From the IMG/VR virus record IMGVR_UViG_3300027963_000071, positions 1-64,000 of that record: a stretch of 64,000 nucleotides of DNA; one strand, given 5' to 3'. Shown here in pieces: positions 1 to 64,000 of this stretch (positions are counted from its first letter, which is position 1; each line of letters opens with the position of its first letter). The position numbers and the translations under genes are program-made. This DNA comes from a virus. The notes beneath the pieces were generated by a model. It worked only from the letters and a program-made list of their open reading frames with translations. It was not told where the DNA came from and made no database searches.

Positions 1-1
1 G

Positions 2-61
2 TATGCTATCGATGGCGAGGAAATTGAAGACGAAGATGAATATTACGAAGACGAGGACTAA
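2..61 (+). CDS. C-terminal end of an acidic protein (5' truncated)
   Basis: Only the last 19 codons are in the window. They read as a strongly acidic tail (EEIEDEDEYYEDED) before a TAA that overlaps the next ATG as TAATG. Acidic C-terminal tails are typical of single-strand-DNA-binding and recombination proteins such as T4 gp32, and the next gene is a UvsY-like mediator, so a DNA metabolism protein is plausible. Identity cannot be fixed from the tail alone. Confidence 0.7.
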   Translation, partial: YAIDGEEIEDEDEYYEDED

Positions 62-516
62 TGAACTGGTACGATAAGGTTAGCAAGGATATTTCTAATA
101 TTCCAGATGCTGTTTCATTCTATGAAGCTGAATTAATACAGGCAAAATTAGATTGTAAAGTATCTGGTAGTTTAGAAAAGATTTCGGCACAGATGCCAGG
201 TATCGTTGAAAACCGATTTAACCAGTTACAGGAAATTGAAGGTATTTTAGAATACCTTAACATCGAACTTCGTAGATTACGTAGTCAACACTTTCGTAAA
301 TATCTTGAAAACTATCAACGCTCTTTATCTTCGAGGGACTGTGAAAAGTTTGTCGAAGGTGAAGCAGACGTTGTAGACTTTGAAAAGATTATCAATGACT
401 TTGCACTCTTAAGAAATAAATGGCTTGGTATTATTAAAGCTCTTGATATTAAGCAGTGGCAAGTATCAAATATCGTAAAATTACGAACCGCAGGATTAGA
501 GGACGCAACGCTTTGA
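61..516 (+). CDS. uvsY: UvsY-like recombination mediator
   Basis: A 151-residue helical protein whose second half (about residues 65-150) has the layout of T4-type UvsY: a paired-helix segment rich in Arg/Lys (LRRLRSQHFRKYLENYQ), a motif like KxVEGEADV, then a helix ending in a short Arg-containing C-terminus. UvsY loads the UvsX recombinase on ssDNA coated with gp32. T4 UvsY is 137 residues, so length fits. The start overlaps the preceding stop (TAATG) and the stop overlaps the next TTG start. No catalytic motif exists in this family, so the call rests on overall pattern and on the presence of UvsW in the same window. Confidence 0.6.
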   Translation: MNWYDKVSKDISNIPDAVSFYEAELIQAKLDCKVSGSLEKISAQMPGIVENRFNQLQEIEGILEYLNIELRRLRSQHFRKYLENYQRSLSSRDCEKFVEGEADVVDFEKIINDFALLRNKWLGIIKALDIKQWQVSNIVKLRTAGLEDATL

Positions 517-1286
517 AAATAGGTATTATTGGTTTAGGATTCGTCGGTGGCGCAGTGGCATGGGCACACAGACAACACGATTTAGTTGTAAGAGATCCAA
601 AATTAGGTGAAAAATCGGCCAGCATTGAGGAAATTAAAACCTGCGATGCTGTGTACGTGTGTGTACCGTCTCCAATGTTAGAAGATGGGCATTGCGACGA
701 TTCATATATGCGTGGTGTTTTAAAAGACCTCGCAGGATACGATAAAGTTATTATTTGTAAAAGTACTATTCCCCCGGGAGTATATGCTTCTTTGCAAGTT
801 CATTATCCAAACATCGTTCATGCTCCTGAATTCTTAACTGCGGCAAATGCCAATGCAGACTATGTAACTGCTACTTGGATGTTAGTAGGCGGTGACGGCA
901 AATGGGTTGATGATGCCATTAATATTATTAGATCTGGTGATGTTGCTGCAACTCTATATCGTAGAACAACCATCACAACGGCGTCGTTGTTTAAGTATAT
1001 TGCAAATACATTCATGGCAACTAAAGTTACCTTAATGAATGAATTTTATCGCATGGCACAACATATTGATGTTGACTGGTCTGAAATTAAAGAGATTGCT
1101 AAAAGTGATCCTAGACTAGGAAACTCGCATTGGGATGTTCCAGGTCCAGACGGACAGTTTGGCTATGGCGGCGCCTGTTTTCCAAAAGACGTGGCTGCAA
1201 TATTAGAACATGGTCTTGATATGGGCATTGAATTAGAATTGCTCGGCCGTGTTGAAGATGTTAACAAAAAACATCGTGCGCAATGA
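513..1286 (+). CDS. Short UDP-glucose/GDP-mannose dehydrogenase-like protein
   Basis: A 257-residue protein starting at a TTG that overlaps the uvsY stop; an AGAGG ribosome-binding site lies about 10 nt upstream and the first residues (MKIGIIGLGFVGG) form the expected Rossmann strand. The NAD-binding GLGFVG loop is at residues 7-12 and the catalytic cysteine motif GGACFPKD has Cys near 222. Family members oxidise the C6 hydroxyl of a nucleotide sugar and are usually about 390-450 residues. Here the protein ends about 35 residues after the active-site Cys, so the C-terminal nucleotide-sugar-binding domain is absent. It may be a reduced enzyme or need a partner. It heads the glycan gene run. 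Confidence 0.82.
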   Translation: MKIGIIGLGFVGGAVAWAHRQHDLVVRDPKLGEKSASIEEIKTCDAVYVCVPSPMLEDGHCDDSYMRGVLKDLAGYDKVIICKSTIPPGVYASLQVHYPNIVHAPEFLTAANANADYVTATWMLVGGDGKWVDDAINIIRSGDVAATLYRRTTITTASLFKYIANTFMATKVTLMNEFYRMAQHIDVDWSEIKEIAKSDPRLGNSHWDVPGPDGQFGYGGACFPKDVAAILEHGLDMGIELELLGRVEDVNKKHRAQ

Positions 1287-1993
1287 AAACTATATTAATA
1301 ACTGGACATTTAGGATTCATTGGCAAGAGTCTTAAAAATAAGTTAGAACAAAAATATAATGTCGTTGGTCTTGATATAAAAGAGGGCAACGACATTTTAG
1401 TTTGTGACCTTCCAGATTGTGATTATGTTATACATCTAGCTGCCTTATCAGGTGTGCGTCAAAGTATTAATAATCCAGAACAATATTGGCGTGTTAATGT
1501 CGAAGGAACTCGCAGAATACTTGAACATTATAAATCTACAAGAGTATTAGTAGCAAGTTCAAGTTCGCAATATGAACCACACTTAAATCCCTATGCAGCC
1601 AGCAAACATGCAATGGAATTTATTCCGCATAATAATGTTTGTTTTATGAGGTTGCATACTGTATACAGTTCTATTCCTAGAGAAAACATGTTCTTCTATA
1701 AATTATTAAATGGAACATTAGAATATGTTACAACACACAAACGAGATTTTATTCATATTGACGATATCTGTGATGCATTTGATCTGTTGCTCGATCACGG
1801 CTACGTTGGATCGCTAGATATAGGCACTGGTATTTCAATTCAGATCAATGATATTGCTCCCCACTTACCTGTCAAATTGGATACTCCAAACGAACGTCAA
1901 GAAACCAAAGCCAATACACGCAAACTGTCATTCTTTGGGTTCAATCCTAAAATTGAGGTCAGAGATTTTATAGCTAATAATATGCGCAGATAA
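1283..1993 (+). CDS. NAD-dependent epimerase/dehydratase (extended SDR)
   Basis: A 236-residue extended short-chain dehydrogenase. The N-terminal glycine motif GHLGFIG is at residues 8-14, the SSSS stretch is near 92-95, and the catalytic YAASK (YxxxK) is at 104-108. These enzymes epimerise or dehydrate nucleotide sugars. It is shorter than the usual 300-340 residues, mainly in the C-terminal substrate domain, so the exact sugar cannot be assigned. The ATG overlaps the preceding stop by 4 nt (ATGA), consistent with translational coupling to the dehydrogenase-like gene. Confidence 0.85.
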   Translation: MKTILITGHLGFIGKSLKNKLEQKYNVVGLDIKEGNDILVCDLPDCDYVIHLAALSGVRQSINNPEQYWRVNVEGTRRILEHYKSTRVLVASSSSQYEPHLNPYAASKHAMEFIPHNNVCFMRLHTVYSSIPRENMFFYKLLNGTLEYVTTHKRDFIHIDDICDAFDLLLDHGYVGSLDIGTGISIQINDIAPHLPVKLDTPNERQETKANTRKLSFFGFNPKIEVRDFIANNMRR

Positions 1994-1996
1994 ATA
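1989..1996 (+). promoter_or_regulatory. Late-type promoter octamer
   Basis: GATAAATA lies 5 nt before the ATG at 2002 and overlaps the stop region of the preceding gene. It resembles the T4 late -10 TATAAATA. There is no Shine-Dalgarno sequence between it and the ATG. Confidence 0.5.
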
Positions 1997-2001
1997 TCTG
2001 C

Positions 2002-2766
2002 ATGAAAACAATCGTATTAGTAACTGGTGGGTTTGATCCCATCCATTCTGGACATATTGCCTATTTCAAAGCAGCGAAAGAATTAGGAGATCAACTTGTA
2101 GTTGGTATTAATTCCGATTCTTGGCTAACACGTAAAAAAGGCTCACCGTTCATGCCTTGGTTAGAACGTCAGCGAATCATTAAAGAATTAAAAATGGTTG
2201 ATTATACTATTGAATTTAATGACGACGATAATAGTTCTAATTTAGCTATCAAATTAGTAAGACAAACATTCCCAAATGATAAAATAGTTTTTGCCAACGG
2301 CGGAGACCGCACCCATCTAGACATTCCAGAAATGAATTTTAAAGATGACAATTTGTCGTTTGCATTTGGCGTAGGGGGATTTAACAAAGCAAACTCTAGC
2401 TCATGGATATTACAAGAATGGAAGGCACCTAAGACCGAACGTCCTTGGGGCTACTATCGTGTGCTACACGAAGTGCCTGGCATGAAAGTTAAAGAACTCA
2501 CAGTTAATCCACAATGCAGTTTATCAATGCAGAGACATAGTCAACGTTCGGAATATTGGATAGTTAGTGACGGAGAAGCAGTAGTACATAGGCAAATGTC
2601 TAGTGGATATTCGATGCCGTCTATTGTTCTTGAAAAACACAAAGAAACAAAAATACCCGTAGGCGAGTGGCATCAGTTAAGTAATCCTTCTGAGACTGTT
2701 CCATTAAAATTAGTTGAAATACAATATGGCGAATGCTGTATTGAAGAGGACATAGAAAGAAAATGA
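2002..2766 (+). CDS. Cytidylyltransferase-cupin fusion protein
   Basis: A 254-residue two-domain protein. Residues 1-135 are a nucleotidyltransferase of the cytidylyltransferase superfamily, with GGFDPIHSGH at 9-18 carrying the HxGH motif. Residues 146-254 match the cupin of type II mannose-6-phosphate isomerases: ERPWGYYRVL, then VKELTVNP, HSQRSEYWIV and VPVGEWHQLSNP-like segments. The first domain should activate a phosphorylated sugar or alcohol with CTP, the second should isomerise or bind a sugar phosphate. I know the two domains as separate proteins; their fusion is unusual. No Shine-Dalgarno precedes the ATG, which sits just after a late-type octamer. Confidence 0.82.
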   Translation: MKTIVLVTGGFDPIHSGHIAYFKAAKELGDQLVVGINSDSWLTRKKGSPFMPWLERQRIIKELKMVDYTIEFNDDDNSSNLAIKLVRQTFPNDKIVFANGGDRTHLDIPEMNFKDDNLSFAFGVGGFNKANSSSWILQEWKAPKTERPWGYYRVLHEVPGMKVKELTVNPQCSLSMQRHSQRSEYWIVSDGEAVVHRQMSSGYSMPSIVLEKHKETKIPVGEWHQLSNPSETVPLKLVEIQYGECCIEEDIERK

Positions 2767-3449
2767 AAGATATAATTCCTGTCTTTATAGGCTACGATCC
2801 TAGAGAAGCCATAGCATATCATGTATGTGCAAATAGTATTATTAGAAACTCAAGTCGACCTGTGAGTATTATTCCTGTAGCATTAAACTTATTTAAAGAC
2901 TACAGCGAAACCCACACAGACGGCAGCAATCATTTTATCTATACAAGATTCCTAGTTCCTTATTTGATGTCTTGGACAGGCAGTGCTATATTCATAGATG
3001 GCGATATGATTGTGCGTGGGGATATAGCAGAGCTGTGGGCATTGAGAGAAATGGATAAGGACGTCATGGTAGTTAAGCATGACTATAAAACTAAAATGAA
3101 AGAAAAATATCTTGGTTCAAAAAACGAAGATTACCCTCGCAAAAATTGGTCAAGTGTTATTTTATGGAACTGCAACAGCTATCCCAATCGCAAATTAACT
3201 CCTGAATATGTTATGAATGCCACTGGTGCGGAATTACATAGATTCTCGTGGATTGACGATGCACGAATAGGTGAACTGCCCAAAGAATGGAATTGGTTAC
3301 CAGACGAATATGGTCCAAACCCGGCTGCCAAGTTGCTACACTATACACTCGGCACACCTTGCTTTCACGAGTTTGCTAATACTCCTATGGGTGACGAATG
3401 GCACCGTGAAAGAATTCTTACAGAATATTGTCAACAAAGAGATATATGA
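2763..3449 (+). CDS. Glycosyltransferase, GT8-like fold
   Basis: A 228-residue GT-A type protein. The metal-binding DxD motif appears as IFIDGDMIVRGD, with Asp79-Gly-Asp81, preceded by a stretch (IYTRFLVPYL) typical of GT8 family enzymes that transfer glucose or galactose from UDP-sugars. The conserved HYT near residue 194 resembles the late His metal-ligand motif of the family. The ATG overlaps the fusion gene stop. It probably acts on a surface glycan or a phage or host macromolecule; acceptor unknown. Confidence 0.75.
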   Translation: MKDIIPVFIGYDPREAIAYHVCANSIIRNSSRPVSIIPVALNLFKDYSETHTDGSNHFIYTRFLVPYLMSWTGSAIFIDGDMIVRGDIAELWALREMDKDVMVVKHDYKTKMKEKYLGSKNEDYPRKNWSSVILWNCNSYPNRKLTPEYVMNATGAELHRFSWIDDARIGELPKEWNWLPDEYGPNPAAKLLHYTLGTPCFHEFANTPMGDEWHRERILTEYCQQRDI

Positions 3450-4267
3450 ACAATTGGATTTTCTTAAGTAAGAATGGCGAAGATCCTTACATTAATATGT
3501 TTGCCACAGGAACCGGAGGCAGAGTAATTCGTACAGAGGATTTTAATTACGAAGACAGTCAAGATCCTATTGTAATGCGTGGAATTCTCAAACATAAAAT
3601 AATGGAAAAGTGTCTTGCTGATAAAAGAGATTTTTATTTTATCGATACTGGATACTTAGGCAATCAACGTACTAAAGAAAATCCAAACGGTTGGAAATAT
3701 TATCATAGAATTGTAAAAAACGATATCCAACACAATGAAATTATACCACGTCCGGCCGATAGATTTGAAAGACTAAATCTTCCTGTGTACAAATGGAAAA
3801 AAGGTGGACGCAATATTTTAATTGCCAAACCTGATGACAAACCTATGAAACACTACAGGATAGATTTAGACCAGTGGCTCGAAGAAACTATAGCTGAAAT
3901 TAAAAAACACACCGATAGACCTATTGTTGTGAGGGAGCGAGTTAAGAGCAGAACAGAGCGTGTTGTTAATAAAAGTCTCAAAGAAGCATTAGGAGAAAAT
4001 GTTTTTGCATTAGTAACTTTTAATAGTAATGCAGCCACCGAAGCAATTATGTACGGGTATCCAGCGTTTACTCTAGCACCTAGTCATGCTGCTAAACCAG
4101 TATCTCTACAGGATCTATCAAAAATAGAAACACCATATTATCCAGAAGAAGATAAAGTACGTGCATGGTTACACCACCTTGCCTATTGTCAATACCATGT
4201 TAATGAACTACGAGACGGGTCAGCAAAAAGGATGTTAGATGAAACATATAATAACCCCTCAAGATAA
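3446..4267 (+). CDS. Glycosyltransferase-like protein, phage paralogue family A copy 1
   Basis: A 273-residue protein. I chose the ATG at 3446, which overlaps the preceding stop and follows an AAAGAG site, rather than the one 18 nt upstream. The C-terminal half carries a signature shared with the genes at 5578 and 10621: HTDRPIVVR, then a NSNAATEAIMYGYPAF-type segment, and a closing WxxxLxxxxxxxxEL region. This NxSxxxxxAxxxGxP layout resembles the C-terminal half of GT-B capsule glycosyltransferases of the KpsC type, but the N-terminal half is not recognisable. Role in sugar transfer is inferred from the motif and from neighbours. Confidence 0.6.
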   Translation: MNNWIFLSKNGEDPYINMFATGTGGRVIRTEDFNYEDSQDPIVMRGILKHKIMEKCLADKRDFYFIDTGYLGNQRTKENPNGWKYYHRIVKNDIQHNEIIPRPADRFERLNLPVYKWKKGGRNILIAKPDDKPMKHYRIDLDQWLEETIAEIKKHTDRPIVVRERVKSRTERVVNKSLKEALGENVFALVTFNSNAATEAIMYGYPAFTLAPSHAAKPVSLQDLSKIETPYYPEEDKVRAWLHHLAYCQYHVNELRDGSAKRMLDETYNNPSR

Positions 4268-4913
4268 TTTTTTCTCTATTCTTTCGGAAAACAATAATAT
4301 TTTATCTTTCGGAAAAGAATCAAGAGATATTGCAGTATCCTATGTTACTAATTTCAATGAAGTAATTGATATCGGAGCTCATGTAGGAATAAGTGTATTA
4401 GATTGGTCAGATAAGTTTAAAATGGTATACGCATTTGAACCAATGTTAGATCATTATAAGTGTTTAGAAACAAATACCGAAAATCTTAACAATGTTAAAT
4501 TATTCAATTGTGCAATTAGTGACGAAGAAAAAACAATGTACGGTGCGTATAGGACCAGTAAAAATTCTGGAAGTTTTCAAATTTTAGATTCGGTATATCA
4601 ACAACCTAAGAAAAAAACGCCAAGACAAATATATGAAATAGAATCTAAAAGATTAGATAATTTTGAATTTTTAAACGTTGGATTAATTAAAATTGATGTC
4701 GAGGGTTGGGAGTTAGAAGTGTTGAAAGGGGCAGTTAATACCATCAACAAATTCAAACCTGTGCTGCTAGTAGAGTTCACCGGCGGCAGTTCGAAAAAAA
4801 GTCTGCATCGATATGATGTAGAAGAATATTATAAATTAATAGAATTTTTAGGATATATTCCAGTATCACAATCCGGAGATGATACAATATATGTCCACAA
4901 GGAACTTAAATGA
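4239..4913 (+). CDS. FkbM-family methyltransferase
   Basis: A 224-residue class I SAM-dependent methyltransferase. The SAM-binding motif I is VIDIGAHVG at residues 42-50, the acidic ribose-binding position follows in YAFEP, and the family signature IKIDVEGWELEVLKGA lies near residues 150-165. FkbM-like enzymes methylate hydroxyls on sugars or polyketides, which fits the glycan neighbourhood. The start lies 29 nt inside the previous gene. A second FkbM-like gene is at 53514. Confidence 0.85.
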   Translation: MKHIITPQDNFFSILSENNNILSFGKESRDIAVSYVTNFNEVIDIGAHVGISVLDWSDKFKMVYAFEPMLDHYKCLETNTENLNNVKLFNCAISDEEKTMYGAYRTSKNSGSFQILDSVYQQPKKKTPRQIYEIESKRLDNFEFLNVGLIKIDVEGWELEVLKGAVNTINKFKPVLLVEFTGGSSKKSLHRYDVEEYYKLIEFLGYIPVSQSGDDTIYVHKELK

Positions 4914-5581
4914 AATTACACTTTATTACCAGTCTATCAAAAGAATATTGGGAAACCGTTGCAAAGAAATGTATACTTACTTGGAATCTTCCAGGAAAAG
5001 TTACGGTATTCATCGATCAACAATTTGGAGACTTAGATTGGGCCGATGAAATCCCATTTCACAAACATCTACTATACGTACCGCCATTAAAAGTAGACGA
5101 ATTCACACCTACAGCAAAAGTTAGAAAGTTTTGGGGCAAAGCCTGCGCACAGATAGTGGCTGTTAGAAATAGGGAAGAAGATGAAAGAATCATTTGGTTA
5201 GATAGCGATATAGAACAAATAGCTCCAGCACCAGAACAACTTTTTATAGATGAATTCGATGCTCCTATAGAAATGATGCATAGCGGTGACGGACAAGATT
5301 GTTGGGAAAGTGGCTTGGTTATATTCAATCAACAAAATGGTAAACTAAATCAATTTATGAAAAATTATGACATGAATTGGAACGATGAAGTATTACTTGC
5401 CGAATTATGGAAGCCGTATGATGCACAAGTTATGGGATATACAGCCAGTCATAAAGGATACCAAAATCTATGTGCAGTTCCCTGCAAAAACGAAAGTGCC
5501 CTGCTAAACACCAGATTCGGGACTATTTTTAAACATTGGATTAACAAAGAGAATAAAGAGATATTAAAAAATAAAGTATGA
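4910..5581 (+). CDS. Glycosyltransferase-like protein with DSD motif
   Basis: A 223-residue protein with GT-A features: a short N-terminal strand MKLHFITSLS, and the probable metal-binding motif IIWLDSDIE with Asp98-Ser-Asp100. It resembles the product of the minus-strand gene at 9386 in domain order and in the motif (LLWMDADT there), so the two are likely distant paralogues. It overlaps the FkbM gene by 4 nt (ATGA), suggesting that glycosylation and methylation of the same acceptor are coupled. Confidence 0.65.
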   Translation: MKLHFITSLSKEYWETVAKKCILTWNLPGKVTVFIDQQFGDLDWADEIPFHKHLLYVPPLKVDEFTPTAKVRKFWGKACAQIVAVRNREEDERIIWLDSDIEQIAPAPEQLFIDEFDAPIEMMHSGDGQDCWESGLVIFNQQNGKLNQFMKNYDMNWNDEVLLAELWKPYDAQVMGYTASHKGYQNLCAVPCKNESALLNTRFGTIFKHWINKENKEILKNKV

Positions 5582-6513
5582 AGACCATAGCTGTTTATCA
5601 TTCCTCTGTACCAAATGCTAAGAGTCAAGAAAAAATTGACATCCTAAGAAACTTTTCTGCTGGTGCAAAAACTGTTGGAGAAAATGTATTAGATATCTAC
5701 GATAACATAATACACACCGCAGATGTAGGAATTATTCAAGGTTGGTTAGGCCCAGGAACTCCGTCTAGTACTCATTTACAATTGAGAAACAATGTTATAA
5801 ATCACCAATTACAACAACAAAGATATGTTGTAGCTGTAGACAGCAATTTGTTTTTATACGCTGATACATCTAATCCAATGCACTATCTAAGATACAGTTT
5901 TAATGGTGTTTTTCCTAATACAGGAATATATTGTGATACAGAAATTGATCCAACTAGATGGCAAAAGATCAGTCGTAATTTAAATTTAAATTTAAAAAAT
6001 TATAGAACCAATGGTGATCACATTTTAATCTGTCTACAACGTAATGGTGGATGGAGTATGGGAAATACCGATGTACAAGACTGGGCAATTCAAACTATTG
6101 ATACCCTAAGACAACATACAGACAGGCCATTTATAATAAGGGCTCATCCCGGAGATAAAGCAGCACGTGAATATTTAGATCCACGTAATCCTAAATGTAA
6201 AATTAAATTTTCTAAACGTGTACGACTTAGTACTGAGGCAAACTTAGTTGATGATTTAAAAGGTTGTTGGGCAGCAGTTAATTATAACTCAAGTCCAGTA
6301 GTCGGCGCCGCAATGGAAGGATATCCTATTTTTGTAATGGACACCACAAAGAGTCAATGTGCTGAAATTGCCAATACTGACTTATCACAAATAGAAAACC
6401 CACTAATGCCGGACAGACAACAGTGGGTTGAAAGATTAAGCATGTTTCACTGGAACTTTGGTGAATTAAAATCTGGCGAATGTTGGCGCCATATGAAAAA
6501 ATTTATTTCTTGA
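5578..6513 (+). CDS. Glycosyltransferase-like protein, family A copy 2
   Basis: A 311-residue paralogue of the proteins encoded at 3446 and 10621. Shared landmarks are HTDRPFIIRAHPGD near residue 180, NYNSSPVVGAAMEGYPIFV near 240, and a C-terminal segment WVERLSMFHWNFGELKSGE. The middle of the protein has an additional VDSNLFLYAD stretch typical of surface-polysaccharide GT-B proteins. It ends the first rightward run; its last 11 nt overlap the end of the convergent methyltransferase gene. Confidence 0.62.
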   Translation: MKTIAVYHSSVPNAKSQEKIDILRNFSAGAKTVGENVLDIYDNIIHTADVGIIQGWLGPGTPSSTHLQLRNNVINHQLQQQRYVVAVDSNLFLYADTSNPMHYLRYSFNGVFPNTGIYCDTEIDPTRWQKISRNLNLNLKNYRTNGDHILICLQRNGGWSMGNTDVQDWAIQTIDTLRQHTDRPFIIRAHPGDKAAREYLDPRNPKCKIKFSKRVRLSTEANLVDDLKGCWAAVNYNSSPVVGAAMEGYPIFVMDTTKSQCAEIANTDLSQIENPLMPDRQQWVERLSMFHWNFGELKSGECWRHMKKFIS

Positions 6514-7036
6514 TCTGAACAATAACATCATCTGGTCTATTTTTATTGTCTCTCATATCAAAAATTTGAACAGACGGATGTAAACTTAGAAACGCTTCTC
6601 TAGAAGAATCAAGGTCTCGAATATCTTCAATAATATAAATCCCGCCTACATTTAATTTAGGAAATAATAAATTAAATGATTTAATTTGATGTTTAAAGAC
6701 ATGTGATCCGTCGTCGATAATAACATCAAACCCGTCGAGATTTTTAAATGTATCAGGATCAGTAGCATCGCCCTCAATCATTTGACATCCTGTATTAACA
6801 TTAGGGACTTTAATATCAACGCCTACTATTTCAGCTTGTAGAAAATACTCTTTCCACATCATTAGAGAATGGCCTTGGTTAATGCCAATCTCTAAAACTT
6901 TAAGAGCAGTGGTCCTATATGGTGCAAGAGCTGTGTCATAGTACTCATCAATATAACTATGCACCGTTCCTTTATCTCCACCGGCTACTGGAGATTCGGT
7001 ACAATACTTGTTATAAATTTCTTGTAATGTCTTCAT
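6503..7036 (-). CDS. Class I SAM methyltransferase, CmcI/macrocin type
   Basis: A 177-residue methyltransferase. Motif I is VLEIGINQG (about 48-55) and the diagnostic DVIIDDGSHVFKHQ (104-117) matches the cephalosporin hydroxylase/macrocin O-methyltransferase group, in which the Asp-Asp-Gly-Ser-His segment helps bind the metal and SAM. These enzymes often methylate sugars. The start ATG overlaps the stop of the SDR gene upstream, so the two are co-transcribed leftward. Confidence 0.8.
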   Translation of the reverse strand: MKTLQEIYNKYCTESPVAGGDKGTVHSYIDEYYDTALAPYRTTALKVLEIGINQGHSLMMWKEYFLQAEIVGVDIKVPNVNTGCQMIEGDATDPDTFKNLDGFDVIIDDGSHVFKHQIKSFNLLFPKLNVGGIYIIEDIRDLDSSREAFLSLHPSVQIFDMRDNKNRPDDVIVQIKK

Positions 7037-8037
7037 TACATTAACCTATCTTTCCACGTGGCTGGGGTTTTTTCATTAATAATTTCTAGCTTATATCTAT
7101 AATTAAACGGATGAGGACCGCGATTACGAATATAATTAGCAGTTTCGTGAATACTCTGCTCTAGTGTTGCTTTTGTTTCATATCCTAAGACTGTTCTTGC
7201 TTTATCAGCAGTACAACTGGCATGTTTAACTTCACGTGGACGATCTGGCATGTGAATCGCTTCGCCTTCGAACCCACACTCTTTCATAACAAGTGCTGCC
7301 ATGTCCTTAACAGTAATAGTGCCTTCGTCTGGCCCAATATTAATTGTTTGATATACTATAGTAGGATCCAATGCTAATTTTTCTAAACACTGAATACAGT
7401 CTCCCACGTAACTAAAACACCGAGTTTGCAATCCGTCGCCATAAATTATCGGTGGGTTGCCTTGTAATACACGATTAATCATAATGCTCATTACATTACG
7501 GAACGGGTCATCGTAACACTGACGAGGTCCGACAATATTATGTGGAATAGCAATGTTCCATTCCATTCCGTGTGTTTCACAAAGCATTTTTAAAACATCT
7601 TCTGATGCTACTTTAGCAACTGCATATGGATCTTCAGGAGCCGGTGGATAGTCTTCATGGAACGGAGCTACTTGATTTCCATAACGTGCCATACTTGAAC
7701 AAAATACAAATCGTTTAACTTTGTTTTGTATTGCAGCACTGATTGTAGACACACTTGCTTCAAAAATATTACGTGTAATAAAACTTGGACTGAATACACT
7801 TAGCCCTTCATGCGCTGTGGCTGCGGCATGAATAACGATATCGGTACCAGCCATTACGGCTGATAGTTTTTCATTATCGCAACAGTCCATTTCATAAAAA
7901 TGCACACCTGCTGGAACATTGTCTCGATACCCACCAATTAAATTATCATTACCCGATACTTCGTGTCCTAACTCGATCATTCTATCTGCAAGATGGCTTC
8001 CTAAAAACCCTGCAACACCTGTAATAAAAATTTTCAT
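7036..8037 (-). CDS. NAD-dependent nucleotide-sugar epimerase/dehydratase
   Basis: A full-length 333-residue extended SDR. The cofactor motif GVAGFLG is at 7-13, CSSMARYG at 113-120 supplies the catalytic Ser/Met position, and YAVAK at 138-142 is the YxxxK catalytic pair. The body resembles UDP-glucose 4-epimerase and GDP-sugar epimerases, including NIGPDEGTITVKDMA in the C-terminal domain. It likely supplies an activated sugar to the glycosyltransferases encoded next to it. Substrate is not deducible from the sequence by eye. Confidence 0.86.
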   Translation of the reverse strand: MKIFITGVAGFLGSHLADRMIELGHEVSGNDNLIGGYRDNVPAGVHFYEMDCCDNEKLSAVMAGTDIVIHAAATAHEGLSVFSPSFITRNIFEASVSTISAAIQNKVKRFVFCSSMARYGNQVAPFHEDYPPAPEDPYAVAKVASEDVLKMLCETHGMEWNIAIPHNIVGPRQCYDDPFRNVMSIMINRVLQGNPPIIYGDGLQTRCFSYVGDCIQCLEKLALDPTIVYQTINIGPDEGTITVKDMAALVMKECGFEGEAIHMPDRPREVKHASCTADKARTVLGYETKATLEQSIHETANYIRNRGPHPFNYRYKLEIINEKTPATWKDRLM

Positions 8038-8706
8038 TTACTGTCCTTTATAATTCTGAATAAATTGTTTTAATGCATCAGCATCAGCATTTTTATGTCG
8101 TTCACTGTTTTCCCAAATCCACGTGTCTCGTTCTAACAGCCATGTTTTTTGATATCTTCTCATAGTATCGTCACCAACGCTGGTTATTATGGGCATTATG
8201 AAATGAGGCAAGTGACAATACCGACCGATAGATTTTGCAACATCTCTGCACCAATGGTCAACATAATGTAGATGAAAGTGCGGTGGCACAAAATATCCTA
8301 ATGTGTTTATCCAATTTCGATGTAAGAAAAAATGAGGGCACTTGCTGTTTCCTAAATTTTCTGCTTTCGGTGCTACTATTGCTATCTTGTCGGGGAATTT
8401 ATCAAACACTTCGATAATAACTGGACCCCATAGCGGAGTATGGACCTGTGCATCGTCTCCCATTAAAAAGATAATATCATATTTGGCTTTCTTTGCCAAC
8501 ATGTTCCAAGAATATCCAGGACTTCTGTCCGGGCCAATTTCGTAGTGTACTGGGTTTAATCTTTTAATGTATTCGGGTAATGCCGGATCGTCATCATTGA
8601 GATAGATTAAAATTTCAATATCACATCCTGGATTATCTAGAAGAGATTTGATCATTCTTTCTGCCAATTCTGGTCTTCCCCTACTAGGGCATACTACGCT
8701 AATCAT
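8038..8706 (-). CDS. Glycosyltransferase family 2-like
   Basis: A 222-residue protein with a GT2 opening, MISVVCPSRGRPELAERMIKSL, and a nucleotide-sugar/metal-binding Asp motif in DIIFLMGDDAQV (GDD at 83-85). It lacks a long C-terminal extension or membrane segment, so it is a compact soluble enzyme. It is immediately upstream of the SDR gene in the leftward operon, separated by no spacer. Confidence 0.75.
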   Translation of the reverse strand: MISVVCPSRGRPELAERMIKSLLDNPGCDIEILIYLNDDDPALPEYIKRLNPVHYEIGPDRSPGYSWNMLAKKAKYDIIFLMGDDAQVHTPLWGPVIIEVFDKFPDKIAIVAPKAENLGNSKCPHFFLHRNWINTLGYFVPPHFHLHYVDHWCRDVAKSIGRYCHLPHFIMPIITSVGDDTMRRYQKTWLLERDTWIWENSERHKNADADALKQFIQNYKGQ

Positions 8707-9389
8707 AATTTATATGTGTCCCAATTAAATTTACCTCTGGTCAAACTTACCTTGCCATCTTTTTTGGTTAATGCCATCCCCATAACGTAGTTGTGTATTT
8801 GTATTCTAACATGATGTTGGTTAATTGCATTGTCTGCGGGAAGATATGTTTTGTTGTATATATCTAATAATTTCTTAGCAGTATGCGGCTTAACAGCATA
8901 TCCGCAACAGCCGGGCATAGAACTTTGATAGTAGTCGGCGGCATGCGGCTCTCCAACTGGACTGTCAAAATAATGCCTATATTTTTCTGTCTTGCTAGGA
9001 TGTCCTAATGCCAATACTAACACATCATCCCAGTCTATAGGAAGATAGTTTCTAACTAACACTATGTCGTCTTCCCATATAGCAATGGGTTCGTTAAGTT
9101 CTACACATTTTTTCCATAATCTATAATGACTGTAAAAACAACCTTGCTCCCCAAGACCTAACTGTATAGAAGGATCCAATGGGTTGATAATTCCATCTGC
9201 CGGTGGCCCTTTGATGCCCCAGGGGTGTAGTGTCCTACCTTCTTGTTTTATAATAGCCGCAGCATCGTTGCCGTATGTGCCTTCAAATAATTCAACTGGT
9301 TGACCGTATGCTTCTAATTGAGTTTTTAAATTTGTAGCAGTCTTTAACGATGCTTCAATTTTTGATAAGCAGATAATAAAATTTTTCAT
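8703..9389 (-). CDS. Glycosyltransferase family 25-like (LPS type)
   Basis: A 228-residue protein. I use the ATG at 9389, which overlaps the upstream stop (ATGA), instead of a TTG two codons earlier. GT25 hallmarks are GEQGCFYSHYRLW (SH at 87-88) and the acidic AIWEDDIV motif (EDD at 106-108), found in LPS beta-1,4-galactosyltransferases such as LgtB/LpsA. A GCCGYAVKPHTAKKLL segment matches the region that positions the acceptor. It suggests that this gene block modifies lipopolysaccharide-like or virion glycans. Confidence 0.8.
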   Translation of the reverse strand: MKNFIICLSKIEASLKTATNLKTQLEAYGQPVELFEGTYGNDAAAIIKQEGRTLHPWGIKGPPADGIINPLDPSIQLGLGEQGCFYSHYRLWKKCVELNEPIAIWEDDIVLVRNYLPIDWDDVLVLALGHPSKTEKYRHYFDSPVGEPHAADYYQSSMPGCCGYAVKPHTAKKLLDIYNKTYLPADNAINQHHVRIQIHNYVMGMALTKKDGKVSLTRGKFNWDTYKL

Positions 9390-10189
9390 CGCCAATACGC
9401 TTCCTTTCTGCGAACCTTTAAGTCTTGTTGTTTACTACGACCAAGATTTTTTCTATCACCTTTAAGATGATCTAGCCAGCCACCCCATTCACTGTTAATC
9501 AGTGGATGTCCTTCGCCTGTGATCAAATGACTACTCCAGTCGAGTTCATATAGACTAACTGTTTTTCTAACAGCATCGAATACAAAACTATCGTGCCATT
9601 CTGCTAAAGTAAAAATTCCTGTTTCTGCGTCATCATAAAAATGTTGAAAATTTTCTAAAAACATTTTAGTTCGTAGACTACGAAGATTCATAGCATACAG
9701 TCCACATTCACTAAATTTGCCTTTACGTCCAAGGAAACATAAATCTCGATCCGCTGGACAAAGACGCTTTACATCTTCTATTCCTATTGGGCTATGACAA
9801 ATCGTGTCTGCATCCATCCATAACAGAATATCAGCATCTGTGGTTTTAGCACAATGAAATATAGCATACACTTTATGAGCAAATCGCACAGCATCCCATT
9901 TAAAACCTTTGCCAGCATCTTTACGCTGACTTCTTACAGGGTCTTGGCTAACATCGCCGTTTGCTTTAGGCACACCTTTCCATTTTTCCTTAAACGCCAT
10001 TAACTCTGGAATTTCCTCCAATCTAAATAATGTCACATGGTTATGATTTTTAATTGCAGGATTGCATGCCTCTGGATAAATGTGTAAGGTGACTTCTTCT
10101 GGCCACATTTCACAAAAAGTATCAATCATACGTTGGCCATATTTTTTTAGGCCAGCTTCATTGAATGTTGTAACTACTGCAATTTTCAT
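9386..10189 (-). CDS. Glycosyltransferase-like protein with DAD motif
   Basis: A 267-residue protein with a GT-A pattern: an N-terminal VVTTFN strand and a likely metal-binding motif ILLWMDADTICHSP (Asp126-Ala-Asp128). A CGLYAMNL segment after it is common in glycosyltransferases that hold the acceptor near the sugar donor. It is similar in organisation to the product of the gene at 4910. The gene overlaps both neighbours by 4 nt in the leftward operon. Confidence 0.68.
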   Translation of the reverse strand: MKIAVVTTFNEAGLKKYGQRMIDTFCEMWPEEVTLHIYPEACNPAIKNHNHVTLFRLEEIPELMAFKEKWKGVPKANGDVSQDPVRSQRKDAGKGFKWDAVRFAHKVYAIFHCAKTTDADILLWMDADTICHSPIGIEDVKRLCPADRDLCFLGRKGKFSECGLYAMNLRSLRTKMFLENFQHFYDDAETGIFTLAEWHDSFVFDAVRKTVSLYELDWSSHLITGEGHPLINSEWGGWLDHLKGDRKNLGRSKQQDLKVRRKEAYWR

Positions 10190-10593
10190 CGTCTAGGTTT
10201 CCATAATTGGGAATCTTTAAAAATTTCCACCACTTCATAATTTCTTTTATTAAAAAATTTAGCATACTGTGTGGGAATAAACTCGGGGGTACCTACATAA
10301 ATTAATAATTTATGTTTCCTTATAATTTCATCAATTGTGCCAAGATGTTCAAATTGATCTTCATCAATAAACACGGCACCGATATACGGCAAAGGATCAG
10401 TATCATTAAATTCTTTTCTATAAACAATATTCTTTTTTCGAATCTCATCAACTCCGTTTGACAATACAAACACAGTTTTAAAAATTTCAATTAGCTCATC
10501 AAAATGACCATAGCCTCTTCCCAACACCACACAACACTGCGTATCTTTTACATTTTTGGTAATCTTTTTTATAAACTTGGTCATAATAATCAT
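10186..10593 (-). CDS. Hypothetical protein heading the leftward glycan operon
   Basis: A 135-residue basic protein I do not recognise. It has alternating strand/helix character (CCVVLGRGYGHFDELIEIF, then a LLIYVGTPEF strand) suggesting a small Rossmann-like fold. A second possible ATG is 9 nt downstream. The start at 10593 follows a late-type octamer TATAAATA and an AGAG sequence. Its place at the head of the operon of transferases suggests a role in the same pathway, but nothing in the sequence shows an activity. Confidence 0.6.
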   Translation of the reverse strand: MIIMTKFIKKITKNVKDTQCCVVLGRGYGHFDELIEIFKTVFVLSNGVDEIRKKNIVYRKEFNDTDPLPYIGAVFIDEDQFEHLGTIDEIIRKHKLLIYVGTPEFIPTQYAKFFNKRNYEVVEIFKDSQLWKPRR

Positions 10594-10605
10594 TAAATAC
10601 TCTGT

Positions 10606-10613
10606 TATTTATA
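10606..10613 (-). promoter_or_regulatory. T4-like late promoter
   Basis: On the minus strand this reads TATAAATA, an exact match to the T4 late -10 element, 12 nt before the ATG at 10593. It lies in the 27-nt gap between divergent genes. Confidence 0.65.
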
Positions 10614-10620
10614 ACTTCCT

Positions 10621-11454
10621 ATGCGCTTCAGACTCTACCGTGAATATGGTGCATTAAACAGTGCGCCCGTTTTTAATGCCTTTGAACAGGGAATAAAATC
10701 TCTTGGGCATGAGATCGTTCAAAACCACGAAGAAGTTGCGGTGATATGGTCAGTTTTATGGGCAGGAAGAATGCGTCCAAACAAAGATGTATATCGTCGA
10801 TGCAAAGAAAATAATATCCCTGTAGTGATTATTGAAGTGGGAAATTTGTTGAGAGGAAGGTCTTGGAGGATCTGTCTTGACAACATCAACGGACTTGGAA
10901 CATTTGGCAATGACCATGATCTCGACCCAAAAAGAACAGAAAAATTAGGCATTAGACTGCGACCAGAGAACACTAATAGAAAATCAGAAATTCTAATCGC
11001 ATCGCAACACCAAAGCAGCCTGCAGTGGGAGGGTATGCCTACTATGGCACAGTGGGTTGAACGTATCGTGGCAAAACTAAAAGATTACACTGATAGAAAA
11101 ATCATAATTCGTCCCCACCCCAGATGCACATTTTCTTTAAATTTAAACAATTCTATAATAGAATATCCAAAAATTATTCAAGGCAGTTACGACGACTTTG
11201 ATATAGACTACGGTTATCATTGTGTGATAAATCACAATAGTGGTCCTGCTGTGCAAGCATCAATACACGGTGTTCCTGTAATTTGCGACTCTAGTAGTTT
11301 AGCTGCTGAACTCAGTAACAAGATCGAAAATATCGAATCAGTGACTGTTCCAAACAGAAATGAGTGGTTTTTAAAACTTTGTCATACCGAATGGACATTA
11401 GACGAAATATCACAAGGTATACCATTACGCAGATTACTTACAAAAATCTCTTGA
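10621..11454 (+). CDS. Glycosyltransferase-like protein, family A copy 3
   Basis: A 277-residue third member of the paralogue family at 3446 and 5578. It has YTDRKIIIRPHPRC near residues 158-171, CVINHNSGPAVQASIHGVPV near 203-222, and a closing segment WFLKLCHTEWTLDEISQG. It is transcribed away from the leftward glycan operon. An early-type promoter for the next gene begins in its last codons. As for the other copies, a GT-B-like C-terminal domain is inferred; the N-terminal half is unassigned. Confidence 0.6.
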   Translation: MRFRLYREYGALNSAPVFNAFEQGIKSLGHEIVQNHEEVAVIWSVLWAGRMRPNKDVYRRCKENNIPVVIIEVGNLLRGRSWRICLDNINGLGTFGNDHDLDPKRTEKLGIRLRPENTNRKSEILIASQHQSSLQWEGMPTMAQWVERIVAKLKDYTDRKIIIRPHPRCTFSLNLNNSIIEYPKIIQGSYDDFDIDYGYHCVINHNSGPAVQASIHGVPVICDSSSLAAELSNKIENIESVTVPNRNEWFLKLCHTEWTLDEISQGIPLRRLLTKIS

Positions 11455-11479
11455 CTTCTCCAACCCAGTAAGCTATAAT
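11451..11479 (+). promoter_or_regulatory. Sigma70 promoter, predicted leaderless
   Basis: TTGACT at 11451-11456, a 17-nt spacer, TATAAT at 11474-11479. The ATG of the next gene is at 11486, about where transcription would begin, and no Shine-Dalgarno sequence is present. Confidence 0.75.
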
Positions 11480-11485
11480 TTATGT

Positions 11486-12664
11486 ATGGCATCATCTGTT
11501 TATATAGAAGACATTTTTGTAGAATTTGCTGAGTATGTTGATAGTAACAAAATATCAATCAACCCTCAAGACGTCGGTGCGATTCATAGTTTCTATAATC
11601 ATATAACAAATAATTCTGCATTAACACAGAGCCAAGGCAATTTGTTAATTAAATTTTTGCACAAATATCAACCACAGGCAATACGTATTCACTTTGATTA
11701 TTCTATCTTTTTAGCGGATCCACAATGGCGGATGCCGTTTAGATTTCTTGACCTTAGCAAGAGAGTATGGGCAGAGAACGATGAAGAAAAAGTAACGTGG
11801 GTCTGTTTAAAATTTCCTTACCAATTAAAAAAAGAATTTGACGATGAATTTGGAGATAACACAATTCATTCGATATGGGATTCAGAGCGTAGGGTTAGAA
11901 AACTAATTCTGTACAGATATAATCTTATACATGTCTATGAATTTGCAATAAAACACAATTTTGAAATCGACGATACGTTCATGATTGCTGTGGGAGATGT
12001 TGAAGAGATTTGGCAAAATCAAGACGATATCGTACCGACAAGTGATTTGATTGCCGATTGGATTACCTTGTTTAACAACAGCGAAGAAACCGAAGATTGG
12101 TGGAAAGAACACAAAACAGGTTGTTATGAAAATGACCTGCTATTGGCAAAAAGCATGGGGTATCCATATGCTGGAAAACCTCACAGTACAATAGAAAAAA
12201 TAGCTGCTTCAAAAGAAAATGTTTTTTGGTTGAAAGACACTGTTGAATTTTTAAACATCTGCAATCAGGTACAGGGAAAGATCTGTATATTGCTAGACAG
12301 AGCAGGAAAATCGTTAGATTGGTTAGAACAGTTTGATCTTGCATTGGTACAATCATCTCTCCCAAGAGACACAGTTAGGGTATGTTTTAGAGCAGACAAA
12401 GAACAAGGCCCAGAACTTAATCAATGGATTAAAGATCACGGATTCGGTGGAAAAATTGATGGCGCCAAAGTATTAATTTTTAATCACAAGCCAGCTAAAT
12501 GGTTGTTTAAAGAACAAGAAAGTGTTAAAATAATAGCAAGTAACAATATATATTCACCAACAAACACAATATCAAGAGATTGGTTCAACAGCCATCCTTG
12601 TGTAATTTATATTGGTGATATAAAACCAACAATGTCAAAGGATCAGAAAATTGTCGAGTTGTAA
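11486..12664 (+). CDS. Hypothetical protein upstream of uvsW
   Basis: A 392-residue acidic protein I do not recognise. Residues 30-70 form a helical segment (VGAIHSFYNHI, then LTQSQGNLLIKFLHKYQ) of a kind seen at the front of several phage DNA-metabolism proteins. The C-terminal half has alternating strands such as KICILLDRAGKSLDWLEQFD and VRVCFRADKEQGPELNQWIKDHG, suggesting a Rossmann-like or helicase-like fold without a Walker A. It overlaps the uvsW start by 14 nt and has its own strong sigma70 promoter, so it probably acts with UvsW in early replication or recombination. That role is an inference from position. Confidence 0.7.
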   Translation: MASSVYIEDIFVEFAEYVDSNKISINPQDVGAIHSFYNHITNNSALTQSQGNLLIKFLHKYQPQAIRIHFDYSIFLADPQWRMPFRFLDLSKRVWAENDEEKVTWVCLKFPYQLKKEFDDEFGDNTIHSIWDSERRVRKLILYRYNLIHVYEFAIKHNFEIDDTFMIAVGDVEEIWQNQDDIVPTSDLIADWITLFNNSEETEDWWKEHKTGCYENDLLLAKSMGYPYAGKPHSTIEKIAASKENVFWLKDTVEFLNICNQVQGKICILLDRAGKSLDWLEQFDLALVQSSLPRDTVRVCFRADKEQGPELNQWIKDHGFGGKIDGAKVLIFNHKPAKWLFKEQESVKIIASNNIYSPTNTISRDWFNSHPCVIYIGDIKPTMSKDQKIVEL

Positions 12665-14105
12665 ACTCATTATAAGAGATGAAGTTAATATCAAGATTGA
12701 TGGTCTTGCTGTAGAGACAAGACGAAAAATTGTCAACAAATTAAAGTTTGATCTTCCCTATGCACGTCATATGCCAGCATACAAGCTAGGTCGTTGGGAC
12801 GGAACTAAAACATACTTTGGCATTGGCGGTACTGGTTATCTTGCACACTTAGATGTTATATTGCCTATCATAGAAAATGATGGATATGAAATAGAAGTAG
12901 AAGATCTTAGGACGCATACTACATTTAAGTTTGAACCAGTTACTGAAAATTATTGGGCAGATAAAGGCAAGACGTGGCCCAAAGGACATCCTGCGGCTGG
13001 ACAGCCTATCGTACTGCGTGACTATCAATATGACGTTGTAAACAAGTTTTTAGAAAATCCTCAAAGTCTACAAGAGGTAGCAACAGGTGCAGGTAAAACC
13101 ATTACTACTGCTACGTTAAGTCACTTATGTGAGCCGTATGGACGCACAATGGTCATTGTGCCTAACAAGAGTCTTGTGGTACAAACCGAAGAAGATTATA
13201 TCAATTTGGGGTTGGATGTTGGAGTGTACTTTGGCGATCGTAAAGAATTAGGACGAAAGCACACTATCTGTACTTGGCAAAGTTTGAATGTGCTGGATAA
13301 GAAAAGTTATGACGAGGATGTAATGTCGTTGGCCGAATTTGCCGAAGGTGTTAATGCAATCATCATTGACGAAGTGCATCAAGCCAAAGCAGAAGTATTG
13401 ACAAAATTGCTAACTCAGAATTTTAAAAACTGTTCTATACGTTGGGGACTGACTGGGACTGTGCCTAAAGAAGCGTGGGAGTTTCAAGGTATACTTGCCA
13501 GTATCGGACCAGTTATTAATCAGGTATCAGCACACGATCTACAAGAAAAAGGTGTGTTGGCTCAACTGCAAATTAATATTTTGCAGACAAACGAAATTGA
13601 AGTTTTTAAAAGTTTTGCAGACGAATATGCATTTTTAGTCACAGACGATTCTAGGATCACTTGGATGGCTAACCAAATTAAATCGTTAGCATTAAGTGGA
13701 AATACTCTTGTATTAATCAATAGAATTGACACCGGAAACAAATTAATTGAACGTATCCCTGAAGCAGTATTTGTCAGTGGTGGTATGAAACTAGACGACA
13801 GGAAAGAAGAATATGATGAAATTAAAACGAGCGATGGCAAGATTATTGTGGCGACTTACGGTGTGGCCTCTGTTGGTATTAATATCCCAAGGATTTTTAA
13901 TCTGGTTCTTATTGAACCCGGAAAGAGCTTTGTCCGCGTTATACAAAGCATTGGGCGAGGCATTAGAAAAGCAGAAGACAAAGACCATGTAGAGATTTGG
14001 GATATTACAAGTCAATGCAAGTATAGTAAAAGACATTTAACAGAACGCAAAAAGTTTTACAAGGATGCAAAGTATCCTTTCACAGTAACTAAGGTAAACA
14101 TATGA
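12651..14105 (+). CDS. uvsW: UvsW-like SF2 DNA/RNA helicase
   Basis: A 484-residue superfamily 2 helicase starting at TTG inside the previous gene. The N-terminal domain (LPYARHMPAYKLGRWDG, about 35-51) matches the UvsW substrate-recognition domain. Motif I ATGAGKT is at 144-150, motif II DEVH at 240-243, GLTGT near 270, and motif VI as IQSIGRGIRKAE near 435-446. T4 UvsW unwinds branched recombination intermediates and R-loops and drives the switch to recombination-dependent replication. Its pairing with UvsY in the same window supports a T4-type recombination system. Confidence 0.93.
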   Translation: MSSCKLIIRDEVNIKIDGLAVETRRKIVNKLKFDLPYARHMPAYKLGRWDGTKTYFGIGGTGYLAHLDVILPIIENDGYEIEVEDLRTHTTFKFEPVTENYWADKGKTWPKGHPAAGQPIVLRDYQYDVVNKFLENPQSLQEVATGAGKTITTATLSHLCEPYGRTMVIVPNKSLVVQTEEDYINLGLDVGVYFGDRKELGRKHTICTWQSLNVLDKKSYDEDVMSLAEFAEGVNAIIIDEVHQAKAEVLTKLLTQNFKNCSIRWGLTGTVPKEAWEFQGILASIGPVINQVSAHDLQEKGVLAQLQINILQTNEIEVFKSFADEYAFLVTDDSRITWMANQIKSLALSGNTLVLINRIDTGNKLIERIPEAVFVSGGMKLDDRKEEYDEIKTSDGKIIVATYGVASVGINIPRIFNLVLIEPGKSFVRVIQSIGRGIRKAEDKDHVEIWDITSQCKYSKRHLTERKKFYKDAKYPFTVTKVNI

Positions 14106-14608
14106 AAATTTTAACATTGAATAACACTTCGTTTGATCTAAACGAACTGCCAGACGAGGTGGATGAAGATACAAGATTTAGTGTATTAGACAACAGCAAT
14201 CCAGCAGAACCAGATTTCTTTTTTATGCCGCTGATATTTTTAGAGTCATTTAACAGTCCTGCAATACTATTGAAGATTGGCGGGTACGAAGTACAAATGC
14301 CTTTAGATTGGTGCATGATTGTTGGCGACAAGGACTGTGGACTTGATCCAGAAGTGTTACCATTAACTTCAATTAATGAACGTGGGTTTGACGCATTTAT
14401 TTTTAATCCTATCAAAGGATTCAAACCAGAATACATGAGCATCGAAATCATTAATATTTTTCAAGATGTTAAATGGTACTTTCCTAAAATGAAAAACGGG
14501 CAATTACTAACAGTTCCATTGCATGATGAGTTTAATCCTCCGTGTGCTTATTTTGTAAAAGAAGTTAGTCGTCAGAGTGAAGTACTACAGTTACATAAGG
14601 TTCTTTAA
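14102..14608 (+). CDS. Hypothetical protein in the replication operon
   Basis: A 168-residue acidic protein following uvsW with an ATGA overlap. It is not recognisable by motif. Notable segments are EPDFFFMPLIFLESFNSPAI, MPLDWCMIVGDKDCGLDPE and GQLLTVPLHDEFNPPCAYFV, a beta-rich pattern without membrane helices. Position between the helicase and clamp-loader genes suggests a replication or transcription accessory role, but this is only contextual. Confidence 0.7.
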   Translation: MKILTLNNTSFDLNELPDEVDEDTRFSVLDNSNPAEPDFFFMPLIFLESFNSPAILLKIGGYEVQMPLDWCMIVGDKDCGLDPEVLPLTSINERGFDAFIFNPIKGFKPEYMSIEIINIFQDVKWYFPKMKNGQLLTVPLHDEFNPPCAYFVKEVSRQSEVLQLHKVL

Positions 14609-14610
14609 TT

Positions 14611-14967
14611 ATGAAAGCAGGAAAAATCTGGGGTGTTACAAAACTATTCGAAGCCAACGGTGTTTTAGAGTTTCATCGAATTGAAGCCAACGCCGGTGGT
14701 GTATGTAGTAAGCATAAACACAAATACAAATGGAATGGCTTCTTTGTTGAAAAAGGAGAAATGATAATTCGTGTTTGGAAAAATAATTATGACTTGGTTG
14801 ACGAAACCTTGTTAACAGCTGGCGAGTACACTAAAGTTGCTCCTGGCGAATATCATCAGTTTGAAGCAGTTACAGACTGCGTTGCCTTTGAATTGTATTG
14901 GGCAGAATTTGACCACGATGATATCGAAAGAGATACTGTGGGATATAATAAAGATGGGCAATCTTAA
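14611..14967 (+). CDS. Single-domain cupin
   Basis: A 118-residue cupin. The metal-binding cupin motif 1 reads CSKHKHKYKWNGFFVEKGE (about 31-50) and motif 2 reads APGEYHQFEAV (about 77-88). These small cupins belong to the phosphomannose isomerase/sugar-binding group. A paralogue-like cupin is at 59450 and another is fused at 2002. It sits in the replication operon, 2 nt after the preceding stop, so its role may be regulatory or in sugar metabolism. Confidence 0.75.
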   Translation: MKAGKIWGVTKLFEANGVLEFHRIEANAGGVCSKHKHKYKWNGFFVEKGEMIIRVWKNNYDLVDETLLTAGEYTKVAPGEYHQFEAVTDCVAFELYWAEFDHDDIERDTVGYNKDGQS

Positions 14968-15241
14968 ACCTGGCGCAACATACATATACGAAAGAAATGG
15001 CGAGGAAGTTTATGCTCGCGAATTTGGTGAGACTGAACGTAAACTAATTGGATACAAATATGAAATGGAAGACAAGCCGGATCCTCGAACCGATGACGGT
15101 CGTCCGTTGCATGAACATATGAAAGAAAACCAGTTGTGGGGCGAAATTCGCCGGGCGGCCAAAACAAATAGTGCTTTACACGAAGCACTAGAACGTGCTA
15201 TACTAATATATCACTTGAGCAAAGACCATGGGACAAAATAA
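14954..15241 (+). CDS. Small hypothetical protein
   Basis: A 95-residue charged protein. I take the ATG at 14954, 14 nt before the cupin stop, because upstream codons in the frame lie inside the cupin gene. It has an N-terminal beta-like segment (ATYIYERNGEEVYAREFG) and a helical, charged second half. No family was recognised. It overlaps the gp62-like gene by 14 nt, so it belongs to the replication operon. Confidence 0.6.
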   Translation: MGNLKPGATYIYERNGEEVYAREFGETERKLIGYKYEMEDKPDPRTDDGRPLHEHMKENQLWGEIRRAAKTNSALHEALERAILIYHLSKDHGTK

Positions 15242-15707
15242 ACACGTAGACCTTTTCAAAGACATGATACCTGCTGTTGACATGGGTATTAAAGAACTTT
15301 GGGATGCAACAACAGAAGACGGCCGTAAAGAGATCAAAGGTGATTTCTGGAATCTTAATCGATATATCAGCAATGTTAAATCTAACAATAGAGAATTGCA
15401 AGAGCATTTTGTGTTAACCACAAACGAATATTATAATAAGAACTGGAACGAAATTCAGAAGCATCCAAAGTTAGTTTGGCAGACATTATGTTTGTGCAGT
15501 CACGAGAGTAAGAAGACATTCTTTCACGAATGGATTCCTCTTAAAAAGCAAAAAAACAAAAAAGAAGAATTTTTAGCAGAACTATTTCCTAACACAAAAC
15601 TCAATGACATCACTACACTTGCAGCCATTACCACAGACAAAGAAATTAAAAAGTACTGCGAAGACCTTGGTTGGGATAAGAAAAAAGTTAATGAAATTAG
15701 ATTTTAA
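15228..15707 (+). CDS. 62: Clamp loader small subunit, gp62-like
   Basis: A 159-residue basic helical protein. It has the layout of T4/cyanophage gp62: an N-terminal FKDMIPAVDMGIKELWDA segment, a central FVLTTNEYYNKNWNEIQKHPKLVWQTLCL region where the helix-rich core packs against gp44, and a charged C-terminus. gp62 and gp44 form the ATPase that loads the sliding clamp. The gp44 partner is not in this window. Assignment is from the overall pattern, length and operon. Confidence 0.65.
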   Translation: MGQNKHVDLFKDMIPAVDMGIKELWDATTEDGRKEIKGDFWNLNRYISNVKSNNRELQEHFVLTTNEYYNKNWNEIQKHPKLVWQTLCLCSHESKKTFFHEWIPLKKQKNKKEEFLAELFPNTKLNDITTLAAITTDKEIKKYCEDLGWDKKKVNEIRF

Positions 15708-16374
15708 ATGTGAATACTGCGGCAAAGAATTTGCCAAAGAAAAAACGTTAGTTGTTCATGTATGTGAACAAAAGCGTCGACACATGAGTAAAAACGAAAG
15801 ACATGTTCAGGCAGGCTTACTCACCTTCCAACGCTTTTACGAAGTATCGCAAAAGTCTACAACGCCAAAAACATTTGATGATTTTGCAACAAGTTCATTT
15901 TATAATGCCATGGTAAAGTTTGGCAGTTTTATGATTAATACTGCGCCTATATATCCAGAAATGTTTATAGACTATGTTATAAAAAGCGGTGTTAAATTAG
16001 ATCATTGGTGTCGTGATGAGTTATATGATCAGTATATCAGCGAGATGATTAAGAAAGAGCCTGCAGACGGAGCCATACAGCGTACAATTAAAACTATGAT
16101 GGAATGGGGTGATTCTAACTCTGCACAGTGGGAACATTACTTTCAATATGTTAATTTAAATCGTGCTACACATGACATTAAAGAGGGTTTAGTAAGTCCG
16201 TGGATATTGTTAAATAGCAAGTCAGGAAAAGAAATGCTACAACGTATGAATGACGAGCAATTAGAAATCGTTGGTCCTATTATCGACCCGCAGTTTTGGT
16301 TACGTAGATTTAAAGCACTACCAGCAGATCACGAGTTAGTTAAAGAAGTCATCAAGGAGGCGAAGATACTGTAA
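15691..16374 (+). CDS. C2H2 zinc-finger protein next to clamp loader
   Basis: A 227-residue protein. I chose the ATG at 15691, 17 nt before the gp62 stop, because the longer frame upstream is the gp62 gene. Residues 6-30 form a zinc finger, CEYCGKEFAKEKTLVVHVC, followed by a basic stretch (EQKRRHMSKNERH) suited to nucleic acid binding. The remainder is helical with no known enzyme motif. Similar Zn-finger proteins lie beside replication genes in T4-like phages of marine bacteria. DNA binding is inferred. Confidence 0.72.
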   Translation: MKLDFKCEYCGKEFAKEKTLVVHVCEQKRRHMSKNERHVQAGLLTFQRFYEVSQKSTTPKTFDDFATSSFYNAMVKFGSFMINTAPIYPEMFIDYVIKSGVKLDHWCRDELYDQYISEMIKKEPADGAIQRTIKTMMEWGDSNSAQWEHYFQYVNLNRATHDIKEGLVSPWILLNSKSGKEMLQRMNDEQLEIVGPIIDPQFWLRRFKALPADHELVKEVIKEAKIL

Positions 16375-16598
16375 TGCCAAAAAGACCAGAACCTATTATT
16401 GAAGAAGAAGAATTGAAAGAAAACGAAGAGTTTATTTCAAGAGATGACATTGATATAGAAGTAGTAGTAGCAGAAGAATCAAACGATGTGTATGTAAAAT
16501 TTTCAGGATTTAACGATGATGAAGATGCTGAAGAATACGCACAATTCTTAGCAGAAACATTACCGTTATTATTATTTGAAAGCACAAGGTTACATTAA
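16374..16598 (+). CDS. Small acidic protein
   Basis: A 74-residue protein starting in a TAATG overlap and ending in another. The first half is highly acidic (IIEEEELKENEEFISRDD), the second half is predicted helical (DAEEYAQFLAETLPLLLF). It has no recognised domain. Its position between the zinc-finger gene and the miniature DnaE-like gene suggests a partner or inhibitor of a DNA-binding protein. Confidence 0.72.
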   Translation: MPKRPEPIIEEEELKENEEFISRDDIDIEVVVAEESNDVYVKFSGFNDDEDAEEYAQFLAETLPLLLFESTRLH

Positions 16599-17176
16599 TG
16601 CCAGATATTGACATAGACTTTTTAGACAGAGACCAATCACTAAAATTATTCAAACATATAGGCGCAAGCAGATATGATGAAGATAAATTGGTTAAGCATA
16701 ACACAGGTGTATATTTCCATGATGTTCCTGTAAATGCAGTCACAGGTCTATGTGCAGTACCTTACGAAACAGCAGAAGATCGCGGATATTTTAAAGTAGA
16801 TTTTTTAAATGTCAGCTTGTACAAAGGTGTTAGAGATGAAGCACATCTCATTCAACTGATGGAGATTGAACCACTATGGGACCTGTTGGAGCAAGACGAT
16901 TTCACGAATTTATTGTTTCACATAAACGGGTATGGAGGCTTGTTACGCAAGCTGAAGCCGAAGAGTATATTAGAACTGGCCGCGTGCCTTGCCTTGATAC
17001 GCCCAGGCAAGCGACATTTACAAGAGAAGACTTGGAACGATATTATGGACCAGATATGGGTGAAACCAGCGAATGGTGATTACCATTTTAAGAAGAGTCA
17101 TGCAATAGCCTATGCAACTGCTATTGTTGTACAGATGAATCTAATCTGTGAAGGTATTAGCTACGAGTATAATTAA
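16598..17176 (+). CDS. Miniature DnaE-like (C-family polymerase palm) protein
   Basis: A 192-residue protein collinear with conserved blocks of bacterial Pol III alpha. It begins MPDIDIDF, matching the palm motif that carries two catalytic aspartates (Asp3, Asp5). VKHNTGVYF matches the GKHAGGVVIA block, GYFKVDFLNV the block carrying the third catalytic Asp (Asp68), LLRKLKPKSILELAACLALIRPGK (118-138) the KRLxPxxFEDxIALxALxRPGP block, and FKKSHAIAYA (164-173) the FNKSHSAAYA block. DnaE is about 1,160 residues; PHP, most fingers and all C-terminal domains are missing. It may be a reduced polymerase, or a structural mimic that acts on host Pol III. Confidence 0.8.
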   Translation: MPDIDIDFLDRDQSLKLFKHIGASRYDEDKLVKHNTGVYFHDVPVNAVTGLCAVPYETAEDRGYFKVDFLNVSLYKGVRDEAHLIQLMEIEPLWDLLEQDDFTNLLFHINGYGGLLRKLKPKSILELAACLALIRPGKRHLQEKTWNDIMDQIWVKPANGDYHFKKSHAIAYATAIVVQMNLICEGISYEYN

Positions 17177-17544
17177 GAAGTTTTTCTTACCAACGTAATG
17201 CTCTTACGTTTGATGCGTTTTACAATGATATCATTTAGGCTTGTACACGGCCCAAATAACACTTTAACGTCTTTTGTGCTGAAATTTCGGATAGCATATC
17301 TATATGGTAGTATTTCTCTAAGTAAGAAAATATTGATAGGAATTTGTCTATTTGACTCCCACCACCATGCTTCCCCGAGCTCTAAAAATCGTGTTTTTTC
17401 TTCATCAGTTTTTATAGCAGTATAGTCGTATAAACTAGTTACCTGAGCATCTTGGTTGATAATTATACCCACATACTCGTGCTCAACATGGTTGATTACA
17501 CTGATGAATGGGAAGTTTTGTTGTAAGTTTTCAGTTATGCGCAT
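17173..17544 (-). CDS. Hypothetical protein, convergent with mini-DnaE gene
   Basis: A 123-residue protein on the minus strand. It has a strand-rich N-terminus (FPFISVINHVEHEYVGIIINQD), a conserved-looking Trp cluster (GEAWWWESNRQIPINIFL) and a basic tail (IIVKRIKRKSITLVRK). No function recognised. A TATAAT lies 8 nt before its ATG with a poor -35, in the gap shared with the divergent structural gene. Confidence 0.65.
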   Translation of the reverse strand: MRITENLQQNFPFISVINHVEHEYVGIIINQDAQVTSLYDYTAIKTDEEKTRFLELGEAWWWESNRQIPINIFLLREILPYRYAIRNFSTKDVKVLFGPCTSLNDIIVKRIKRKSITLVRKTS

Positions 17545-17545
17545 T

Positions 17546-17553
17546 GATAAATA
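17546..17553 (+). promoter_or_regulatory. Late-type promoter octamer
   Basis: GATAAATA, 20 nt before the ATG at 17574, followed by an AAAGG ribosome-binding site at 17558-17562. Confidence 0.55.
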
Positions 17554-17573
17554 TTATAAAGGTCCGCTAATGT

Positions 17574-18419
17574 ATGCAAAGTAATTCAGTGTATTTATAT
17601 CCAAATAAAATTGACGCATATACTAACCCCTTGGATTCCCTAACCGCTGAGAGGTATCGTAGAGTGTATAATCGAAACTTAAAAATCTATCGTAGTGTTG
17701 ATAACCGCATCGACCTACAACTTCGTAATTCTGATCAAAAATCATTAAGCATCAGTAGCTCAGCCGTGATATTTAACATTATTGGTAGAGAGGATAACCA
17801 ATTACTGGTCCAAAAAGAATTTACACTAATTCCTAATGACTCTGCTAGAAAAATCAAAGGTAGAGCATACGTGACCTTAACTGCATCAGACTTAGAAGGA
17901 TTAGAGGAAGGCAGTTACAGTTATAGTATTCTTCAAGAAGAACGAGAAAATTTAGATTCAACAGGATATCAAGTAACATCACGAACACCACTATATGTTG
18001 ACAGTCAATATGGTGTTGTAGGAACTATCGACGTATCTGGTGATGCTTTAGGCAGCGTAATTAACAGTCTAGTTGTGAACAAATTTTCATATGTTAATCC
18101 GTTCACAGCAGGTGAAACAACACCAAAGTACTATATCAGTAGTATTATAGATGCACAACCAACATTAGGAACAGCCCAAAGCGTTCATACATTCCAAATG
18201 TATTTTAACAACTATAGCGGAAGTATATCTATCGAGGGAAGTCTAGATGATCAAGGAGCTTCACCATCTAAATGGACAACAGTACTATCTCCTGTTGATC
18301 TTACAGCTCAAACCAATCCAGTCTATAAAAATATTGTAGGAAAATACAATTGGTTTAGAATCAAGCATATTCCATCCACAATAAACACAGGAACCGTTGA
18401 CAAGATACTTTATAGATAG
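17574..18419 (+). CDS. Virion structural protein, baseplate-upper-protein-like
   Basis: A 281-residue beta-rich protein. Residues 40-130 (LQLRNSDQKSLSISS, then ARAYVTLTASDLEGLEEGSYSYS-type strands) resemble the Ig-like N-terminal domain of phage baseplate upper proteins (BppU type). The C-terminal half has another beta-sandwich pattern (SGSISIEGSLDDQGASPSKW). Lack of cysteines and the Ser/Thr/Tyr-rich composition fit a late structural protein. A late-type octamer precedes it, unlike the neighbouring replication genes. Confidence 0.68.
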   Translation: MQSNSVYLYPNKIDAYTNPLDSLTAERYRRVYNRNLKIYRSVDNRIDLQLRNSDQKSLSISSSAVIFNIIGREDNQLLVQKEFTLIPNDSARKIKGRAYVTLTASDLEGLEEGSYSYSILQEERENLDSTGYQVTSRTPLYVDSQYGVVGTIDVSGDALGSVINSLVVNKFSYVNPFTAGETTPKYYISSIIDAQPTLGTAQSVHTFQMYFNNYSGSISIEGSLDDQGASPSKWTTVLSPVDLTAQTNPVYKNIVGKYNWFRIKHIPSTINTGTVDKILYR

Positions 18420-18431
18420 TATACTTGTTAC

Positions 18432-19442
18432 ATGACTCTTGTAGTTGATAAATTCCGAACACTAATACCAGCACGAGCTAAATCAAGTCCATCGGGCTGG
18501 ACTAGCTTTAATTCTCCCTGTTGTCACCATCGCGGGCATAGCCAAGACACACGAAAACGTGGTGGCTTAAGATTTGATCAAGGTGTTATATTCAATTGTT
18601 TTAACTGCAAATATACTGCAAGTTGGCAACCTGGCCGCCCAATATCAGAGAAATTTAAATCATTATGTAGATGGATGGGAGCCAATGACGATGATATTAA
18701 ATTATTAGTATTTGAAGCACTTAAGACAGAGTCCGAGGACTACGAGCCCGAAGCACAAGTTGCCAAAGTTGAATTTGAAGACAAAGAGTTGCCAGAAGGC
18801 TCGCTGTCTATTAGTGAATGGGTTAACTCTGCTTATCTTCCGGATATCTCGGAAGACATTGGACCTGTAATAGACTATGTCATAAGCCGAGGATATGATC
18901 CGTTCGATGGAAACTTCTATTGGAGTCCTAGCGCCGGATATGAAAATAGAGTGATTATTCCTTTCCGTTACCAACATAGGATAGTAGGCAGTACTGCACG
19001 AAAAGTAGTAGATGGAAGGCCTAAATATCTATCAGATCAACATCCTCATTTTGTTTTCAATACTGATGCACAAAAAGAAAATCAAAAATACATATTTGTA
19101 GTAGAAGGACCGTTTGATGCACTTAGCGTTGGTGGTGTAGCTTTACTAACTAATGATATCGCAGATCAGCAGGCAAGAATCATAAATGGTCTAGGCAGTG
19201 AAATCATTGTAATTCCAGACCAAGACGAGGCTGGATTAAATTTGATTAAAAAAGCCATGCATTATAATTGGAGTGTAGCATTTCCCACGTGGGATGACAA
19301 TGTTAAAGACGTAGCAGACGCAGTTCAAAAATATGGTAAATTATTTGTAATAGTCGATGCTATCAAAACCGCCGTTAGTGGTGATATAAAACTTACTATG
19401 GCTTTACGTAAACTGGAGAACAAACTTGAAAAAAATACTTGA
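18432..19442 (+). CDS. 61: DNA primase, T4 gp61-like (Zn-Toprim)
   Basis: A 336-residue primase. The N-terminal zinc-binding domain uses Cys30/Cys31, His32/His33 and the pair CFNC (56-59). The Toprim domain is visible as FVVEGPFDALSV (catalytic Glu near residue 219) and IPDQDEAG (metal-binding Asp pair near 255). It makes RNA primers for lagging-strand synthesis and works with the gp41-like helicase encoded at 21125. It ends with a basic helical tail that may contact the helicase. Confidence 0.9.
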   Translation: MTLVVDKFRTLIPARAKSSPSGWTSFNSPCCHHRGHSQDTRKRGGLRFDQGVIFNCFNCKYTASWQPGRPISEKFKSLCRWMGANDDDIKLLVFEALKTESEDYEPEAQVAKVEFEDKELPEGSLSISEWVNSAYLPDISEDIGPVIDYVISRGYDPFDGNFYWSPSAGYENRVIIPFRYQHRIVGSTARKVVDGRPKYLSDQHPHFVFNTDAQKENQKYIFVVEGPFDALSVGGVALLTNDIADQQARIINGLGSEIIVIPDQDEAGLNLIKKAMHYNWSVAFPTWDDNVKDVADAVQKYGKLFVIVDAIKTAVSGDIKLTMALRKLENKLEKNT

Positions 19443-19539
19443 TTTTATTCTGTACCCTTACAGAAAATACAAAGAAAATAAAGAATGGAAAAAGCGTTTA
19501 GCAGAACTCCGCAAACGCGATCCGTTCATTTACAAATGA
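19426..19539 (+). CDS. 37-residue basic protein (DPFIYK tail)
   Basis: A small frame starting at TTG inside the primase end and stopping at the TGA overlapping the next ATG. It encodes MKKILDFILYPYRKYKE followed by a very basic helix and a terminal RDPFIYK. Short proteins of similar size and ending occur in T4-like phages of marine bacteria as far as I recall. The overlap structure at both ends supports translation. Function unknown. Confidence 0.6.
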   Translation: MKKILDFILYPYRKYKENKEWKKRLAELRKRDPFIYK

Positions 19540-20504
19540 TTACCTGGGGGATAAACGCTCTTAATCACGATGCTAGTATTGCCGTTGTGATTGACGGACA
19601 GTTAAAATTTTGGGAACGTAGCAGCAAATATTCTGGTATTCCGGGTGATGATAAAATACATTCTGGATTGTTCAGTGATGCAATTAATGCCAGTGGTTAT
19701 CGTGGGCCGGACAATATTGTTTGGTACGAGCGTCCTTGGTTAAAGAAACTTAGACAATTCCGTGCCGGGCAGTATCATTGGGCATTTGATATGGATGAAC
19801 TGCCTAGTCGATATTTAAAATCAATTGCATTAGGTTATCCGAGAATATCGTATATGCCTCATCATCTAAGTCATGCAGCCGCAGGATTTTTAACATCTCC
19901 ATTTGATGAAGCCGCAGTTGTAGTATTAGATGCTATGGGCGAATGGGAGTCTGCAAGCATATGGCACGGTAAAGGCACAGACTTAAAAAAAGTGTGGAGC
20001 CGTAGTTATCCTACTAGTTTAGGATTGTTCTATTCAGCATTCACAGATTTAATAGGGTTGAAACCGTTGGGCGAGGAGCATATTCTTCAACAGTACAGTA
20101 GCAAAGGGAATTACCACCGCTATCGTATTGAAGTTGAAAGTTATTGGAATTCAAATTGGACATTATCTGAAAATTTACACAAAGGTGTACGCTCGTGGAA
20201 GGATCCTATTGTCACTGATCAAGATAGATATGACATTGCGGCCGCAGTACAATACGTATTTGAAAACCAAGCAATGCAGGTAATGAACACTGCTAAACAT
20301 CTAACAGGTAGTGAGAATTTAGTTTATATGGGGGGATGTGCTATGAATAGCAAATTCAATCAAGAATTAGACTCTAGTTGGAATGGCATTTGGAGTTTGC
20401 CTATACCCGGTGATGCCAGCAGTACTATTGGTGCAGCATTATACTATCAAAAGAAAAGAATTAAGTGGCGTGGGCCTCTTGCAAATTATGTCAAGATCAA
20501 GTAA
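19536..20504 (+). CDS. Truncated carbamoyltransferase (NodU/CmcH type)
   Basis: A 322-residue protein. The ATG at 19536 overlaps the stop of the small basic protein (ATGA) and gives the expected first strand MITWGINALNHDASIAVV. The Kae1-like metal motif is YMPHHLSHAAAGF (His109, His110, His113) followed by VVVLDAMGEWES. Full-length family members are about 550-600 residues, with a C-terminal YrdC-like domain that forms the carbamoyl-adenylate. That domain is absent here, so the phage form may use a partner or a different donor. It could modify a sugar made by the glycan block. Confidence 0.82.
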   Translation: MITWGINALNHDASIAVVIDGQLKFWERSSKYSGIPGDDKIHSGLFSDAINASGYRGPDNIVWYERPWLKKLRQFRAGQYHWAFDMDELPSRYLKSIALGYPRISYMPHHLSHAAAGFLTSPFDEAAVVVLDAMGEWESASIWHGKGTDLKKVWSRSYPTSLGLFYSAFTDLIGLKPLGEEHILQQYSSKGNYHRYRIEVESYWNSNWTLSENLHKGVRSWKDPIVTDQDRYDIAAAVQYVFENQAMQVMNTAKHLTGSENLVYMGGCAMNSKFNQELDSSWNGIWSLPIPGDASSTIGAALYYQKKRIKWRGPLANYVKIK

Positions 20505-20513
20505 AATATAAGT

Positions 20514-21128
20514 ATGTTCACTGAAAAGAAATATGTTTGCGGAAATCAATGGCTCATAGATACAGAGTATCCTGCCTATGAAGAATTGTTACCATTTTTA
20601 AATATTGAAGACAAGTACGAATACAGTCGAGAAACCACTGCATTTGGTGCAAGGCAATTTCCATTATGGACCGATCAAGATTTGGCAATGGTTTACAAAT
20701 CTAAAGAACATCGTGATTTTACTCCACTGGATGGTTGGGATAAAGTGCTTGAAAAAACAGTAGCATGGACACAGGCCAAAGTATTACAGTATAGATTTTT
20801 TCATAAACTACAACCTGCTATTTCTTGGTATATAACCTACGAAGAAGGCGGATGGCAAGGTATGCATACACATGATGAAAATTCAATTACACAAATCATT
20901 TACCTCGATCCAACACCACACGTTACTCCGGACTCGCCAGCAAAGGCTGCTGGGTATGGTGCTATGTATGCTATGATGGCAAGTAAAGACAAACACAAAT
21001 ATGTAACAGTAAACGGATTTCCGGGTAGATGTATAATAATGCCAGGCAATATATATCACGGGGTATATCCGGTAAAATCCGTTCCAAGAAGGACAGTAGT
21101 CATAGACTACATATATAAAAGACAATGA
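20514..21128 (+). CDS. 2OG-Fe(II) oxygenase-like protein
   Basis: A 204-residue jelly-roll protein. A likely iron-binding His-x-His-Asp motif is in GGWQGMHTHDENSITQIIYL, and the distal His/Arg in IIMPGNIYHGVYPVKSVPRR, the arrangement of 2-oxoglutarate-dependent dioxygenases. It is the first of five such proteins in the window. Its ATG overlaps a TATAAGTA sequence and has no Shine-Dalgarno; its stop overlaps the helicase start. Substrate unknown. Confidence 0.65.
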   Translation: MFTEKKYVCGNQWLIDTEYPAYEELLPFLNIEDKYEYSRETTAFGARQFPLWTDQDLAMVYKSKEHRDFTPLDGWDKVLEKTVAWTQAKVLQYRFFHKLQPAISWYITYEEGGWQGMHTHDENSITQIIYLDPTPHVTPDSPAKAAGYGAMYAMMASKDKHKYVTVNGFPGRCIIMPGNIYHGVYPVKSVPRRTVVIDYIYKRQ

Positions 21129-22540
21129 TAAAAACATACGATTACGAAGTACAGAAATTATATCTTGAGATAATGCTGTCAGATGCCGAAACATTTGTAC
21201 GCTGTCAAGGTATTTTTGATCACAGCCTGTTTGATCGCAAACTGCAAGATGCGGCAGAGTTTATGAATGCTTATGCTAAAGAGTATAATGTATTACCGGA
21301 CTACAATATGGTTAATGCAACTTGCAGAACAGAGTTTGTAAAACCAGAAGACCTCAAAGATGGACATATGGATTGGTTCATGGATGAGTTTGAAAAGTTT
21401 ACACAACATAAAGCTCTTGAACGTGCAATCATACAATCAGCAGATTTATTAGAAAAGCATGACTACGGTGCAGTAGAAGTGTTAATCAAAGAAGCGGTGC
21501 AAATTGGCCTTGCTCGCGATATGGGCACTGACTATTTTGCTGATCCTCGTGGACGACTGTTGGGAATTAAAGATAAGAATGGACAGGTAAGCACAGGGTG
21601 GCCAAGTATGGATCGTAGACTATTTGGAGGAATGAATCGTGGAGAGCTTAATATTTTTGCAGGTGGTTCCGGAGCAGGTAAATCTTTATTTCTTGCTAAC
21701 TTGGGAGTCAATTGGGCATTGCAAGGACTTAATGTTGTTTATCTAACATTAGAACTTTCAGAAGCATTGGTTAGTATGCGTATTGATGCAATGCTCACAG
21801 GAGTTGCAACTAAAGACATTTTTAAAGATCTAGACGACATCGAAATGAAAGTCAAGATGATTGGCAAGAAGGCTGGTATGTTACAGGTCAAGTATATGCC
21901 TAGTGGTAAGACTGCCAACGATATCCGTGCATATTTGAAAGAGTATGAAATCAAAGTAGGCAAGAAAGTAGACGTGTTGCTAGTTGACTATTTGGACTTG
22001 TTGATGCCAGTTAGCAAGAAGATTAGTCCAGCGGACTTGTTTATCAAAGACAAGTATGTGTCAGAAGAACTGCGTAATCTAGCAGTGGAAAAGAACTGTG
22101 TGTTTGTAACTGCGGCACAATTGAACCGTGGTGCTGTTGAAGAAGTAGAGTTTGATCACAGTCACATTTCAGGTGGATTGAGTAAGATTCAAACAGCAGA
22201 CAACGTGTTTGGTATCTTTACAAGTCGTGCTATGCGTGAGCGTGGACGTTATCAAATCCAGTTAATGAAGACACGTAGTTCAAGCGGTGTTGGCATGAAG
22301 ATTGATCTAGAGTTTAATCTAGAATCATTAAAGATTAGCGATCTTCCAGAAGACGAGCAAGAGAATAGCGGAGCAACAAGCCGTGGTGCTAGTTCAATCA
22401 TCGACAGTATCAAACGAAAAACAGAGGTAGCACAGCGTGAAGAACCAACAGAAGGTGTACCTGTAGGAAAAGTTCGAGCACACGTCGAATCGACAAAATT
22501 AAGAGAAATCTTAAACAGTATGGGCGGCGATGAAGAATAA
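21125..22540 (+). CDS. 41: Replicative DNA helicase, gp41/DnaB-like
   Basis: A 471-residue RecA-fold hexameric helicase. The Walker A is AGGSGAGKS (179-187), Walker B is VDVLLVDYLDLL near 287, and a DnaB-like SHISGGLSKIQTAD near 340 precedes an arginine-containing segment. The N-terminal 140 residues form the helical primase-interaction domain. It unwinds DNA ahead of the fork and partners the gp61-like primase 1.7 kb upstream. Start overlaps the previous stop (ATGATA). Confidence 0.93.
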   Translation: MIKTYDYEVQKLYLEIMLSDAETFVRCQGIFDHSLFDRKLQDAAEFMNAYAKEYNVLPDYNMVNATCRTEFVKPEDLKDGHMDWFMDEFEKFTQHKALERAIIQSADLLEKHDYGAVEVLIKEAVQIGLARDMGTDYFADPRGRLLGIKDKNGQVSTGWPSMDRRLFGGMNRGELNIFAGGSGAGKSLFLANLGVNWALQGLNVVYLTLELSEALVSMRIDAMLTGVATKDIFKDLDDIEMKVKMIGKKAGMLQVKYMPSGKTANDIRAYLKEYEIKVGKKVDVLLVDYLDLLMPVSKKISPADLFIKDKYVSEELRNLAVEKNCVFVTAAQLNRGAVEEVEFDHSHISGGLSKIQTADNVFGIFTSRAMRERGRYQIQLMKTRSSSGVGMKIDLEFNLESLKISDLPEDEQENSGATSRGASSIIDSIKRKTEVAQREEPTEGVPVGKVRAHVESTKLREILNSMGGDEE

Positions 22541-22766
22541 AGTAGTTGAGCTGTTAAAGTGGTTGCCCGAAGAAAGCGAATACATCGAAATAAATTGGCC
22601 CAAAGTACACAAAACCATAGGGTTAGAACACACCAACTGGTTAATAAATCAACCCAAAGAAAAGTGTCAGCTAGTGCTGTTACGTAACGACATGTATTGT
22701 CGCCTGGCTGCAGAATTTTATGATAAAGAGACTTTAATCAATTATCATTTAATGTGGGCTAAATAA
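22530..22766 (+). CDS. Small hypothetical protein
   Basis: A 78-residue protein with its ATG 11 nt before the helicase stop. It is Trp/Leu-rich (ELLKWLPEESEYIEINWPKVH) and ends in YHLMWAK. There are no Cys pairs or membrane segments. No function recognised; co-expression with the helicase suggests a replication accessory. Confidence 0.65.
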   Translation: MKNKVVELLKWLPEESEYIEINWPKVHKTIGLEHTNWLINQPKEKCQLVLLRNDMYCRLAAEFYDKETLINYHLMWAK

Positions 22767-22769
22767 TGG

Positions 22770-23165
22770 ATGCGAGCAAAAGAGTTTATCAACGAAAATT
22801 GGACTGGCAAAAGCCACGGAAAACCCGGAAAAGTACGTAGTCGTCAAGCGGCTGCAATGCCAGGGGCATTTGTTCAACGACAGCTAAGAAATACCGATAC
22901 TTACATGCAGTATCGATACGCTATTGCGGTAGCAGCAGCTCGTGCCAATAGAGATCACGGCGTTCCGTTTGAACAAGAATCAGCCTGGGCTGAAAACCTA
23001 GCACAGGTAATGTATGCCCCCGAAGACGAAGAAACCATTATGTTAGCTTCTAAATTAATGGGGGTTACTCCATCGAGAATCACAGACAACGCCAGTAGAG
23101 AACCCGACTCTACAAACAGAGCAAGCCCTGTAGCAAAATCAAAAAGAAACAAATACGGAGTGTAA
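22770..23165 (+). CDS. Hypothetical protein with possible capsid-targeting N-terminus
   Basis: A 131-residue protein starting MRAKEFINEN. That opening resembles the N-terminal capsid-targeting peptide of T4 internal proteins (MKTYQEFIAE), which the prohead protease cuts after (L/I)xE. Next come a basic region (GKSHGKPGKVRSRQAAAMPG) and a helical core (YRYAIAVAAARANRDHGVPF), then a basic C-terminus ending KSKRNKYGV. Basic composition would suit packaging with DNA. Function unknown. Confidence 0.7.
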   Translation: MRAKEFINENWTGKSHGKPGKVRSRQAAAMPGAFVQRQLRNTDTYMQYRYAIAVAAARANRDHGVPFEQESAWAENLAQVMYAPEDEETIMLASKLMGVTPSRITDNASREPDSTNRASPVAKSKRNKYGV

Positions 23166-23166
23166 T

Positions 23167-23874
23167 GTGAAGTTACGTGAGTTTACAGAAACACCCCTAG
23201 TCACAGTCAATCGTAGATTAAATCCTAAGATTTGGAATGGTGATTCACTAGATCCAGAAGTAAGACAAAAACTCAAAGAAATTGCCGATGCATTTCAAGA
23301 GTTCATCGGTGTTGATTTAAACATCGTTGATTACACAATCACAGGGTCTAATGCCAACTATACTTGGACCAGCCATTCGGATCTAGATCTTCACATTATT
23401 GTTGCAGGACTACCAAGTGACGAAGCTCGCGAACTGTTCAATGCCAAAAAGGCACTCTGGGGTGAGCAACATAACATCACAGTAAAAGGCCTTCCAGTTG
23501 AGTGTTATGTACAAGGCGAAGATGAACCGCATCATTCAACAGGTGTGTATTCTATAGTAGATGATGCTTGGGTTTCAGAACCTAAAAAAATCAAACCAAA
23601 GATTAATGATTCAGCAGTCAATGCTAAAAAAGAATCTGCCATTCACGATATTGAAACAGCATTTTTATCTAACGATCTCAATAAGTTGCGCTCAGTAAAA
23701 GAGAAAATAACCAACATGAGAAAAGCTGGATTAGAACGTGCAGGTGAATGGAGTGTTGAGAATCTTGTATTCAAAATTCTGCGCAATCTAGGATTGATAG
23801 ATAAGATTACAGAAAAGATCCGTGAACTAGAAGATCAAGAACTTAGCCTAGAGCAGGCTAATGCTATCGATTAA
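23167..23874 (+). CDS. Nucleotidyltransferase-fold protein with possible capsid-targeting N-terminus
   Basis: A 235-residue protein starting at GTG (an in-frame ATG 2 nt earlier hits a stop). Residues 1-8 (MKLREFTE) resemble a capsid-targeting peptide. The catalytic motif of the pol beta-type nucleotidyltransferases is visible: ITGSNANYTWTSHSDLDLHII, i.e. GS followed by DLDLH, near residues 58-78. Such enzymes transfer nucleotides to proteins, RNA or antibiotics. The C-terminus is helical. If it is packaged and injected, it could modify a host target early, as T4 Alt does. That link is an inference. Confidence 0.75.
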   Translation: MKLREFTETPLVTVNRRLNPKIWNGDSLDPEVRQKLKEIADAFQEFIGVDLNIVDYTITGSNANYTWTSHSDLDLHIIVAGLPSDEARELFNAKKALWGEQHNITVKGLPVECYVQGEDEPHHSTGVYSIVDDAWVSEPKKIKPKINDSAVNAKKESAIHDIETAFLSNDLNKLRSVKEKITNMRKAGLERAGEWSVENLVFKILRNLGLIDKITEKIRELEDQELSLEQANAID

Positions 23875-24452
23875 TGTTTTTTATTGACTAGATAAGTTGA
23901 ATTAAAACTTACAGTAATTCTAGAGTCAGTTTTATTATTCACAGTGTCGTGTTCTAACCAACTGGGAAATATCACCATCATTCCTGTTACACAAGGAAAT
24001 TCAAACCACATTTGATTTAGCGGGCTGTCTCTTTCGATGTGTTCAAACATACGTAGATGATTCAACGGATTGTACAATCTCAACGGAACACTACCGGGAT
24101 CTGCGTGTAGATATAATGCTCCTGAAACCACACTACATTCATGACGGTGTCTTTCAACTCGATGCCCTTGTCCTATCTTATTAAACCAAGAATTTGAAAT
24201 CGCCACTGGCTCTAATCCTAGTTCACCTGTATATTGATCAACAGCACCCTGTATTCTACTGCGAATGCCTTTTAATAGCATGTTGTCTAGCAATCGTCCG
24301 TGTCCGTGAACATAACTGCTTTCTGCACCGCTGACTAGTCCATGTGGTGCTGTCTTTTGTCGTTCACATATATCTCGCAACAATTGAAATTCTGGATCTT
24401 GTGAAAAGTCATGTTGAAAAACCAGTGTGGGAAATAATGAAATTCTGTTCAT
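23871..24452 (-). CDS. 2OG-Fe(II) oxygenase superfamily protein
   Basis: A 193-residue putative 2OG-Fe(II) oxygenase. The motif SNSWFNKIGQGHRVERHRHE supplies the HxH-type metal site, SGALYLHADPGSVPLRLYNP is the beta strand block, and MVIFPSWLEHDTVNNK with RITVSFN supplies the distal His and Arg. This group is common in phages and often has no known substrate. The stop overlaps the plus-strand nucleotidyltransferase gene by 4 nt; the start overlaps the SGNH-like gene stop. Confidence 0.8.
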   Translation of the reverse strand: MNRISLFPTLVFQHDFSQDPEFQLLRDICERQKTAPHGLVSGAESSYVHGHGRLLDNMLLKGIRSRIQGAVDQYTGELGLEPVAISNSWFNKIGQGHRVERHRHECSVVSGALYLHADPGSVPLRLYNPLNHLRMFEHIERDSPLNQMWFEFPCVTGMMVIFPSWLEHDTVNNKTDSRITVSFNSTYLVNKKH

Positions 24453-25285
24453 ATAAGATTTACTCGTTTACTCCAAGGCATAACTGTTTTACGTCCTTGT
24501 GCTTTAATTTTTCTATTGTATTCGCAGACTTCAGCGCATAATTCTCTAGCACAAAATTCTAAATCGTCTAGGGTATTTTCTTTTAATAGTCCTGCAACAA
24601 ATCCTGTGGTTAAATCCAATTGACTGTCGTTGGTTAATGCAGCCACAACTTTGTCTGCCATAATCTTATGATTGGTTAGACATAGATGATTGTATCGTGC
24701 ATCAATGCCGCCAGGCCAAAAACTTTGATCATGTTTATCAAGATCACGAGGATCAAACTCAATGGCCTGTGTGTCGTCCATGAGAATTCCTTTGGCCCAA
24801 TTGAGTTCTGAAAAATGTTCTCCCTGTGCAACATCTTGATCAAAACATTTTATCATCAATGGACGTTTTAGACCTTTCTTTAACACTTGATAGGCAATGT
24901 AACTCAAGCGATTATTAACATGTACGATATCTAAACTAGGACGTTGGATATATCGTATGTAATGTTCGATGGCCTTGCTCTGTTCTCGACTGCACCAGCG
25001 ATCTAGATCAATAACATACGGATGGCTTAGTCTTGGCTGTTCTTCAAAGAACCAAAATCTACTGGGGTGTGTTAATGCCACTATGACATAGTCATCTTCG
25101 GAGATTTCACTGTCTAACCAAGTCTGTAGTTTTTGCCAGCACCAATCTTGCGCAGTTCCCATTTCTGACGGGTTGATCAACTCTAGGCCCATCTGTTCAG
25201 CAACCATCATAGGCCATACTGCTGTAGGATCATTGGGTTTAGGAGGTGCTACAAAACTGTCACCTATAACATACAGTCGTGCCAT
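24449..25285 (-). CDS. SGNH-hydrolase-like protein, tandem copy 1
   Basis: A 278-residue protein. I use the ATG at 25285 (TGATG overlap) rather than the GTG one codon before. The N-terminal VIGDSF is the GDS block of SGNH/GDSL hydrolases with the nucleophile Ser. DIVALTHPSRFWF-like and RYNHLCLTNHKIMADKV segments are conserved with the two upstream paralogues; the latter could hold the catalytic His. Family members are esterases or acyltransferases of sugars and lipids. About 30 percent of positions are visibly shared with the next gene. Confidence 0.72.
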   Translation of the reverse strand: MARLYVIGDSFVAPPKPNDPTAVWPMMVAEQMGLELINPSEMGTAQDWCWQKLQTWLDSEISEDDYVIVALTHPSRFWFFEEQPRLSHPYVIDLDRWCSREQSKAIEHYIRYIQRPSLDIVHVNNRLSYIAYQVLKKGLKRPLMIKCFDQDVAQGEHFSELNWAKGILMDDTQAIEFDPRDLDKHDQSFWPGGIDARYNHLCLTNHKIMADKVVAALTNDSQLDLTTGFVAGLLKENTLDDLEFCARELCAEVCEYNRKIKAQGRKTVMPWSKRVNLI

Positions 25286-26190
25286 CACGGATTCCTTATG
25301 CTCTTGTTTGGAGTTATTCCAGCACGTTTAAGCCAAGGCAATATGGGTTTGTAATATGGTTTTTTCAACTGTGTAGTTCTGTACTTCAGTGCGCTCATAT
25401 CCAACTGCTGTTGACAAAATTCTAGATCGTTGACAGCATCATCAGTTAACAGTCCACGATGAAATCCATCAGTGATGTTCAACTGGGTTTGATGGAATAG
25501 GCTGGCAGACACACGATCACTTAGAATCTCATGATTGCTTAGACACATGTGATTATACCGACAGTCGATGCCCTGCCAATAGCCATTGTTTTCTTCACGT
25601 ACTGGATCGGCAAATTCCCAATACTGTATATCTTCAAATAGACTGCCCTGGCTTATCAGCAGTTCATCAGACTGTTCAAACTCTAACAGCAACTGATCAA
25701 AACCTTTGATGACCAAAGGTTTTCGCAGACCCTGTTTTAAAACCTGATAACTGAGCCAACCCATTCTGTTGTTCAAGTGTATGGCATCTAGACTGGGTCG
25801 TTGTATGTGCTTGATGAACAGCTCTATGGCACGACATTCTTCCGGACTGCAATATCTGTCCAAGTCTATGATGTTGCTGTTTGACATACCAGGATCGCGT
25901 TCTAAGTACCAAAACCTACTGGCATGTGTAAGAGCCACGATGAGATAGTCTTGGTCAGTGATAACTCCGTCGGCGATCCAGGCCTGTAGTGTCTGCCACA
26001 TGTAGTCTTGGCTAACACCCATCATTGAACTGTTGACCAATAGCACAGGCTCTTGATGCAGAGCTGCTAACTTTTGAGCAGTGGCTCGAGTCCAGGTCAT
26101 CGTAGTATCTGACGACATGGGGCTTACAGAAAAACTGTCGCCAATTACAAATAGTTTTCTAGATTCTGGTAATGATAATCTGTCGGTCAT
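25285..26190 (-). CDS. SGNH-hydrolase-like protein, tandem copy 2
   Basis: A 301-residue paralogue starting at the ATG at 26190, which overlaps the upstream stop (ATGA). FVIGDSFSVSP carries the putative Ser nucleophile. LIVALTHASRFWYLERDP, IIDLDRYCSPEECRAIELFIKHIQRPSLD and CRYNHMCLSNHEILSDRV align in order with the flanking copies. The shared IDLDRxC and IQRPSLDxxHxNNR segments are specific to this phage family and set it apart from ordinary GDSL lipases. Confidence 0.72.
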   Translation of the reverse strand: MTDRLSLPESRKLFVIGDSFSVSPMSSDTTMTWTRATAQKLAALHQEPVLLVNSSMMGVSQDYMWQTLQAWIADGVITDQDYLIVALTHASRFWYLERDPGMSNSNIIDLDRYCSPEECRAIELFIKHIQRPSLDAIHLNNRMGWLSYQVLKQGLRKPLVIKGFDQLLLEFEQSDELLISQGSLFEDIQYWEFADPVREENNGYWQGIDCRYNHMCLSNHEILSDRVSASLFHQTQLNITDGFHRGLLTDDAVNDLEFCQQQLDMSALKYRTTQLKKPYYKPILPWLKRAGITPNKSIRNP

Positions 26191-27065
26191 TGTTTTATTG
26201 TAGCAGAGCGTAGCCAACTTGTCAAGTTTCGTTTCAATGCTTTGGTGTCTTTCTTCTGTTGCATCAGAGCCATCATTTCCAAATTCAGTTCTTCGGCGCA
26301 GAATTTGGCATCGCTCATCACTTGATCATCGAATATGTTTTCAATAAATTCTGGCTGTGTAAGATCCAACACCCTGTCGTTTTTCAAACTGTCGGCGATC
26401 AAAGCAGCCAATATCTTGTGATTGCTCAGGGTCAAATGATTGTATCTAGGATCAAACCCAGCAAAATACTCTGTAGTGGTGTTGTCTGTTCTTGTTTCTT
26501 CAGGGAATTCTCGATTCTGTAGATCGTAAAGATTTCCCTGGGCAATGTTCAGCCCCTTGTAGACCTCAGCATCGTATAGATCAAATTCAAATGCTTTGAT
26601 AACCAATGGACGACGAATACCCCATTGATGTGTGGCCATGGCCAACCAGCCCAAGCGACTCAACTGCTGAATGGTGTCCAATCTAGGACGCTGTATTTCT
26701 TTCATGTACAGCCGTATTGCCTGGCTCTGAGCCTCGGTGATGTGATCATCGAGATCTATGGTGTAATGCCCATTGCTGAGATCAGGTTTTGAGTCAACGT
26801 ACCAATACCTATTGGGATGTGTCAGCACCACAATCACATAGTCCTCGGGCTGTATCAGACCCTCGTGAAGCCAACGCTGTAGATACATCCAACAGTAGTC
26901 TTGGCTGACTCCGTGCCAACTTTCATTTACTATTTTGACTGTGGTGCCCGTGTCGACGGTCAACAGTGCGGCAACCAATTCAGGCCAAATTCTAGGACGA
27001 TCAATTGTTGTTCGAGGTTGACTGAAGCTGTCGCCAATGATCCATAGGGTGGGTTCTTTGTTCAT
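26187..27065 (-). CDS. SGNH-hydrolase-like protein, tandem copy 3
   Basis: A 292-residue first gene of the three-copy tandem. WIIGDSFSQPR holds the GDS block, VVLTHPNRYWYVDSKPDLS and IDLDDHITEAQSQAIRLYM the family blocks, and PRYNHLTLSNHKILAALI the likely His block. Upstream lies GATAAGTA, 5 nt before the ATG, and no Shine-Dalgarno. The three copies look like a local expansion; they may have different acyl or glycan substrates. Confidence 0.72.
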   Translation of the reverse strand: MNKEPTLWIIGDSFSQPRTTIDRPRIWPELVAALLTVDTGTTVKIVNESWHGVSQDYCWMYLQRWLHEGLIQPEDYVIVVLTHPNRYWYVDSKPDLSNGHYTIDLDDHITEAQSQAIRLYMKEIQRPRLDTIQQLSRLGWLAMATHQWGIRRPLVIKAFEFDLYDAEVYKGLNIAQGNLYDLQNREFPEETRTDNTTTEYFAGFDPRYNHLTLSNHKILAALIADSLKNDRVLDLTQPEFIENIFDDQVMSDAKFCAEELNLEMMALMQQKKDTKALKRNLTSWLRSATIKQ

Positions 27066-27070
27066 AGCAA

Positions 27071-27078
27071 TACTTATC
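27071..27078 (-). promoter_or_regulatory. Late-type promoter octamer
   Basis: GATAAGTA on the minus strand, 5 nt before the ATG at 27065; no ribosome-binding site between. Confidence 0.5.
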
Positions 27079-27104
27079 GTAAACAGCTAGTTTAATGATT
27101 TTTC

Positions 27105-27133
27105 TTGACAAGATATAAATATGCGTATATAAT
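27105..27133 (+). promoter_or_regulatory. Sigma70 promoter with nested late octamer
   Basis: TTGACA (27105-27110), 17-nt spacer, TATAAT (27128-27133). The spacer itself contains a perfect late element TATAAATA at 27114-27121. An AAAAGGA ribosome-binding site precedes the ATG at 27156. Confidence 0.8.
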
Positions 27134-27155
27134 ATTATAAAAGGAACTGCACGAA

Positions 27156-27593
27156 ATGCTAGAGAAAATCACAGAACTCACCGACGAACTATTGACCTTG
27201 CTCAAAGACGATCCCGTTCGCCCTGAAATCCCTGCTGATTTCCGAGTGGATAAAAATTCCAGAGTCTATGTGCTCAAAGATGATGCCACTGGCCAACCTC
27301 TGGCAGTGACCTGCGTGAAATTCCTTGAAGGTATTCCTTCCAGTGTGCAGGAACTGGCTGATGTTTGTGTACACAGTACCACTGCGGTGTTTTATACCAT
27401 TTGGAGTTATGCTGCGGGTTCAGGTCGCAGCTTGATCACAGCGGCCCAAGAAGATATCAAACAGACAGAACCTGAAGTCAAGACCTTCGTGACACTGAGT
27501 CCAAAAACAGAAATGGCTCGACGTTTTCATCACAAAAACGGAGCCACTACCTATAGAGAAAATGCTGATTCAGTGAACTACGAGTATCACTGA
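27156..27593 (+). CDS. GNAT-like acetyltransferase-fold protein
   Basis: A 145-residue protein. Its C-terminal half, with VKTFVTLSPKTEMARRFHHK followed by NGATTYRENADSVNYEY, is a recurring phage pattern that resembles the last part of GNAT-type acetyltransferases. The first half has a helix then strands (RVYVLKDDATGQPLAVTCVKF). A clear acetyl-CoA P-loop is not obvious, so activity is uncertain. It has a strong early promoter and a good ribosome-binding site, and meets a minus-strand gene tail-to-tail. Confidence 0.6.
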   Translation: MLEKITELTDELLTLLKDDPVRPEIPADFRVDKNSRVYVLKDDATGQPLAVTCVKFLEGIPSSVQELADVCVHSTTAVFYTIWSYAAGSGRSLITAAQEDIKQTEPEVKTFVTLSPKTEMARRFHHKNGATTYRENADSVNYEYH

Positions 27594-27805
27594 CTGCGAA
27601 CCAGTTCGCTGCCTGGGCGATTGCCCACTGTGTATTCTTCTACTTCTGCTGTCCACAATGTGGTGTTGGTTTGAGCGCACTGCTTCTGTGCCAACTGTTC
27701 AGCTAACAGCCAAGCAGTTCTAAGATCAGTTACCACAGCGCCAGAGAGATCCTGTTGCTGTACACGAGTAGTTCCCAAACGGGCCATGATTTTGTATGCT
27801 TTCAT
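27587..27805 (-). CDS. Small hypothetical protein
   Basis: A 72-residue protein with a helical centre (TAWLLAEQLAQKQCAQTN). No family recognised. The ATG at 27805 follows a late-type octamer by 5 nt without a ribosome-binding site. Its 3' end overlaps the convergent acetyltransferase-like gene by 7 nt. Confidence 0.6.
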   Translation of the reverse strand: MKAYKIMARLGTTRVQQQDLSGAVVTDLRTAWLLAEQLAQKQCAQTNTTLWTAEVEEYTVGNRPGSELVRSQ

Positions 27806-27810
27806 ACAGT

Positions 27811-27818
27811 TATTTATC
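27811..27818 (-). promoter_or_regulatory. Late-type promoter octamer
   Basis: GATAAATA on the minus strand, 5 nt before the ATG at 27805. Confidence 0.55.
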
Positions 27819-27852
27819 GGGCAGCGTAATTTTGAGCGCGAAGCGTAAAACG

Positions 27853-27887
27853 TTTTTTTTACACGAAGTGTTAGCGCAGATTTTTTT
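27853..27887 (+). other. Short hairpin flanked by T-runs
   Basis: ACACGAAGTGT (27861-27871) forms a 4-bp stem between two runs of T (27853-27860 and 27881-27887). It could be a weak rightward terminator facing the acetyltransferase-like gene. The stem is short, so this is tentative. Confidence 0.3.
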
Positions 27888-28110
27888 AGTCGAATAAAGT
27901 GCGCACTATTCTCGACTGTTCAGGATACTTGATCAACCATATGTCAGCGTAGAGACTGTTGTTAAACAGCAACCACCAGTCTGTAGGCACTGCCGCATTA
28001 TACAGTTCAGTGTGTGCATAGCTACGAGGCCAATAACTGACCGCACGATTCCACCCTTGTAGTAAAGCGATCTGCGGTCGTTGAAACTGTTCTAGATACA
28101 CTATAAGCAT
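27886..28110 (-). CDS. Small hypothetical protein
   Basis: A 74-residue protein rich in aromatic residues (GWNRAVSYWPRSYAH, VPTDWWLLFNNSLYADIWL). No membrane segment or Cys motif is obvious. It starts 6 nt after a CTTAAATA late-type octamer, and the octamer immediately follows the stop of the upstream oxygenase gene. Confidence 0.6.
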   Translation of the reverse strand: MLIVYLEQFQRPQIALLQGWNRAVSYWPRSYAHTELYNAAVPTDWWLLFNNSLYADIWLIKYPEQSRIVRTLFD

Positions 28111-28116
28111 ATCTAG

Positions 28117-28124
28117 TATTTAAG
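28117..28124 (-). promoter_or_regulatory. Late-type promoter octamer
   Basis: CTTAAATA on the minus strand, 6 nt before the ATG at 28110, just after the oxygenase stop codon. Confidence 0.45.
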
Positions 28125-28709
28125 TTATTCGGGTAAGATACTGTAGTTAAAGGTCAATACATAGCGTTCTTCATGCTGTGTAGGACTTGTGCTAGAATGA
28201 AAGTGTGCGCCGTCAAAATCAGCCCAAAGATTAGCTTCGGGTGTGACACGCTCTGCTTCTGTATAAGTCTTAGGAACAGGATCGGGACGTGCATAGTCAG
28301 TGCGTTCATTATAAACTATAGTATCACCGTCTGTAGGCATAACATAGTAAAGACCTGTACGATGTACAACACCTTGATCCACATGCGGGCTGTGTACCAC
28401 TGGATAGGGTGTACGAGTGCAAAAACCGTAGCGTACACGATATACAGTATCCAGCTTCTGCCCCTGAGCATCTAATGCTGCCATTAATATATGAAAAGCG
28501 TTTTCCCATAATGGACTTATAGGACCTACATCTGGCCCGTATATGGTATGACTGAACGATCCACGGTATTCTGCAATGTTGTCAAGATCCATATCACCCG
28601 CTGTAATGGGCATATAGAACCAATGGACGCCTAGATCAGCAAAACGTTGTACAACATAGCTTTGATGTGTATGTTTGAGTAAATTGGGTATTCGAGTGAC
28701 TATAGACAT
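28125..28709 (-). CDS. 2OG-Fe(II) oxygenase-like protein
   Basis: A 194-residue jelly-roll protein. PVVHSPHVDQGVVHRTGLYYVM gives a His-x-Asp type site, and ANLWADFDGAHFHSSTSP with ERYVLTFNYSI gives the distal His and Arg. This fits a prolyl-hydroxylase-like dioxygenase. A DGDTIVYNER segment between them is the expected core strand block. It is the third of five oxygenase-like proteins here. Confidence 0.7.
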   Translation of the reverse strand: MSIVTRIPNLLKHTHQSYVVQRFADLGVHWFYMPITAGDMDLDNIAEYRGSFSHTIYGPDVGPISPLWENAFHILMAALDAQGQKLDTVYRVRYGFCTRTPYPVVHSPHVDQGVVHRTGLYYVMPTDGDTIVYNERTDYARPDPVPKTYTEAERVTPEANLWADFDGAHFHSSTSPTQHEERYVLTFNYSILPE

Positions 28710-28768
28710 AAGTGTATGATAAAGAATCCTATTAATAATATAACGACTACAATATAAGCTGGTCTCAT
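28700..28768 (-). CDS. Possible 22-residue membrane peptide
   Basis: The frame MRPAYIVVVILLIGFFIIHL plus CL is almost entirely a transmembrane helix. Its stop overlaps the start of the oxygenase gene, as real neighbours do here. It is too short to be sure; no ribosome-binding site is visible. Confidence 0.35.
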   Translation of the reverse strand: MRPAYIVVVILLIGFFIIHLCL

Positions 28769-28780
28769 ACAGTAATTATG

Positions 28781-29011
28781 TTAGCAGTCAGCATCACCTA
28801 TCGGTTCTGGATCTTGAACAGGATGACAGTGTTCAGCCCAGCGTAGAGCAAAGTCTGTGTAGAGTGGTGCGCCTAATGGGACCCAAAAGCGTGTGCGATT
28901 GAGATGTATTTCATACAGTATGTTATGGTGTTGTATCCACTCAAGTACACCTACTGCATGAGCAGATTGATTGAGCACTGCATATTGCGCATGATTGGCC
29001 GGGTGTGTCAT
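28781..29011 (-). CDS. Small hypothetical protein
   Basis: A 76-residue His/Trp-containing protein (VLEWIQHHNILYEIHLNRTRFW). Its start overlaps the stop of the preceding gene by 4 nt, so it is part of a three-gene unit at 28781-29387. No function recognised. Confidence 0.6.
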   Translation of the reverse strand: MTHPANHAQYAVLNQSAHAVGVLEWIQHHNILYEIHLNRTRFWVPLGAPLYTDFALRWAEHCHPVQDPEPIGDADC

Positions 29012-29196
29012 ACTATTCCGGGACGAAACTCAATACAGTAAGCGCATATGGCTAGTACAACACATAAGACAATCCAAGCCCATTTGCTGATTGGACCTTC
29101 TACATCCTGTACACGATAATAGGCATCAAAGTCCGGATCATAGCGATACTGTTTACCACGTATTACTTCAATTTGATTATATTGATCATTGTTCAT
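29008..29196 (-). CDS. Small single-pass membrane protein
   Basis: A 62-residue protein with an N-terminal acidic/aromatic half (YRYDPDFDAYYRVQDVEG) and a C-terminal hydrophobic helix (WAWIVLCVVLAICAYCI) of about 17-18 residues. The topology suggests an inner-membrane anchor with a cytoplasmic head. Overlaps both neighbours. Confidence 0.62.
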   Translation of the reverse strand: MNNDQYNQIEVIRGKQYRYDPDFDAYYRVQDVEGPISKWAWIVLCVVLAICAYCIEFRPGIV

Positions 29197-29387
29197 AGTA
29201 GTCTATCCGTTATACCAGTAATTAGTGGATCTTTCGATCCGTTTGCATTGATCCTGGCAATGTCTGATATGGCTGTTTCCAGTAGTTCTAATCGTTGTTG
29301 CTGTGTGTAGAATCGTTCTCGTAGAGAAGTTGCTTGTAATAAGCTGAGGATTTTACTGAGAATAATGGGGATCCAAGTGTGTGTCAT
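29193..29387 (-). CDS. Small hypothetical protein
   Basis: A 64-residue protein. I take the ATG at 29387 (MTHTWIPIILSKILSLLQ) rather than a start seven codons upstream. It opens with an amphipathic hydrophobic helix and continues with a coiled-coil-like helix (RFYTQQQRLELLETAISDIA). It could be a membrane-associated partner of the next gene product. Confidence 0.55.
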   Translation of the reverse strand: MTHTWIPIILSKILSLLQATSLRERFYTQQQRLELLETAISDIARINANGSKDPLITGITDRLL

Positions 29388-29533
29388 ACTTGTATATATA
29401 GCGACCAAATGGGTCCTGCAGGTTAAAAAATCTGCTGCGTAAAAAATTTGGGTGGAGTACTTACAGATTCTGGGTGGTGAATTTAGACCACTAGCCGCTA
29501 AAATAGCTAGTACACACTAACATACACTATACC

Positions 29534-29552
29534 GGTCGGCCCCATACCGACC
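29534..29552. other. Hairpin downstream of 29562 gene
   Basis: GGTCGG and CCGACC arms of 6 bp enclose a 7-nt loop. It lies just after the leftward gene ending at 29562. No T-run follows, so it is not a typical intrinsic terminator. The rest of 29409-29561 holds no gene I can support. Confidence 0.4.
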
Positions 29553-29561
29553 ACCACCACC

Positions 29562-29786
29562 TCACCTCAGATGGTTGGTCCATGACCAGTACCGGAGATT
29601 CTCTGGGCTCATTCCCATCAACACACCTTCGTAGGCTGCGTAGGATATAGCCTTGAACTCACCGGCTTCCCACTTTGATCTAAAGGGATCTTTATTCAAG
29701 CGTCCAGCCTGCTGTTTAGCCGTGCGCTCTAGTTTATAGTAACGCTCTGCACGTCCGCTTGCTGTGTTGTATACGATGTATCCCAT
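29562..29786 (-). CDS. Small hypothetical protein
   Basis: A 74-residue basic/aromatic protein (ERYYKLERTAKQQAGRLNK, then FKAISYAAYEGVLMGM). AAAGG lies upstream of the ATG. No function recognised; similar small proteins that start MGYIVYNTASGRA-like are frequent in phage early regions. Confidence 0.6.
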   Translation of the reverse strand: MGYIVYNTASGRAERYYKLERTAKQQAGRLNKDPFRSKWEAGEFKAISYAAYEGVLMGMSPENLRYWSWTNHLR

Positions 29787-29809
29787 GCTACCTTTACTGC
29801 TGTGTTACT

Positions 29810-30022
29810 CTAGTTACATCTAGGACTCTGATGTGGCTTACACTCTCTGCTCATACCACAGCACACATCATGGCTGCTGTTGTTGGGGATCTGATCCATG
29901 CCAATGCCCACACCGCCCTTGGGGTCCCAGGGTGCATCACGGCGATCCCCTAGTAGGCTACACGCTGCGTTAGCGCAGCATAGCAAGGCTAATACAGTCA
30001 GCCGCAGCGTCCTTGTATTCAT
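29810..30022 (-). CDS. Small lipoprotein
   Basis: A 70-residue protein with a clear lipoprotein signal: basic n-region, hydrophobic stretch LTVLALLCCANAAC and lipobox ANAAC, so the mature protein would begin at Cys21. The mature part is Cys- and Pro-containing (DVCCGMSRECKPHQSPRC). A strong AAGGAG site sits 7 nt before the ATG. It overlaps the upstream gene by 53 nt in another frame. A membrane-anchored lipoprotein could act in superinfection exclusion or lysis; neither is shown. Confidence 0.68.
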   Translation of the reverse strand: MNTRTLRLTVLALLCCANAACSLLGDRRDAPWDPKGGVGIGMDQIPNNSSHDVCCGMSRECKPHQSPRCN

Positions 30023-30218
30023 CTAGTGCTCCTTCTTGTTCTAATGACTCTACCAATGCTATGTGCATAAGGCTACGGGCATCACAGCGATCCTTGTGCT
30101 GAGCTAGACTATCCACTACTAGGTTAGCCTGCTCTAGACTGTCGCACATCCAAAGCACATCCATTATGGCCTTCTGCTTCTTTGTCAAGCCTTCGATGCG
30201 TATCATGTTATCGCTCAT
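29970..30218 (-). CDS. Small hypothetical protein
   Basis: An 82-residue helical protein: GLTKKQKAIMDVLWMCDSLEQANLVVDSL. This KKQKxxxDxLWxCD layout recurs in small proteins of many phages. Function unknown. Its start overlaps the membrane protein gene upstream. Confidence 0.68.
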   Translation of the reverse strand: MSDNMIRIEGLTKKQKAIMDVLWMCDSLEQANLVVDSLAQHKDRCDARSLMHIALVESLEQEGALDEYKDAAADCISLAMLR

Positions 30219-30396
30219 CGTAGTAGGCCGCGCCCTTCAAGCCCAGGCTCCCGCACAGCATTGTGAGCAGTCCCACTATGGCGAACAGCATACAGCCCAA
30301 CAGTTGCTCGTCGGCTGCTACTTCAATACCGCCCACTGCGCCCATTGTCATAATCAAACCTACGATCAGTACGAACATTGATTGCTTTGAAGTCAT
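30208..30396 (-). CDS. Small two-helix membrane protein
   Basis: A 62-residue protein with two predicted transmembrane segments (SMFVLIVGLIMTMGAVGGI and LLGCMLFAIVGLLTMLCGSL) and a short polar tail. AAAGGAAAGC precedes the ATG and a sigma70 promoter lies upstream. The two-helix hairpin layout is compatible with a holin, antiholin or membrane-modifying early protein; no choice can be made. Confidence 0.68.
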   Translation of the reverse strand: MTSKQSMFVLIVGLIMTMGAVGGIEVAADEQLLGCMLFAIVGLLTMLCGSLGLKGAAYYDER

Positions 30397-30428
30397 TTGC
30401 TTTCCTTTGTGTGTTTGTGTATGTGTTA

Positions 30429-30457
30429 ATTATACTACCGTTTAGCCCGAATGTCAA
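30429..30457 (-). promoter_or_regulatory. Early sigma70 promoter
   Basis: TTGACA (30457-30452), 17-nt spacer, TATAAT (30434-30429), for the membrane protein at 30396. It overlaps the end of the gene at 30454. Confidence 0.85.
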
Positions 30458-30630
30458 GCAGTTTCTCGCTGTGCTTGCTTGACCAATTCGTGTGCCAAGT
30501 TCAGTGCCATCATAGCTGCGACCATAGCGATCATGCGTTCCTGTCCCGAGAACTTCATGATCTGATCTTCCAGGGCCTGCATGGATTCTGGTGTGGCAAA
30601 GAAGTTGTTCTTTTGGATTGGGTTCTTCAT
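30454..30630 (-). CDS. 58-residue hypothetical protein
   Basis: A short frame starting MKNPIQKNNFFATPESMQ and ending in a helix LNLAHELVKQAQRETA. An AGGAAC site precedes the ATG and a sigma70 promoter lies upstream. Its stop codon falls inside the -35 of the next promoter, the same arrangement as other genes in this region. Met-rich helical (MIAMVAAMMALNLAHEL). Function unknown. Confidence 0.7.
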   Translation of the reverse strand: MKNPIQKNNFFATPESMQALEDQIMKFSGQERMIAMVAAMMALNLAHELVKQAQRETA

Positions 30631-30660
30631 GTGGGTTCCTGTTTGTTTGTGTATGTGTGT

Positions 30661-30689
30661 ATTATATGCTCAAACGCCCAAACTGTCAA
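30661..30689 (-). promoter_or_regulatory. Early sigma70 promoter
   Basis: TTGACA (30689-30684), 17-nt spacer, TATAAT (30666-30661), embedded in the 3' end of the gene at 30670. Confidence 0.85.
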
Positions 30690-30963
30690 CCAATAACCCT
30701 GCACTGTCTAGGTACTTTAGCTGTGTGTCTGCGGGCTGTTGCCAGAAGCGATCACCCTGCTTGACGGCCTCTATGACCCGAACGTGAATCTCGGGATAGG
30801 CCGCTACGATTCTGCTGAATCGATTGTAGATCTCTTGCTGTTGCTCTTGGGTCAAACCATACTCGCTGCGTGTGCTGCGTACCTGGAAGGCCAATTGGTT
30901 GATCAAGTGATCGAGATCCTGGGTGGGCTGAGTCGTGCCCGATTTCAGTGTGTCAAAGGTCAT
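30670..30963 (-). CDS. Hypothetical protein with structured leader RNA
   Basis: A 97-residue helical protein (DLDHLINQLAFQVRSTRSEY, LTQEQQQEIYNRFSRIVAAY). AAGGAGCGAAC precedes the ATG, the standard early ribosome-binding site here. The transcript from its promoter has an unusually long (about 330 nt) structured leader. No function recognised. Confidence 0.7.
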   Translation of the reverse strand: MTFDTLKSGTTQPTQDLDHLINQLAFQVRSTRSEYGLTQEQQQEIYNRFSRIVAAYPEIHVRVIEAVKQGDRFWQQPADTQLKYLDSAGLLVDSLGV

Positions 30964-31296
30964 GTTCGCTCCTTGTTGCTGTTAGGCGGGGATGTTTGAT
31001 AGAAATAACAGTTTTGAACCTGCCCTACCGTGCCGTCCACGGACTTGTCTATCAACCACATTACACTCCAACTTGATCCGGCGTGCCTCGCCCTTTCGGG
31101 TCTGCTTTCGTGTTGCCTAGCAGTGCCAGTCCGTCAACTGGGAATCCACTAACTAGACAACCTACCGGAGTTGGTAACCCCTTATCTCATTACGCTTAGG
31201 CCGGGTCTCCAAACCCGCTTCGTATCCCTTGGCTACAACCCTTTTTGCATCACTGCGTGGGTTCTTGCATTTGAGGATCACCTTGCTTTCTAACTT
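30964..31296 (-). ncRNA. Unidentified structured RNA or long 5' leader
   Basis: About 330 nt without a supported gene between a perfect sigma70 promoter and the ATG at 30963. The minus-strand RNA has several strong hairpins: CGGGT/ACCCG, GGGGTT/AACTCC, CCC-GAAA-GGG, CCGTG/CACGG, and a longer-range 8-bp pairing TTGATAGA/TCTATCAA that encloses two of them. It does not show the conserved blocks of tmRNA, RNase P RNA or group I introns that I know. It could be a free ncRNA that runs into the coding region or a regulatory leader. Confidence 0.55.
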
Positions 31297-31302
31297 GTCT
31301 CT

Positions 31303-31331
31303 ATTGTAACACCATTCGTCCAAACTGTCAA
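31303..31331 (-). promoter_or_regulatory. Early sigma70 promoter of the structured RNA
   Basis: TTGACA (31331-31326), 17-nt spacer, TACAAT (31308-31303). Confidence 0.85.
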
Positions 31332-31558
31332 CCTAGTGCTTTCAATAACCCTACAACACACAGGACTATTGCCACTCCATTTATAATCATCTGCGGCTTG
31401 TTCACCACGCGATAACTCCAAGTAAAGAAGCACAGGGCACCTACCAAAGCCACTGCATTACGCAGGTTGTCATAGCCTGGAAAGAAGTTGCTTACGACAT
31501 ACATCGCTAGGATGAATGCTGTTCCTGTCCACTGTATTGCGTCATTTGTTTTGTTCAT
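31328..31558 (-). CDS. Small membrane protein, leaderless early mRNA
   Basis: A 76-residue protein with hydrophobic segments (AIQWTGTAFILAMYVVSNFF, NAVALVGALCFFTWSY, MIINGVAIVLCVVGLLKAL): three likely transmembrane helices. I chose the ATG at 31558 because a TATAAT ends 6 nt before it, so transcription would start at or next to the A of the ATG and no ribosome-binding site exists. The longer upstream frame crosses the neighbouring gene and is rejected. Confidence 0.72.
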   Translation of the reverse strand: MNKTNDAIQWTGTAFILAMYVVSNFFPGYDNLRNAVALVGALCFFTWSYRVVNKPQMIINGVAIVLCVVGLLKALG

Positions 31559-31564
31559 GTGTGT

Positions 31565-31593
31565 ATTATAACGCACTCTGTCCAAAATGTCAA
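31565..31593 (-). promoter_or_regulatory. Early sigma70 promoter, predicted leaderless
   Basis: TTGACA (31593-31588), 17-nt spacer, TATAAT (31570-31565). The ATG at 31558 is where RNA should begin. Confidence 0.85.
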
Positions 31594-31835
31594 CCAATTT
31601 CCTGTTGTATTTTAGCCACACCGTGTGCGAACTCATGTTGTGCCAAACGGTTGTGTCCCTGGATGGCTCGTTCCCGGGTAGGATACCGAGCAACCACGTT
31701 GCTTCTACCGTTGCTGTAGAACAAGCAGGTTTCATACTGGTCCCCAGCAACAGCAGCCGAGTTCAACTTGACGGTTGATATCTCTACATCGCCAATGACG
31801 TTCAAGCTGATCTGTTTGGGCATAACGAAGTTCAT
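31590..31835 (-). CDS. Small hypothetical protein
   Basis: An 81-residue beta-rich protein (ISLNVIGDVEISTVKLNS, CLFYSNGRSNVVARYPTRERA). AGGAGAAC precedes the ATG, which overlaps the upstream gene end. The pattern of strands plus a helix is reminiscent of small phage regulators, but no family is recognised. Confidence 0.68.
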   Translation of the reverse strand: MNFVMPKQISLNVIGDVEISTVKLNSAAVAGDQYETCLFYSNGRSNVVARYPTRERAIQGHNRLAQHEFAHGVAKIQQEIG

Positions 31836-32146
31836 GCTAGTTCTCCTAGTTCGATTGTGGGTTCTGGATAGCGGATCTCTCCGTCGTATTCCAGCTGGCT
31901 GCGTTCAAACCAGCTGAGGTAATCGTCTGCTTCCACGTGGAAACCGATGATGGCAGTTGTGAAGTATTCATCATCGCGTTCGATCTGGCTGCGTACCATG
32001 TCTACGATCTCTGAGGCATCTGCCCCGGCAGGAACATTTGTGATTTTATACGAGGATCCACCTTTGGCCTTCCAACGATAGGTACCGTCGAAACCTGTGT
32101 GGGCCGCGTAGTTCTCGTGATCCTGTGTGTCGATTACTATGATCAT
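31832..32146 (-). CDS. Hypothetical protein
   Basis: A 104-residue acidic protein beginning MIIVIDTQDHENYAAHTG, with GTYRWKAKGGSSYKI and a helical ASEIVDMVRSQIERDDEY. CAGGAGCGACA precedes the ATG. This type of small protein (ENYAAH near the N-terminus) is common in phage early regions; function unknown. Confidence 0.7.
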   Translation of the reverse strand: MIIVIDTQDHENYAAHTGFDGTYRWKAKGGSSYKITNVPAGADASEIVDMVRSQIERDDEYFTTAIIGFHVEADDYLSWFERSQLEYDGEIRYPEPTIELGELA

Positions 32147-32175
32147 TGTCGCTCCTGTTATCTAACTATGTGCAT

Positions 32176-32204
32176 AGTATAACAGGCATTAGCCAATTTG
32201 TCAA
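32176..32204 (-). promoter_or_regulatory. Early sigma70 promoter
   Basis: TTGACA (32204-32199), 17-nt spacer, TATACT (32181-32176). Confidence 0.82.
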
Positions 32205-32209
32205 CCAAT

Positions 32210-32599
32210 TTATGCGTTGTTTTTCTGCAACAGTTCAGCACCGTTGTTCTCGGATATCACCAGGCGAACATCTCGCATTCTGCTGGCGATAGATTTGACT
32301 AGATCATCCTGGTTAGCACCTTGCCCTAGGAACTCTTCAGTGTCTGTGCGGTAGGCAAACAGAACTCCCTGATGGCGCTCAACACGGATCTCAAGCACTG
32401 CCTTGGGCGGCTCTGCAGTGATGTCTGCGGGATTGATGCCATGGCGGATCATCACGTTCTTCAGTTGATCGGGCGTGATGTCCAATTCCTTCATCAGTTC
32501 GCTGAAGCTGATACGCATCCAGATGCTGACCAGCTTGCCTCCCACAAAGACTCCAAGGATGAAGATCAGGAGACCTTCTAAGAATGATTGTATGTCCAT
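32210..32599 (-). CDS. Membrane-anchored hypothetical protein
   Basis: A 129-residue protein with an N-terminal transmembrane helix (FLEGLLIFILGVFVGGKLVSI) followed by a helical linker and a beta domain (AVLEIRVERHQGVLFAYRTDTEEFLGQG). It begins 5 nt after a late-type octamer and lacks a ribosome-binding site, in contrast to its early neighbours. Confidence 0.7.
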   Translation of the reverse strand: MDIQSFLEGLLIFILGVFVGGKLVSIWMRISFSELMKELDITPDQLKNVMIRHGINPADITAEPPKAVLEIRVERHQGVLFAYRTDTEEFLGQGANQDDLVKSIASRMRDVRLVISENNGAELLQKNNA

Positions 32600-32604
32600 G
32601 TTGT

Positions 32605-32612
32605 TATTTAAT
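32605..32612 (-). promoter_or_regulatory. Late-type promoter octamer
   Basis: ATTAAATA on the minus strand, 5 nt before the ATG at 32599. Confidence 0.45.
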
Positions 32613-32618
32613 TAATTC

Positions 32619-32876
32619 TTATTCGTATTCGTAAAATGTTACCGCTGGATCAAGTTGCTTCAACTCACGTGCGGCTGTGGTAAGTTGGCGATAGCGTTGC
32701 TTTACGGCACTACGGCTCAGCTCACCATCACAGGTAAGGTTCTCTGGGCTTAGTTCGTTGTCGATCATCTCTGCGATACGCTGACGATCCTGTGCTGTGT
32801 CTAGGCTCATTGCTGGGGAACCAAAGATGGCATTCCAGCGGTTCTTCTGATCTAGATAGGTGTTGAGGTTTTTCAT
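32619..32876 (-). CDS. Small hypothetical protein
   Basis: An 85-residue helical protein (LDTAQDRQRIAEMIDNELSPENL, then SAVKQRYRQLTTAARELKQL). TTAGGAGCGACA precedes the ATG. It ends in FYEYE. Function unknown. Confidence 0.68.
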   Translation of the reverse strand: MKNLNTYLDQKNRWNAIFGSPAMSLDTAQDRQRIAEMIDNELSPENLTCDGELSRSAVKQRYRQLTTAARELKQLDPAVTFYEYE

Positions 32877-32904
32877 TGTCGCTCCTAACTGTTAATATGT
32901 ATAT

Positions 32905-32933
32905 ATTATAGCATCTTTTGGCGAAGTTGTCAA
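32905..32933 (-). promoter_or_regulatory. Early sigma70 promoter
   Basis: TTGACA (32933-32928), 17-nt spacer, TATAAT (32910-32905). Repeat unit R1 lies 8 nt upstream of the -35. Confidence 0.85.
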
Positions 32934-32941
32934 CCGCTGGA

Positions 32942-32951
32942 CAGCGGGGCC
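32942..32951. repeat. Dispersed GC-rich repeat R1
   Basis: CAGCGGGGCC, one of six copies (others at 37991, 45936, 46139, 46385, 46544). Reads GGCCCCGCTG on the minus strand. Adjoins a GTGTGGC hairpin. Confidence 0.75.
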
Positions 32952-32952
32952 A

Positions 32953-32972
32953 GTGTGGCATTTGCGCCACAC
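32953..32972 (-). terminator. GTGTGGC hairpin, terminator-like
   Basis: 7-bp stem GTGTGGC/GCCACAC with a 6-nt loop, 10 nt after the leftward gene ending at 32982. No T-run follows. The same arm sequence occurs beside copy R2 at 38011. Confidence 0.5.
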
Positions 32973-32981
32973 CTTGTGCGT

Positions 32982-33359
32982 TTACAACTCCATGCTCGCC
33001 ATGCCGTCCTCTTGCATGCCCTGCTCTGTAAACATAACCTCTGTACCTAACAGTGTGCTAATCGCATCTGCAAAGCCCGTGTCTGTATACAGTCTCCAGC
33101 TGTCCTCATACTCTGTGTCGCCGTTAACATTGTAGCACACTGTAATGTGTATGCTACTGTCGCCGTCCAATTCGTCCCACCATTGCTCGTGTATGTGTAT
33201 GCTTGTAACTGTAACTGCCTCTAGCTCGCAGTCCCATATACTGTCACCTGCAAGTTGCACCTCTACGTTGCAGTCGTATGTTGTGCTAATGCTGTCTTCG
33301 CTAGTGTCTGTACCTGCTAGTGTCAGTTTGTCGCTAACATTAAATTGTGTTGCTTGCAT
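32982..33359 (-). CDS. Hypothetical protein
   Basis: A 125-residue acidic protein rich in Thr, Ser and Val with a beta-sheet pattern (YDCNVEVQLAGDSIWDCELE, SSIHITVCYNVNGDTEYEDSW) and a helical end. TAGGAGAGC precedes the ATG. It overlaps the 58-residue gene upstream by 20 nt. Function unknown. Confidence 0.68.
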   Translation of the reverse strand: MQATQFNVSDKLTLAGTDTSEDSISTTYDCNVEVQLAGDSIWDCELEAVTVTSIHIHEQWWDELDGDSSIHITVCYNVNGDTEYEDSWRLYTDTGFADAISTLLGTEVMFTEQGMQEDGMASMEL

Positions 33360-33516
33360 ATTGCTCTCCTACTAATTCCCAACCGTTTAACTCCGTAGCA
33401 CACACGTCGTCTGCGTTAACTTCTATCTCGTCCGCCGCAACGTCTGCCGCCTCTTGTGTATCTGCATCTACGTGCAAATAAAATGTTTGTGTTTGCTTGT
33501 ATACAAATGTTGCCAT
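33340..33516 (-). CDS. 58-residue acidic protein
   Basis: A short frame starting MATFVYKQTQTFYLHVDAD and continuing with a strongly acidic helix (TQEAADVAADEIEVNADDV). TAGGAGCAC lies before the ATG. The strand-helix layout resembles the product at 33692, suggesting a family of small duplicated proteins. Below usual length limits but well supported by its ribosome-binding site and overlap. Confidence 0.68.
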   Translation of the reverse strand: MATFVYKQTQTFYLHVDADTQEAADVAADEIEVNADDVCATELNGWELVGEQYASNTI

Positions 33517-33525
33517 GTTGTGCTC

Positions 33526-33681
33526 CTAATCTACGTAATATTCTACAGTTTGTGTTAGTGTGCTAAGTGCACCTTCTACTTCCGCAAAACAACTTAGCTG
33601 TGCAAGTTGCTCGCCGTCTAGTGTTGCCTCTAACAGCATTTCCTCTACTTCCGCTAGCTTTGCAAGTATTGCGTCTCTCAT
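33526..33681 (-). CDS. 51-residue hypothetical protein
   Basis: A short helical frame MRDAILAKLAEVEEMLLEAT, then a region ending TLTQTVEYYVD. AAGGGACACAC precedes the ATG. It is part of the unit read from the promoter at 33881. Function unknown. Confidence 0.66.
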   Translation of the reverse strand: MRDAILAKLAEVEEMLLEATLDGEQLAQLSCFAEVEGALSTLTQTVEYYVD

Positions 33682-33691
33682 TGTGTGTCCC

Positions 33692-33853
33692 TTATGCTAC
33701 TGCTTTGTAAACTGTTACTGTAGTGTCTGCAAAATCTGCATGTGCATTGTAAAACGCTTGTGCTCGTGCAATAGCGTCTTCTGCGCTAGTTGCTTTTACT
33801 ACGCACAAATCTTCTATGTTGTCGTAGCGCAAATAAACTGTGTATTTCTGCAT
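33692..33853 (-). CDS. 53-residue hypothetical protein
   Basis: MQKYTVYLRYDNIEDLCVV followed by a helix (SAEDAIARAQAFYNAHADF) and a final strand. The start at 33853 is chosen because AAAGGAAACAC precedes it and the longer frame crosses the promoter. The beta-alpha-beta layout (xYxVxLRYD ... AEDAIxRA) is a common pattern of very small phage proteins. Confidence 0.7.
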   Translation of the reverse strand: MQKYTVYLRYDNIEDLCVVKATSAEDAIARAQAFYNAHADFADTTVTVYKAVA

Positions 33854-33880
33854 TGTGTTTCCTTTACTGCTTAAAAACGT

Positions 33881-33909
33881 ATTATAGCACACTTGCATCC
33901 AAAATGCAA
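33881..33909 (-). promoter_or_regulatory. Early sigma70 promoter
   Basis: TTGCAT (33909-33904), 17-nt spacer, TATAAT (33886-33881). Drives 33853 and probably the three following genes. Confidence 0.75.
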
Positions 33910-33927
33910 GTGTTGTGCTAATAACCC

Positions 33928-34194
33928 TTACGCTAAGTCTGCTTTTACACGTACATACTGTCCGCCAAATGTGTATGTTGCAAAGTTGCTTGCAACACCT
34001 GTGCGTGTTACTTCGTTTGCACAAGTAGCACGTAAGTAGTTTGCTAACGTGTCCGCCGCCTGTGCATCTCTAAAACAAAATACTACTGTACGTCTTTTGC
34101 TTGCTTTGTTTTTAGTTGTCCTGTCCGTATAACTTGCGCTTACGCTAGTTACGTTACGTGCTAATGCACGTATTTGCTTTGTGTTAAACAACAT
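33928..34194 (-). CDS. Small basic hypothetical protein
   Basis: An 88-residue basic protein (MLFNTKQIRALARNVTSVSA, KNKASKRRTVVFCF), then FRDAQAADTLANYLRA and a final strand. Start at 34194 is set by AAAGGAGCAGT. The composition suits nucleic acid binding, but no fold is recognised. Confidence 0.66.
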   Translation of the reverse strand: MLFNTKQIRALARNVTSVSASYTDRTTKNKASKRRTVVFCFRDAQAADTLANYLRATCANEVTRTGVASNFATYTFGGQYVRVKADLA

Positions 34195-34221
34195 ACTGCT
34201 CCTTTTACTGCTTAAAAAACA

Positions 34222-34250
34222 ATTATAGCACACAATTGCATTTTGGGCAA
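34222..34250 (-). promoter_or_regulatory. Early sigma70 promoter
   Basis: TTGCCC (34250-34245), 17-nt spacer, TATAAT (34227-34222). Weaker -35 than most. Confidence 0.65.
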
Positions 34251-34274
34251 ATTATGTGCTAATACTGTACTAAA

Positions 34275-34526
34275 TTACTCTACTATTACAATGTTGTTTG
34301 TGCGCAACATCTTTTGTGCTGTTATAATTGTGCGTTGCACCTCTGCATCTATGTTATCTGCAAGCAAATCTCCGCTTACATAGTTACATTGCTTTTGTAC
34401 AGGAAAACGCATTTTATAGTTAGTACCTACTAACTCTTTGTGTACGTTAAATGCAATTTGCATTTTGTAGGAATTAAGTTTTTTATTGTAAACTAGTTTT
34501 GCGTATGCTATGCACTGTGTTAACAT
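34275..34526 (-). CDS. Small hypothetical protein
   Basis: An 83-residue basic protein starting MLTQCIAYAKLVYNKKLNSY. Start at 34526 is preceded by AAAGGACACAC; the longer frame lacks a site. It has a helix near the C-terminus (DAEVQRTIITAQKMLRTNN). Function unknown. Confidence 0.66.
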   Translation of the reverse strand: MLTQCIAYAKLVYNKKLNSYKMQIAFNVHKELVGTNYKMRFPVQKQCNYVSGDLLADNIDAEVQRTIITAQKMLRTNNIVIVE

Positions 34527-34555
34527 TGTGTGTCCTTTTGTGTGTGTAAGCATGT

Positions 34556-34584
34556 ATTATAACGCACTTTGTCCAAAATGTCAA
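34556..34584 (-). promoter_or_regulatory. Early sigma70 promoter
   Basis: TTGACA (34584-34579), 17-nt spacer, TATAAT (34561-34556). Confidence 0.85.
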
Positions 34585-34586
34585 CC

Positions 34587-34614
34587 AAAAAAAAAGACCC
34601 TACGTAATGTAGGG
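34587..34614 (-). terminator. Intrinsic terminator
   Basis: Leftward RNA forms CCCTAC/GTAGGG (6 bp, 5-nt loop) followed by a run of T (34595-34587). It ends the gene at 34647 and directly precedes the next promoter. Confidence 0.88.
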
Positions 34615-34646
34615 CCTTTCAAAGCCTAGATTCGGGAGCGAACCGT

Positions 34647-34952
34647 TTAGGCTGTTACAGCAGCCTTCACTGGAGCTGCTTGTTTAACCACGGGCGCAGC
34701 CTCGGGGTTTTTCTTGGCTACGTAAGCAATTGCGTCTGCAACAGCTTTGCGGCCTTTGGCGTAATCAACGTCAACAAGGTGTTGAGCAATCTCGCCCTTA
34801 GTCATTTCACGTGGAAGATCAATGAGATCCACGTCCTGGTGACCGTTCTTGGCCAGGATCTTGATGCGCATTGCATCGTTGGCGAAACGGATCTTAGTTT
34901 TACCGCTAAGTGTACTAACGCCTGCTACGCTAAATTTCTTTTCAGTTGCCAT
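34647..34952 (-). CDS. Basic Ala-rich hypothetical protein
   Basis: A 101-residue protein: MATEKKFSVAGVSTLSGKTK, a central RIKILAKNGHQDVDLIDLP and helical MTKGEIAQHLVDVDYAKGRKA, then an Ala/Pro/Lys-rich tail like a histone-like flexible end (AAPVVKQAAPVKAAVTA). It has its own promoter, ribosome-binding site and terminator, indicating an abundant monocistronic early product. DNA binding is possible but unproven. Confidence 0.72.
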   Translation of the reverse strand: MATEKKFSVAGVSTLSGKTKIRFANDAMRIKILAKNGHQDVDLIDLPREMTKGEIAQHLVDVDYAKGRKAVADAIAYVAKKNPEAAPVVKQAAPVKAAVTA

Positions 34953-35007
34953 TTGTGTTACCTCTTTCTGTGTGTGTTTAAGTTAGCTGCACTAGCAGCA
35001 TGTTATT

Positions 35008-35036
35008 ATTGTAGCATCAAACTACCAAATCGTCAA
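35008..35036 (-). promoter_or_regulatory. Early sigma70 promoter
   Basis: TTGACG (35036-35031), 17-nt spacer, TACAAT (35013-35008). Confidence 0.78.
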
Positions 35037-35040
35037 CCAT

Positions 35041-35229
35041 TCATTTGTCCAAATTCATTGGTATCACTTGAATGGTTACCGACTCCTTCTCGTCCAGGGC
35101 AACGATGAACTCGTCGTCATAGACCAGATCCTGCATACTCAAGTCAATCAGTTCCTCGACTCGAGTCAAATTGGGTGTACCCTCTCCCGCACAGGTAACC
35201 CTAAACGTGTATACATATTCTCTAGTCAT
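35041..35229 (-). CDS. Small hypothetical protein
   Basis: A 62-residue acidic protein MTREYVYTFRVTCAGEG with a helix LTRVEELIDLSMQDLV. I use the ATG at 35229, with AGAGG 9 nt upstream, instead of the one three codons earlier. It overlaps the upstream gene end. Function unknown. Confidence 0.62.
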   Translation of the reverse strand: MTREYVYTFRVTCAGEGTPNLTRVEELIDLSMQDLVYDDEFIVALDEKESVTIQVIPMNLDK

Positions 35230-35533
35230 TGTTAACATACCTCTTGGTAAACCGATCCTTTGCCAACAGCAGTGTGGTCATTGCTACATCACGGGCATAG
35301 ATCGAACCATACTCATCCCAACCCCAAATCGGCACTTCACGACCTAGAGCCACAAACGCAGTTGCTTCTGATTCTCTACAGCCCGGACCGTAGTTAGCCC
35401 ACATCCAGTTGCGATACTCTAAGAAGTTCATTTGCCAGTCTGTGGCCGTCTTGAACCCTTCGGGATCCGTTCTGTGGGTCCAATGGCCCCAGCCATTGAA
35501 CCTACGATCCAGCTTCTTTAGAGTCTGCCTCAT
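35222..35533 (-). CDS. Trp-rich hypothetical protein
   Basis: A 103-residue protein with many Trp residues (RRFNGWGHWTHRTDPEG, EYRNWMWANYGPG, VPIWGWDEYG). It resembles small phage proteins that follow YubB-like genes. It shares a 4-nt overlap with the gene upstream. Function unknown. Confidence 0.68.
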   Translation of the reverse strand: MRQTLKKLDRRFNGWGHWTHRTDPEGFKTATDWQMNFLEYRNWMWANYGPGCRESEATAFVALGREVPIWGWDEYGSIYARDVAMTTLLLAKDRFTKRYVNND

Positions 35534-36159
35534 TCTGAAACCAAACCCAACTTCTTGTTCTGCTCAACGCCATCTTTGATCCACTCAGTGAGCTCTTCTT
35601 CTTGCTCAGCCTCGTATTCAGCCATGCATTCTGAGATACCAAAAGCCTCGTCAAGTTCTACGGGCAAGTCCTGTTCTACCTGCGATGAATTCATACCCTC
35701 TAGGTTGTAGTATTCATCATTGCCTTCTTCCCAAACACCGCAGTAGGCCATGCCGGGTTCGTAATACATTGCGCCTACAGTAAAGCCCATTGCAGTCAAC
35801 TTCTCGTAGGCCGCGATCGGAGGGCTCCATGCTGAGTCGAAGTAGGTGTGTAGCATCTTGCCATCCGGATGCACATCAGTTGTGCTATCAGCACCCACAT
35901 CCCACTTGGTGCCCCACTCGTTGACCTGATAGTCATACCAGTTGCCATAACCGTATTTCTCTACATTCTCAGCAGTCTTACGCTCGAGTTCTGCCTGCTC
36001 AACAGGATCACCAACGGATCCCGCGACTATCTGCAGATCCTTCGGCACTGGAATAAACTCACTCAGGAACTCTCCACGCTCAAGGGCCTCAGCGGCTCGC
36101 TTGATCATTGCAGGGTCTTCGTGTTGCAGTGTTAAGTTGTTGTTGCACCAATTTGGCAT
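35530..36159 (-). CDS. YubB/DUF1281-like ferredoxin-fold protein
   Basis: A 209-residue protein. The opening MPNWCNNNLTLQHEDPAMI and segments SEFIPVPKDLQ, NWYDYQVNEWGTKWDVG and FDSAWSPPIAAYEKLTAMG match the plasmid/phage YubB-like family (DUF1281 type) with a ferredoxin-like fold. The C-terminus is very acidic. No enzymatic activity is known for the family. It leads a three-gene early unit. Confidence 0.8.
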   Translation of the reverse strand: MPNWCNNNLTLQHEDPAMIKRAAEALERGEFLSEFIPVPKDLQIVAGSVGDPVEQAELERKTAENVEKYGYGNWYDYQVNEWGTKWDVGADSTTDVHPDGKMLHTYFDSAWSPPIAAYEKLTAMGFTVGAMYYEPGMAYCGVWEEGNDEYYNLEGMNSSQVEQDLPVELDEAFGISECMAEYEAEQEEELTEWIKDGVEQNKKLGLVSE

Positions 36160-36189
36160 AGTTCGCTCCTATGTGTTGTTAATATGTTT

Positions 36190-36218
36190 ATTATACAGTC
36201 ATTTGGACAAAAAGTCAA
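36190..36218 (-). promoter_or_regulatory. Early sigma70 promoter
   Basis: TTGACT (36218-36213), 17-nt spacer, TATAAT (36195-36190); overlaps the end of the SWIM gene. Confidence 0.82.
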
Positions 36219-36532
36219 CCATGTTCTGCCAAGTGTTTGCAGGTACCTCGATAAGTGTATCCTGGGCAAGAGCAGGTTTTTGCGTCTGGGTCGACTGTGT
36301 AGACTTGACCCTTAGAACCAGTGATTGTGATTGCATTTGATTTACTTTCTTTAAATGGATTTGGTTTAACTGCTTCAAACTGTCTGCCTCGCTTGTCGAA
36401 GCCTTTGATTCCCTTCTTGAAGTAGATGGGACTCCGTGTGCCAGCCTTAATGTAGGCTACCAGTGTTGTCCCATCTAGGAGATAGACATGAGGGTGAAAC
36501 TGTCCCCCAGTGGTTTCTCTCAACGCTTCCAT
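36215..36532 (-). CDS. SWIM zinc-finger protein
   Basis: A 105-residue protein ending in a SWIM-type zinc motif, CSCPGYTYRGTCKHL (CxCx8CxH). The preceding strand (NAITITGSKGQVYTVDP) is the usual lead-in for SWIM domains. SWIM fingers bind DNA or proteins in helicases and recombination factors. It is the second gene of a unit whose start overlaps the upstream stop. Confidence 0.8.
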   Translation of the reverse strand: MEALRETTGGQFHPHVYLLDGTTLVAYIKAGTRSPIYFKKGIKGFDKRGRQFEAVKPNPFKESKSNAITITGSKGQVYTVDPDAKTCSCPGYTYRGTCKHLAEHG

Positions 36533-36780
36533 CAGGAGTAATCCTTACGATCGCCGTAGAGTTCGTTGTAGGTGTATCCTGCTTGATACTCTGCTACTTC
36601 TTCAGCAGTCAGCGACTCAACACGGGCACCACTGTTGCCACCCACACCACCATAGTGCGGATCACGTGATCGACCGTAGTATGAATCGGCACTGCCACGA
36701 TCAAACAGGCAACCGTGTTGCTTACGGTCCCACTGCCATCCCTTAAGGATCTTTAAAACTCTTTCTTGTTCTTCAATCAT
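36532..36780 (-). CDS. Small hypothetical protein
   Basis: An 82-residue protein with a helical start (EEQERVLKILKGWQWDR) and a Gly/Tyr/Ser-rich middle (YYGRSRDPHYGGVGGNSG) that looks flexible. It is coupled to the SWIM-finger gene, which begins at its stop. Function unknown. Confidence 0.66.
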   Translation of the reverse strand: MIEEQERVLKILKGWQWDRKQHGCLFDRGSADSYYGRSRDPHYGGVGGNSGARVESLTAEEVAEYQAGYTYNELYGDRKDYS

Positions 36781-36809
36781 CTTCGCTCCTAACTATTCAC
36801 TATACCTAT

Positions 36810-36838
36810 AGTATAACATCAAACATCCAAACTGTCAA
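36810..36838 (-). promoter_or_regulatory. Early sigma70 promoter
   Basis: TTGACA (36838-36833), 17-nt spacer, TATACT (36815-36810). Confidence 0.83.
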
Positions 36839-37055
36839 CCGATTTGTAGTCTTTAACCATGACGTATAAAGGGTCAATACATTCCTTGCTTTCCACCACG
36901 TAGTTGTCATCGTACCAATCGAGGAACTCTAGATCCGGGCCCTCAGCTTCGCAGTTGCCGGCTTTCTCTATGGCTTCTTCTTCGGTGTCAGCTTCGACCC
37001 AATAGGTTTCACACGTGATGCTTCTTCGGTATAGTTCGAATTTGAATTTCGGCAT
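36819..37055 (-). CDS. Small acidic hypothetical protein
   Basis: A 78-residue protein MPKFKFELYRRSITCETYWVEADTE-type, with a helix EEEAIEKAGNCE. I use the ATG at 37055 because AAGGA is then correctly spaced. Its strand-then-helix layout is like other small early proteins in this window. Function unknown. Confidence 0.67.
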   Translation of the reverse strand: MPKFKFELYRRSITCETYWVEADTEEEAIEKAGNCEAEGPDLEFLDWYDDNYVVESKECIDPLYVMVKDYKSVDSLDV

Positions 37056-37081
37056 GAACATTCCTTATTGTCTATACCCAT

Positions 37082-37110
37082 AGTATAGCACCAAAATGTC
37101 AAGTTGTCAA
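37082..37110 (-). promoter_or_regulatory. Early sigma70 promoter
   Basis: TTGACA (37110-37105), 17-nt spacer, TATACT (37087-37082). Confidence 0.83.
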
Positions 37111-37127
37111 TCGGTTTGGAAAAGACC

Positions 37128-37454
37128 CTACGAACGTCTGGGTTTTAGTAGAGCTGAAGCTTCTTTGCGTAGCCTGCCCGCTTCCTTATACATCGCGTCT
37201 GCTGTTTCCTTCATGACGTCGGAACGTGCTCGTGCCAGTTTGCCACCCCCGAACTCTCGCTCAACGTAGTAGCGGATCAAGCTATGCTGGATCATAGTAG
37301 GTAGATCCATACCATGATCCTCTGGGCAGATAAAACGGACAGGGCTCATGCCCCATCCGCCGTATTCTAGAAACTCTGCATAATATCTACGGTGATCCTT
37401 ATTGCTAGGATCAAATGCCACTAACGGACGTGCTAGATATTCCAGTTTGCTCAT
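37128..37454 (-). CDS. Hypothetical protein
   Basis: A 108-residue basic protein (YLARPLVAFDPSNKDHRRYY, FGGGKLARARSDVMKETADA). No family recognised. It lies 6 nt after a perfect TATAAATA octamer and has no ribosome-binding site, so it may be a late gene inside the early block. Confidence 0.67.
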   Translation of the reverse strand: MSKLEYLARPLVAFDPSNKDHRRYYAEFLEYGGWGMSPVRFICPEDHGMDLPTMIQHSLIRYYVEREFGGGKLARARSDVMKETADAMYKEAGRLRKEASALLKPRRS

Positions 37455-37455
37455 A

Positions 37456-37632
37456 TCAACTATTTATAGTCCCGTGTGGGCTGTATTCATCGCCCTCGTC
37501 GACATGTGTGTCTTGGAGCCAATCGTATACCAAGCTCAATGGAATGCCCAAGTTGCGAGCGATAGATGTAGGATGCTCACCTTCGATATACAGTTGCTCG
37601 ATATCGTATGCTACTTCTTTCAACATGCTCAT
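37456..37632 (-). CDS. Small helix-turn-helix protein
   Basis: A 58-residue protein MSMLKEVAYDIEQLYIEGEH with PTSIARNLGIPLSLVYDWL, a clear helix-turn-helix of the resolvase/Hin type, followed by an acidic tail. It could be a DNA-binding regulator of the early region. Its ATGA overlap with the upstream membrane peptide gene supports translation. The late octamer of the next gene overlaps its stop. Confidence 0.75.
   Translation of the reverse strand: MSMLKEVAYDIEQLYIEGEHPTSIARNLGIPLSLVYDWLQDTHVDEGDEYSPHGTINS
37461..37468 (-). promoter_or_regulatory. T4-like late promoter
   Basis: TATAAATA on the minus strand, 6 nt before the ATG at 37454. Confidence 0.6.
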
Positions 37633-37757
37633 CGCGCAATCTCCACAGATTTCTCTTTAACAGTGTCAACACCCTTGTCTAGCATACGTGCGATTCCAGA
37701 GAACCCCACAGTTGCTAACACAAGCCCAAAGATTGTACCAAAGATAAATGCTCTCAT
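37629..37757 (-). CDS. 42-residue membrane protein
   Basis: MRAFIFGTIFGLVLATVGFS is a transmembrane helix, followed by an amphipathic helix (IARMLDKGVDTVKEKSVEIA). CGAGGAGTAATC precedes the ATG. Small proteins of this layout are recurrent in T4-like phages of marine bacteria as far as I recall. Function unknown. Confidence 0.75.
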   Translation of the reverse strand: MRAFIFGTIFGLVLATVGFSGIARMLDKGVDTVKEKSVEIAR

Positions 37758-37759
37758 GA

Positions 37760-37906
37760 TTACTCCTCGAAGTTAGGTTGAGGTTGATTACGAAGGGCTC
37801 GTTTGTACTTCCACATCGCGTACATCGTTTGAGGAATGCCAAGACGCCAAGCCCACATAACGTCCATGACAATCATACCTGCTAAGAATACTAAGATCAT
37901 TTCCAT
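37760..37906 (-). CDS. 48-residue membrane protein
   Basis: MEMILVFLAGMIVMDVMWAW is a transmembrane helix, followed by a basic cytoplasmic segment (MYAMWKYKRALRNQPQPN). AGGAGCGGTT precedes the ATG. First gene of a unit with the 42-residue membrane protein and the helix-turn-helix protein. Confidence 0.75.
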   Translation of the reverse strand: MEMILVFLAGMIVMDVMWAWRLGIPQTMYAMWKYKRALRNQPQPNFEE

Positions 37907-37936
37907 AACCGCTCCTATCTCTGTTAGTGTAAGTGT

Positions 37937-37965
37937 ATTATAGCACCAATCTATCTAGATGTCAA
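37937..37965 (-). promoter_or_regulatory. Early sigma70 promoter
   Basis: TTGACA (37965-37960), 17-nt spacer, TATAAT (37942-37937). Overlaps the end region of the possible gene at 37969. Confidence 0.85.
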
Positions 37966-37968
37966 GAC

Positions 37969-38145
37969 CTAGATATACGCATACGTGTAGCAGCGGGGCC
38001 TAATAGCAGAGTGTGGCTTTTTAGCCACACCCCCTGGCACTCCTGTATAGGTGGGCACAGAGTTGGCACCGCGCATGGTTTTCTCTGTATTAAGGCTGTA
38101 TCCTAGGACAGTAAAGTTTTCCGCCAACAGCCACCCGTAGAACAT
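37969..38145 (-). CDS. Possible 58-residue protein spanning hairpin and repeat
   Basis: An open frame starts in a TAATG overlap with the VWA gene stop (MFYGWLLAENFTVLGYSLNT) and ends at TAG beside the next promoter, as other genes do here. It runs through a strong hairpin and repeat R2, which is odd for a real gene. Alternatively the 170 nt are untranslated. Confidence 0.4.
   Translation of the reverse strand: MFYGWLLAENFTVLGYSLNTEKTMRGANSVPTYTGVPGGVAKKPHSAIRPRCYTYAYI
37991..38000. repeat. Dispersed GC-rich repeat R2
   Basis: CAGCGGGGCC; beside the hairpin at 38011, as copy R1 is. Confidence 0.75.
38011..38030 (-). terminator. GTGTGGC hairpin, terminator-like
   Basis: 8-bp stem GTGTGGCT/AGCCACAC with a 4-nt loop. 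Same arms as at 32953. No T-run on the leftward side. Confidence 0.5.
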
Positions 38146-39362
38146 TAAGCCACTTCTTTCTCGTAGATAACAGTTTCGCCGAACGGTGCTTTGGCTTCTG
38201 TGTTACCTTTAACGATAAAGATTGTATCGCAGTAGTCCTCGTCACCCCAACTACCACATGGGTAGCCGTCTGTGAACATAATGAACTTCTTAGGAGTAAT
38301 GCCGTTCTCTTTCATAAACTCCCAATTGGCTTCAAAGTCTGTGCCACCACCACCCTGAGGTTCATAGTCCATCAAGTCTTCACTGTTGTCATGTGTGATC
38401 TCTTGATGATTGTAAATGGCTGTGTCAAAGCACCACAAGTTGATCTTGAAGTCTTCGTATTGATCCATAATGCCTTTGATCTCACCTAAGAAGGTTGAAG
38501 CATCCTCTTCGCCAATACTACCTGACATATCAATACCAATGCCTACGTCAATTGTAGTTGCTTCCTTCATGCCTGGAAGGATTGCGCCACAGTGAGCACT
38601 CTTACGATTGAAACGCTGGAAGGAGAAGTCATTACGCACAATGCTCTGGATCTCTTGACGAACCAATTGACGCCAATCCATCTTAGGCTCTGTCATGTCT
38701 TTGATCATACGCTGGATTCCTGCAGGAACTTTGCCAGCACCAGCCGCCGCGGCACTTTGCACCATAGCCTGTTTGATCTCGTCACGGATAGCCTGTGCTT
38801 CTTCTTTAGTAAGGCTAGGCTTACCGCCGCTACCTTTGCCGTCTTTGCCTTCCTTGTCGCCAGCACCGGCACCTTCTTCTTCGTTAATGTGCTCGTCCAA
38901 CAAGTCGCCCAGTTGCTGAAGCAGTTGTGGCATAGAGATCTTTTCTGCTTTCTCATACAATTGATCGTAGATCTCTTCCCAAGCCAAGCCGCGATATTTG
39001 TTATCTAAACAGATCTTAACTTCAGTGATCTTCTCACCAATGCGTTCGTCTACAAGGATCTGGTTCACAGCGTAGTCTTGTGCTATGTTGCTGAGCTGAC
39101 GATCGCGTGATCCAACACGACCAAAGTGATCAAAGATGCAGTGACATATCTCATGCCCAAAGAGGAACTCTAGTTTCTTTGTGCTGAGCTTCTTAACGAA
39201 CTCTGTATTGTAATAGAAGTCACGACCGTTAGTTGCCGCAGTAGGGCACCAGTCGTCTGCTTGGACTAAACGCATACGGGTTGCCATGTTGCCAAAGAAC
39301 GGTGCTTTGAGCAATAAGCCGATACGGGCAGTTGTTAGTTTTTCTACGATTGGATCATTCAT
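38145..39362 (-). CDS. VWA-domain putative metallopeptidase (DUF2201 type)
   Basis: A 405-residue protein with two parts. The N-terminal domain has a zinc-peptidase motif HEICH (70-74) in FLFGHEICHCIFDHFGR, after a DFYYNTEFV strand. The middle (about 155-205) is a low-complexity acidic linker rich in Gly, Lys and Ala. The C-terminal von Willebrand A domain has the metal-binding DMSGS near residue 273 and a second MIDAS residue in GGGGTDF. Such proteins are partners of MoxR-type AAA ATPases, and one is encoded immediately upstream. The pair may act as a chaperone or protease on phage or host complexes. Confidence 0.85.
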   Translation of the reverse strand: MNDPIVEKLTTARIGLLLKAPFFGNMATRMRLVQADDWCPTAATNGRDFYYNTEFVKKLSTKKLEFLFGHEICHCIFDHFGRVGSRDRQLSNIAQDYAVNQILVDERIGEKITEVKICLDNKYRGLAWEEIYDQLYEKAEKISMPQLLQQLGDLLDEHINEEEGAGAGDKEGKDGKGSGGKPSLTKEEAQAIRDEIKQAMVQSAAAAGAGKVPAGIQRMIKDMTEPKMDWRQLVRQEIQSIVRNDFSFQRFNRKSAHCGAILPGMKEATTIDVGIGIDMSGSIGEEDASTFLGEIKGIMDQYEDFKINLWCFDTAIYNHQEITHDNSEDLMDYEPQGGGGTDFEANWEFMKENGITPKKFIMFTDGYPCGSWGDEDYCDTIFIVKGNTEAKAPFGETVIYEKEVA

Positions 39363-39387
39363 TGTTCGCTCTCCTTAGTATGTGTAT

Positions 39388-39416
39388 ATTATAGCATCGT
39401 TCTACACATCTGTCAA
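39388..39416 (-). promoter_or_regulatory. Early sigma70 promoter
   Basis: TTGACA (39416-39411), 17-nt spacer, TATAAT (39393-39388). Confidence 0.86.
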
Positions 39417-39417
39417 C

Positions 39418-39463
39418 CAAAAAAGGTGGACGGGCAAGCCCTGAGAAGCCCCCCGCCCGTGCT
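39418..39463 (-). terminator. Intrinsic terminator
   Basis: Leftward RNA forms a GC-rich stem with ACGGGC/GCCCGT at its base, followed by TTTTTT. It ends the MoxR gene just before the VWA gene promoter. Confidence 0.75.
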
Positions 39464-39475
39464 ATGTTAGAGGTC

Positions 39476-40561
39476 TTAATTCTCCATAGCAGTCAAAACA
39501 TACTTACCAAAACGCTTGTGGAACTCGCTAAACGACTCCATCTTAGTTGCGTCCAGTGGCAAGTCATAGTTGGTAAGTGCTGTCTTAGCACCCATCACAA
39601 CCAACTCAGTTGGGAAATTATCCATCATGTAGCGGAAGAATTTGTCAGCCATAGCATCCCAACCTTTGGCTTTCTTCTCTGCACGGTCCTTCAACTCATA
39701 GCACAAAGAGACTGTCAATGAATACATCGCTGACACTTCTTTGATCTGCAGGTCCTTGACCTTACCGTCGAGGATGTCCTCTGCCTTAGGCAGTTTACCT
39801 GCAATCTTGCGGTGAGCCATAAACTTAACGCTCAAACCATCACCAATCGCACCAGCGATCAAGTTGTGCAGGGTATCCTGATCAGTGTCGTCATCTTTGA
39901 GCAAATCGCTAACGAACACCCAAGAGCGTGGAGTTGCAAATGCCTTTGAAGAACCCTTAGGGTCAAAGTCATACAAGTCCTGCTTGGCGAAGCCTACATA
40001 ACCCACAACCTCTGGATGCACCTTGTTAAGGGTAGCCCAGTCCTGGAAGTCGTCAAAGTCTACTTTGGCTTCCAAGTGGATGAAGCGGTTAGCCAGTGGG
40101 CTAGGCATACGGTATGTCACGCCACGGTCACCTTCGCGGTTACCTGCCGCGATGATGTCAACACCCTTAGGCAAACTGTATGTGCCAACTCGACGATTAA
40201 GCACCAACTGATATGCCGCGGCTTGAACAGCCGGAGGAGCAGAGTTCAATTCATCCAAGAAGATGATTGCAGTAGACTCTGGGTCTGTAGGCAGTTCTGC
40301 TGGAGGAGCCCACACCATCTTGCCCATGTCACTGTTGTAATAAGGAATACCTTTAATGTCTGTAGGTTCCCACAGGGCTAGTCGAACGTCAACGACTTCG
40401 CGTCCTGCGTCATCGCCAATCTGTTTGACGATATCACTCTTGCCAATGCCTGGAGGGCCCCAAAGGAACACAGGACGGCGTGTGGTTAGTGCTTTGCGGA
40501 TTGCTTTCTTAGCGGCTTTTGGGCCAACTAGACGAATGCTTTGATCTGTGTTTTTTGCCAT
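39476..40561 (-). CDS. MoxR-type AAA ATPase
   Basis: A 361-residue AAA+ protein. Walker A GPPGIGKS is at 35-42, Walker B IIFLDELN at 99-106, and AAGNREGD supplies sensor 1. RMPSPLANRF resembles the arginine finger region. MoxR ATPases remodel proteins together with a VWA partner, here the adjacent 38145 gene, each under its own sigma70 promoter and separated by a terminator. The phage role is unknown; candidates are activation of host or phage metalloenzymes or disassembly of host complexes. AAAGAGG precedes the ATG. Confidence 0.9.
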   Translation of the reverse strand: MAKNTDQSIRLVGPKAAKKAIRKALTTRRPVFLWGPPGIGKSDIVKQIGDDAGREVVDVRLALWEPTDIKGIPYYNSDMGKMVWAPPAELPTDPESTAIIFLDELNSAPPAVQAAAYQLVLNRRVGTYSLPKGVDIIAAGNREGDRGVTYRMPSPLANRFIHLEAKVDFDDFQDWATLNKVHPEVVGYVGFAKQDLYDFDPKGSSKAFATPRSWVFVSDLLKDDDTDQDTLHNLIAGAIGDGLSVKFMAHRKIAGKLPKAEDILDGKVKDLQIKEVSAMYSLTVSLCYELKDRAEKKAKGWDAMADKFFRYMMDNFPTELVVMGAKTALTNYDLPLDATKMESFSEFHKRFGKYVLTAMEN

Positions 40562-40613
40562 TTTAAGACCTCTTTAAGTTTACGGGTTAAACAATTACTT
40601 TCTCAGTATCATA

Positions 40614-40642
40614 AGTATAACACCAAATTGCTTTGCTGTCAA
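40614..40642 (-). promoter_or_regulatory. Early sigma70 promoter
   Basis: TTGACA (40642-40637), 17-nt spacer, TATACT (40619-40614). Confidence 0.83.
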
Positions 40643-41268
40643 CCGGTAGTTTTCACAAAGTTTAATTGTGTTGTATTATTGCCACGCTGGGCTTTTACTT
40701 TGCCCTTGATTCCCACACGGCCCTCTAACGCTGTTCCGAACCAGAAGTCCACGAACGAATCCCCTAGCTTGGCAGTGATACGGAACTTGTTGTAGTCCTT
40801 ACTGTAGAAGCTCTTGATCACTTCGATCTCTCCCTGGACGCGATCTCCTACAGCAGCACTCAGTTGGGTGGAGCTACGGATCTCGCTGTCTAGCTCCTTA
40901 CGGCTTTCTTCTCGCAGCATAGCAGCTGGCAAGCAGCTGATGATGGCAAAGTCCAGCATGTCGCGCCCTGTGAACTCGTCCTTTTGGGCGATACGCAGTG
41001 CCTGACGCTCGAAGTCGTTGATCTTCCCGGACAGTTCCTTCAGCAGCAGGCCGTTGAAGTAATGACGGATCTCTTGTCCCTGGGTGATGTCTGCTGCTGT
41101 TGCAGCTGAGAAGTTGCCCTCGCGTAGCCAACCTTTGACTAGGGTCTTGTTGGCTGTTCGCAGGACTGTTACCATATCTTCTGCGAACTGAGCGTCTTTG
41201 AAGTAGCCACCGTTGATACGATCTGCGGCTACGGCTAAACCCCATACCTGTTCTGCTGTGAATTGCAT
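40639..41268 (-). CDS. Hypothetical protein
   Basis: A 209-residue mostly helical protein (QVWGLAVAADRINGGYFKDA, FERQALRIAQKDEFTGRDML) ending in a basic beta segment (RVGIKGKVKAQRGNNTTQLN). GAGCGAGA-type site precedes the ATG. The C-terminal strand block looks like a nucleic acid-binding surface, but no family is recognised. Confidence 0.7.
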   Translation of the reverse strand: MQFTAEQVWGLAVAADRINGGYFKDAQFAEDMVTVLRTANKTLVKGWLREGNFSAATAADITQGQEIRHYFNGLLLKELSGKINDFERQALRIAQKDEFTGRDMLDFAIISCLPAAMLREESRKELDSEIRSSTQLSAAVGDRVQGEIEVIKSFYSKDYNKFRITAKLGDSFVDFWFGTALEGRVGIKGKVKAQRGNNTTQLNFVKTTG

Positions 41269-41297
41269 TCTCGCTCCTAATCTCTTAGTATGTGTCT

Positions 41298-41326
41298 ATT
41301 ATAACACTATGTATCCAATTTGTCAA
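41298..41326 (-). promoter_or_regulatory. Early sigma70 promoter
   Basis: TTGACA (41326-41321), 17-nt spacer, TATAAT (41303-41298). Confidence 0.86.
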
Positions 41327-41345
41327 CCAGGGAGTGCCGGCCAAG

Positions 41346-41373
41346 AAAAAAGGTGTTGTATTTCTACAACACC
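41346..41373 (-). terminator. Intrinsic terminator
   Basis: Perfect 9-bp stem GGTGTTGTA/TACAACACC with a GAAA tetraloop on the RNA strand, then TTTTTT (41351-41346). Ends the gene at 41425. Confidence 0.92.
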
Positions 41374-41424
41374 CTCAAAAGACTCCCCGGGAGCGAATCG
41401 GCTTGTCTGTTTGAAACGGTTACT

Positions 41425-41706
41425 TTAGATTGTTTCTAAAGTGAAACCAGCTGCCTTAGCCTTGTAACCAAGTGCAACGATTTCGCGTGATGGCTTGCCC
41501 ATTACGTATTCGGTAACAGTCACACCATTGCCAGCCTTGCGGTTGTTGGCATAAACAGCGTAACCATGTTGACGGATACGTGAAGCTTCAGCGGCCAAGT
41601 TACCTACGCCGAATTGCTTAGTGGCTTGGCTCTGTGTTAGAGAAGCGCCATTGTAAAGTGCATTAAACACTTTGAAAGTTTTTGTATTTTTAGAAATACG
41701 TTTCAT
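41425..41706 (-). CDS. Winged/helix-turn-helix protein
   Basis: A 93-residue basic protein MKRISKNTKTFKVFNALYNG with SLTQSQATKQFGVGNLAAEASRIRQHG, a helix-turn-helix (residues about 20-48), then a wing-like strand pair (YAVYANNRKAGNGVTVTEYV). Start at 41706 is set by AAGGC and by domain extent. It has its own promoter and strong terminator. Likely DNA-binding regulator. Confidence 0.75.
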   Translation of the reverse strand: MKRISKNTKTFKVFNALYNGASLTQSQATKQFGVGNLAAEASRIRQHGYAVYANNRKAGNGVTVTEYVMGKPSREIVALGYKAKAAGFTLETI

Positions 41707-41752
41707 TTGCCTTTTTCCTTTATTGTTATAGCTGAAGTTCATCAGCATTTTA

Positions 41753-41782
41753 TTAGTATAAAGCCTTACCATTACCCTTGTC
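41753..41782 (-). promoter_or_regulatory. Early sigma70 promoter
   Basis: TTGACA (41782-41777), 18-nt spacer, TATACT (41758-41753). Confidence 0.78.
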
Positions 41783-41800
41783 AAATCGCATATTACCGAT

Positions 41801-42001
41801 TTAACTCTTTTTGGAAATCTTAACCGGGCTACGAATAAACGTGCCCAAGATCAAGGTTGCCGCCCATGTCCAGAAGGTGTAGTCGATTGCGCACACCGAT
41901 CCAAACAGAGTATTCCAGGCCCAAATTACAAAGAACGGTCCCGCAATTACTAAAATCAATACCAACACTGCCGCTATCGCGACACCCAAAGTCTTAAACA
42001 T
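41801..42001 (-). CDS. Small membrane protein
   Basis: A 66-residue protein with two transmembrane segments (LGVAIAAVLVLILVIAGPFF and TFWTWAATLILGTFI) and a basic tail. A GPFFVIWAWNTLFG motif between the helices is a pattern I associate with small membrane proteins of T4-like phages. Overlaps the upstream gene by 8 nt. Confidence 0.72.
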   Translation of the reverse strand: MFKTLGVAIAAVLVLILVIAGPFFVIWAWNTLFGSVCAIDYTFWTWAATLILGTFIRSPVKISKKS

Positions 42002-42248
42002 TTACGTCCTCCACGTCCGCCTCTTGTTCGGCGATTAGTTTGTGCAGTTCGAGTTCTGCCAACTCTTTCTCTATCAGCTTCTCCATACGCTTGGCACCCG
42101 TGTTGCTGGATCCCTTACGATACATCTGATGATAGTGTTCAGCACAGTAGCTCTTGCCCTCTATGCTCTTTTGGCCGCAGAATGTATACGGCCACTCCTT
42201 CTGTTCAGCACCAATGTATTGGCACTCCTTGATTGGACCGTCGTACAT
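41994..42248 (-). CDS. GcrA-like small zinc protein
   Basis: An 84-residue protein starting at the ATG at 42248 in a TAATG overlap with the AAA gene stop. Residues 8-40 read ECQYIGAEQKEWPYTFCG, then KSYCAEHYHQMY, i.e. a Cys...Cys...CxxH layout resembling the C-terminal zinc module of the alphaproteobacterial cell-cycle regulator GcrA. The remainder is a charged helix. If homologous, it could influence host sigma70 transcription. This is similarity by eye only. Confidence 0.6.
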   Translation of the reverse strand: MYDGPIKECQYIGAEQKEWPYTFCGQKSIEGKSYCAEHYHQMYRKGSSNTGAKRMEKLIEKELAELELHKLIAEQEADVEDVNV

Positions 42249-43321
42249 TACACACCTCTCTTCATAACAGTTACTTCTGCCATAGATTTCCAATTAGCAC
42301 TGAAGCTCTTACGCAAGTCTGCTACCTTCAGTACCGTACGCAAGCTGAGCTCACGCATCTTAGCACGATTCTCTACAATGTAGTCTACAACTTCATCGCG
42401 CTGTACATCCTCAAGCTCGTATGAGTCCAACATGCCGTCTTCAACGATCTGCTTGATACGGAGCACCTTCTCACGATCTGTGTCCATTTGCAAGTCGATA
42501 TAGTGACAGCGTGACTCTAGTGCCGCCAAGTGATCCTGCAGTTTCTTACTACGCACATTCTCAAACTTGATGTTGGTGATAAAGATAGCACCTGCTTTGA
42601 ATTCGAAGCGATCTGGCACTCCTTCGCTTCGCAGTACACGACTGTCCGTGTTCCACGAAATGGTACGCTTCTTGCTACTGTCCAAAGCCGCTTTAAGAAT
42701 GTTCAGCGACAAGTCATCTAACAGCACTGAGTCACAGTCATCGAACACGATAACATTGCCCTTCTCGCTGTATTGATAGAGCTTGCTGTACAAGCCAATC
42801 GCGGACATTGCGCCCTTGACAACTTCATACTTGGGTTTACGCTGACCCATTACGTCAAACAGATCGTCTTTGCTTAGTACTTCTTCAACACCAAAGCTCT
42901 TGCCCACGCCTGGGGGCCCTGTGACAATCATAGCACGAACAGTACCAGCTTTCACAGCCTTAGTCATCTCTGTTAACACGGCAAAACGGTTGCGAGTACG
43001 CTCGATGATCTCTTCATCCGTTTCGTGCGCTACAACAGCGTCTGACACTTTGATCTGTTCCAAACTCTTTTCTCCTACGGGTGAGGCACTGACGTCCCCT
43101 GCCACGACCACGTAGCTCTGTGCGCTAATGCATTTGATACGGATCTTGCGATCAGGGATACCTGAGCTACTAGGGTTAGCAGTTGAGCCGTCAACAGTAA
43201 CATAGCCACCGTTAACACCCTCTTTGAAACCTTCTACTAGTTCAAAACGGATACCGCTCATAGACACGTCTTGTCCGCGAACTTTGTAAGTACCCTCTGC
43301 TATTTCGATAATTGCTGGCAT
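42248..43321 (-). CDS. AAA-family ATPase
   Basis: A 357-residue protein. I use the ATG at 43321 with GGAGCGAAAAC upstream. The N-terminal 100 residues form a beta-rich adaptor-like domain (MPAIIEIAEGTYKVRGQDV). Walker A GPPGVGKS is at 135-142 and Walker B VIVFDDCDSV near 195, with a DDCDS variant. FITNIKFENV supplies sensor 1. The fold resembles phage AAA proteins of the same class as MoxR. It is adjacent to the GcrA-like gene. Substrate unknown. Confidence 0.85.
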   Translation of the reverse strand: MPAIIEIAEGTYKVRGQDVSMSGIRFELVEGFKEGVNGGYVTVDGSTANPSSSGIPDRKIRIKCISAQSYVVVAGDVSASPVGEKSLEQIKVSDAVVAHETDEEIIERTRNRFAVLTEMTKAVKAGTVRAMIVTGPPGVGKSFGVEEVLSKDDLFDVMGQRKPKYEVVKGAMSAIGLYSKLYQYSEKGNVIVFDDCDSVLLDDLSLNILKAALDSSKKRTISWNTDSRVLRSEGVPDRFEFKAGAIFITNIKFENVRSKKLQDHLAALESRCHYIDLQMDTDREKVLRIKQIVEDGMLDSYELEDVQRDEVVDYIVENRAKMRELSLRTVLKVADLRKSFSANWKSMAEVTVMKRGV

Positions 43322-43354
43322 TGTTTTCGCTCCAATGTTTGTTAGTAAGTCTCT

Positions 43355-43383
43355 ATTATGCACTCAAACAAGGGCTTTGTCAA
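43355..43383 (-). promoter_or_regulatory. Early sigma70 promoter
   Basis: TTGACA (43383-43378), 17-nt spacer, CATAAT (43360-43355). Confidence 0.8.
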
Positions 43384-43407
43384 CCCCTGTTTTGGCCCTG
43401 TTGTTAT

Positions 43408-43878
43408 TCAGCCACGGCCAACAGCTTGGCCTTCTGTAAGATCAACTTCAAACTGTTCCTTCTCAGGGTTGCAGTAGTCCAGGAACTCGATCACGTTACC
43501 GTCGAACAGAGTCTCGTTGGTGTCATCCATCGTAAGCCCAAACATGTTGAAGCCGCGATTGGTAACACGTACACGGAGCTCATTCTCACGTTCGTAGACG
43601 TGATACTCGTAGTCCTGCCCGCACTCAGTGTCTGTTACAGGGTGGATGTAGAACCCGCCGGGGGTCTGTTTGAAGTTAGCGATCATCTGTGCTGCCAAGC
43701 AGCCCATGCCGTTGAATACTGTTTCGTTCTTGCCACTCAAACCGTTTACCAGCTTGCCCTGTGTAAGGAACTCCGCTAGCTCTTGTCCGTGTCCGCTGGG
43801 GTAGCCGTCGTATTGACGGTACATGTTGATGATGGGCGTTTCGCCATCGTATACAAAAGTAAGTGCTCTGGTACCCAT
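43408..43878 (-). CDS. Conserved phage protein (MGTRALTFVYDG type)
   Basis: A 156-residue acidic protein opening MGTRALTFVYDGETPIINMY followed by RQYDGYPSGHGQELAEFL. This signature is widespread in phages and some bacteria with no assigned activity. It is beta-rich and has CGQDYEYHVYERENELRVRV in the middle. Its promoter has an inverted repeat filling the spacer, so it may be specially regulated. Confidence 0.75.
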   Translation of the reverse strand: MGTRALTFVYDGETPIINMYRQYDGYPSGHGQELAEFLTQGKLVNGLSGKNETVFNGMGCLAAQMIANFKQTPGGFYIHPVTDTECGQDYEYHVYERENELRVRVTNRGFNMFGLTMDDTNETLFDGNVIEFLDYCNPEKEQFEVDLTEGQAVGRG

Positions 43879-43910
43879 AGTCGTCGCTCCTATTAAGTGT
43901 GTGTAAGCCT

Positions 43911-43939
43911 AGATTATAACACGGGCCGGAGCCCGTGTC
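43911..43939 (-). promoter_or_regulatory. Sigma70 promoter with 8-bp inverted repeat in spacer
   Basis: TTGACA (43939-43934), 17-nt spacer, TATAAT (43916-43911). ACACGGGC and GCCCGTGT arms around a 4-nt loop run from the -35 to the -10, suggesting an operator or a terminator hairpin. Confidence 0.82.
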
Positions 43940-43949
43940 AACCTCTTTT

Positions 43950-44303
43950 TTAAATACCCTGGAAAGCAGTAAGGGCTTGTTGTGCATCTGCATCCAACAT
44001 AGCAGAGTCCTCAGCTCGTTGGCGCTCTTGTGCTACTGTAGTCTTGTAAGCCTCTAGCTCTGCAGACTTTGCTTCCATAGCAGGCCACTCAACGTCTGTA
44101 GGGTTAAGGTAAGGACCAGTGTAGTCCCGCTTTTCCTCTTTAAGGGTGATCTCTCCGGACGCAATGCCTTCAAACACCATGCCCCATGTAGGCTGTTGCG
44201 GACGGCCAGTAGGACCAAATAGTGCTACAGCCTTGGCCTCAACCTTGGCCTGTGCAATTTCGTTAAGACGACGTACAAAATACTCTCTCTGTGCTTGTTC
44301 CAT
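43950..44303 (-). CDS. Hypothetical protein
   Basis: A 117-residue helical protein (MEQAQREYFVRRLNEIAQAK, then MEAKSAELEAYKTTVAQERQ). Start at 44303 is chosen for the GGAGCGAAGC site; an ATG four codons upstream overlaps that site. The helices look coiled-coil. FGPTGRPQQPTWGMVFEGI is the only distinctive block. Function unknown. Confidence 0.68.
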   Translation of the reverse strand: MEQAQREYFVRRLNEIAQAKVEAKAVALFGPTGRPQQPTWGMVFEGIASGEITLKEEKRDYTGPYLNPTDVEWPAMEAKSAELEAYKTTVAQERQRAEDSAMLDADAQQALTAFQGI

Positions 44304-44333
44304 GCTTCGCTCCATGTTGTTAAGTAAGTGTAT

Positions 44334-44362
44334 ATTATATGCTCAAACTGTCACGTTGTCAA
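44334..44362 (-). promoter_or_regulatory. Early sigma70 promoter
   Basis: TTGACA (44362-44357), 17-nt spacer, TATAAT (44339-44334). Confidence 0.86.
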
Positions 44363-44732
44363 CCGGTATTTTAGATAACCCTTCAAGTATCTGGGTTACT
44401 CGCTTTTTGGCGTCCTCGATGGTCTCACTGATCATGTCCTCAGCGACTCCATCCCGCAAGACTTCTGCAGCATCCTCGTAGACAAAGCCCCCTACATAGT
44501 TAACAGCCAGTTCCACGTCCTCGTACATGGCGCGGACCCTGAGCATGAAGTAGTCCAGCTTGCCCGAGTCAATGTCACGTGCCATCTGCTGAACATCGTA
44601 GTAGGGCAGGCCCGTGTCTGGGTCTAGGCCGGTGTCGAACAGGTCCTCTAGGGGCAAGTCTTCCCAGGTCTTGTCTACGATGATGTCAAAGCCTGCTCGC
44701 GTGTATTCTGCCAGTGTGTCATAATAGCGCAT
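44343..44732 (-). CDS. Acidic hypothetical protein
   Basis: A 129-residue very acidic protein (DLPLEDLFDTGLDPDTGLPY, AMYEDVELAVNYVGGFVYED). CGAGGAGATTGAC precedes the ATG. Long acidic surface proteins in early regions can be DNA mimics, but nothing specific is visible. Confidence 0.68.
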   Translation of the reverse strand: MRYYDTLAEYTRAGFDIIVDKTWEDLPLEDLFDTGLDPDTGLPYYDVQQMARDIDSGKLDYFMLRVRAMYEDVELAVNYVGGFVYEDAAEVLRDGVAEDMISETIEDAKKRVTQILEGLSKIPVDNVTV

Positions 44733-44733
44733 G

Positions 44734-45057
44734 TCAATCTCCTCGTGTGTCAGTGTTAAGTGCGGGTTTGAACTGTCTGCGCAGTTCTACTTCTCGGCGA
44801 TGTGCTGCCGCTTTACCACGTACCATTTCTACGGCACGTATGTCTATGGCCAGCTTGTCGTCCAGTGTACGCAGGTATTGGCACAACAGCCAATCTTTGG
44901 CTTCTGTTTTGGCACGATAGAAGTGCTTGGCAGCACGGCTACGCAGGCTCTTTAGTACTGTTGATTCGGTTTTGGCAGTAACGCCGATGTAGGACCCTTG
45001 GGGTGTGACGATCTCATATATGATATGATTACGATCTACTCTGGGTTTACGTGACAT
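44734..45057 (-). CDS. GIY-YIG-like nuclease-fold protein
   Basis: A 107-residue basic protein. HIIYEIVTPQGSYIGVT gives a GIY-YIG-like pair of strands, followed by a basic helix (LKSLRSRAAKHFYRAKTEAK) carrying Arg and a later Glu-containing helix. The first motif is degenerate (YEI instead of GIY). It could be a small endonuclease or a DNA-binding derivative. It begins with the standard GGAGCGA site. Confidence 0.6.
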   Translation of the reverse strand: MSRKPRVDRNHIIYEIVTPQGSYIGVTAKTESTVLKSLRSRAAKHFYRAKTEAKDWLLCQYLRTLDDKLAIDIRAVEMVRGKAAAHRREVELRRQFKPALNTDTRGD

Positions 45058-45086
45058 TGTTCGCTCCAATCTCTTACTATGCATAT

Positions 45087-45115
45087 AGTATAACACCGAT
45101 TGGGCCCGATGTCAA
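45087..45115 (-). promoter_or_regulatory. Early sigma70 promoter
   Basis: TTGACA (45115-45110), 17-nt spacer, TATACT (45092-45087). Confidence 0.83.
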
Positions 45116-45130
45116 CCGTTATTTTGGTGC

Positions 45131-45162
45131 AAAAAAGCCACAGTTTGGCGATCCGCTGCGGC
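45131..45162 (-). terminator. Terminator of the tRNA transcript
   Basis: On the leftward RNA GCCGCAG/CTGTGGC (7 bp with one G-U) closes a 12-nt loop and is followed by TTTTTT (45136-45131). A smaller CCCTA/TAGGG hairpin lies between it and the tRNA. Confidence 0.75.
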
Positions 45163-45223
45163 ACTCTCCTTCCTGGATCGACCCTACTGCGGCTAGGGTT
45201 GTTCGCTGTTCACGAACGTGTTG

Positions 45224-45301
45224 TGGTGGGCCCTCCCAGAGTCGAACTGGGCACCAATGGATTATGAGTCCACTGCTCTAACCAACATGAGCTAAGGGCC
45301 C
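45224..45301 (-). tRNA. tRNA with CAU anticodon, Ile2-like
   Basis: A complete 78-nt cloverleaf with an encoded CCA end. Acceptor GGGCCCT/AGGGCCC, D-stem GCTC/GAGC, anticodon stem GTGGA/TCCAT with loop CTCATAA, T-arm CCCAG-TTCGACT-CTGGG. The body (CCTTAGCTCA, GGTTAGAGCAG, ACTCATAATC) resembles bacterial tRNA-Ile2, whose CAU becomes lysidine-modified to read AUA, more than elongator tRNA-Met. It is the only tRNA seen. AUA codons are common in the AT-rich late genes of the window. Confidence 0.9.
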
Positions 45302-45313
45302 GTATCGATGCTG

Positions 45314-45607
45314 CTAGGCCAGCCCCGTGCCCTTGAGTGGATGCCCCTTGTCCTGTGCTGCTGCGCTGTTGTTCTGATCACGTGTCCATGTGCTGCTGAA
45401 CTGATCGGGGTCTATAGCTGTGTCAGCAGCTGATTCCAATGCTGCAAAGAACCGTTCCATCTCCTCTGGTCCAATCTGATCCGCATCTGGACGAAACCCT
45501 GATTGATCCTCGGGTATACGTACGATCTCTTCAGCTGAGAAATCCCACTCCCACCCACGTGGCGGTGCATAAGCTGCTGCACGACTTTTAAAGTTTGTAA
45601 TCTTCAT
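45314..45607 (-). CDS. Small hypothetical protein
   Basis: A 97-residue protein opening MKITNFKSRAAAYAPPRGWE with a helical middle (IGPEEMERFFAALESAADTA) and polar tail. It ends 12 nt before the tRNA and overlaps the upstream gene by 20 nt, so the tRNA is probably processed from the same transcript. Function unknown. Confidence 0.62.
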   Translation of the reverse strand: MKITNFKSRAAAYAPPRGWEWDFSAEEIVRIPEDQSGFRPDADQIGPEEMERFFAALESAADTAIDPDQFSSTWTRDQNNSAAAQDKGHPLKGTGLA

Positions 45608-45857
45608 CTACTTGATCCTCTAGGCTCTTCTGTAATACCATCTTGTACAAGGGTTCCATCCGCTTCTGGAACACATGCTGCGCACCACTTTCGCTGGCAC
45701 GATCCAAATCATAATCAGAAGGAAAGTGTCGCAGCAGACTTAATGCTCGCTGCCGGATCTCCCGAGGTACACGTGGAGTAGCTGCTGCACTGCAGAGATC
45801 CTGTAAGAACTGCTGTGTTTGTACAACAGCACGATAGCGTTCATCTGGTAATGTCAT
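45588..45857 (-). CDS. BPSL0761-like small protein
   Basis: An 89-residue protein. From the ATG at 45857 (GAGAGG upstream) it reads MTLPDERYRAVVQTQQFLQD, then TPRVPREIRQRALSLLRHFP followed by SDYDLDRASE. This is the pattern of the BPSL0761 family of small bacterial and phage proteins of unknown function. The upstream extension of the frame is not needed. Confidence 0.72.
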   Translation of the reverse strand: MTLPDERYRAVVQTQQFLQDLCSAAATPRVPREIRQRALSLLRHFPSDYDLDRASESGAQHVFQKRMEPLYKMVLQKSLEDQVDEDYKL

Positions 45858-45905
45858 AGGGTCCTCTCTTGACTGTGATAATCTTCGCTTCTTAAGCATG
45901 TAGTT

Positions 45906-45934
45906 ATTATACAGTCAAACTTTGATAATGTCAA
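45906..45934 (-). promoter_or_regulatory. Early sigma70 promoter
   Basis: TTGACA (45934-45929), 17-nt spacer, TATAAT (45911-45906). Repeat R3 touches the -35. Confidence 0.86.
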
Positions 45935-46125
45935 GCAGCGGGGCCTATGTTAGTCGTGATAAATTTTGGATGATTTAGAATGGGATCTAAAGTAAACTCA
46001 GTATCTTGTACACTGTATAAGGGATCACTCTTATACTGTACTACTGTATAGTAACCCGCGGGTGTATACTGTCGAGTACATAGTACAGTGTATAAGACTC
46101 TTGTGGCTTCATCAACGGAGATCAT
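45931..46125 (-). CDS. Small protein ending in IGPAA
   Basis: A 64-residue protein MISVDEATRVLYTVLCTRQY with strand-rich character, ending TTNIGPAA encoded by repeat R3. Start at 46125 is 5 nt after a CGTAAATA late-type octamer; no ribosome-binding site. The gene at 46539 has the same C-terminal tag. Function unknown. Confidence 0.6.
   Translation of the reverse strand: MISVDEATRVLYTVLCTRQYTPAGYYTVVQYKSDPLYSVQDTEFTLDPILNHPKFITTNIGPAA
45936..45945. repeat. Dispersed GC-rich repeat R3
   Basis: CAGCGGGGCC; encodes the GPAA end of the 45931 gene and abuts the promoter at 45906. Confidence 0.75.
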
Positions 46126-46130
46126 GTATA

Positions 46131-46138
46131 TATTTACG
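46131..46138 (-). promoter_or_regulatory. Late-type promoter octamer
   Basis: CGTAAATA on the minus strand, 5 nt before the ATG at 46125, directly fused to repeat R4. Confidence 0.5.
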
Positions 46139-46148
46139 CAGCGGGGCC
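46139..46148. repeat. Dispersed GC-rich repeat R4
   Basis: CAGCGGGGCC, adjoining the late octamer at 46131. On the minus strand it would encode GPAA and a stop, but no open frame of useful length leads into it. Confidence 0.72.
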
Positions 46149-46384
46149 ACCGTTTGATCACCGTATACGCACTGGTATATGGTTGATCACGGTACTTTTA
46201 TTGTAGATCATTGTGGAAGAAACCCTGAATCCGAACCGTTTGAGCAGAGTAGAGATAGATTTGATATAATAAAAAATTATTAAGAACGGTGGAATGACTG
46301 GCTATGCTCAAATGGTCACACAATTCTACACAATTCCACACTTTATTGCACTTTCTACTACTGTGTCGCGTACCAATACCACAG

Positions 46385-46394
46385 CAGCGGGGCC
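46385..46394. repeat. Dispersed GC-rich repeat R5
   Basis: CAGCGGGGCC inside the gene-free interval; the minus-strand frame reads LRIGPAAVV. Confidence 0.72.
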
Positions 46395-46422
46395 TATACG
46401 CAGGGTGCATACTCTATCACTG

Positions 46423-46511
46423 ACAGTAAATCACACTTTACCACGCAAAACCACACTTACTGAGCCTGTTCTCTACAGAAAATCCAGCGTAATCCTACAG
46501 TAAATCACACT
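46423..46511 (+). repeat. Pair of 15-bp direct repeats
   Basis: ACAGTAAATCACACT at 46423-46437 and again at 46497-46511, 74 nt apart start to start. Confidence 0.7.
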
Positions 46512-46538
46512 ATGCACATCATATACGTATGCGCACAA

Positions 46539-46802
46539 TCACGCAGCGGGGCCTATAGTTAAGTCCATTTGTTCTACTGTATCTTCTACTATGCAGTATG
46601 TTCCCGTCACCACTGTGCCGTCCGGCAGAAGATACTGTTCTACTTCACAGTTGTCGTATAGCTCTACTCGTTCTATTCTGTTATCAAAGCCCAAATGCGA
46701 GTTACGAGCATGTTGGGCGATTCGTGCGCCAGCACGAGTCTTATAGTAGCGCAGTCTTTCACCTGTATCTTTGTGTACTATGTAGTATACTGTCAGTAGC
46801 AT
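46539..46802 (-). CDS. Small protein ending in IGPAA
   Basis: An 87-residue protein MLLTVYYIVHKDTGERLRYY with a basic helix and beta strands (VEQYLLPDGTVVTGTYCIVE), ending DLTIGPAA encoded by repeat R6. The YYIVHKDTGERLRYYKTRAG opening recalls small phage proteins with a single conserved domain of unknown role. It shares its tail with the gene at 45931. Confidence 0.62.
   Translation of the reverse strand: MLLTVYYIVHKDTGERLRYYKTRAGARIAQHARNSHLGFDNRIERVELYDNCEVEQYLLPDGTVVTGTYCIVEDTVEQMDLTIGPAA
46544..46553. repeat. Dispersed GC-rich repeat R6
   Basis: CAGCGGGGCC; encodes the GPAA end of the 46539 gene. Confidence 0.75.
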
Positions 46803-46836
46803 ATATAATCCTCTAGGGCTCGCGCAGCGTTCTTAG

Positions 46837-46974
46837 TCATATCAACTCGCTATATAGTATACCAGCGATCATACCCAATCCAAAGCACAGGGCACACATC
46901 ACTAACAGTAGCACACAGTAATAGAGTTCATCCATTACAATGATTTCTACTATGCGTTTTGTGTCTTTGTCCAT
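46837..46974 (-). CDS. 45-residue membrane protein
   Basis: MDKDTKRIVEIIVMDELYYC followed by a transmembrane helix (VLLLVMCALCFGLGMIAGIL). The ATG at 46974 lies 5 nt after a TGTAAATA octamer with no ribosome-binding site, which is why I prefer it to the upstream start. Function unknown. Confidence 0.62.
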   Translation of the reverse strand: MDKDTKRIVEIIVMDELYYCVLLLVMCALCFGLGMIAGILYSELI

Positions 46975-46979
46975 ATCGA

Positions 46980-46987
46980 TATTTACA
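46980..46987 (-). promoter_or_regulatory. Late-type promoter octamer
   Basis: TGTAAATA on the minus strand, 5 nt before the ATG at 46974. Confidence 0.5.
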
Positions 46988-47027
46988 CGCTTTTGAATAC
47001 ATACTAGTATAAGACTCCGGGGGCGCC

Positions 47028-47246
47028 ATGTTAGAATCTTACATAACACTATACTGTATTACCTACGATCCATATCGCTGTAGAGTTGATCCAGAACGAG
47101 TTTGGACACTGGTACAGAGCGCAGGAGGATCATGTCATGCAGGTGCCGCTGGCCATTTGGACTTTTATGTACCTGAGGCCGTTGCCAGCCTAGTCATGTT
47201 AATGGATTCGGGACTACGCATAGCGCACAAGAAGAGCTACATATAA
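47028..47246 (+). CDS. Small hypothetical protein
   Basis: A 72-residue protein (MLESYITLYCITYDPYRCRV, then GHLDFYVPEAVASLVMLMDS). It is the first rightward gene after the leftward early block. The LDFYVPEAVASLV segment looks conserved in style with small phage proteins. A GGGGGCGCC sequence precedes the ATG, an atypical ribosome-binding site. Confidence 0.6.
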   Translation: MLESYITLYCITYDPYRCRVDPERVWTLVQSAGGSCHAGAAGHLDFYVPEAVASLVMLMDSGLRIAHKKSYI

Positions 47247-47285
47247 TATACGCAGATAATTATTGGAATTTGCTTGAAAATTTTT

Positions 47286-47311
47286 GCGCTTCGCGCAGCT
47301 CTTCGAGCTGC
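47286..47311. other. Tandem hairpins before the late block
   Basis: GCGC-TTC-GCGC is followed and partly overlapped by a 7-bp GCAGCTC-TTC-GAGCTGC hairpin. It sits between the 47028 gene and the late promoter at 47343. No T-run follows on the plus strand; it may block read-through or be a processing site. Confidence 0.55.
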
Positions 47312-47342
47312 CCGTGAATTATCCTCGCTATCCAAACGAGCC

Positions 47343-47350
47343 TATAAATA
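47343..47350 (+). promoter_or_regulatory. T4-like late promoter
   Basis: Perfect TATAAATA, 6 nt before the ATG at 47357; no ribosome-binding site. Confidence 0.7.
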
Positions 47351-47356
47351 CACTAT

Positions 47357-48088
47357 ATGATCACATTCAGTCTAGATCTACTACAACAATTAACTCTTGC
47401 AGCCCCTGGAGTCAGTTTCACTGCGGTACAACAACAGCTACACATAAAGTATCTGCCAGAAGAAGTAACAGTACCCAGTGTGCCTGTCGTGGAGTCGCCA
47501 CAGACCATTGCCAGCTTGCGCATAGGCTCTACTCAGTACACTAACAGTCGTGCTTGGAACTCAGCTTGGCTAGCTCAGTTTGAATTGAACATACAGGCGG
47601 GAATAGCTCGGCGACAAACACGTTATAACACTATCACTGCGGATCTAGCACATGTGGTCACAGCCGCTGGTGATGCACTGGTCTCTGCCACTCTACAGCC
47701 TGTTATTACCCCCACAGGGCAGGACACTACTACTATTATAGAACTGGCTCCGCAACGTGGTGAGCAGGGTGAACCTGGCCCGGGTGTTATAGACTTGTCA
47801 GTGAATGAACTGGGCAATCTAATAGTAACCTACGAGGATCAGCATACCAGTGATGCAGGCTATGTGATAGGACCCCCACCCGTGATCACTGTGGGCTCTA
47901 CCAGCACAGTCAACTATGGTGTGGGCTCTAGTGTGTCTGTATCTAACCCTAGCCCAGGCACATATAACTTGGCGTTTACTGTAGAGCGCAGTGACCCCCA
48001 GAACCCTACACTGGTTGGAGTAGGTACCCTTAACGGACAACGCATAGCCACTGAGCCTCAGGTGTTTGCACTAGGACTAGCATTCTAA
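47357..48088 (+). CDS. Virion/fibre-like structural protein
   Basis: A 243-residue protein. The N-terminal 150 residues are mixed helix and strand. A single collagen-like GEQGEPGPG (about 134-142) marks a trimeric-fibre style hinge, and the C-terminal 100 residues are a beta domain rich in Ser, Thr, Val and Gly (ITVGSTSTVNYGVGSSVSVS). This composition is typical of phage tail fibre or head decoration proteins. It opens the late block. Confidence 0.7.
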   Translation: MITFSLDLLQQLTLAAPGVSFTAVQQQLHIKYLPEEVTVPSVPVVESPQTIASLRIGSTQYTNSRAWNSAWLAQFELNIQAGIARRQTRYNTITADLAHVVTAAGDALVSATLQPVITPTGQDTTTIIELAPQRGEQGEPGPGVIDLSVNELGNLIVTYEDQHTSDAGYVIGPPPVITVGSTSTVNYGVGSSVSVSNPSPGTYNLAFTVERSDPQNPTLVGVGTLNGQRIATEPQVFALGLAF

Positions 48089-48089
48089 T

Positions 48090-48488
48090 ATGAAATCATT
48101 AATACAGTATAAGCCACAGTTTAACCCCACCCTAGGTACATTGGACTTTCGTACCCTAGGCACATTCAACATCAACCGGCTCTACGGAGTTATCAACGTC
48201 ACACGCAATGCTATACTGTATGCACCAGGTGCTATAGGCTATGGAGTCACTGCTGTCAATCGTGGGGTAGTGACCCTGGAAGTGGCCACTGCTAGCCATA
48301 GTGCTACTGATGTGATCAATGTCTATTATGAAATGGATCTAGCACAGGATGTCACAGCACAAGAACTGCAATTTCAAATACTCACAGAGCTTAAGGTAAT
48401 GAATCAAATACTGGCTCAAGGGCTAAATATTGATAACAGAGACGTAGACAATCTACGTGCAGAATACACAAAAAATAATATCAGCTAG
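48090..48488 (+). CDS. Virion-associated hypothetical protein
   Basis: A 132-residue protein with a beta-rich first half (LDFRTLGTFNINRLYGVINV, TAVNRGVVTLEVATASHS) and a C-terminal helical tail (LQFQILTELKVMNQILAQGL). It lies 1 nt after the preceding stop. Neighbouring proteins look structural, so a virion role is inferred. Confidence 0.66.
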   Translation: MKSLIQYKPQFNPTLGTLDFRTLGTFNINRLYGVINVTRNAILYAPGAIGYGVTAVNRGVVTLEVATASHSATDVINVYYEMDLAQDVTAQELQFQILTELKVMNQILAQGLNIDNRDVDNLRAEYTKNNIS

Positions 48489-48499
48489 GAGAGCATGAA

Positions 48500-49189
48500 A
48501 TGATTATTCAAGGACAAGTGGGCCCACAATCGGGTAATACATCGCTGGGAGCTGGCACGAATCCTAGTATGCGTCAAGGACAGTTAGGCGAAGTTATCGT
48601 ATCAGAACTACATGGTCTTTACTATGAGCAGACCTATCGTGGCAACCTATTCAGCACTGGGCAAACAGCTCCGGCAGCACTGACTTCTACCAATCAAATT
48701 GGTACATTAACAGCTTCATGTACTCCTATACTGGGCCTATGGAATCCTATAAACAACACCAACAACGTGGTCCTGCTCAAGGCTAACCTACAGGTAATGG
48801 CCAACAACTTAACCTCAGGTGCTGCTCCAGGCGCATTTGTTTGGGCAGTCAGTGTTAACAATTCAGGTATTACCACAGGTGGTGCACCTTGGAACCGTAA
48901 GAGTCTAACACAACAGGGCAGTCAGGTCAAAACATTCACTGGAACAACAGCACTAACTGGGCTGACCAATAACCTAGTGGTAATGGAAACAGCAGACTTC
49001 AACACCATGGGTGCTGTTACCTATACCACTTTAGGTTCAACTACACTACAGCCCAGCGTTGGCGGCATCCAGTTGTTTGAGGGTGGTTTGATTGTGCCAC
49101 CAGGTGGCGTAATTGCACTGTTAAACACCACAACAGCCACAGCATTCTCAGTAGCAGGCAAACTGCTTTGGGAAGAAGTTCCACTGTAA
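48500..49189 (+). CDS. Virion structural protein
   Basis: A 229-residue Gly/Thr/Ala/Asn-rich beta protein (MIIQGQVGPQSGNTSLGAGT, IVPPGGVIALLNTTTATAFS). The closing VAGKLLWEEVPL and FEGGLIVPPGGVI motifs recur in proteins of tailed-phage virions such as head decoration or fibre subunits. GGAGAGC precedes the ATG. No cysteine except one (TASCTPIL). Confidence 0.7.
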   Translation: MIIQGQVGPQSGNTSLGAGTNPSMRQGQLGEVIVSELHGLYYEQTYRGNLFSTGQTAPAALTSTNQIGTLTASCTPILGLWNPINNTNNVVLLKANLQVMANNLTSGAAPGAFVWAVSVNNSGITTGGAPWNRKSLTQQGSQVKTFTGTTALTGLTNNLVVMETADFNTMGAVTYTTLGSTTLQPSVGGIQLFEGGLIVPPGGVIALLNTTTATAFSVAGKLLWEEVPL

Positions 49190-49219
49190 TCAGGTTCAAC
49201 GCAGTCACAGCCGCTGTGC

Positions 49220-49227
49220 ATTAAATA
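49220..49227 (+). promoter_or_regulatory. Late-type promoter octamer
   Basis: ATTAAATA, 4 nt before the ATG at 49232; no ribosome-binding site. Confidence 0.5.
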
Positions 49228-49231
49228 GTGC

Positions 49232-49816
49232 ATGGCGGTTTTTTATGACAACAATTTCATCAGGGTGATTGACAACGCTGTGAGCTCGGAACTCTGCGAG
49301 CAGATCATCGCAGAGTTCAAGCGTGATCACACACTGCATCACCACGACGGGGATCGTTACATAGAGCTAGAAACTTATGATCAACGAGGGCAGGGCAAAT
49401 GGAACCCCAAACTAGAAGCCAGAGCTAGACGTTGGAACCCACTGACAGACAGCATAGCCCAAACAGTGGTGGAAATGACAACCGATTATCGAGCTCGTTG
49501 GGACCCTTACCTAATGACTCCGCAGGTATGGTCTATGGAAGGCATACGAGTCAAGAGCTATGAGCCCAACGTACACGAATTTAGGCTGCATGTAGATCAG
49601 GGCAATCGTGACAACGCCTGTAGATTTATAGCCTGTTTGATCTATCTCAATAACAACGAAGCTGGTACAGAGTTTCCACAGGAACAGTTTACCGTTTCAG
49701 CTGAACAAGGGCGCATGGTACTGTTTCCACCCAATTGGCAGTTCCCACATAGAGGGCTGATGCCCACAATAAACACTAAGTACATTTTGAGTACATACTT
49801 ACACTTTAAGGATTGA
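49232..49816 (+). CDS. 2OG-Fe(II) oxygenase, prolyl hydroxylase-like
   Basis: A 194-residue protein. EFRLHVDQGNRDNACRFIAC gives the HxD metal pair, CLIYLNNNEAGTEFPQEQFT the core strands, GRMVLFPPNWQFPHRG the distal His, and NTKYILSTYLHF the basic residue for 2-oxoglutarate. This is the P4H-type pattern common in marine phages. Possible roles include protein, nucleotide or glycan hydroxylation. Confidence 0.85.
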   Translation: MAVFYDNNFIRVIDNAVSSELCEQIIAEFKRDHTLHHHDGDRYIELETYDQRGQGKWNPKLEARARRWNPLTDSIAQTVVEMTTDYRARWDPYLMTPQVWSMEGIRVKSYEPNVHEFRLHVDQGNRDNACRFIACLIYLNNNEAGTEFPQEQFTVSAEQGRMVLFPPNWQFPHRGLMPTINTKYILSTYLHFKD

Positions 49817-49818
49817 TT

Positions 49819-50397
49819 ATGCCCGCAATGGATTTTTTCGCAGTACCCGTTTTAGTATTAGATTTTGAAGATAGAGAGCTTGCTGACATTCAAGCAGAGA
49901 TCACAAAGAATTTACCCAATATATTGAATTCGTCAATGGCAGCACCCTGGGGTGATAACGTCAGCACAACCTTCAAGCCGGGCAGAAATCAAGACATCAT
50001 GAGCTTTGTGTTAGAAAACACTGCCAAGGGCATTGTCAGAGCCACAGTGGAATATCTAGGTGAAATCGGCTATCAGGGCTTGGATCTAAGACTAAAAGAC
50101 AGTTGGTTCACTTGGTACAAGAAGGGCGGTTTCCAGTTTGATCACCTCAACGCAGAAGCTAGGGTATGTGGAGTTTACTATTATCAGACCAACGGAGAAG
50201 ACGGAGCCCTACGTTTTAACAATCCCAATCATGCATCAGCATTAGGTATGTTTCCATACGATGGTCAGACCATGCCTGTACAATACATTCCACCAAAAGT
50301 AGGGCGCATGGTGTTATGGCCTGCATGGCTAAGCCATCGTATTGAACCCAACTGCACAGATAACGAAAGCATCTCGCTTAATTTCACACTGCATTAA
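49819..50397 (+). CDS. 2OG-Fe(II) oxygenase-like protein
   Basis: A 192-residue protein from the ATG at 49819 (the TTG two codons before is less likely). DSWFTWYKKGGFQFDHLNAE, CGVYYYQTNGEDGALRFNNP and RMVLWPAWLSHRIEPNCTDN follow the order of the putative 2OG-Fe(II) oxygenase group, as does SLNFTLH at the end. The metal His/Asp pair is less canonical (FDHLN). It overlaps or abuts the preceding oxygenase gene, forming a tandem. Confidence 0.75.
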   Translation: MPAMDFFAVPVLVLDFEDRELADIQAEITKNLPNILNSSMAAPWGDNVSTTFKPGRNQDIMSFVLENTAKGIVRATVEYLGEIGYQGLDLRLKDSWFTWYKKGGFQFDHLNAEARVCGVYYYQTNGEDGALRFNNPNHASALGMFPYDGQTMPVQYIPPKVGRMVLWPAWLSHRIEPNCTDNESISLNFTLH

Positions 50398-50411
50398 TTT
50401 CCTGCTGCGAG

Positions 50412-50419
50412 AGTAAATA
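50412..50419 (+). promoter_or_regulatory. Late-type promoter octamer
   Basis: AGTAAATA, 4 nt before the ATG at 50424. Confidence 0.45.
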
Positions 50420-50423
50420 CTTG

Positions 50424-50813
50424 ATGCGTCGATTACTTGCTATCATAACATTAATATCGTTAACAGGTTGTGCTTCAATAGCCAACATGATTCCCAGCTT
50501 TTGGGACGATAATCAATCAGCTAAAATTGTTGATGTTAGACTAAAGACTGACATGATCAATTGCGAACAGGCTCAGTTGCCCCAGGCACAACAGCTACAG
50601 TCAGACCTACGTTGGTTTGAACTGTACAGTGAAAGCAAGGGAGGACGCCAACAAGATGTACAGAAAATTATTGCACCCATGCAGGAGTCAGTTGCTGATT
50701 GGGTAAAGCGTAGCACTGAAGGACAGGGTTCTAAAGGCTACTGCGAAATCAAAAAGAAACTATTACAAACTCAGGCTAAGTCAGCGGCTTCAGCCATATT
50801 GGGGAGATTCTAA
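50424..50813 (+). CDS. Lipoprotein
   Basis: A 129-residue protein with a lipoprotein signal peptide, MRRLLAIITLISLTGCASI, lipobox LTGC, so Cys16 would be lipidated. The mature part is helical with two further Cys (NCEQAQ and GYCEIKKK) that may form a disulphide in the periplasm. Small lipoproteins in late blocks can be outer-membrane spanin subunits, but the usual Pro-rich spanin core is absent. The stop overlaps the next start. Confidence 0.75.
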   Translation: MRRLLAIITLISLTGCASIANMIPSFWDDNQSAKIVDVRLKTDMINCEQAQLPQAQQLQSDLRWFELYSESKGGRQQDVQKIIAPMQESVADWVKRSTEGQGSKGYCEIKKKLLQTQAKSAASAILGRF

Positions 50814-51046
50814 TGTTAGACGATTTACGTAACATTGCAGGATGTGGACGTCCTTGGGCAGCTGAACGTGCGGCCTTTGCTGTGCAGATTACTGAGCAAT
50901 ATAATGCAGGCGGTATTACTCGTCCAGAGTACGAAGAACTATGTAGAGACCTAGTTCGTATGGATAGACTAGATGAAGAAGCAGACGACCTAGAATTAAA
51001 AACAGCGTTGGTTACTGCTATCTATGCTGTAGCACAATTGAGTTAA
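50813..51046 (+). CDS. Small conserved-type phage protein
   Basis: A 77-residue helical protein MLDDLRNIAGCGRPWAAERA with ITEQYNAGGITRPEYEELCR and LETALVTAIYAVAQL-like C-terminus. I recall this layout (LDDLR, ITEQY, YEEL, AIYAVA) from T4-like phages of marine bacteria. Function unknown. Coupled to the lipoprotein gene by overlap. Confidence 0.68.
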   Translation: MLDDLRNIAGCGRPWAAERAAFAVQITEQYNAGGITRPEYEELCRDLVRMDRLDEEADDLELKTALVTAIYAVAQLS

Positions 51047-51049
51047 ACT

Positions 51050-51580
51050 ATGAAAATATCAGAAATCATTACCGAAAACATATTCACAACAGACTATCAC
51101 AAGGTCATGCAGGCCGTTGCTGAACTGTATAAAAACCATTACGATATCAACGTATGGGAAAACGGTGAAGCTCATGATGAGGCTGCTAAAGTATTATTAA
51201 AAGTACATCCAACAGATGAAGAGCTAGACTTTATTATCAGCAACAGTCAACTGCCAGAACGCTTTCTCGAACTTGACTTTCCAATCAACGACGACCTGAT
51301 GTTTAACGGCAGTTCCGCAACTGACAGCGACCTAGACGAAATGGGTGATAAGGGATTAGATGAAAGTGTTGTAGATGAAGAACCGGCCAGTAGAGATCTT
51401 TGCACATCAGGAAAACCAGATAGTGCATTAGGTGCTAGTCAATTGGCATCATGTAAAAGTCAAGGCTATCGCAGCCGTGAAGGTGGCAAGAGTCACAAGG
51501 TAGGTTCAGAAAGAGTCAAAGTCCGCGGCAAGAAAATCAAGGGCAAAAAATACGGCGGCCCATTACCAGACTGGTCATGA
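51050..51580 (+). CDS. Protein with possible capsid-targeting N-terminus and basic tail
   Basis: A 176-residue protein. MKISEIITEN at the N-terminus resembles the T4 internal-protein capsid-targeting peptide, ending in ITE as the prohead protease motif would. A helical acidic middle is followed by a very basic, Gly/Lys/Ser-rich tail (REGGKSHKVGSERVKVRGKK, ending KYGGPLPDWS) suited to DNA binding. Two Cys in DLCTSGKPD and ASCKSQG are distinctive. It may be packaged with DNA; this is inference. Confidence 0.68.
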   Translation: MKISEIITENIFTTDYHKVMQAVAELYKNHYDINVWENGEAHDEAAKVLLKVHPTDEELDFIISNSQLPERFLELDFPINDDLMFNGSSATDSDLDEMGDKGLDESVVDEEPASRDLCTSGKPDSALGASQLASCKSQGYRSREGGKSHKVGSERVKVRGKKIKGKKYGGPLPDWS

Positions 51581-52128
51581 CACCAAAAAGCTCGGACCTT
51601 TTAATCGCTCCGCCTAGGATTCCAGATCCTAGATTTAAAAAATCTGTCTTAATGCTCACACATGATCATAAAGGCGGCAGCTTTGCTCTTTGTGTTAATC
51701 GTCCAACAGAGCACACACTACAAGATATCATTTCCGAATTAGGTATTGATACCAACTTAAACTTTCCGTTATATTGGGGCGGCCCTGTAAGTCCAAACAC
51801 TGTTTGGATGTTACACGATGCAGGGTGGAGTTGCGAACATACAGTACCAGTTGATGACGAGTGGGCCATGACATCAAACGTAGAAATGTTTAGAGACCTA
51901 GCCAATGGCAATTTTCCTAAACACTTTAGATTGATGCTAGGCTATTGCAGTTGGGGTAAGAATCAACTACAAAGTGAGATAGATGGTATGCCGCCCTGGA
52001 ACCATAACAACAGTTGGCTATTGGCAGAGAACCTAGGGCCAGAATGGCTGTTCGAACAGCCAGTTGAATTGATTTGGGACAATGCTACAACGCTCAGCAG
52101 CCATCAGGCTGTGAGCAGTTGGCTATAA
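51577..52128 (+). CDS. AlgH/YqgE family protein
   Basis: A 183-residue protein matching the UPF0301 family. DLLIAPPRIPDPRFKKSVLM, GGSFALCVNRPTEHTLQDII, YWGGPVSPNTVWMLHDAG and RLMLGYCSWGKNQLQSEIDG follow family order. Bacterial AlgH/YqgE is linked to alginate regulation and other regulation, with unclear biochemistry. A phage copy in the late block is unusual and may interfere with a host regulator. It is convergent with the ligase gene 3 nt away. Confidence 0.88.
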   Translation: MTPKSSDLLIAPPRIPDPRFKKSVLMLTHDHKGGSFALCVNRPTEHTLQDIISELGIDTNLNFPLYWGGPVSPNTVWMLHDAGWSCEHTVPVDDEWAMTSNVEMFRDLANGNFPKHFRLMLGYCSWGKNQLQSEIDGMPPWNHNNSWLLAENLGPEWLFEQPVELIWDNATTLSSHQAVSSWL

Positions 52129-52131
52129 TCC

Positions 52132-53451
52132 TTAGATCTTTTCGCCCTTTTTAAATCCACGAAAACGTAAGAATCGAGGAAAGCGCAGGCTATATGTGCC
52201 GTCTTGATTTTGTGAAACAGCATCGGCACGTACTTCTACAACCTGCCCAATGACATCATTATTTGACTCCCAATACTCAGCACGATCAGCATCAGTAAAA
52301 CCGGAGCCAACGTTGACGACAATGCGTTTATTATCGTCGACACCTTCACAGACCAATGCACCAAGTTTTCCAACGTTTCTTCCAGTGCCCTCTTCAACTG
52401 CTGTGACTTCCAAAGACACTTCAATAAAAGGCTTTTGCTTAAGCCAGCTAGTTGATCTCTTACACTCATATTTTGCCTCTGGGTCCTTAATCATAATGCC
52501 TTCAAAACCAGCATTAACCATTTCCTTGTTGTAGTCTTTAAATTCTATTTCATCAGTGAACACATCTAGATTAAATTCCTTTTGTGGAATAATATCAATA
52601 TGACCCATTTGTTCAAATAGATTTTTAAATGAACGCAACAGATTAGAACGTCGACGTTGTGCCATCACACTCTGGCCAGCTTTAAACTCTACCAGTGGCA
52701 CAATGTCGAACAACATTAAACGGGCATCTTGTGCCTGTACGTTATCCTTACGATGAACCTGCTTCATAAGGTCGTTAAATGAATTGCTAACTACCTCACC
52801 GTCCAAAATATAACTACGTCCCAGCTCATCAATGTTGGCTAGGATACCGTCTGTAATATGGCTGAAGTTTTCTAATACTTTACCGTTACGAGTATACTGT
52901 ACAACAGTTCTAGATTCAAAATCTACAACAGTGATACAACGAACACCGTCTAGTTTAGGCTCAACTAGTTTAACACCTGTAATCTTGCTTTCGTGATTAG
53001 CACCGTCGTGGGCCAGTTGTACATCAAACACAGGAACAGCGTACTGTGGTTTCTTGGCTTTCTTTGCAACAGTGTTAACTGTCTTTTCGCTAAAGCCTGC
53101 TCGCATGTCTTTGATAAGAATACGGCGATACCAATCGTTCCATTGAGGCTTAGTTGCTACACCCATTGCTAGATTAATAGCATCACGTGCGGCGTGTCCT
53201 GTTAGTTTACGTCGATACAGCGCATCAGCTAACTGTAAGAAGTTAGGCCAAGACAATCCCTGTCCACCTTCCTCTTCTTTAATAGGAACCTGCTTAACAC
53301 CAAAGGTATAGAGTTTATCTAAAGCCATGCGCAGCCCCTCAAAAAACTCATCAAGCTCTTCATCCATCGCTTTGGCAAGGATGTCTTCTTTGGCAAGTCG
53401 TGAGTTATCTGCTTCTAGACTTTGAATAATTACTTCTGGTTGTGTACGCAT
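52132..53451 (-). CDS. 30: ATP-dependent DNA ligase, T4 gp30-like
   Basis: A 439-residue ligase. The adenylated lysine is in VEPKLDGVRCI, Lys166, motif I KxDGxR. The later motifs are seen as YILDGEVVS (III), GFEGIMIKDPE (IV) and SWLKQKPF (V), and the C-terminal OB domain follows (VVNVGSGFTDADRAEYW). It seals nicks in replication and recombination. It has its own sigma70 promoter, and AGGAGCCACGT precedes the ATG. Confidence 0.93.
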   Translation of the reverse strand: MRTQPEVIIQSLEADNSRLAKEDILAKAMDEELDEFFEGLRMALDKLYTFGVKQVPIKEEEGGQGLSWPNFLQLADALYRRKLTGHAARDAINLAMGVATKPQWNDWYRRILIKDMRAGFSEKTVNTVAKKAKKPQYAVPVFDVQLAHDGANHESKITGVKLVEPKLDGVRCITVVDFESRTVVQYTRNGKVLENFSHITDGILANIDELGRSYILDGEVVSNSFNDLMKQVHRKDNVQAQDARLMLFDIVPLVEFKAGQSVMAQRRRSNLLRSFKNLFEQMGHIDIIPQKEFNLDVFTDEIEFKDYNKEMVNAGFEGIMIKDPEAKYECKRSTSWLKQKPFIEVSLEVTAVEEGTGRNVGKLGALVCEGVDDNKRIVVNVGSGFTDADRAEYWESNNDVIGQVVEVRADAVSQNQDGTYSLRFPRFLRFRGFKKGEKI

Positions 53452-53481
53452 ACGTGGCTCCTAATCGTTTACTATAACAAT

Positions 53482-53510
53482 AGTATAGCATCATTTGGTA
53501 GAAAAGTCAA
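53482..53510 (-). promoter_or_regulatory. Early sigma70 promoter of ligase
   Basis: TTGACT (53510-53505), 17-nt spacer, TATACT (53487-53482). Confidence 0.82.
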
Positions 53511-53513
53511 GAA

Positions 53514-54413
53514 CTATTCTTCAGTGAACAATTCGGTAAATGTGCTAGAAGTAACGGTTTCTACATTATTTGGATCATACAGATCTGTTCGTTCTGCAGG
53601 AATCATAAAACGATCCATCATCTTTTTAACATAACACCAATCTTTACCACGAACTACTCCGTCCGCAGTTGTAATAACATAGTTACGAGTATTAAAGAAA
53701 TCCATTAAGTCCTGTATGGTTTTACCAAATGCACGAGGTTGTGTTTCAACACACTCGACCTGTACGATTGGGCGATTAGTAGCAATAGTATTGGTTGCAC
53801 CTTCTAACACATTAAGTTCATAACCTTCTACGTCAATCTTGATAATGTCAACATCTGTAAAGTTATAGCTGTCTAATGTAAGTTGTGGAACACTAACACG
53901 CTGATAGCCTGTGTTTACTTTAACAGCCTTGCCGGTAACAGTTTGATAGCCGTCGTTACTTACACGATTGTGTCCGTCGTTCTTTTTAATGTGCATTTCA
54001 ACGGTGCTTGCGACAGGACCTAACGCCACATTGTATGTTTGTATTTTGCCCGACACAGCAAGACTTGCCCATGTGCCGTCTGGCTGCTTCCACCAACCGT
54101 TATTAGGATCTTGGTGATTAATGTTAAGAGCAATGTTGTCTAGTGCTACTTGATATGTACTTGGCACGGGTTCAAAGCCGTGTACCTCTTGAGCAAAGGT
54201 TGCATACTCCCAAGTGTTCATACCAATGTTCATACCAATATCTAGTATCTTGCGTGGACTAGGACATAGTTCGCGAAGATGTAAAAGGTTTTGCTTTTGG
54301 TAAGGTCCTGCTTGTAGTCGCTGAGTATAGAAGCTGTCGCTATCCCATACCCACATCTGTCTGCCTATTTTGTTTGTGATTAATATTTTTTGTGTTTGAG
54401 CCTGTACGGTCAT
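53514..54413 (-). CDS. FkbM-family methyltransferase
   Basis: A 299-residue SAM methyltransferase. Motif I ILDIGMNIGMNTWEYA is near residues 56-71, the acidic position in HGFEP follows, and DIIKIDVEGYELNVLEGA (about 188-205) is the FkbM signature. FkbM enzymes methylate sugars, so it links to the glycan genes at the other end of the window. A CATAAGTA late-type octamer lies 19 nt before the ATG, with AAGGAG between. Confidence 0.87.
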   Translation of the reverse strand: MTVQAQTQKILITNKIGRQMWVWDSDSFYTQRLQAGPYQKQNLLHLRELCPSPRKILDIGMNIGMNTWEYATFAQEVHGFEPVPSTYQVALDNIALNINHQDPNNGWWKQPDGTWASLAVSGKIQTYNVALGPVASTVEMHIKKNDGHNRVSNDGYQTVTGKAVKVNTGYQRVSVPQLTLDSYNFTDVDIIKIDVEGYELNVLEGATNTIATNRPIVQVECVETQPRAFGKTIQDLMDFFNTRNYVITTADGVVRGKDWCYVKKMMDRFMIPAERTDLYDPNNVETVTSSTFTELFTEE

Positions 54414-54432
54414 AGAATTCTCCTTGTGCTAA

Positions 54433-54440
54433 TACTTATG
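54433..54440 (-). promoter_or_regulatory. Late-type promoter octamer
   Basis: CATAAGTA on the minus strand, 19 nt before the ATG at 54413, with AAGGAG between. Confidence 0.45.
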
Positions 54441-54472
54441 GTCTCCGATCAAAAAGTCTGGCAAAAGTGGCC

Positions 54473-55018
54473 TTAAATATCCCAAACTTGGAATAGACTT
54501 TCTTCGGTTGAATTACAGAATGGTATCATACCATACTTGGCTTCATATGCACCCATAAGCTGATCTTCAAGCTCATCAAACTTATCAGTAAACCAAAATG
54601 CTACTTCAACATCATCCCAGGTTGTTAATCCTTTTTCTAAACGCAGTTCGCGATATTTGGCAAAGTTCTCTGTAGTTCCTACGCCCTTGTTCCATTTGTC
54701 AGTGCCGTCTAGTTTGACACCGTGCTTCCAAATACGATCATAGATGTCTTTGCCCTTGCCAATATAAAAACCCTGTGGAAACACCGAGTCACGTAGAATG
54801 TAAATGCCAGGCTGTCCTTCTTTGAGCGGGCAGGGACGTTGCTCTAGAGTTTCAGTTAACGGCAGTTTGGCAAAGGTGGCCGTTGGTCCGTATTTTTTAT
54901 TACGCAAGCGCCAGCCATTGTCTGAGTGTGTTCGTTCTTTTGAACTACGATCTTGTTCGTAATGTTCAAAGACATCACCTACAAATTTATAAAACTTAGT
55001 ACGATTTACTTTCGCCAT
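54473..55018 (-). CDS. GIY-YIG endonuclease
   Basis: A 181-residue protein. The GIY-YIG motif spans GIYILRDSVFPQGFYIG (71-87), followed by the basic helix YDRIWKHG with the catalytic Arg and a Glu in DELEDQLMGAYEAK. GIY-YIG proteins are homing or repair nucleases. The start overlaps the upstream gene by 13 nt. The N-terminal 60 residues are a charged DNA-binding-like region. Homing endonuclease or host DNA degradation are both possible. Confidence 0.82.
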   Translation of the reverse strand: MAKVNRTKFYKFVGDVFEHYEQDRSSKERTHSDNGWRLRNKKYGPTATFAKLPLTETLEQRPCPLKEGQPGIYILRDSVFPQGFYIGKGKDIYDRIWKHGVKLDGTDKWNKGVGTTENFAKYRELRLEKGLTTWDDVEVAFWFTDKFDELEDQLMGAYEAKYGMIPFCNSTEESLFQVWDI

Positions 55019-55398
55019 TCTTCACCGCCTATCTTAAAGTTAACATCATCTTGCTTAATTGGAAATTCAAAATCCAACGGAGCAATGTGGAATCGCCATC
55101 CTTGTATTTCACTATTCACTACTGTGATAAGATTATCGATCGTGATATCGGTGATCCATTCAGACTCACCTAGCCTGTCACTTTCGATTTCCCATTTGTA
55201 TTGTTCTTTTAACACACGTTCAAGTCTTTCTATTTGCTTTGACGGGCCTTCCCATACATAATCAAAACAAGCACGATGACTCTTGGCACTGTAAGAACAT
55301 TGATAGACTCCAAGTCGCATCTTTGGGTTGCTGGTGATGCCTACTTTAACATCACCAGAACCCATCGGGTCTTTAAATGCGTATAACCATTTGGCCAT
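55006..55398 (-). CDS. GIY-YIG protein, T5orf172-like
   Basis: A 130-residue protein from the ATG at 55398 (TAATG overlap). MAKWLYAFKDPMGSGDVKVG then ITSNPKMRLGVYQCSYSAKS is the T5orf172/MUG113 variant of the GIY-YIG core, in which YIG becomes VKVGIT. LERVLKEQYKWEIE carries the catalytic Glu region. It is adjacent to another GIY-YIG gene. Confidence 0.75.
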   Translation of the reverse strand: MAKWLYAFKDPMGSGDVKVGITSNPKMRLGVYQCSYSAKSHRACFDYVWEGPSKQIERLERVLKEQYKWEIESDRLGESEWITDITIDNLITVVNSEIQGWRFHIAPLDFEFPIKQDDVNFKIGGEEWRK

Positions 55399-56615
55399 TA
55401 CACACTCCAAACATAATCAGAAGTTGGAAGCACAGCTAATCGTCCACAGCTTTGATTATAAAGATTAATAAGACCGTTCATTACAATTGCAGTATCGTTC
55501 TTAAGCAGTTGGCCACGTCCAAGATTGTTTATGATTGCATCATTATAACTTTTCTTAATCTCTTCTTGTGCTGTCTCTGGATCACCATATCTAGCAGTGA
55601 TAATGTTTTCAAGCTCTGTGTCAAACTGTGCATCAATAACATAGTTTCCAGAATTGAATGCTTGATAGAGATAACTCATTGGGCGGAACATCTCCAACAC
55701 CAACGGTGCTTTAGGCCATACCCTGCGGTGAAACTCTAGAGCATGTTGCCAAAACACTCCGTTACTTGGCAATCCATTGCCTAGCAATAGGTCATAACAT
55801 TCTTCACCTGAATTAATCTGTGTCCAAGAACCCGGAGTCTTTGCTTTTCGGTTAACTACACAGTTGGTTGTTTGAATGATTCGATTCATTTTTACTGCTT
55901 TGGCATCTAGTGTATTAAGCAGAATCATAAACTTGTCATAATGCTCAAGTCCACGCTTGTTTGTACTGTTGATACGAATCATGTTTCGTCCAGCAATCCA
56001 ACAGCCGTACTTGATACGACCTTCTTCATCATCGGCAAATCCTGCAGATGTTATAGTTGCGGAATCAACTTTATCAACATCAATATACCAAACAGGAAAT
56101 TGTGTGTAGCCTGCGAGTTTTAAAACTTGCATGGTATGGTGACCGTCCCAGATACAGTAATATACTTTTCCTTGCCAAGTAAATTTGATAGCACAGGGTA
56201 TAATGACTGCTGAGTGGTCAAAGTCTTTTAGAATTTTTGCAATGTGTCTTGGGGATACATCGCGTTGAAAAACAGAATATAGATAAACTTGATCCCAAGT
56301 AATATAATCCATCTTTGGTCCTGCACCTGGAACGTTTGGAGGGCTCCAAACATTTCCAAACAACGGATCATATTTTGAATTTATCCGTGTGGTATAATTT
56401 GGTCCTAGCACTGCAACAATCAATTCATGAATGTCGTTTGCAGGGATAATATCATGCATGTGAGCATAATTTTGCGACATAGTTCGCAGGTCGATATAGT
56501 CTGATTCAGCATCAAACTTAATGCTAAATTGAGCTAGAGCTTTTTTAATAGCTATTTTTGGATTCCAGCTTGATTGCTGTTTTTGAGCCAATAAGGCTGT
56601 TGTGTTATGTTTCAT
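55398..56615 (-). CDS. ParB-like nuclease/DGHHT-domain protein
   Basis: A 405-residue protein. The segment YYCIWDGHHTMQVLKLAGY (about 157-175) is the ParB/sulfiredoxin-type nucleotide-binding motif, here DGHHT. A RDVSPRHIAKILKDFD stretch precedes it as in ParB N-terminal domains. The C-terminal 250 residues are helical without a recognised DNA-binding domain. The family contains CTPases and nucleases. AAGGACAAGAC precedes the ATG. It leads the nuclease cluster. Confidence 0.8.
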   Translation of the reverse strand: MKHNTTALLAQKQQSSWNPKIAIKKALAQFSIKFDAESDYIDLRTMSQNYAHMHDIIPANDIHELIVAVLGPNYTTRINSKYDPLFGNVWSPPNVPGAGPKMDYITWDQVYLYSVFQRDVSPRHIAKILKDFDHSAVIIPCAIKFTWQGKVYYCIWDGHHTMQVLKLAGYTQFPVWYIDVDKVDSATITSAGFADDEEGRIKYGCWIAGRNMIRINSTNKRGLEHYDKFMILLNTLDAKAVKMNRIIQTTNCVVNRKAKTPGSWTQINSGEECYDLLLGNGLPSNGVFWQHALEFHRRVWPKAPLVLEMFRPMSYLYQAFNSGNYVIDAQFDTELENIITARYGDPETAQEEIKKSYNDAIINNLGRGQLLKNDTAIVMNGLINLYNQSCGRLAVLPTSDYVWSV

Positions 56616-56680
56616 TGTCTTGTCCTTGTTAAACAAATTGTGTGCTCTGCATACTCCAACCGTTTCTGCGCACTGTATAA

Positions 56681-56709
56681 AGTATAACAGGACCCGAAGG
56701 TCCTGTCAA
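56681..56709 (-). promoter_or_regulatory. Sigma70 promoter with 8-bp inverted repeat in spacer
   Basis: TTGACA (56709-56704), 17-nt spacer, TATACT (56686-56681). ACAGGACC and GGTCCTGT arms around TTCG fill the spacer, as in the promoter at 43911. Confidence 0.82.
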
Positions 56710-56726
56710 GTGGTATTTTGGATTGG

Positions 56727-57236
56727 TTAACCCAAATAGTCTGCCCAGCTAGGGTGAGCCATAGTATATCCACGCTGTCTACGCTTGTCTACAAGTTCCC
56801 AATAGTCTGGTTTGTAAGGCACACGCACAGGTTTCATTTTGGTATGATTGGCCTTACGATAGTTACAGGGCTTGCAAGCAGTTGCTAAATTGACCCATGT
56901 GCTTTTACCGCCTTGACTAACTGGCTGTACATGATCCAACGTGGCGGTTTGATCTGTAACTGCTATGCCACAAAATTGGCAAGCATAATGATCACGTAGA
57001 AAAATATTGCGTTTGGTTAATCGAACAGTGGCTTTTGGTTTTTGGTATTCTTTAAGCATGATAACCGCTGGCACACGAGTTTCCCAACGAGCAGAGCGCA
57101 CAATCCAATCATCGTACCAACTCATTACTGATACTTTGTCCAAGACGATATAACGAATGGCTTCTTGCCAATCTACTATGCTTAACGGTAATAGAGTTGC
57201 AGGCTGTGCGTCTGCATTTAGAACTAGGGTTGTCAT
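56727..57236 (-). CDS. HNH endonuclease
   Basis: A 169-residue protein from the ATG at 57236 (MTTLVLNADAQPATLLPLSI). The zinc-ribbon and HNH core are CQFCG (86-90), TLDHVQPVSQGGKSTWVNL with DH at 101-102, and the second Cys pair CKPCN (121-125). This is the McrA-type single-strand nicking family common in phages and bacteria. It could be a homing endonuclease or a packaging-associated nuclease. A TGTAAATA octamer lies 19 nt upstream. Confidence 0.9.
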   Translation of the reverse strand: MTTLVLNADAQPATLLPLSIVDWQEAIRYIVLDKVSVMSWYDDWIVRSARWETRVPAVIMLKEYQKPKATVRLTKRNIFLRDHYACQFCGIAVTDQTATLDHVQPVSQGGKSTWVNLATACKPCNYRKANHTKMKPVRVPYKPDYWELVDKRRQRGYTMAHPSWADYLG

Positions 57237-57255
57237 GATGTGAATCTTAAACAAG

Positions 57256-57263
57256 TATTTACA
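57256..57263 (-). promoter_or_regulatory. Late-type promoter octamer
   Basis: TGTAAATA on the minus strand, 19 nt before the ATG at 57236. Confidence 0.4.
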
Positions 57264-57301
57264 AAAATACCATTATAGGCTCAGTTTACTTGAAACGCAA
57301 G

Positions 57302-57327
57302 ACTCTTTACAATAATTATTAAAGAGT
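57302..57327. promoter_or_regulatory. Inverted repeat upstream of clpP
   Basis: ACTCTTTA and TAAAGAGT arms (8 bp) flank a 10-nt A/T-rich centre, 38 nt before the clpP ATG. Possible operator or the start of the leader. No clear sigma70 promoter; a poor TTGAAA lies just upstream. Confidence 0.5.
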
Positions 57328-57364
57328 GTACACTTAATAAGTTAATCAACAAAAAGGATCGAAA

Positions 57365-57952
57365 ATGAGTTTAGTACCAATGGTAATTGAGTCAACCAGC
57401 AAAGGCGAACGAGCCTACGACATTTACAGTCGCTTGCTTAAAGAACGTGTAGTAATGCTCAATGGAGAAGTAGAAGACCATATGGCCAATTTGGTTGTTG
57501 CCCAATTGCTGTTCTTGGAAAGCGAAAACCCAGACAAGGATATCAGTCTATTCATTAACAGCCCAGGCGGCGTAGTAACAGCCGGCATGAGCATCTACGA
57601 TACAATGCAGTTTATCAAATGTGATGTGGCAACTTATGTTATGGGACAGGCTTGCTCGATGGGCAGTCTACTAGCACAAGCAGGTGCTCCAGGCAAACGT
57701 TTTATGTTGCCCAATGCTCGTCACATGATCCATCAGCCAAGCGGCGGTGCTCGTGGACAAGCAACTGATATTCAAATTCAAGCACGTGAGATTCAAAAGA
57801 TGAAAGAATCTCTAACAAAGATATATGCTAAACACAACAGCAAGGGTAAGACATACGATCAACTGATAGCAGACATGGAACGTGATTTCTTTATGTCAGC
57901 CGAAGAAGCTCTTGAATATGGATTAGTTGATAAGGTTATTGACAAACGATGA
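57365..57952 (+). CDS. clpP: ClpP-like ATP-dependent protease subunit
   Basis: A 195-residue ClpP. The catalytic Ser98 is in [13 protein letters not shown], His123 in [14 protein letters not shown], and Asp174 in [12 protein letters not shown]. The length matches bacterial ClpP (about 195-207). There is no long propeptide. It should form the double heptamer that degrades proteins with a ClpX/ClpA-type unfoldase; none is encoded here, so it would use the host unfoldase. AAAAAGG precedes the ATG. The MoxR-type ATPases in the early region are not Clp unfoldases. Confidence 0.95.
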
Positions 57953-58671
57953 CAGCAAGGTTTTTTGCTTTTGGCTGTAGTTATACTGCGTTTGCGTGGC
58001 CCACGTGGAGTGACTTTGTTGGATTAAAGTTTCCAGGCAAATATCATAACTACGGCAGAAGTGGAGCAGCCAACAACTTTATATTTCATCATTTTGTTGA
58101 GATGCACGAGCGTCATCAGTTTACCAAAGACGATTTAATTATCATTCAGTGGACTGAAATGATGAGGGAAGCGAGATATCTAAATGGCATGTGGCATACC
58201 AATGGTAGCATTGCAAAAAGTTATCCCAAAGAATACATCAAACAATATGTAGATCCTAGAGGGTTCCTAATACGTGATCTAACAATGATTGCTGCGATTA
58301 CTCGCATACTAGATAACATTGGCTGTGAATATCATTATCTAAGTTTAAATGATTACGCATTCTCAGAAGATGTGTCGGGATTGTATGCAGAATATCTAAA
58401 CATAATGAAGCCCAGCTACCAAACAGTAATTGGAGAATTAAAGTCTAGAACATTGTGTAAACGGATTTTAATAAAAGATCCACATCCAACTCCAGGTGAG
58501 CATTATAAATTTTTATCACAGGTGTTGCCACAGTGGGCACCCGAAGACGATACTCTAGCAAATGCCTGGGATCAACAATTGGCAGACAGTTGGTACACAC
58601 ATGCAGAGGGCTGGGAATCAACCTGGCCCGGAATTGATAGAGGGTTTTTAGAAACCTATCCCGGATTATAA
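57949..58671 (+). CDS. SGNH-like protein, copy 4
   Basis: A 240-residue protein related in layout to the products at 24449-27065. [20 protein letters not shown] has GCS in place of [18 protein letters not shown] matches the LTHPSRFW block, and [18 protein letters not shown] carries the likely catalytic DxxH. SGNH enzymes are esterases/acyltransferases. Overlaps clpP by 4 nt. Confidence 0.68.
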
Positions 58672-59450
58672 TGGCAAAACTTTATACATTAGGGTCTAGC
58701 CTTACTAGACATTTTTGGCCTACCTGGGCAAATATCCTAGGACGTTCTTACGACGAGTTTGAGAATTGGGGACACGCTGGCATTGGCAATCGTGCATTGT
58801 TAGAACGATTAAACGAACTGCTGATACATCAAGACCCGGGGCCCGATGATGTTGTGATCGTACAATGGGCGACACCACATAGATTTGATCTACACAAAAA
58901 AGACAGTCCAGAACATCAAGGATGGATACCCAAAGGTGATGTCCGCAAATTGTATCTAAGCTCAGACGCTTGGCTCAAACAGTATTGGAATGAATACAGT
59001 TATGTAATGCACACAGCAAACTTTATTTCAATTGCTCAACGTCTATTAGAACAACAGGGATGTAAATGGATATTTCTAAGTGCAGACGATCTACGTCAAG
59101 ACATTGCCAAGTTTCTCGAGCTTGGTGCATATCTCGAAATATACGACAGCATAGATTGGGCTCCTCCAATGTATGATTGGTTTAACAACAGCGGCTTACC
59201 AAAAAAAGAACTAATACAAAAAGTAGGTTTGGTAACTTCAAAATCTGTAGTAGATGAACACCCAACGCCAATGTCTCATTATCAGTATGTCGACCTTTAC
59301 TTAAAGGATAAATTGAATATAGAGTTAGACAAGATGTGGGCAGAGCAAGCAGAAACAGTATTAGAAACGGCAACACACTACAAAGACATACGCCAATTGT
59401 ATATAGATCAAATGAATTGGGATTGCTATAACTGTATAAAAGGACTATAA
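58671..59450 (+). CDS. SGNH-like protein, copy 5
   Basis: A 259-residue tandem paralogue of copy 4. LYTLGSSLTRHFWPTWANIL, VVIVQWATPHRFDL and VDEHPTPMSHYQYVDLYLKD are collinear with copy 4. GSS replaces GDS. It overlaps both neighbours by 1 nt. The pair preced the ADP-heptose genes, so they could modify the same glycan. Confidence 0.68.
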   Translation: MAKLYTLGSSLTRHFWPTWANILGRSYDEFENWGHAGIGNRALLERLNELLIHQDPGPDDVVIVQWATPHRFDLHKKDSPEHQGWIPKGDVRKLYLSSDAWLKQYWNEYSYVMHTANFISIAQRLLEQQGCKWIFLSADDLRQDIAKFLELGAYLEIYDSIDWAPPMYDWFNNSGLPKKELIQKVGLVTSKSVVDEHPTPMSHYQYVDLYLKDKLNIELDKMWAEQAETVLETATHYKDIRQLYIDQMNWDCYNCIKGL

Positions 59451-59848
59451 TGACACAACGATTACAAGGAAAAGTAGACAAGGGTTGGGGATATGAACTC
59501 ATATGGGCAACCAACGACCACTACGCAGGAAAGATTTTGGTATTTGAAAAAGCAGGCGCTAAGTTTAGTATGCACTTCCACAAAGAAAAAGATGAAACGT
59601 GGTTTGTCAACGCAGGAAGTTTTAAGTTAATTTACTGCGATACTAACACAGCTACCTATGTTGAGAAGATACTCAAAGAAGGTGACACTTGGAGGAACCC
59701 TCCAATGATGCCACATCAGCTGATTGCATTAGAACCCGATTCAATGGTGTTCGAAGTTAGCACAGCAGATTCAGTAGAAGACAATTATAGAATTATTCCA
59801 GGAGATAGTCAAAGTGCAGCCCCCACAGAACCAATCGCAAACACCTAG
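59450..59848 (+). CDS. Cupin, sugar-phosphate isomerase-like
   Basis: A 132-residue cupin. FSMHFHKEKDETWFVNAGSF is cupin motif 1 with the His/Glu metal ligands, and PPMMPHQLIALEPDSMVFEV is motif 2. The STADSVEDNYR ending is typical of cupins in nucleotide-sugar operons. It overlaps the GmhB gene by 35 nt, so it is likely translated with it. It could take the role of an isomerase in the heptose route, but the true isomerase GmhA is structurally different. Confidence 0.75.
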   Translation: MTQRLQGKVDKGWGYELIWATNDHYAGKILVFEKAGAKFSMHFHKEKDETWFVNAGSFKLIYCDTNTATYVEKILKEGDTWRNPPMMPHQLIALEPDSMVFEVSTADSVEDNYRIIPGDSQSAAPTEPIANT

Positions 59849-60434
59849 AGTCTTTTATAGCGGAGCAGAAAACCTACGATCAAAATGTGTAGTAGGTTTA
59901 GATCGTGACGGAGTCTTGAATAGAGACCTCGGAACATATTGTTTCCGTCCAGAGGATCTAGATCCTATACCCGGAAGTATGGATGCTGTGGCAAGCCTTA
60001 GACGTAAAGGTTACAAGATAGTAATTATTACAGATCAAGGCGGCATTGAAAAAGGTCTGTTCACACAAGAGGATGTAGACAATACCAACATGCGTCTAAT
60101 GGAACTGTTAGGACAGGTAGGCTGTTTGTCCATTGATGCTCTATACTATTCAGCCAGCAGTGACAAGCGAGATCCGTTTGCCAAACCCAATACAGGCATG
60201 TTCAAACGCTGTGAAAAAGAACATAAAGATATCAAGTTTAAAGAAGGTTACTATGTGGGTGACAAGATCAAAGATCTCAAAGCCGCTGTAAATGCAGGAG
60301 CCAAACCCGTATTGGTGCGTACAGGCTACGGATTAGAAACCGAAAAAGAATTGAACAAGTGGACCTATCGTGAACTTAAACGTAGGACTATTATATTTGA
60401 TGACTTGGCAGCATTTGTCGACACCCTAGCATGA
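59814..60434 (+). CDS. gmhB: D,D-heptose 1,7-bisphosphate phosphatase (GmhB-like HAD)
   Basis: A 206-residue HAD phosphatase starting at GTG with AGGAG 10 nt upstream. Catalytic DRDG is in VVGLDRDGVLNRD (Asp30, Asp32), the Thr motif in KIVIITDQGGIEKG, and the acidic motif III in GYYVGDKIKDLKAA. GmhB removes the C7 phosphate of D-glycero-D-manno-heptose 1,7-bisphosphate. It sits directly before the two HldE halves and HldD in pathway order. Confidence 0.85.
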   Translation: MQPPQNQSQTPRVFYSGAENLRSKCVVGLDRDGVLNRDLGTYCFRPEDLDPIPGSMDAVASLRRKGYKIVIITDQGGIEKGLFTQEDVDNTNMRLMELLGQVGCLSIDALYYSASSDKRDPFAKPNTGMFKRCEKEHKDIKFKEGYYVGDKIKDLKAAVNAGAKPVLVRTGYGLETEKELNKWTYRELKRRTIIFDDLAAFVDTLA

Positions 60435-60832
60435 AACGAATTGTAGTCAACGGTACCTTTGATATACTACACAGAGGACATATAGAATTACTAAACTATG
60501 CAAAAGGTTTAGGGGATTATCTATTGGTCTGTATAGATAGTGATGCACTGGTCAGCTATAAAAAAGGACAGGATAGGCCCATCAATAATCAATGGGAAAG
60601 AATGTTGCTGTTAAAGAATCTCAAAGCAGTTGACGATGTTTGGATTTTTAACAGCGATATAGAACTAGAAGATCAGTTATGCGAATACAAGCCAAACATC
60701 ATGGTCAAAGGCAGCGACTATAGAAACAAGCCCATAGTAGGTGCTGAGTTCTGTATCGAAATTAATTTTTTTGAAAGACTATATGAATACTCAACAACAA
60801 AAACAATTCAAGATATTATTGATAGGGGATGA
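60431..60832 (+). CDS. hldE: Heptose-1-phosphate cytidylyl/adenylyltransferase (HldE C-domain)
   Basis: A 133-residue nucleotidyltransferase. RIVVNGTFDILHRGHIELLN holds the HxGH motif (His15/His18 region) and VCIDSDALVSYKKGQDRP the loop matching RfaE C-terminal domains (ADP-heptose synthase). In E. coli this activity is the C-terminal half of bifunctional HldE; here it is a separate gene and the kinase half follows, overlapping it by 50 nt. Confidence 0.85.
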   Translation: MKRIVVNGTFDILHRGHIELLNYAKGLGDYLLVCIDSDALVSYKKGQDRPINNQWERMLLLKNLKAVDDVWIFNSDIELEDQLCEYKPNIMVKGSDYRNKPIVGAEFCIEINFFERLYEYSTTKTIQDIIDRG

Positions 60833-61547
60833 TTGCATGGATGTGTACCAATACGGTACAGTCGATCGCATCAGTCCAGAGGCTCCTGTACCGGTATTCA
60901 AATACAGTCATCGTCATGAGCGTGGAGGCATGGCTCGAAATGTAAAAGCCAACCTAGAAGAACTAGGATGCAGTGTTGCTTACCTTTGTGGAACAACCAG
61001 CGTTAAGACAAGACTAATTGATATCCGTAGCAAACAACAGATAGTTAGGATCGACAATGATAACAGAAGCCAGCCATTGTTATTTCCAGACATCGAACAC
61101 GATCTTAATGACTTTGATGCTATTGTGATCAGCGACTACGATAAGGGTTATGTCAACTACGATTTGATTCGCATACTGACAGAAGAGTTCATAGGACCTA
61201 TCTTTGTTGATACAAAGAAAACTGACATGCTACAATTAGAAACCTGTATCATTAAAATCAATGCACAGGAGTACAGTAGGTTAACCAGCTTTCCAAGCGA
61301 GTACACTGATGTTATTGTTACACACGGAGACAAGGGTGCAACGTGGAAGGACAAAAAGTTTCCAGCTAAACCTGTAGAAGTTGCAGATGTATGCGGTGCT
61401 GGTGATACATTCCTTGCTGCCTTGTGCTTTCAGCACTTGAACACTAGTGGCGATATGGAACAGTCTATACAGTTTGCCATACAGGCAAGCTCGGTAACTG
61501 TACAACACCTAGGAGTGTATGCTCCTACCTTAGAGGAAATGGGATGA
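60783..61547 (+). CDS. hldE: Heptose-7-phosphate kinase (HldE N-domain, PfkB type)
   Basis: A 254-residue PfkB-family kinase. I use the ATG at 60783 inside the previous gene. LIGDDCMDVYQYGTVDRISP then EAPVPVFKYSHRHERGGMAR match the HldE/RfaE kinase domain, whose RISPEAPVPV signature is diagnostic, and DVCGAGDTFLAA near the C-terminus is the catalytic base motif. It phosphorylates D-glycero-D-manno-heptose 7-phosphate at C1. It is somewhat shorter than the usual 300-plus residues, mainly in the lid region. Confidence 0.87.
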   Translation: MNTQQQKQFKILLIGDDCMDVYQYGTVDRISPEAPVPVFKYSHRHERGGMARNVKANLEELGCSVAYLCGTTSVKTRLIDIRSKQQIVRIDNDNRSQPLLFPDIEHDLNDFDAIVISDYDKGYVNYDLIRILTEEFIGPIFVDTKKTDMLQLETCIIKINAQEYSRLTSFPSEYTDVIVTHGDKGATWKDKKFPAKPVEVADVCGAGDTFLAALCFQHLNTSGDMEQSIQFAIQASSVTVQHLGVYAPTLEEMG

Positions 61548-62410
61548 TTGCTTTAACAGGCGCAGGCGGCTTTATCGGCAGCGTGGTATTAGGATATTTA
61601 AACAGTCAAGGTATTGACGATATAGTATTGTTTGATGATTTGCCCACAGGCTCACAGTATAAAAATCTCGTTGGTAAACAATATATTTCTTTACACTCAA
61701 CAGAAGAGATATTCCAAGATCCTAAAGACCTTACCTGCGTAATACATATAGGTGCAGACTCAAGCACACTTACTACTGATTGGGCAAGCCTGTATAAAAC
61801 CAACGTGCTTTCTACTCGACGTTGGAATCAATTCTGTACAGACAATAATATTCCTTTTATCTTTACTTCCAGCGCAGCAGTTTATGGTAACGGCAATGGT
61901 CCGTTAAATCATTATGCATTCAGCAAACAGGTTAGTGAAAGTGAAATACAAGGAGTTGTTCTTAGATTGTTCAATGTGTATGGGCCGAATGAATACCACA
62001 AAGGGCGAATGGCCAGTACAGTGTATCATTGGTACCAACAGTTAAAAGAAAATAATACCCTTAAGGTATTTGAAAACAGCAATGGTTATCGTAGAGATTT
62101 TATTTGGGTTGAAGATGTTGCTCGAGTAATACATCACTTTGTCAACAACTATCATCCGGGAATATATGATGTAGGCACAGGAGAAAGTGTGTCATTTGAA
62201 ATCATTGCCAATTGTGTAATCAACGAGTTTGGCAGCGGAACTAAAGAGTACATCCCTATGCCAGAGGATTTAAAAGCACAGTATCAATTAGATACCCGAG
62301 CAGATACCGCAAGTTTATCAGCAGCCGGCTTTGATACCACTCAACTGTTTGAACCTTGGCAGGGTATTAAAGAATATGTCAAGTATCTAAAGACTAATCA
62401 AACTTACTAA
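61544..62410 (+). CDS. hldD: ADP-glycero-manno-heptose 6-epimerase (HldD)
   Basis: A 288-residue SDR. GAGGFIG at 6-12, [20 protein letters not shown] with catalytic YxxxK at Tyr124-Lys128, [20 protein letters not shown] and [15 protein letters not shown] follow HldD order closely; the HKGxMAS and RRDFxxVxDV segments are diagnostic. It converts ADP-D-glycero- to ADP-L-glycero-heptose, the LPS core donor. It ends the heptose operon and overlaps the convergent hemA gene by 17 nt. Confidence 0.88.
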
Positions 62411-63596
62411 ACGTAGCAGTCAGAGCAGAGATCAAATCTTCAATCATTCCATCATCGTGAAACGGAGTAGGTGCTAGTCGCAATCGTTCTGTTCCCACAG
62501 CAACAGTAGGTGAATTGATAGGTTGAATGTAAATGTTATGTTCATTCAACAGTTCATCGCTGATAGCTTTACATTTCTTAGCTTCACCAACTAGAATAGG
62601 TACAATGTGTGTTGTTGAACATTCCATAACAGGTAGTCCTGCAACAGTTAATCTATGCTTGAGCTTACGAGCACGTTCTTGGTGCTTGTCACGCACTTCA
62701 TTATGATCTTTAAGATACTTGACGGCCGCAAGTGCGCCTGCACAACTAACTGGACTCATGCTTGTGGTGAATATAAAACCCGCAGCTACTGAACGGATGG
62801 CATCGATGACCTCAACATCGGCAGCAATATAGCCACCTTGGACTCCATAGGCTTTCCCTAATGTACCATTGACTATGTCAATACGGGATTGTAGCCCAAG
62901 CTCTTCGACCTTCCCACCACCGTGGGGACCATAGAGTCCTACCGCATGTACTTCATCGATATATGTAATGGCATCATACTTATCGGCCAGGTCACAAATC
63001 TCTTTGATATGCCCTACATCGCCATCCATTGAGTAGACTGATTCAAACACAACGCAAGGAACATTGCCTGTTAATCTTACTGCGGCAAGAGCATCTTCTA
63101 GTTGTTGTAGATTGTTATGTTCAAATATTGTTTTGGGTGCTTTGCTGTGGATCATGCCTACAACAAGACTGTTGTGATTTTCGCTGTCGCTGACAAAATG
63201 TATGTTTGGAATGATCTTGCTCAGAGCGATAAGCGTCCATTCGTTAGCTACATAAGCTGATGAAAATAACAGGGCTTTGGCTTTGTTATGTAGGGTTGCA
63301 AGTTCATGTTCTAGGGCCACATGATAGTGACTGGTGCCACCGATATTGCGAGTACCACCAGATCCTGCGCCTGTCATGTCTAGGGCTGTATGCATGGCAT
63401 CTAGCACAACCTTGTGCTGCCCCATGCCCAAATAGTCGTTTGAACACCAGTTTACAATGTTTTTAATATTGTACGGGCCGTACCAAATAGCTTCTGGAAA
63501 CTTGCCGCTTTCTCGTAGGATATCGTTAAAAACACGATATTTGCCGTTGTCTTTGAGTGTTTTAAGTAGGGTGTTAAATGGTTTTTTGTCTATCAT
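62394..63596 (-). CDS. hemA: 5-aminolevulinate synthase (Shemin pathway)
   Basis: A 400-residue PLP enzyme of the alpha-oxoamine synthase family. [46 protein letters not shown] and [14 protein letters not shown] with Lys248 as the PLP Schiff-base lysine match ALAS, with spacing like the Rhodobacter enzyme. It condenses glycine and succinyl-CoA to 5-aminolevulinate, the first haem precursor, and is used by alphaproteobacteria. The family also includes AKB ligase and BioF, but the [13 protein letters not shown] and THIVPILV segments favour ALAS. A GTTAAATA octamer lies 8 nt upstream. Confidence 0.93.
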
Positions 63597-63604
63597 AGTA
63601 ATGT

Positions 63605-63612
63605 TATTTAAC
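63605..63612 (-). promoter_or_regulatory. Late-type promoter octamer
   Basis: GTTAAATA on the minus strand, 8 nt before the hemA ATG at 63596; divergent with the octamer at 63614. Confidence 0.45.
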
Positions 63613-63613
63613 C

Positions 63614-63621
63614 GATAAATA
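63614..63621 (+). promoter_or_regulatory. Late-type promoter octamer
   Basis: GATAAATA, 7 nt before the ATG at 63629. Confidence 0.55.
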
Positions 63622-63628
63622 TATGACT

Positions 63629-63865
63629 ATGGATATAATCAAACTGGACGTGCCCCTTTTTATTCGCCTGCTAGAACTGGCCCGCGAAGAAATCAAAGAC
63701 GATGCTGACATCCACGATGTTGCAGAAATTGTAACGAAACTCAGTCAACATGGTGTTGTCGGCATGGACAAATACAACGAAATCGTCCGCTTTATGAGCA
63801 AACAGGGCGACGATTCGGAGTTAGAAAGAATACGCAAACTTAGTGGAATGAACAACAATGACTAA
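63629..63865 (+). CDS. Small conserved-type phage protein
   Basis: A 78-residue protein MDIIKLDVPLFIRLLELARE with helices DDADIHDVAEIVTKLSQHG and VVGMDKYNEIVRFM. I recall similar short proteins before structural genes in T4-like phages. I use the ATG at 63629, which is better spaced from the late octamer; another ATG is two codons upstream. Its stop overlaps the following start. Confidence 0.66.
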   Translation: MDIIKLDVPLFIRLLELAREEIKDDADIHDVAEIVTKLSQHGVVGMDKYNEIVRFMSKQGDDSELERIRKLSGMNNND

Positions 63866-64000
63866 ACAGACAATCAATACTGGTGCAACACCCAACGACG
63901 AACAGGGCGACAGTTTACGAGGTGCATTTACAAAAATCAATGAAAACTTTACTGAACTGTACACTGCATTGGGAATAAATGCAGACGTTAATTTAAATCT
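63858..64000 (+). CDS. Tail fibre/virion structural protein, 3' truncated
   Basis: The window ends 47 codons into this gene. The N-terminus reads MTKQTINTGATPNDEQGDSL followed by RGAFTKINENFTELYTALG. The INTGxxPNDxxGDSLRxAFxKINxNFxELY pattern is a hallmark of phage tail fibre and structural proteins, where it starts the trimeric fibre repeat region. The ATG overlaps the preceding stop. Confidence 0.82.
   Translation, partial: MTKQTINTGATPNDEQGDSLRGAFTKINENFTELYTALGINADVNLN

Follow-up and report, generated by a model that had tools for sequence, protein, structure and literature searches.

Genes around a DnaE-like open reading frame

The window analysed here is a stretch of 64,000 nucleotides of phage DNA. 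To judge by gene order and homology, it carries a T4-type replication operon in which the gene for a 192-aa protein related to the alpha subunit of DNA polymerase III (Pol III alpha, DnaE) is embedded (Table 1). In order, the operon comprises genes for UvsW, a phrog_11279 protein, a gp62-like protein, a zinc-finger protein and a small acidic protein, then the DnaE-like gene (hereafter the C-half), followed by a convergent gene, a structural-type gene, the primase and the helicase. The C-half open reading frame (ORF) has an ATG start, which overlaps the stop codon of the preceding 74-aa ORF in the form TAATG.

Table 1. Features of the replication region, with the evidence for each assignment
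Feature	Position	Strand	Basis
UvsW-like helicase	12651..14105	+	74/93 loci long enough; annotated uvsW at the same place in RaK2
Conserved protein phrog_11279, function not assigned	14102..14608	+	80/102 loci long enough
gp62-like clamp-loader small subunit, phrog_11758	15228..15707	+	106/107 loci long enough
C2H2-like zinc-finger protein, phrog_11058	15691..16374	+	Homologue in 109/112 C-half loci; zf-C2H2 sub-threshold, E=0.004
74-aa acidic protein, stop overlaps C-half start	16374..16598	+	57/100 homologous loci long enough (similarity)
C-terminal half of predicted split minimal Pol III alpha, 192 aa	16598..17176	+	Homology, motifs, fold matches
Convergent conserved protein phrog_11637	17173..17544	-	105/112 C-half loci, always opposite strand
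DNA primase (gp61-like)	18432..19442	+	phrog_47, E=3e-34; 99 loci
Replicative helicase (gp41/DnaB-like)	21125..22540	+	Position and annotation of RaK2/Phosso equivalent; 77 loci

The earlier note on this DNA had placed clamp-loader and zinc-finger genes next to the C-half, and both neighbors are real, belonging to phrog_11758 and phrog_11058, respectively. The gp62 assignment is based on the homologue of the former gene at another phage locus (L255), which directly follows gp44 and matches the clamp-loader family phrog_225 over its full length (E=5.5e-6). On this evidence phrog_11758, a family listed under "unknown function", is the gp62-like small subunit of the clamp loader; gp62 is given as missing in the CBB genome paper. 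Profile searches with the 74-aa acidic protein returned no family match above threshold.

Several other genes lie close to the replication genes. A carbamoyltransferase (Carbam_trans_N, E=3e-32) encoded at 19485-20504, between the primase and the helicase, has homologues in 62 C-half loci at a similar distance and is perhaps part of a DNA-base modification pathway. Two 2OG-Fe(II) oxygenases (PF13759) are encoded at 20514-21128 and 23871-24452, and the minus strand of 24449-27065 carries three tandem paralogues of ~280-310 aa that start with ...VIGDSF... and look SGNH-hydrolase-like by eye, without any Pfam match above threshold.

A trans-split relative of Pol III alpha

The translation of the C-half gene corresponds exactly to the protein with DnaE-ordered blocks described in the earlier note: MPDIDIDF, KHNTGV, GYFKVDFL, LKPKSxxELAACLALIRPGK and FKKSHAxAYA follow one another as they do in DnaE. 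The protein matches phrog_405, which comprises full-length phage DnaE (E=4e-10), and, far more strongly, the 197-residue "DNA polymerase" family phrog_11778 (E=8e-68; residues 3-185 on 8-193 of 197), that is, the C-unit family of Iyer et al. (2021), to which it corresponds over the full length. An hhalign comparison of 48 C-half homologues with a profile of the DnaE family aligned residues 1-186 with E. coli DnaE 399-777 (E=2e-9, P=96%). Collectively, these profile matches identify the 192-aa protein as a homologue of Pol III alpha, well beyond chance. The check by profile search proposed in the earlier note therefore bears out the DnaE relationship, but not through the two Pfam families named there: PF17657 scores below the cut-off (E=0.0014, 18.4 bits vs 22) and the Pfam profile search found no match of PF07733 on the C-half.

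Structure prediction, proposed there as well, points in the same direction. AlphaFold2 models of the two halves (the second of which is introduced below), each modeled singly, reach a pLDDT of 90.2 for the C-half and 90.9 for the N-half. All 12 of the 12 best PDB matches of the C-half model in Foldseek are Pol III alpha or PolC, with probabilities up to 1.00, modest E-values (4e-3) and TM-scores of 0.3-0.5; its leading matches in BFVD are phage DnaE proteins. For the N-half model, the 11 best PDB matches are without exception Pol III alpha.

Relatives of the C-half are widespread among phages. A tblastn search retrieved 85 phage records, 63 of which cover >=80% of the query, nearly all of them from jumbo phages, including Atu_ph07, Phosso, PA5oct, RaK2, 121Q, GAP32, CBB, Munch, XacN1 and SCTP-2, and IMG/VR holds at least 569 relatives; a scan of viral contigs with the SCTP-2 C-half as query gave no matches. 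A scan of bacterial genomes yielded 24 loci, and the 23 that were checked are ordinary dnaE/polC-sized ORFs (793-1807 aa), on which ground a cellular origin of the C-half was rejected.

The portion of the palm that precedes the C-half is encoded by a second phage gene of about 155-200 aa, the N-half, exemplified by GAP32_323, RaK2 gp373, Phosso 138 and Paride_0087. A search with PF07733 in ten named phages and five large contigs detected this second small ORF in 13 of the 15, the match being confined to profile positions ~11-125 of 260; the same profile matches all 40 N-halves scanned and exceeds the threshold in the member shown. In hhalign, the N-half covers E. coli DnaE 210-393 (E=1.3e-12, P=98%), so that the two gene products, whose families are distinct (phrog_11127 for the N-half and phrog_11778 for the C-half), are exact complements without overlap, one ending at the equivalent of E. 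coli residue 393 and the other starting at 399. The N-half terminates in WGVGRGSSVASYVLFLIGVHKVDSIKYNLDxxEFLK, with the stop codon directly after the equivalent of E. coli FERFLN, and the break point is identical throughout: all 94 N-half ORFs stop right after the ...EFLR equivalent of this motif. No intein-like or extra sequence is present at the split, and no natural fusion of the two halves occurs among 112 C-half loci and 94 N-half loci.

The two halves also occur together. By profile search, both halves are present in all 10 jumbo phages examined, whose genomes are complete or nearly so, and in the 141-kb non-jumbo Alishewanella phage Slicko01; the N-half was thus detected in 11/11 complete phage records. 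In the tblastn tables, 58 of the 60 best C-half records are also among the 60 best N-half records, and Vibrio phage 2.275.O, one of the two outside this overlap, has an N-half by profile. As a rule, tens to hundreds of kb separate the two genes; at the loci L255 and L256 the N-half lies ~4 kb upstream of the C-half on the same strand, in the order N-half, GroES-like, gp44, gp62-like, zinc finger, C-half in the case of L255. No ORF with a GRGSS palm, such as the N-half carries, is found within the window, which is part of a 66,908-base virus record; given that this record is a fragment and that the two genes are usually far apart, it need not contain the N-half.

Thus, the sequence relationships indicate that the 192-aa protein represents the C-terminal half of a minimal Pol III alpha split in trans, and not a whole mini-polymerase. 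The description "stripped-down C-family polymerase" in the earlier note was right as to the kind of enzyme and wrong as to its being self-contained: a whole mini-polymerase was rejected since the GRGSS-bearing N-palm is encoded by another gene.

Active site and predicted role

In the alignment, Asp3, Asp5 and Asp68 of the C-half correspond to E. coli D401, D403 and D555, Lys66 to K553 and His168 to H760, and none of the five residues varies among 48 C-halves, the most distant of which show 38% identity. The three catalytic aspartates reported in the earlier note are therefore indeed kept. In E. coli, D401, D403 and D555 are catalytic, and H760 has been proposed as the steric gate that excludes ribonucleotides (PMC8485763). 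The GRGS phosphate-binding motif is located on the separate N-half and not in the C-half polypeptide, and GRGSSV shows no variation among 40 N-halves; the residues of a DNA-polymerase active site are thus shared out between the two polypeptides and conserved in each. Moreover, median omega values in RaK2-like phages of 0.046 for C-halves and 0.053 for N-halves indicate that both are under strong purifying selection.

The reduction relative to DnaE is extensive. The C-half has no counterpart of E. coli ~411-508 (thumb) or of the middle fingers (~645-755, including LRRAMGKK 708-715), and the PHP domain and everything after E. coli 777, including the clamp-binding and OB regions, are absent. The lack of PHP, beta-binding and OB regions had been pointed out in the earlier note; the alignment, confined to DnaE 399-777, adds the thumb.

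With respect to other replication enzymes, all complete relatives tested encode a T4-like family B polymerase, none is found on the 66.9-kb fragment, and no family A polymerase (PolA) was detected in the phages carrying the split Pol III alpha. The family B polymerase itself appears to be split in two ORFs in Slicko01 (OQ508956.1, 3529-5033; 578+322 aa) and in Atu_ph07 (NC_042013.1, 212336-213688; 578+418 aa). A DnaQ-type exonuclease is encoded by 8/11 complete phages, and an obligatory DnaQ partner was rejected on account of this incomplete distribution.

We propose, with a probability of roughly 0.72, that the C-half supplies the metal-binding palm and shortened fingers of a minimal C-family polymerase which T4-like phages, jumbo phages for the most part, encode in two pieces, and that the two halves assemble and perform accessory DNA synthesis. 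Given that there is no intein or extra sequence at the split, the halves would associate without covalent joining and could together make up a single active site of the pol-beta type for adding dNTPs to a primer; the C-half alone should not polymerize because the NTP-binding N-palm with the GRGSS motif is the product of a distant second gene. The most likely role of the predicted enzyme is that of an accessory DNA polymerase beside the family B polymerase, which would perform the bulk of replication. As no thumb, OB or clamp-binding region of its own is seen, the split polymerase may, less firmly, be a low-processivity enzyme at the phage fork, engaged in primer extension, gap filling or repair and presumably making use of the phage clamp loader, whose gene is a close neighbor of the C-half.

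Alternatively, the halves might assemble without polymerizing and form a replisome subunit with a structural or regulatory function, or the nucleotidyltransferase fold might have been put to another reaction. In favor of this reading, the thumb and the middle fingers have no counterpart, so that any polymerase activity may be feeble or gone; a family B polymerase is already available to the phage; and several other conserved proteins are encoded in the immediate vicinity of the C-half. We nevertheless consider this distinctly less probable than a polymerizing pair, since loss of catalysis is not expected where proteins as far apart as 38% identity all keep the three metal-binding Asp, GRGSS and the equivalents of K553 and H760, and the steric-gate His points to selection for dNTPs.

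A role against the host appears very improbable. The similarity of the C-half to a piece of DnaE and its origin from a lytic phage would fit the suggestions of the earlier note that it swaps into and poisons host Pol III or acts as a decoy occupying the host clamp or clamp loader. However, the closest cellular relatives of the C-half are only remotely similar (24-36%, over parts only), so that mimicry of one host enzyme is unlikely, and neither the poison nor the decoy reading is supported because the active site is invariant, the genes are under purifying selection, the complementary halves are kept together, and the C-half keeps the same position within the replication operon in phages that infect very different hosts. 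The notion that the C-half is a decaying remnant of an acquired dnaE gene, suggested by the large deletions relative to DnaE and by the annotation of the N-half as "truncated" by some authors (PMC5259590), is already contradicted by omega values of ~0.05 for both halves, by the hundreds of intact relatives and by the uniform break point, and we give it practically no weight.

Extending the favored reading of a polymerizing pair, it is possible, albeit doubtful, that this heterodimeric, thumbless C-family polymerase of ~350 aa with a dNTP steric gate is a dedicated second polymerase at the T4-like fork, for example one that extends primers before hand-off to the family B replicase; no smaller functional Pol III alpha would then be known, and the enzyme could serve as a model for either the ancestral form or extreme reduction. 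Activity of the pair would mark out the minimal catalytic core of the bacterial replicases and would mean that T4-like giant phages operate two unrelated polymerase families within one replisome. The small system also lends itself to genetics in phages of E. coli, for example 121Q and PBECO4. In 121Q (KM507819), gene 56 is annotated as the N-half, and the C-half is located at 13327-13911.

Comparison with known systems

Iyer et al. (2021; PMC7824862) have described, for jumbo phages of group 2.2, a minimal, phage-specific Pol III alpha that consists of separate proteins from distant genes: an N-terminal unit that binds NTP and a C-terminal one that binds metal and template. It coexists with a family B polymerase and, as these authors suggest, may aid the synthesis of one strand or repair and may resemble ancestral Pol III. 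The 192-aa protein is a metagenomic member of this published family, with the same N/C split, distant genes and, in relatives, a family B polymerase; the present instance differs in being a fragment of an uncultured phage in which only the C unit is seen. Four details apparently go beyond the description in PMC7824862 and may be reported elsewhere: the exact position of the break (E. coli 393/399), the preserved steric gate, the presence of gp62-like and zinc-finger genes as neighbors and the occurrence in a 141-kb non-jumbo phage. Earlier genome papers (PMC5259590, PMC6102473) had recognized no more than an alpha subunit, called "truncated", and an epsilon subunit.

Compared with bacterial DnaE, the phage pair retains, in order, the palm motifs, the three Asp, the K553 and H760 equivalents and the RPG and NKSHA-type fingers motifs; whereas DnaE comprises ~1,160 aa, the pair amounts to ~350-360 aa in two polypeptides, without the PHP, thumb, middle-fingers, clamp-binding and OB regions. 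In cyanobacteria, DnaE is likewise encoded by two distant genes, the full-size halves being joined by a split intein; the phage pair, in contrast, has no intein sequence and its N-half ends at the palm. The DnaE of Tenacibaculum phage Larrie (ON950054.1, 62602-66182, locus L228) is also divided, in nearly the same loop (FERFLN on one side, LPDIDSDF on the other). It is full-size and comes from two neighboring genes, for 515 and 676 aa, of which the first is long enough for a PHP domain and has ~50 extra residues after FERFLNS. Finally, in L255-type phages the C-half follows the gp44 and gp62-like genes, roughly at the place that gp43 takes relative to gp44 and gp62 in the T4 gene order. The gp43-like family B polymerase has a fold unrelated to that of the C-half and is encoded by a separate gene in the same phages.
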